Origin: a bacterium
GTDB lineage: Bacteria > ARS69
Assembly: GCA_025774805.1 (NCBI GenBank)
Contig: JALGZR010000142.1
Span: 1-8,003 of the forward strand
Reading direction: 5' to 3'
DNA length: 8,003 bases
Shown: positions 1 to 8,003 of the stretch, piece by piece
Numbering within the stretch: position 1 is the first letter of the stretch
How the letters are laid out: each line of letters starts with the position of its first letter
Made by a program: the position numbers and the translations under genes
The notes under the pieces: model-generated
The model's database searches: none
Told to the model about the DNA's origin: nothing
What the model saw: the letters and a program-made list of their open reading frames with translations, nothing else

Positions 1-7
1 GGTTGAC

Positions 8-1309
8 GTGGACGCGGAGCTCTTCGCCTACCGGGCGAACCCGACGAACGCGCGATTCGGCCGACTCTACGACGCCGCGCGCCCCTGGCTGACCGCGGTC
101 GGGACGGCGACCGTCGGGAGCTACCGGTCGCTTTCGGTTTCCGGGGCGCTCGACGACGTCGTGAACGAGGGGGCGCTGACGCTCTCGACCGCGGCCCGCG
201 GGTTCGCCTACTTCTGCCCGGCCTGCGACCGGGCGTTCCTCCACCGCCGCGACCTGCGGGCACATGCGGTCGCCGAGCACCGGCGGCGCGGGACCTTCGG
301 CGCGGTCTCGCTCCCGCGGTTCGCACGGACCTCCGCGCGGTTGGCGATACGGCGGGTCGCGCGGAACCTCCACCGCCCGGAGCTGCTCGAGGCGGCGGAA
401 CCCGACCCGGTGGACCCCGGCGACCGGGTCTTCCTGGGGATCCTGATCGACGAGCTCCGCGGGCGGTTGAACGAGGACGCCCGCTGGTGTCTCGAGCGGC
501 TGCTGACGCTCGAGGAGTTCGACCCGGTGATCGTCGGGGTCGTGCGCGAGGAGACGCGAAAACTCATCTCGGATAAACGAACCCGACGGCGGAGGATCTC
601 GGCGATGGCAGCGAAGTTCTCGGAACCCAAGTGGAAGGAGCTGAACGTCCGGACGCTGCGCGAGACGGCGACGGAGGTCCTCGGGATCGAGACCGAGGAG
701 CGGACGATGAAGGCGGCCTATCGCGACCTCTGGGAGAAGGCGGTCGCCGCCGGGATGAACGGGTTCGAGTGCGATACCTGCGACGCGCCGGTCGACGACT
801 CGGTCGCGCGCTGCTGGGCCTGCGGGAGCGTCCTCGACGAGGAGGCGCCGGAGGAGGAGGTCGTCGAGGTCGAGCTCCTGAACCGCGCGCGGAAGCTGGG
901 GATCGAGACCGAGGGGAAGGACCGCGTCGAGTTGCTCCTGGAAATCGAGCGACTCGAGACGGCGACCCGGGCCGCCCGGCGGAATGTCGACCTCCTCACG
1001 ATCGAGTCGAAGCGGCTGAACGAGCAGGTCACGGAGGCGATGCCGGACGGGTGGACGAAGAAGCGGACGAAGCTGTACGTGGTCTATCTCGACCCGGGGA
1101 AGAAGACGCGGATCGTGATCTTTCACAACGGGCTGAAGATCCACTTCCGGGTCGAGGAGGGGTTTCTCGACGGGTTCCCGGACCTCATGTTCTTCGACGC
1201 CGACGAGCGCCGCCGGCGACACTACGGGCGGGTGAACTACGAATATACCGGGGACACCGCGAGCTACGCGCTGGACCTCTGCAAGCGGGTTCTGGGGCGG
1301 TACAAGTGA
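8..1309 (+). CDS. C2H2 zinc-finger / zinc-ribbon protein, possibly sigma-like; start uncertain
   Basis: Probably a nucleic-acid-binding regulator of 433 residues. A textbook C2H2 finger is visible: Cys70, Cys73, Phe77, Leu83, His86 and His91, with normal spacing. A four-cysteine zinc ribbon follows (Cys255, Cys258, Cys269, Cys272). Residues 288-317 have the look of a SAP-type DNA-binding helix pair (LGIETEGK then a leucine-rich helix). The C-terminal 85 residues (about 349-433) look like a separate alpha/beta domain that I do not recognise. By eye, residues 47-67 (DDVVNEGALTLSTAARGF) resemble sigma-70 region 2.2, and residues 103-124 (FARTSARLAIRRVARN) resemble region 2.3/2.4; the zinc finger would then be inserted between them. 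That reading is inference. The GTG at position 8 is the first start codon visible, but the frame is open to the left edge, so the true start may lie upstream. The TGA overlaps the GTG of the next gene. Confidence 0.8.
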   Translation: MDAELFAYRANPTNARFGRLYDAARPWLTAVGTATVGSYRSLSVSGALDDVVNEGALTLSTAARGFAYFCPACDRAFLHRRDLRAHAVAEHRRRGTFGAVSLPRFARTSARLAIRRVARNLHRPELLEAAEPDPVDPGDRVFLGILIDELRGRLNEDARWCLERLLTLEEFDPVIVGVVREETRKLISDKRTRRRRISAMAAKFSEPKWKELNVRTLRETATEVLGIETEERTMKAAYRDLWEKAVAAGMNGFECDTCDAPVDDSVARCWACGSVLDEEAPEEEVVEVELLNRARKLGIETEGKDRVELLLEIERLETATRAARRNVDLLTIESKRLNEQVTEAMPDGWTKKRTKLYVVYLDPGKKTRIVIFHNGLKIHFRVEEGFLDGFPDLMFFDADERRRRHYGRVNYEYTGDTASYALDLCKRVLGRYK

Positions 1310-2175
1310 TCGACTGCGTCGTCCTCGGCTGCGGGTTGGTCGGGCTGCTCGCCGCCTATCTGATTGAGGCGGACGTACTGATCGGACGGAGCGCGGGCGT
1401 CTCCGCGCTCTCGCGTTTCCTCCCGGGATTCGTTCGCCGCGGGGAGGCGATCGTCGCGCTCGCGCGGGAGCTCGGGCTTCCAACCGGCGGTAGGACGGCG
1501 CGCGTGGTCGACCTCGATAGGACGCGCGAGCGGAGCGTCGAGGAGTTCGACGCGACGCGCTTCGACCGCGAGGACCTCGCGCGGAAGTTGCTCAACCGGA
1601 TGGAGCCCACGGTCGGCGAGGTAACCGCGGTGGAGATCCGGCGGACGGACGGGCGGGAGCTCCCGCGGGTCCGGGTGGCGGTCTCCGGCGGGCGCGAGGT
1701 CTGGACACGGCAGGTCGTCAACGCCCTCCCGGCCCCGGCTTTCGACACCGTTCGGCGGCACGAGGACGTCTTCAACCGGGCGGTCGCGCGGGAGTGGACG
1801 GCGCCGGAGACGACGTTGATCCGCGTTCCGGTCGCGACGCTCTCCGAGCGGGTTCGGCGGGCGCTGGAGGAGCCGGGGGCGGTCGGGGTCCGCGCGCCGG
1901 GGACCGACGCGTCGGTCCCGTTCGAGCGGGTCTGGGCCAAGGGGGACGAGGCGATCCTCGAGATCCGTCGTCCGGAGCTGGTTCCGACCGGCGGCGCGTG
2001 GGGGGAGATCCCGACGCTCCGGAGGGCGATCCACCCGAAGGGCGCGAGTCGGGACCCGGTGGAGCACGCCGGGACGGTCCTCCACGTCGGGCGACTGGCG
2101 CGCTGGGACCGACGGATCGGGCTGAACGAGGTCGCGAGGGACCTCCTCGCGTACCGGGAGGAGGCGAGTCGATGA
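1306..2175 (+). CDS. FAD/NAD(P)-binding oxidoreductase-like protein
   Basis: A 289-residue protein that opens with a dinucleotide-binding Rossmann motif: a short hydrophobic strand, then G8-C9-G10-L11-V12-G13, then a helix and a second strand. Two further features fit the amine-oxidase / UDP-galactopyranose-mutase-like flavoprotein superfamily: a middle strand ending in VVNALPAP (137-144), like the 'P-loop after strand' of those enzymes, and a C-terminal VLHVGRLARWDRR stretch (258-270), like their second FAD contact. The protein is short for that superfamily, so it probably has a reduced substrate domain. The substrate cannot be read from the sequence. The start is GTG at 1306, overlapping the upstream TGA; a weak G-rich stretch precedes it. 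The frame extends far upstream of this GTG, but that part is a shadow of the zinc-finger gene. Its place before three nucleotide-metabolism genes suggests a redox step on a nucleotide or a modified base, which is inference. Confidence 0.72.
   Translation: MIDCVVLGCGLVGLLAAYLIEADVLIGRSAGVSALSRFLPGFVRRGEAIVALARELGLPTGGRTARVVDLDRTRERSVEEFDATRFDREDLARKLLNRMEPTVGEVTAVEIRRTDGRELPRVRVAVSGGREVWTRQVVNALPAPAFDTVRRHEDVFNRAVAREWTAPETTLIRVPVATLSERVRRALEEPGAVGVRAPGTDASVPFERVWAKGDEAILEIRRPELVPTGGAWGEIPTLRRAIHPKGASRDPVEHAGTVLHVGRLARWDRRIGLNEVARDLLAYREEASR
2157..2164 (+). promoter_or_regulatory. Strong Shine-Dalgarno for the deoxyribosyltransferase-like gene
   Basis: GGAGGAGG lies inside the end of the upstream coding frame, 7 bases before the ATG at 2172. 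It supports that ATG as the start rather than any codon in the long upstream extension of the same frame. It also shows translation initiation by base-pairing with 16S rRNA, which is compatible with either a bacterial or an archaeal host. Confidence 0.7.
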
Positions 2176-2648
2176 CCGGGAAGATCTACTTCGCCGGACC
2201 GTGGTTCAACCCGCGGCAGGTCGAGCGGTACGAGGCGGTCCTCTCCGTCCTGACGGAGTGGCGGGACGACCTCCCGACCGAGCGCGGGCTCTACGTCCCG
2301 CGGGAGGTCCCGTGTCCGCCGGACGCGGACGTCGTGAGACGTCGGCGCGTCTACGACCGGAACCTCGCGGAGCTCGAGGATTCCACCGCGGTCGTCGCGA
2401 TCACGGACGAGAAGGACATCGGGACGATCTTCGAGCTGGGGTACGCGGCGAAGATTCGGGACGGACGGGTAACCGGTGGGTCGATACTTACCGGTCCGAA
2501 GCTGATCGGTATCGCCTTCGACCTCGGGGGGAACCCGTTCAACCTGATGCTCGCGCAGGGCCTCGACGCCGTCTGTCTCTCGCTCGACGAGCTACGGGCG
2601 GTCGTCTTCCACGGCGTGGCGGTCTCCTACGACGGGACGATCGAATGA
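2172..2648 (+). CDS. Nucleoside 2-deoxyribosyltransferase-family protein
   Basis: A 158-residue single-domain protein, the usual length for this family. The N-terminus (KIYFAGPWF, 4-12) is the family's substrate-binding strand and loop. DEKDIGTIFELGYA (79-92) is the signature segment, with Glu88 as the likely nucleophile; Asp62 and Asp82 stand at spacings like those of the acidic residues of lactobacillal enzymes. NPFNLMLAQG (121-130) matches the C-terminal Asn motif contributed across subunits. Family members exchange the base of a deoxynucleoside, or, in the DNPH1/Rcl and MilB/BlsM branches, hydrolyse the glycosidic bond of nucleoside monophosphates. The sequence alone does not say which. 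Start ATG at 2172 is supported by a strong Shine-Dalgarno and the ATGA overlap; another ATGA joins it to the ThyX-like gene. Likely roles are base salvage or removal of an unwanted nucleotide. Confidence 0.83.
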   Translation: MTGKIYFAGPWFNPRQVERYEAVLSVLTEWRDDLPTERGLYVPREVPCPPDADVVRRRRVYDRNLAELEDSTAVVAITDEKDIGTIFELGYAAKIRDGRVTGGSILTGPKLIGIAFDLGGNPFNLMLAQGLDAVCLSLDELRAVVFHGVAVSYDGTIE

Positions 2649-3694
2649 ATAGAGCCGACGAACTGAGGGAGATAAAGGAGCGATTCGGATCTTGCCCGAC
2701 GATGGCCGCGCGTCCACGGACGGTCTTCGTCCGCGGGGTCGAGGGGATCGAAGTCGACCTCCTCGACGGGCCGATGAATCCGTACCGATCGCTCTACGTG
2801 ATGGCACTCTCGACCTGGACGCACTTCGGCGACTGGGGTCGGAAACGGTGGCGGGAGGCCGACGTCGAGACGCGGATCGCGGTCGTTCGGATGGTCCTCG
2901 CGGCGAAGGCGCTCCCACTCGCCATGGAGTCCCCGAAGTTCGCCTTCGACGTCTCCGGGTGCTCGCGGAGCTCTTTCGACCAGATCGCTCGCGCGCGGGT
3001 CGGGGTCGTCTTCGCTAGTCTTGGCTCGCGGGACAACGACTTCTCGGCGACCCCGTTCCGGATCTCCGAGGCCACCTGGCGGGACCCCGCGCGTCTCGAG
3101 CGGAAGAAGGCCGCGATCTTCGCGGCGCACGCGGCCTACGTTACGGAGATCGCGTACCGCGGCGGCGACTACTGGTCGCCGACCTTCGAGACCTGTCGCG
3201 AGCAGCTCCCGCTCTCGGTCTGCTGGCGGGTCGTCATGTCGATCAACTTCGCGGCTCTCCGTGGGTTCTGCGCGCGGCGGATGACATTCAGCGAGCAGAG
3301 CGACACCGTCGCGGTCGCCTGGCTTATCCGTGACCGTCTGATGAAGTCGGACGCCTATCCGCTTCTCGGCGCGTGGCTCAGGCCGCGGTGTGATTTCGTC
3401 CGGAAGTGTACGTTCCACGTCCCTGGAGACGACTCCGAGATCTTCCGTGGGCTGAATGTGACATGCGGGCGGAACCCGCTCGCCGCCCCATGCGACTACG
3501 TCGCGGAGTTCGCCGACCACCAATGCCCGTCGACTGACCCGGAGGCGTTCAAGGCGCAGATCGGGGTCAAGATCCCGGACCCGGACGAGGAGCGACCGGA
3601 GACGTTCGAGCTGACGGAGCGTGACCTCGAGCTCTTCCATGACGACGGACCGTTCGACGATGGTCTCTCCGGCTCCCCGGTGGTCTACCGATGA
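2645..3694 (+). CDS. Divergent ThyX-like (flavin-dependent thymidylate synthase family) protein
   Basis: A 349-residue protein whose middle follows the ThyX layout. KFAFDVSGCSRSSFDQIARAR (98-118) aligns with the strand and helix before the family's RHR triad, here Arg116-Ala-Arg118, followed by a Ser/Arg pair (Ser128, Arg129). REQLPLSV (185-192) and NFAALRGFCARR (201-212) match the second conserved block, with its Asn and Arg. ThyX makes dTMP from dUMP using FAD, NADPH and methylene-folate. The RHRxxSxNExSxR signature is strongly eroded here: the His and the central Ser, Asn and Glu are missing, so the true reaction may differ. ThyX is usually about 210-260 residues. The extra C-terminal 100 residues hold Cys249, Cys255, His258, Cys274, Cys283, His292 and Cys294, a possible metal site. 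The ATG at 2645 overlaps the previous stop, and the longer upstream frame is a shadow. Confidence 0.75.
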   Translation: MNRADELREIKERFGSCPTMAARPRTVFVRGVEGIEVDLLDGPMNPYRSLYVMALSTWTHFGDWGRKRWREADVETRIAVVRMVLAAKALPLAMESPKFAFDVSGCSRSSFDQIARARVGVVFASLGSRDNDFSATPFRISEATWRDPARLERKKAAIFAAHAAYVTEIAYRGGDYWSPTFETCREQLPLSVCWRVVMSINFAALRGFCARRMTFSEQSDTVAVAWLIRDRLMKSDAYPLLGAWLRPRCDFVRKCTFHVPGDDSEIFRGLNVTCGRNPLAAPCDYVAEFADHQCPSTDPEAFKAQIGVKIPDPDEERPETFELTERDLELFHDDGPFDDGLSGSPVVYR

Positions 3695-4560
3695 TTTACG
3701 TCTTCGAGGGGATCGAGGGTGTCGGTAAGACGAGCACAGCTTCGAGGTTCGCACGGAGGAGCGGACTCGAGGTCTACAACGACCCTTCGCGGCGGGCGCC
3801 GGCGGCGGCTGAGCGGACGCCGGGGGATTGGATGCGCCTGGGGAACCAGGCGAACCTCGACGTCGCGGAGTTCGCGAGGATCGCCGACTTCGTCGTCGAC
3901 CGCTGGTGCCTTTCCTCCATGACACTCGATTTCCTCCGTGGGGTCTATGCCGGCGACGATTTCTATCGTCTGATTGCGAGGAACACTAGGGCGAGGATCT
4001 TCCTTCTCGAGATAGATCCAGAGTTGGCATTAGCCCGGGCGACACGGGTACGGGAACGCGGACTGACAATCCAGATCCTTGAGGAGCGTCGGAAGCGCTA
4101 TCGCGAGGTTGCCTACCTCTGGAGCTCCTGGGGTGGTGAGGTACATTTCGTCGACACTTCAAAGGAAGACCTGGACGAGTCGATTGGAGTGGCCGACTCG
4201 GGCCTGGGAGATAGGTTCGGCGATCTCCTTTTGCGACAACGGGCATTCAATACGGAGGTATTCGCGGCTCGTGGTCTCCGACTTGGCGATCTCTCTGAGG
4301 CCGATCGCGAACGGTGGACCAGCGAGTTCGTCCTTCATGCAGAGGATGAGCTCCATGAGTTCCTCCGTGAGACCCACTGGAAGATGCACCTTCGACATGA
4401 TGATCGACAGATCTCACGCGAGAATCTTCGCGAGGAGTGGGTTGATACTTTGAAGTTTCTCCTTGGACTCGCGAACGTCTGGGATCTTGGGGCGGATGAA
4501 CTCGTCGAGGAGTTCTACCGGAAGAGCGCAATCGTCGAGGTGAAGTTCAGGGCGAAATGA
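3691..4560 (+). CDS. Thymidylate kinase fused to an all-alpha NTP pyrophosphatase (MazG / dimeric dUTPase type)
   Basis: A 289-residue two-domain protein. Residues 1 to about 165 are a P-loop nucleoside-monophosphate kinase of the thymidylate kinase type: Walker A GIEGVGKTS (7-15), the Asp-Arg pair of the DRY motif as DRW (70-72), the LLEIDPELALAR strand and helix (105-116), and a short LID with Arg117, Arg120 and Arg122. Residues from about 175 form an all-alpha pyrophosphatase domain with the metal-binding ExxE...ExxD pattern: Glu220, Glu223, Glu249 and Asp252, in DELHEFLRETHWK and REEWVDTLKFLLG. This most resembles the MazG / dUTPase_2 superfamily. Together the two halves could turn dUTP (or an analogue) into its monophosphate and phosphorylate dTMP (or an analogue). 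ATGA overlaps join it to the ThyX-like gene and to the polymerase. GC falls towards its 3' end (about 50% over 4441-4500). The exact nucleotide specificity is not readable. Confidence 0.85.
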   Translation: MIYVFEGIEGVGKTSTASRFARRSGLEVYNDPSRRAPAAAERTPGDWMRLGNQANLDVAEFARIADFVVDRWCLSSMTLDFLRGVYAGDDFYRLIARNTRARIFLLEIDPELALARATRVRERGLTIQILEERRKRYREVAYLWSSWGGEVHFVDTSKEDLDESIGVADSGLGDRFGDLLLRQRAFNTEVFAARGLRLGDLSEADRERWTSEFVLHAEDELHEFLRETHWKMHLRHDDRQISRENLREEWVDTLKFLLGLANVWDLGADELVEEFYRKSAIVEVKFRAK

Positions 4561-6128
4561 AAAAATATCCACGTGGAAGGCGCTTGATAGACGATAGTGG
4601 ATATCGATCCGGGTCTTCCTTGATTGCGGAGGCGGATACTCAGGCACTCCATGGGGATATTCACGGGAAGAAGCTCGCCGGAAAGGATCACGCGCAGGTA
4701 GTAGACGGCGACGAGATCAAGTCTTCAAATTTCGACGAGGAGGTCGGGAGGTCGATCGACGACGTCGCGGTGACGGAGATTGACGAGCGCTACCAGTGGA
4801 ACACCGAGCGCGAGTACTACCACGGGTGGTCCGAGGGGACGAATGTCGTCCTCCTTTACCGGACCGAGACCGGCGCGCGGAAGCGAGAGGTCGTTCCGTT
4901 CAACTTCTACTTCTTCGTCGATCGCAAGGAGGCCGATGCGAAGATACCCCAGGAGAAGTGGGAGTGGTTGGTCAAACGCGGGTGGGCCGATCGAGTTGTT
5001 CCCGACCCTGATTTCCCGGAGCGCTACTATCGGATCTACGTCGAGCGACCGCTGGAGCGACACGACAAAAAGCGGATCTTCGAGCGTATCGATTTCGTGA
5101 ATCGCAAATACTCGTGGGCCACTCCGCTGTACCTCGGTGAGATGACGATGGACATCAGCTTTCCGGTCGATCGTGACAAGTGGAAACCGTTCCACGAGCT
5201 AATCAACTGGTTGCAGAAGAAGGACGTCGAGCCGCTGGAGGCCGATCTCTCGCCGCGCCAGCGGTTCATGACCGACTACGACCTGAACATTCAGGCGAAG
5301 TACCGGACTATGTTCCTCGATATCGAGACCGACGACACGATCGGGGGATTCGATCGGAAGGAGAAGAACCGGATCCTCTCGATCGCGTGGCAGGGTGACG
5401 ACTTCGAGCAGGACCATTCCGATTCCGGGTACCTTGAACTCGAGGAGGAGACCGACGCGGCCGAGGAGCGGATGCTCCGACGATTACGCGACGCGATCAA
5501 ACCCTACGACGTGCTTGCCGCCTGGAACGGATTCGACTTCGACTTCCCGGTGATCTTCGCCAGGTTCTGGAAGTACAACATTCGGATCGACTGGCGCTAT
5601 TGGCTTTTCGTCGATCCATTGCCGATCTTCAGACGCCACTACATTCGAGCAGGGGCTGATGTCACGAGTTTCGCACTCGACGCGGTGGGCCAGTCGGTCC
5701 TGAAGATGCCGAAACTAGATTGGCGCTCTGGCTTCAAAAAGCAGTTCCCAGGGATCACTCCGAAGATGGTTCGTCAGTATCGAGCAGATCTTCTGCCGGA
5801 TCGGCTGCGGGTTTGCGAACGATTACAATATCTCGACGAAGGTAGATCAGCTGCTCCTGAAGAAGGGATTCAAGGAGGGCTTTCACTACAAAACGCGCTA
5901 CTGGATCGGGAAGCGACCGGAACGGTACACCGGGGCCTACGTATTCCCTCCGCAGGTCGGATTCTACCGGAACGTCGCGGACTTCGACTTCAAGTCACTA
6001 TATCCGTCGATGGTTCGAGCCTTCAATATCTCACCGGAGACGATCGTCAAGGCGGAGAGGCGGGCGGAGTTCGAGGCCGCGGGGGTCCCGACCTGCCGGT
6101 GCCCGAAGTTCGTCCCGACCGACGCTGA
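4557..6128 (+). CDS. polB: Family B DNA polymerase, N-terminal and exonuclease segment
   Basis: This 523-codon frame carries the first part of the polymerase. The true homology runs only to about codon 415. Exo I is MFLDIETDD with Asp255 and Glu257. Exo II is NGFDFD with Asn324, Phe328 and Asp329. Exo III is probably Tyr408-Arg-Ala-Asp411. All proofreading residues are therefore present. Residues 1-70 are a poorly conserved, AT-richer leader (about 47% GC over 4561-4620) that I cannot match. After about base 5800 the frame gives an unrelated, Arg/Gly-rich tail of about 105 codons, while the polymerase continues in another frame. As read here, the product would be an exonuclease without a polymerase domain. 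The start ATG at 4557 overlaps the previous TGA; GAGGTGA at 4537-4543 is a good but distant Shine-Dalgarno. Confidence 0.82.
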   Translation: MKKYPRGRRLIDDSGYRSGSSLIAEADTQALHGDIHGKKLAGKDHAQVVDGDEIKSSNFDEEVGRSIDDVAVTEIDERYQWNTEREYYHGWSEGTNVVLLYRTETGARKREVVPFNFYFFVDRKEADAKIPQEKWEWLVKRGWADRVVPDPDFPERYYRIYVERPLERHDKKRIFERIDFVNRKYSWATPLYLGEMTMDISFPVDRDKWKPFHELINWLQKKDVEPLEADLSPRQRFMTDYDLNIQAKYRTMFLDIETDDTIGGFDRKEKNRILSIAWQGDDFEQDHSDSGYLELEEETDAAEERMLRRLRDAIKPYDVLAAWNGFDFDFPVIFARFWKYNIRIDWRYWLFVDPLPIFRRHYIRAGADVTSFALDAVGQSVLKMPKLDWRSGFKKQFPGITPKMVRQYRADLLPDRLRVCERLQYLDEGRSAAPEEGIQGGLSLQNALLDREATGTVHRGLRIPSAGRILPERRGLRLQVTISVDGSSLQYLTGDDRQGGEAGGVRGRGGPDLPVPEVRPDRR

Positions 6129-6660
6129 GACCGACGAGCTCCGCGGAGGATCAACCTTCCGAATCGACCGCGAGGGTGCGATATCGCAGATGTTCGTGAG
6201 CACCCTCGAGCGGCGGAAAAAGTACACGACTCTCCAGGACGAGCGATTGCAGGTCACCGGGACGACCCAGGACGACCTGTATCTCCTCTATTATCGTCTT
6301 GCATACTCCTTCAAACGGCTCGGGCTTTCGTTCTACGGCGACATGGGCAACCCCAGATCGCGCTACTACGATACGGAGCTGGCGGAGGCGATCACCCTCT
6401 CGGGACAGTTCTTTATTACCGAGACGGCAAGATATGCACAAGAGTGCGGATTCATTCCACTTTATGGAGACACTGATTCCATATTCATTCAAATCGCGCA
6501 AAATGATACAAAATGGGAATCCGAGGAAAAACGAATTGAGGAGCTGAACCGAATCGGGAACGAGTTCGTCGAGCACTGTCAGGAACGTTATCTTGAGCAC
6601 CTGAAGTCGTTCGGATGTCGCCTCGAGTGGAATTCGGTCCTCCTCGAGTTCGAGAGGTGA
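5803..6660 (+). CDS. polB: Family B DNA polymerase, palm and fingers segment (out of frame)
   Basis: This segment continues the polymerase after the first frame change. It begins around GFANDYNISTKVDQLLLKKG, the helix that follows the exonuclease domain. Motif A is DFKSLYPS (5986-6009), with the catalytic Asp encoded at 5986. Motif B is K-R-L-G-L-S-F-Y-G (6313-6339): the Lys and YG are kept, but the usual Asn before Ser is Leu. Motif C is YGDTDS (6463-6480), with both Asp. The frame is open back to 5719, but the first ATG, GTG or TTG in it is the ATG at 6010, immediately after motif A, so no normal start would give a working palm. It ends at TGA 6658-6660, just after VLLEFER, where relatives continue into the KKxY region. 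It is a segment of a broken gene rather than an independent gene. Confidence 0.78.
   Translation, partial: GCGFANDYNISTKVDQLLLKKGFKEGFHYKTRYWIGKRPERYTGAYVFPPQVGFYRNVADFDFKSLYPSMVRAFNISPETIVKAERRAEFEAAGVPTCRCPKFVPTDAETDELRGGSTFRIDREGAISQMFVSTLERRKKYTTLQDERLQVTGTTQDDLYLLYYRLAYSFKRLGLSFYGDMGNPRSRYYDTELAEAITLSGQFFITETARYAQECGFIPLYGDTDSIFIQIAQNDTKWESEEKRIEELNRIGNEFVEHCQERYLEHLKSFGCRLEWNSVLLEFER
6451..6540 (+). other. AT-rich island across polymerase motif C
   Basis: By direct count this stretch is about 37% GC, while 6661-6720 nearby is about 70%. It encodes motif C and the acidic helix after it in the correct palm frame, so it is coding sequence. Its codons (ata, att, aat, aaa) are unlike those of the neighbouring genes. 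Confidence 0.75.
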
Positions 6661-7229
6661 TGGAGGCGATCCTGATGAAGGCGTGGGGCGGCGAGCGGAT
6701 CGAGCGGGAGATCGTCGCGCCGGCGTTCGAGCGGGTGGCCTCCGGGAAGCTCCCGGTGGAGGAGGTCGCGATCTCAAAGTCGATCTCGAAGGACCCCGAC
6801 GACTACAAGGTCGAGCCGCTCCACGTGAAGCTCGCCCGGTGGGTCCGGGACCACGGGCAGGGGTTCTTCGTCGGAATGAAGGTCGAGTACGTGGTGACGG
6901 AGTCGAAGCCGCGGCTCGGCGGGGTCCTCCTGGACCACTTCGACCCGGAGCTCCACGAGTACGACCCGATATATTATTGGGACAATCTAATATATTCCGC
7001 TACGTTACGAATTTTGGACGTCTGCTTCCCGGAGCGTGATTGGGCGGGATGGCTCATCTCGGTTAGGGACAGGCGGAGGAGACTGGTGGCGCGCTACAAG
7101 CGGTGGTTCCTGGATAAGGGCCGCGTCGGGCAGGCTGTCCGGGAGATCCGGGAGAACCGCGGGGGCGTTTTGAGCGAGCGGGAGCTCGCCGAACTCCGAC
7201 GGGCCCCACGATTGAGGACTCTGATTTGA
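6615..7229 (+). CDS. polB: Family B DNA polymerase, thumb / C-terminal segment
   Basis: This 204-codon frame holds the polymerase thumb. Homology starts at about REVMEAILMK (base 6651). The ATG at 6615 and the 12 codons after it only shadow the palm segment. Recognisable features are the helical ISKSISKDP-type stretch, the VKLARWVRDHGQGFF loop before the 'GxxVxYVV' strand, and near the end DPIYYWDNLIYSATLRILDV followed by FPERDW, which is the standard end of family B enzymes. A basic tail of about 55 residues follows, part of which may bind DNA or a partner. The stretch encoding YYWDNLIYSATLRI is abruptly AT-rich. The stop at 7227-7229 overlaps the TTG of the next gene, so the end of the gene is intact. 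It is not likely to be a separate gene unless this is a naturally split polymerase. Confidence 0.75.
   Translation: MSPRVEFGPPRVREVMEAILMKAWGGERIEREIVAPAFERVASGKLPVEEVAISKSISKDPDDYKVEPLHVKLARWVRDHGQGFFVGMKVEYVVTESKPRLGGVLLDHFDPELHEYDPIYYWDNLIYSATLRILDVCFPERDWAGWLISVRDRRRRLVARYKRWFLDKGRVGQAVREIRENRGGVLSERELAELRRAPRLRTLI
6961..7020 (+). other. AT-rich island in the polymerase thumb
   Basis: By direct count about 38% GC, between lines of about 70% (6901-6960) and 63% (7021-7080). The frame reads correctly through it as the conserved C-terminal polymerase segment. The change in base use is abrupt on both sides. Confidence 0.75.
6969..6995. repeat. AT-only inverted repeat, 8-bp arms
   Basis: ATATATTA at 6969-6976 is the exact reverse complement of TAATATAT at 6988-6995, with an 11-base spacer. 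Three more pairs are possible inside the spacer after a 2-base bulge. It lies within the coding AT-rich island, so it may be chance in low-complexity sequence. Confidence 0.5.
7214..7218 (+). promoter_or_regulatory. Shine-Dalgarno deciding a TTG start
   Basis: GAGGA lies 7 bases before the TTG at 7226. There is no ATG in this frame until 7448, well inside the protein. The spacing and the TTGA overlap make TTG 7226 the best start. Confidence 0.6.
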
Positions 7230-7813
7230 GGAAGTTAGCGAGCACGGGCGAGTCCCAGCGGGCGATCGAGCGCCACGAGCGGCGCGGCGACCGCTTCGGG
7301 TTCCTCCGCGAGCGGCTCTCGGGGGTGGACGTCGAGGGGATCTGGGCAGAGCTCGAGCGGGAGCTGACGCTCGGGGATCGCGCCCGGAGCGCGGAGCGCC
7401 TGGAGGTCGCGCTGGACGCGGTGGACGGGAACTCGCGGAAGGCCGGCATGCTCCACCAGACGGCGACCGAGGAGCTCGAGGAGTTCAACGTCCACTTCCG
7501 GGCGGCCTTCTCCGAGTGGGAGGCGCACGCGCGGGCGCACCTCGAGCTGCGGAAGCGGGAGAAGCGGCACTCCGGGGCGATTACGGTCGAGCTGGTCGAG
7601 AACTGGGTCGCCCGGAACGTCGCGGCCTACGGGCGCTGGAAGCGCGCCCGACTGGCGCTGGAGCGGACGAAGGCGCTCACGAAGCAGATGGTCGAGGCCT
7701 GGCAGTCGCGGGCGGCCTCGCTGCGGAAGATGGCGGACCTCGCTATGAGTAGGCGCGGGGTTGATCCGAACATGCTCGACCGCCGCAGACGGCGGGGAGG
7801 AGACGAAGAATGA
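7226..7813 (+). CDS. Helical charged protein, possibly a UvsY-like recombination mediator
   Basis: A 195-residue protein predicted by eye to be almost wholly alpha-helical, rich in Glu, Arg, Ala and Leu, with no signal peptide, membrane segment or catalytic motif. Residues about 78-175 form long amphipathic helices broken near HSGAIT (115-120). The C-terminus has an Arg-rich patch (186-190) before an acidic end. The pattern of two long helices, a short break near a Gly, a Val/Tyr-containing helix and then a final helix ending in an 'R..SLRKM' box recalls T4 UvsY, which loads the UvsX recombinase onto single-stranded DNA. The resemblance is of pattern only, not of firm sequence. Position next to the polymerase fits a replication/recombination role. 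The TTG start is chosen on the TTGA overlap and Shine-Dalgarno; its TGA overlaps the ATG of the next gene. Otherwise unrecognised. Confidence 0.65.
   Translation: MRKLASTGESQRAIERHERRGDRFGFLRERLSGVDVEGIWAELERELTLGDRARSAERLEVALDAVDGNSRKAGMLHQTATEELEEFNVHFRAAFSEWEAHARAHLELRKREKRHSGAITVELVENWVARNVAAYGRWKRARLALERTKALTKQMVEAWQSRAASLRKMADLAMSRRGVDPNMLDRRRRRGGDEE
7794..7803 (+). promoter_or_regulatory. Shine-Dalgarno for the last, partial gene
   Basis: GGGGAGGAGA sits inside the end of the upstream gene, its GGAGG core 9 bases before the ATG at 7810. It supports the start of a gene that is cut by the window end. Confidence 0.65.
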
Positions 7814-8003
7814 CCGAGGAGAAGCGACAGGAGCGACTCCGCCGCGCGCGGGAGAAGCTGGCGAAGCTGAAGAAGGCGACCGAGACGCGGGGGCGGGCGG
7901 ACCGGATGGACTGGAGACCGAAGGCGATGATCTGGCTCCACCCGGACACCGACATCGTCGAGCGTCGCCGAGTCTGGTTCGCGCGGGAGATCGACGTCAA
8001 GGA
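7810..8003 (+). CDS. Unidentified protein, 5' part only
   Basis: Sixty-four codons of an open frame run off the right edge. The product begins MTEEKRQERLRRAREKLAKL, a highly charged helix that could form a coiled coil. The tract MIWLHPDTDIVERRRVWF (residues 39-56) looks like the start of a folded beta-rich domain. I do not recognise the family, and too little is visible for a function. The start is well supported by the ATGA overlap with the previous gene and a strong Shine-Dalgarno. Its place after the polymerase and the helical protein suggests another replication or recombination gene, which is inference only. Confidence 0.7.
   Translation, partial: MTEEKRQERLRRAREKLAKLKKATETRGRADRMDWRPKAMIWLHPDTDIVERRRVWFAREIDVK

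Follow-up and report, generated by a model that had tools for sequence, protein, structure and literature searches.

A candidate viral pyrimidine-modification cassette with a ThyX-like protein beside replicative polymerases

The cassette and its interrupted polymerase gene

The window, which is the whole stretch of DNA analysed here, coincides with the whole of contig C263 (8003 bases), which belongs to a bacterial MAG of 5.1 Mb. Its features are listed below with reference to L007, a 106-kb IMG/VR sequence that was retrieved with the core of the window polB (71% identity).

8-1309, forward strand: zinc-finger/zinc-ribbon protein (weak Zn-ribbon and C2H2 matches in Pfam)
1306-2175, forward strand: flavoprotein of the UDP-galactopyranose mutase (UGM)/amine-oxidase superfamily, GTG start (N-terminal GxGxxG, profile, model)
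2172-2648, forward strand: nucleoside deoxyribosyltransferase (NDT) or dNMP N-hydrolase-like enzyme (PF05014, phrog_7995, PDB matches)
2645-3694, forward strand: divergent ThyX-like protein with RAR for RHR and a Cys-rich C-terminal extension (PF02511, model, relatives)
3691-4560, forward strand: fusion of a TMPK-like kinase and a MazG/all-alpha dUTPase-like domain (PF02223, PF08761, phrog_761, phrog_173)
4557-5789 (end approximate), forward strand: PolB exonuclease part, frame 0, 49% to L007 PolB residues 67-469
5770-6657 (start approximate), forward strand: PolB palm and fingers, frame +1, YGDTDS intact, 71% to L007 PolB residues 493-782
6651-7229 (start approximate), forward strand: PolB thumb and C-terminus, frame 0, 53% to L007 PolB residues 832-1023
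7226-7813, forward strand: conserved protein downstream of polB, 54% to L007 11595-12128
7810-8001, forward strand: N-terminal part of a further conserved protein encoded after polB, truncated by the contig end, 54% to L007 12161-12331

The four cassette ORFs at 1306-4560 are intact and open throughout, with 4-nt GTGA/ATGA overlaps linking successive genes; the zinc-finger gene before them and the two genes after polB are connected by 4-nt overlaps too. A sequence-only reading had described four genes in strict overlap, and both this arrangement and its coordinates and gene types (flavoprotein, NDT family, divergent ThyX and kinase-pyrophosphatase fusion) agree with the ORFs and with the Pfam and PHROGs matches, the family profile and the models. 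Its further statement that polB follows is correct for the start, which lies at 4557 in another ATGA overlap with the kinase::MazG gene, but the polB gene is split over three frames, whereas the relatives have one intact ORF. The zinc-finger protein shares 38% identity with the product of L007 1664-3019, which occupies the equivalent place, and the block in the PolB relatives likewise begins with this conserved gene. A mini thymidylate synthase (mini-ThyA), an SDR and a UDG, which occur in relatives, are absent from the 8 kb contig. On another contig of the same MAG, a UvsX-like protein is encoded at G000:C79:100187-100993 (L068; 28% identity, E 6.7e-19), and this gene may belong to a further virus or prophage.

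When aligned with the uninterrupted PolB of L007 (1026 aa), the window polB matches residues 67-469, 493-782 and 832-1023 in changing frames, and approximately 24 and 50 residues are missing at two frameshifting deletions located within 5740-5840 and 6620-6690. The lost segments include the KKRYAG stretch and the YNRYD stretch, the latter of which we read as the ExoIII motif. The two frames share a short stretch at the first junction, consistent with either a deletion between short repeats, and thus real decay, or a collapse during assembly. An intron is an unlikely explanation for the interruption, given that conserved segments are missing, nothing is inserted and no Rfam RNA family occurs in the window. 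The window flavoprotein also lacks two loops that are conserved in the alignment of its relatives, and together with the broken polB this suggests that the window copy of the cassette may be defective. In the PolB of a related virus (L009/L037; L037 11879-16372), an intein-like insertion of approximately 425 aa interrupts YGD|TDS, beginning with Ser and ending with His-Asn before Thr.

Recurrence of the gene set in viruses

Viral scans with protein P0003 and with the N-terminal part of polB returned nothing; the polB core led to L007, and searches with alignments of the ThyX-like protein then yielded 8 and 23 loci. These loci were fetched by the ThyX-like protein alone, so the presence of the other genes beside it owes nothing to the search. 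With near-identical loci merged, we count approximately 16 uncultivated virus lineages besides the window in which relatives carry the functional set beside a replicative polymerase of the PolB (L007, L009, L010, L012/13 and L014), PolIII (L015, L044, L048, L049, L052, L054 and L057) or PolA type (L043). Besides the ThyX-like protein, the recurring set comprises a TMPK-like kinase, a flavoprotein with a UGM-type fold and MazG paired with either NDT or a HAD phosphatase; an SDR, a UDG domain and a mini-ThyA with a dCMP-type Asp are often present as well. The PolB group has the gene order resolvase, zinc finger, flavoprotein, MazG::HAD, ThyX-like, kinase, (SDR), (mini-ThyA), UDG and polB. The place of the flavoprotein is held in L043 by a GxGxxG protein that the family profile does not match. 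L008 encodes PolIII, a ThyX-like protein and MazG, together with an NDT that is fused to the kinase and a YfbR-type phosphatase, and its comparison with the window and the other relatives indicates that the candidate dNMP-removing enzyme varies (HAD, NDT or YfbR) while the rest is constant. The sequence-only reading had suggested looking for its four-gene order in other viruses. The functional set does recur, in unrelated virus lineages and with three polymerase families, but that order is not the general form, and the window NDT stands where the relatives have MazG::HAD.

Cassette HMMs were run as a control over 2917 ORFs of further loci, and in three nearly whole contigs (G060, G062 and G066) the matches were confined to the cassettes. 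The scan of genome contigs returned 34 stretches and no cassette relative, and therefore gave no sign of spread in cellular genomes. Among isolate phages, Megablast with the window found no match, and tblastn with P0003, P0001 and L048 proteins found no cassette relative and only weak ThyX matches.

Two cultivated phages carry partial sets. Geobacillus phage GR1 encodes an NDT, a YfbR-type phosphatase, a weakly TMPK-like P-loop protein, a mini-ThyA and PolIII, and its ThyX keeps RHR with an altered downstream motif. Xanthomonas phage XcP1 encodes a flavoprotein that matches the family profile (33.5 bits), a HAD protein, an SDR, PolIII and a ThyX with RTR; the HAD protein, XcP1_048, is assigned by Pfam and is unmatched by our own HAD and MazG profiles. 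PHROGs files the XcP1 flavoprotein and the GR1 mini-ThyA under unknown function. A UDG domain in GR1 PolIII was considered and rejected, as the profile match came from the protein's own inclusion and Pfam finds none.

The ThyX-like protein and its partner enzymes

The ThyX-like protein of the window matches Thy1 (PF02511, E=4.1e-10), and its structural model (pLDDT 71) superimposes on ThyX with a Z score of 13.5, with 156 chains at Z>=8. The RHRX7S signature is altered, with RAR in the window and Gly in the Ser88 column. Across the cassette family, RHR is replaced by R[A/T]R, and two further catalytic positions, the equivalents of H53 and S88, are lost. In numbering that we take to be that of T. 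maritima ThyX and placed by motif, the H53, H79 and S88 equivalents are H, H and S in the canonical copies and L, A or T, and G in the ten main cassette copies; the His53 equivalent is Leu in all cassette rows and His in 4/4 canonical rows. The Arg residues at the 78, 80, 147 and 174 equivalents are kept in every row of both kinds, and the ThyX-like protein also shares an E58 equivalent with canonical ThyX. In the tree, a branch with support 100/99 separates the cassette ThyX-like rows from the canonical rows, although XcP1 and one cassette row lie on long branches and their exact places are unsure. A protein also named PolB, the UMP/dUMP methylase of the ThyX family from Streptomyces cacaoi, was among the structure-search matches and offers a precedent for a ThyX-family enzyme outside dTTP supply; it is non-viral and acts in an antibiotic pathway, and its likeness is at the level of the fold.

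Plain dTTP supply would explain the standard trio in the set: MazG/dUTPase would form dUMP, ThyX would convert it to dTMP and TMPK would yield dTDP, with NDT or HAD only recycling nucleosides. Consistent with this explanation, the window MAG has no other ThyX, and XcP1 and GR1 have one ThyX each, with no Pfam-detectable ThyA in either. However, a separate canonical ThyX (E about 1e-48) with RHR and Ser is encoded elsewhere in four relatives (G060, G062, G065 and G066), of which G060 also encodes a dCMP deaminase and a class II RNR. The loss of the catalytic signature, together with this second ThyX in four viruses, therefore makes plain dTTP supply unlikely, and the UGM-like flavoprotein, HAD and mini-ThyA would be unneeded for it.

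Beyond the catalytic positions, the ThyX-like protein differs from canonical ThyX in its C-terminal extension and in its gene organization. Nine aligned main-type members, including that of the window, share three aligned Cys residues in the extension and a fourth near the end, which may form a metal site. Within L047-L057 (L048 9980-11507; also L047, L049, L052, L054 and L057), the protein is divided into two tandem ORFs. ORF A carries the GCRDN and SWQ.AR/SWQSGR motifs and ORF B carries SRARVG/SRARIG and the Cys-rich tail, a partition that would be expected of a heteromer with one shared active site. Directly after the split pair in L048, GroES- and GroEL-like genes were recognized by eye (11497-13414).

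The window flavoprotein has GxGxxG at its N-terminus and no significant Pfam match; it shares 28.7% identity with its L007 homologue (E 3e-14), and the family profile retrieves UGM (1.3e-5). The AlphaFold model of the L007 homologue (pLDDT 90) superimposes on A. fumigatus UGM (5hhf) with a Z score of 20.6 and an rmsd of 3.3 over 288/300 residues, and the PF[D/Y]R motif is shared. Protoporphyrinogen oxidases follow closely (Z 19.5), so the assignment is clear at the superfamily level and less so for the family. Unlike UGM proteins of 365-510 aa, the flavoprotein has approximately 300 aa, and identity is approximately 16%.

The UGM fold, the L048 SDR (RmlD_sub_bind 5.7e-26) and the genes near the L048 cassette that encode one glycosyltransferase confirmed by Pfam and others resembling glycosyltransferases would fit a nucleotide-sugar pathway (e.g. 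to a dTDP-furanose) for glycan or DNA glycosylation, in which the flavoprotein acts as the mutase and the RmlD-like SDR performs the last step. We regard such a pathway as quite improbable: L009, L014 and the window lack the SDR, the set showed neither a nucleotidylyltransferase nor a dehydratase, and the pathway would not account for the ThyX-like protein, mini-ThyA, MazG::HAD or the constant position next to the polymerase.

The remaining window enzymes belong to nucleotide-metabolizing families. The NDT matches PF05014 above its cut-off (E=7.9e-11), phrog_7995 (2.3e-17) and PDB entries 7o62, 6qai and 1f8x, and it carries the ELGYA and PFN motifs. The kinase domain is a predicted dNMP kinase at the family level, with Thymidylate_kin PF02223 at its cut-off (4.2e-6) in the window and at 1.1e-10 in L007. 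The MazG part matches dUTPase_2 PF08761 below its cut-off (6e-4); kinase and MazG, fused in the window, are two separate genes in relatives. MazG, with NDT in the window and with HAD in relatives, is a candidate for dNTP pyrophosphohydrolysis and removal of the canonical nucleotide. In L048, a separate trimeric dUTPase lies beside MazG::HAD, and MazG is therefore not needed there for dUTP.

Many cassettes encode the mini-ThyA, a protein of 150-215 aa with invariant Cys, Arg-Ser, Asp at TS position 177 and His; L049 and L052 have it as a fusion with the kinase. Two members score above the Pfam ThyA cut-off, and a profile of seven other members matches the T4 gp42 group (hhalign, 96% probability, E 3.8e-9); the L007 member has no Pfam match alone and is placed by profile comparison only. 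At TS position 177, an Asn-to-Asp change switches preference from dUMP to dCMP (PMC8670742). Judged from this residue, the mini-ThyA leans toward deoxycytidylate, and hence cytosine, without deciding the matter.

A UDG-superfamily gene precedes polB in four PolB viruses, and UDG domains are fused to PolA in L042/L043 (C-terminal; L043 10929-13325) and to PolIII alpha in L044 (N-terminal; 6138-9929), an arrangement suggesting that uracil or another base is policed during replication. Such UDG domains, and the degradative families of NDT, HAD and MazG, could alternatively serve nucleotide sanitation, with the set removing a toxic or host-made odd pyrimidine nucleotide and UDG clearing the DNA, rather than making such a nucleotide. 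Human DNPH1 removes hydroxymethyl-dUMP. Conservation of a dNMP-activating kinase and two synthase-family proteins with the degradative enzymes argues against sanitation, which we consider slightly less probable still than the nucleotide-sugar pathway.

A proposed route to an altered pyrimidine nucleotide

What could such a set accomplish? Our observations concern which genes are present, how the set recurs across lineages, the folds, the lost motifs and the canonical ThyX encoded separately in relatives. From them we infer enzyme activities, a step order, a modified base and its candidate identity (C or T), and we consider it probable, with reservation, that the cassette is a virus-encoded module that makes an altered pyrimidine deoxynucleotide and so supplies the viral replicative polymerase. 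MazG, with NDT in the window or the fused HAD phosphatase in relatives, would destroy the competing canonical dNTP or dNMP. The ThyX-like protein, with mini-ThyA in many relatives, would alter C5 of the pyrimidine dNMP; it keeps the Arg147 and Arg174 equivalents, and the mini-ThyA with Asp177 is present in relatives and not in the window. The UGM-like flavoprotein, joined by the SDR in relatives, would tailor the product or an attached group, the TMPK-like kinase would activate the altered dNMP, and the adjacent polymerase would incorporate it. Each family singly also has ordinary nucleotide-supply roles, which weighs against this modification reading. The pyrimidine-modification cassette suggested from the sequence alone is thus strengthened by the recurrence of the set, the lost ThyX signature, the second canonical ThyX and the mini-ThyA, while modification itself stays at the level of a proposal.

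The proposed module resembles the T4-type 5-hydroxymethyl-dCMP pathway (gp42, dCTPase and gp1 kinase) in its TS-family enzyme, dNTP pyrophosphatase, dNMP kinase and dCMP deaminase, and, as in T4, the altered nucleotide would be made before incorporation. The mini-ThyA of relatives carries the gp42 residues Cys148, Arg168-Ser169 and Asp179. Unlike in T4, the main synthase-like enzyme is ThyX-derived, a UGM-like flavoprotein is added, the window has no mini-ThyA and no T4-type glucosyltransferase was found. The SPO1, ViI and M6 sets for hydroxymethyluracil and thymidine hypermodification likewise combine depletion of a canonical pyrimidine nucleotide, a synthase-like enzyme and a kinase, but they use ThyA-type dUMP hydroxymethylases, and no paper describing a ThyX-based set was found in the literature searched.

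A broader proposal is more tentative, and we place it somewhat short of an even chance: a widespread viral pyrimidine hypermodification pathway in which a ThyX-derived enzyme (a pair of complementary half-enzymes in some viruses) works with a minimal thymidylate synthase of the dCMP type and a UGM-like flavoprotein to produce an undescribed DNA base. Known premodified phage pyrimidine routes use ThyA-type hydroxymethylases. A ThyX-derived route that includes a UGM-like flavoprotein and lies next to three unrelated kinds of polymerase would, if real, add new base chemistry and another means of escaping restriction. Several viral families whose present annotation is thymidylate synthase or unknown would also gain a function. 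The partial sets of the cultivated GR1 and XcP1 make the hypothesis testable.

Base-tailoring genes in the rest of the genome had also been put forward as a check. No base-tailoring transferase was found consistently, and PF00535 is absent in G060 and G061. Downstream of the L048 cassette, a run of glycosyltransferase-like genes extends over 15447-21452, the first of which is the Pfam-confirmed member.
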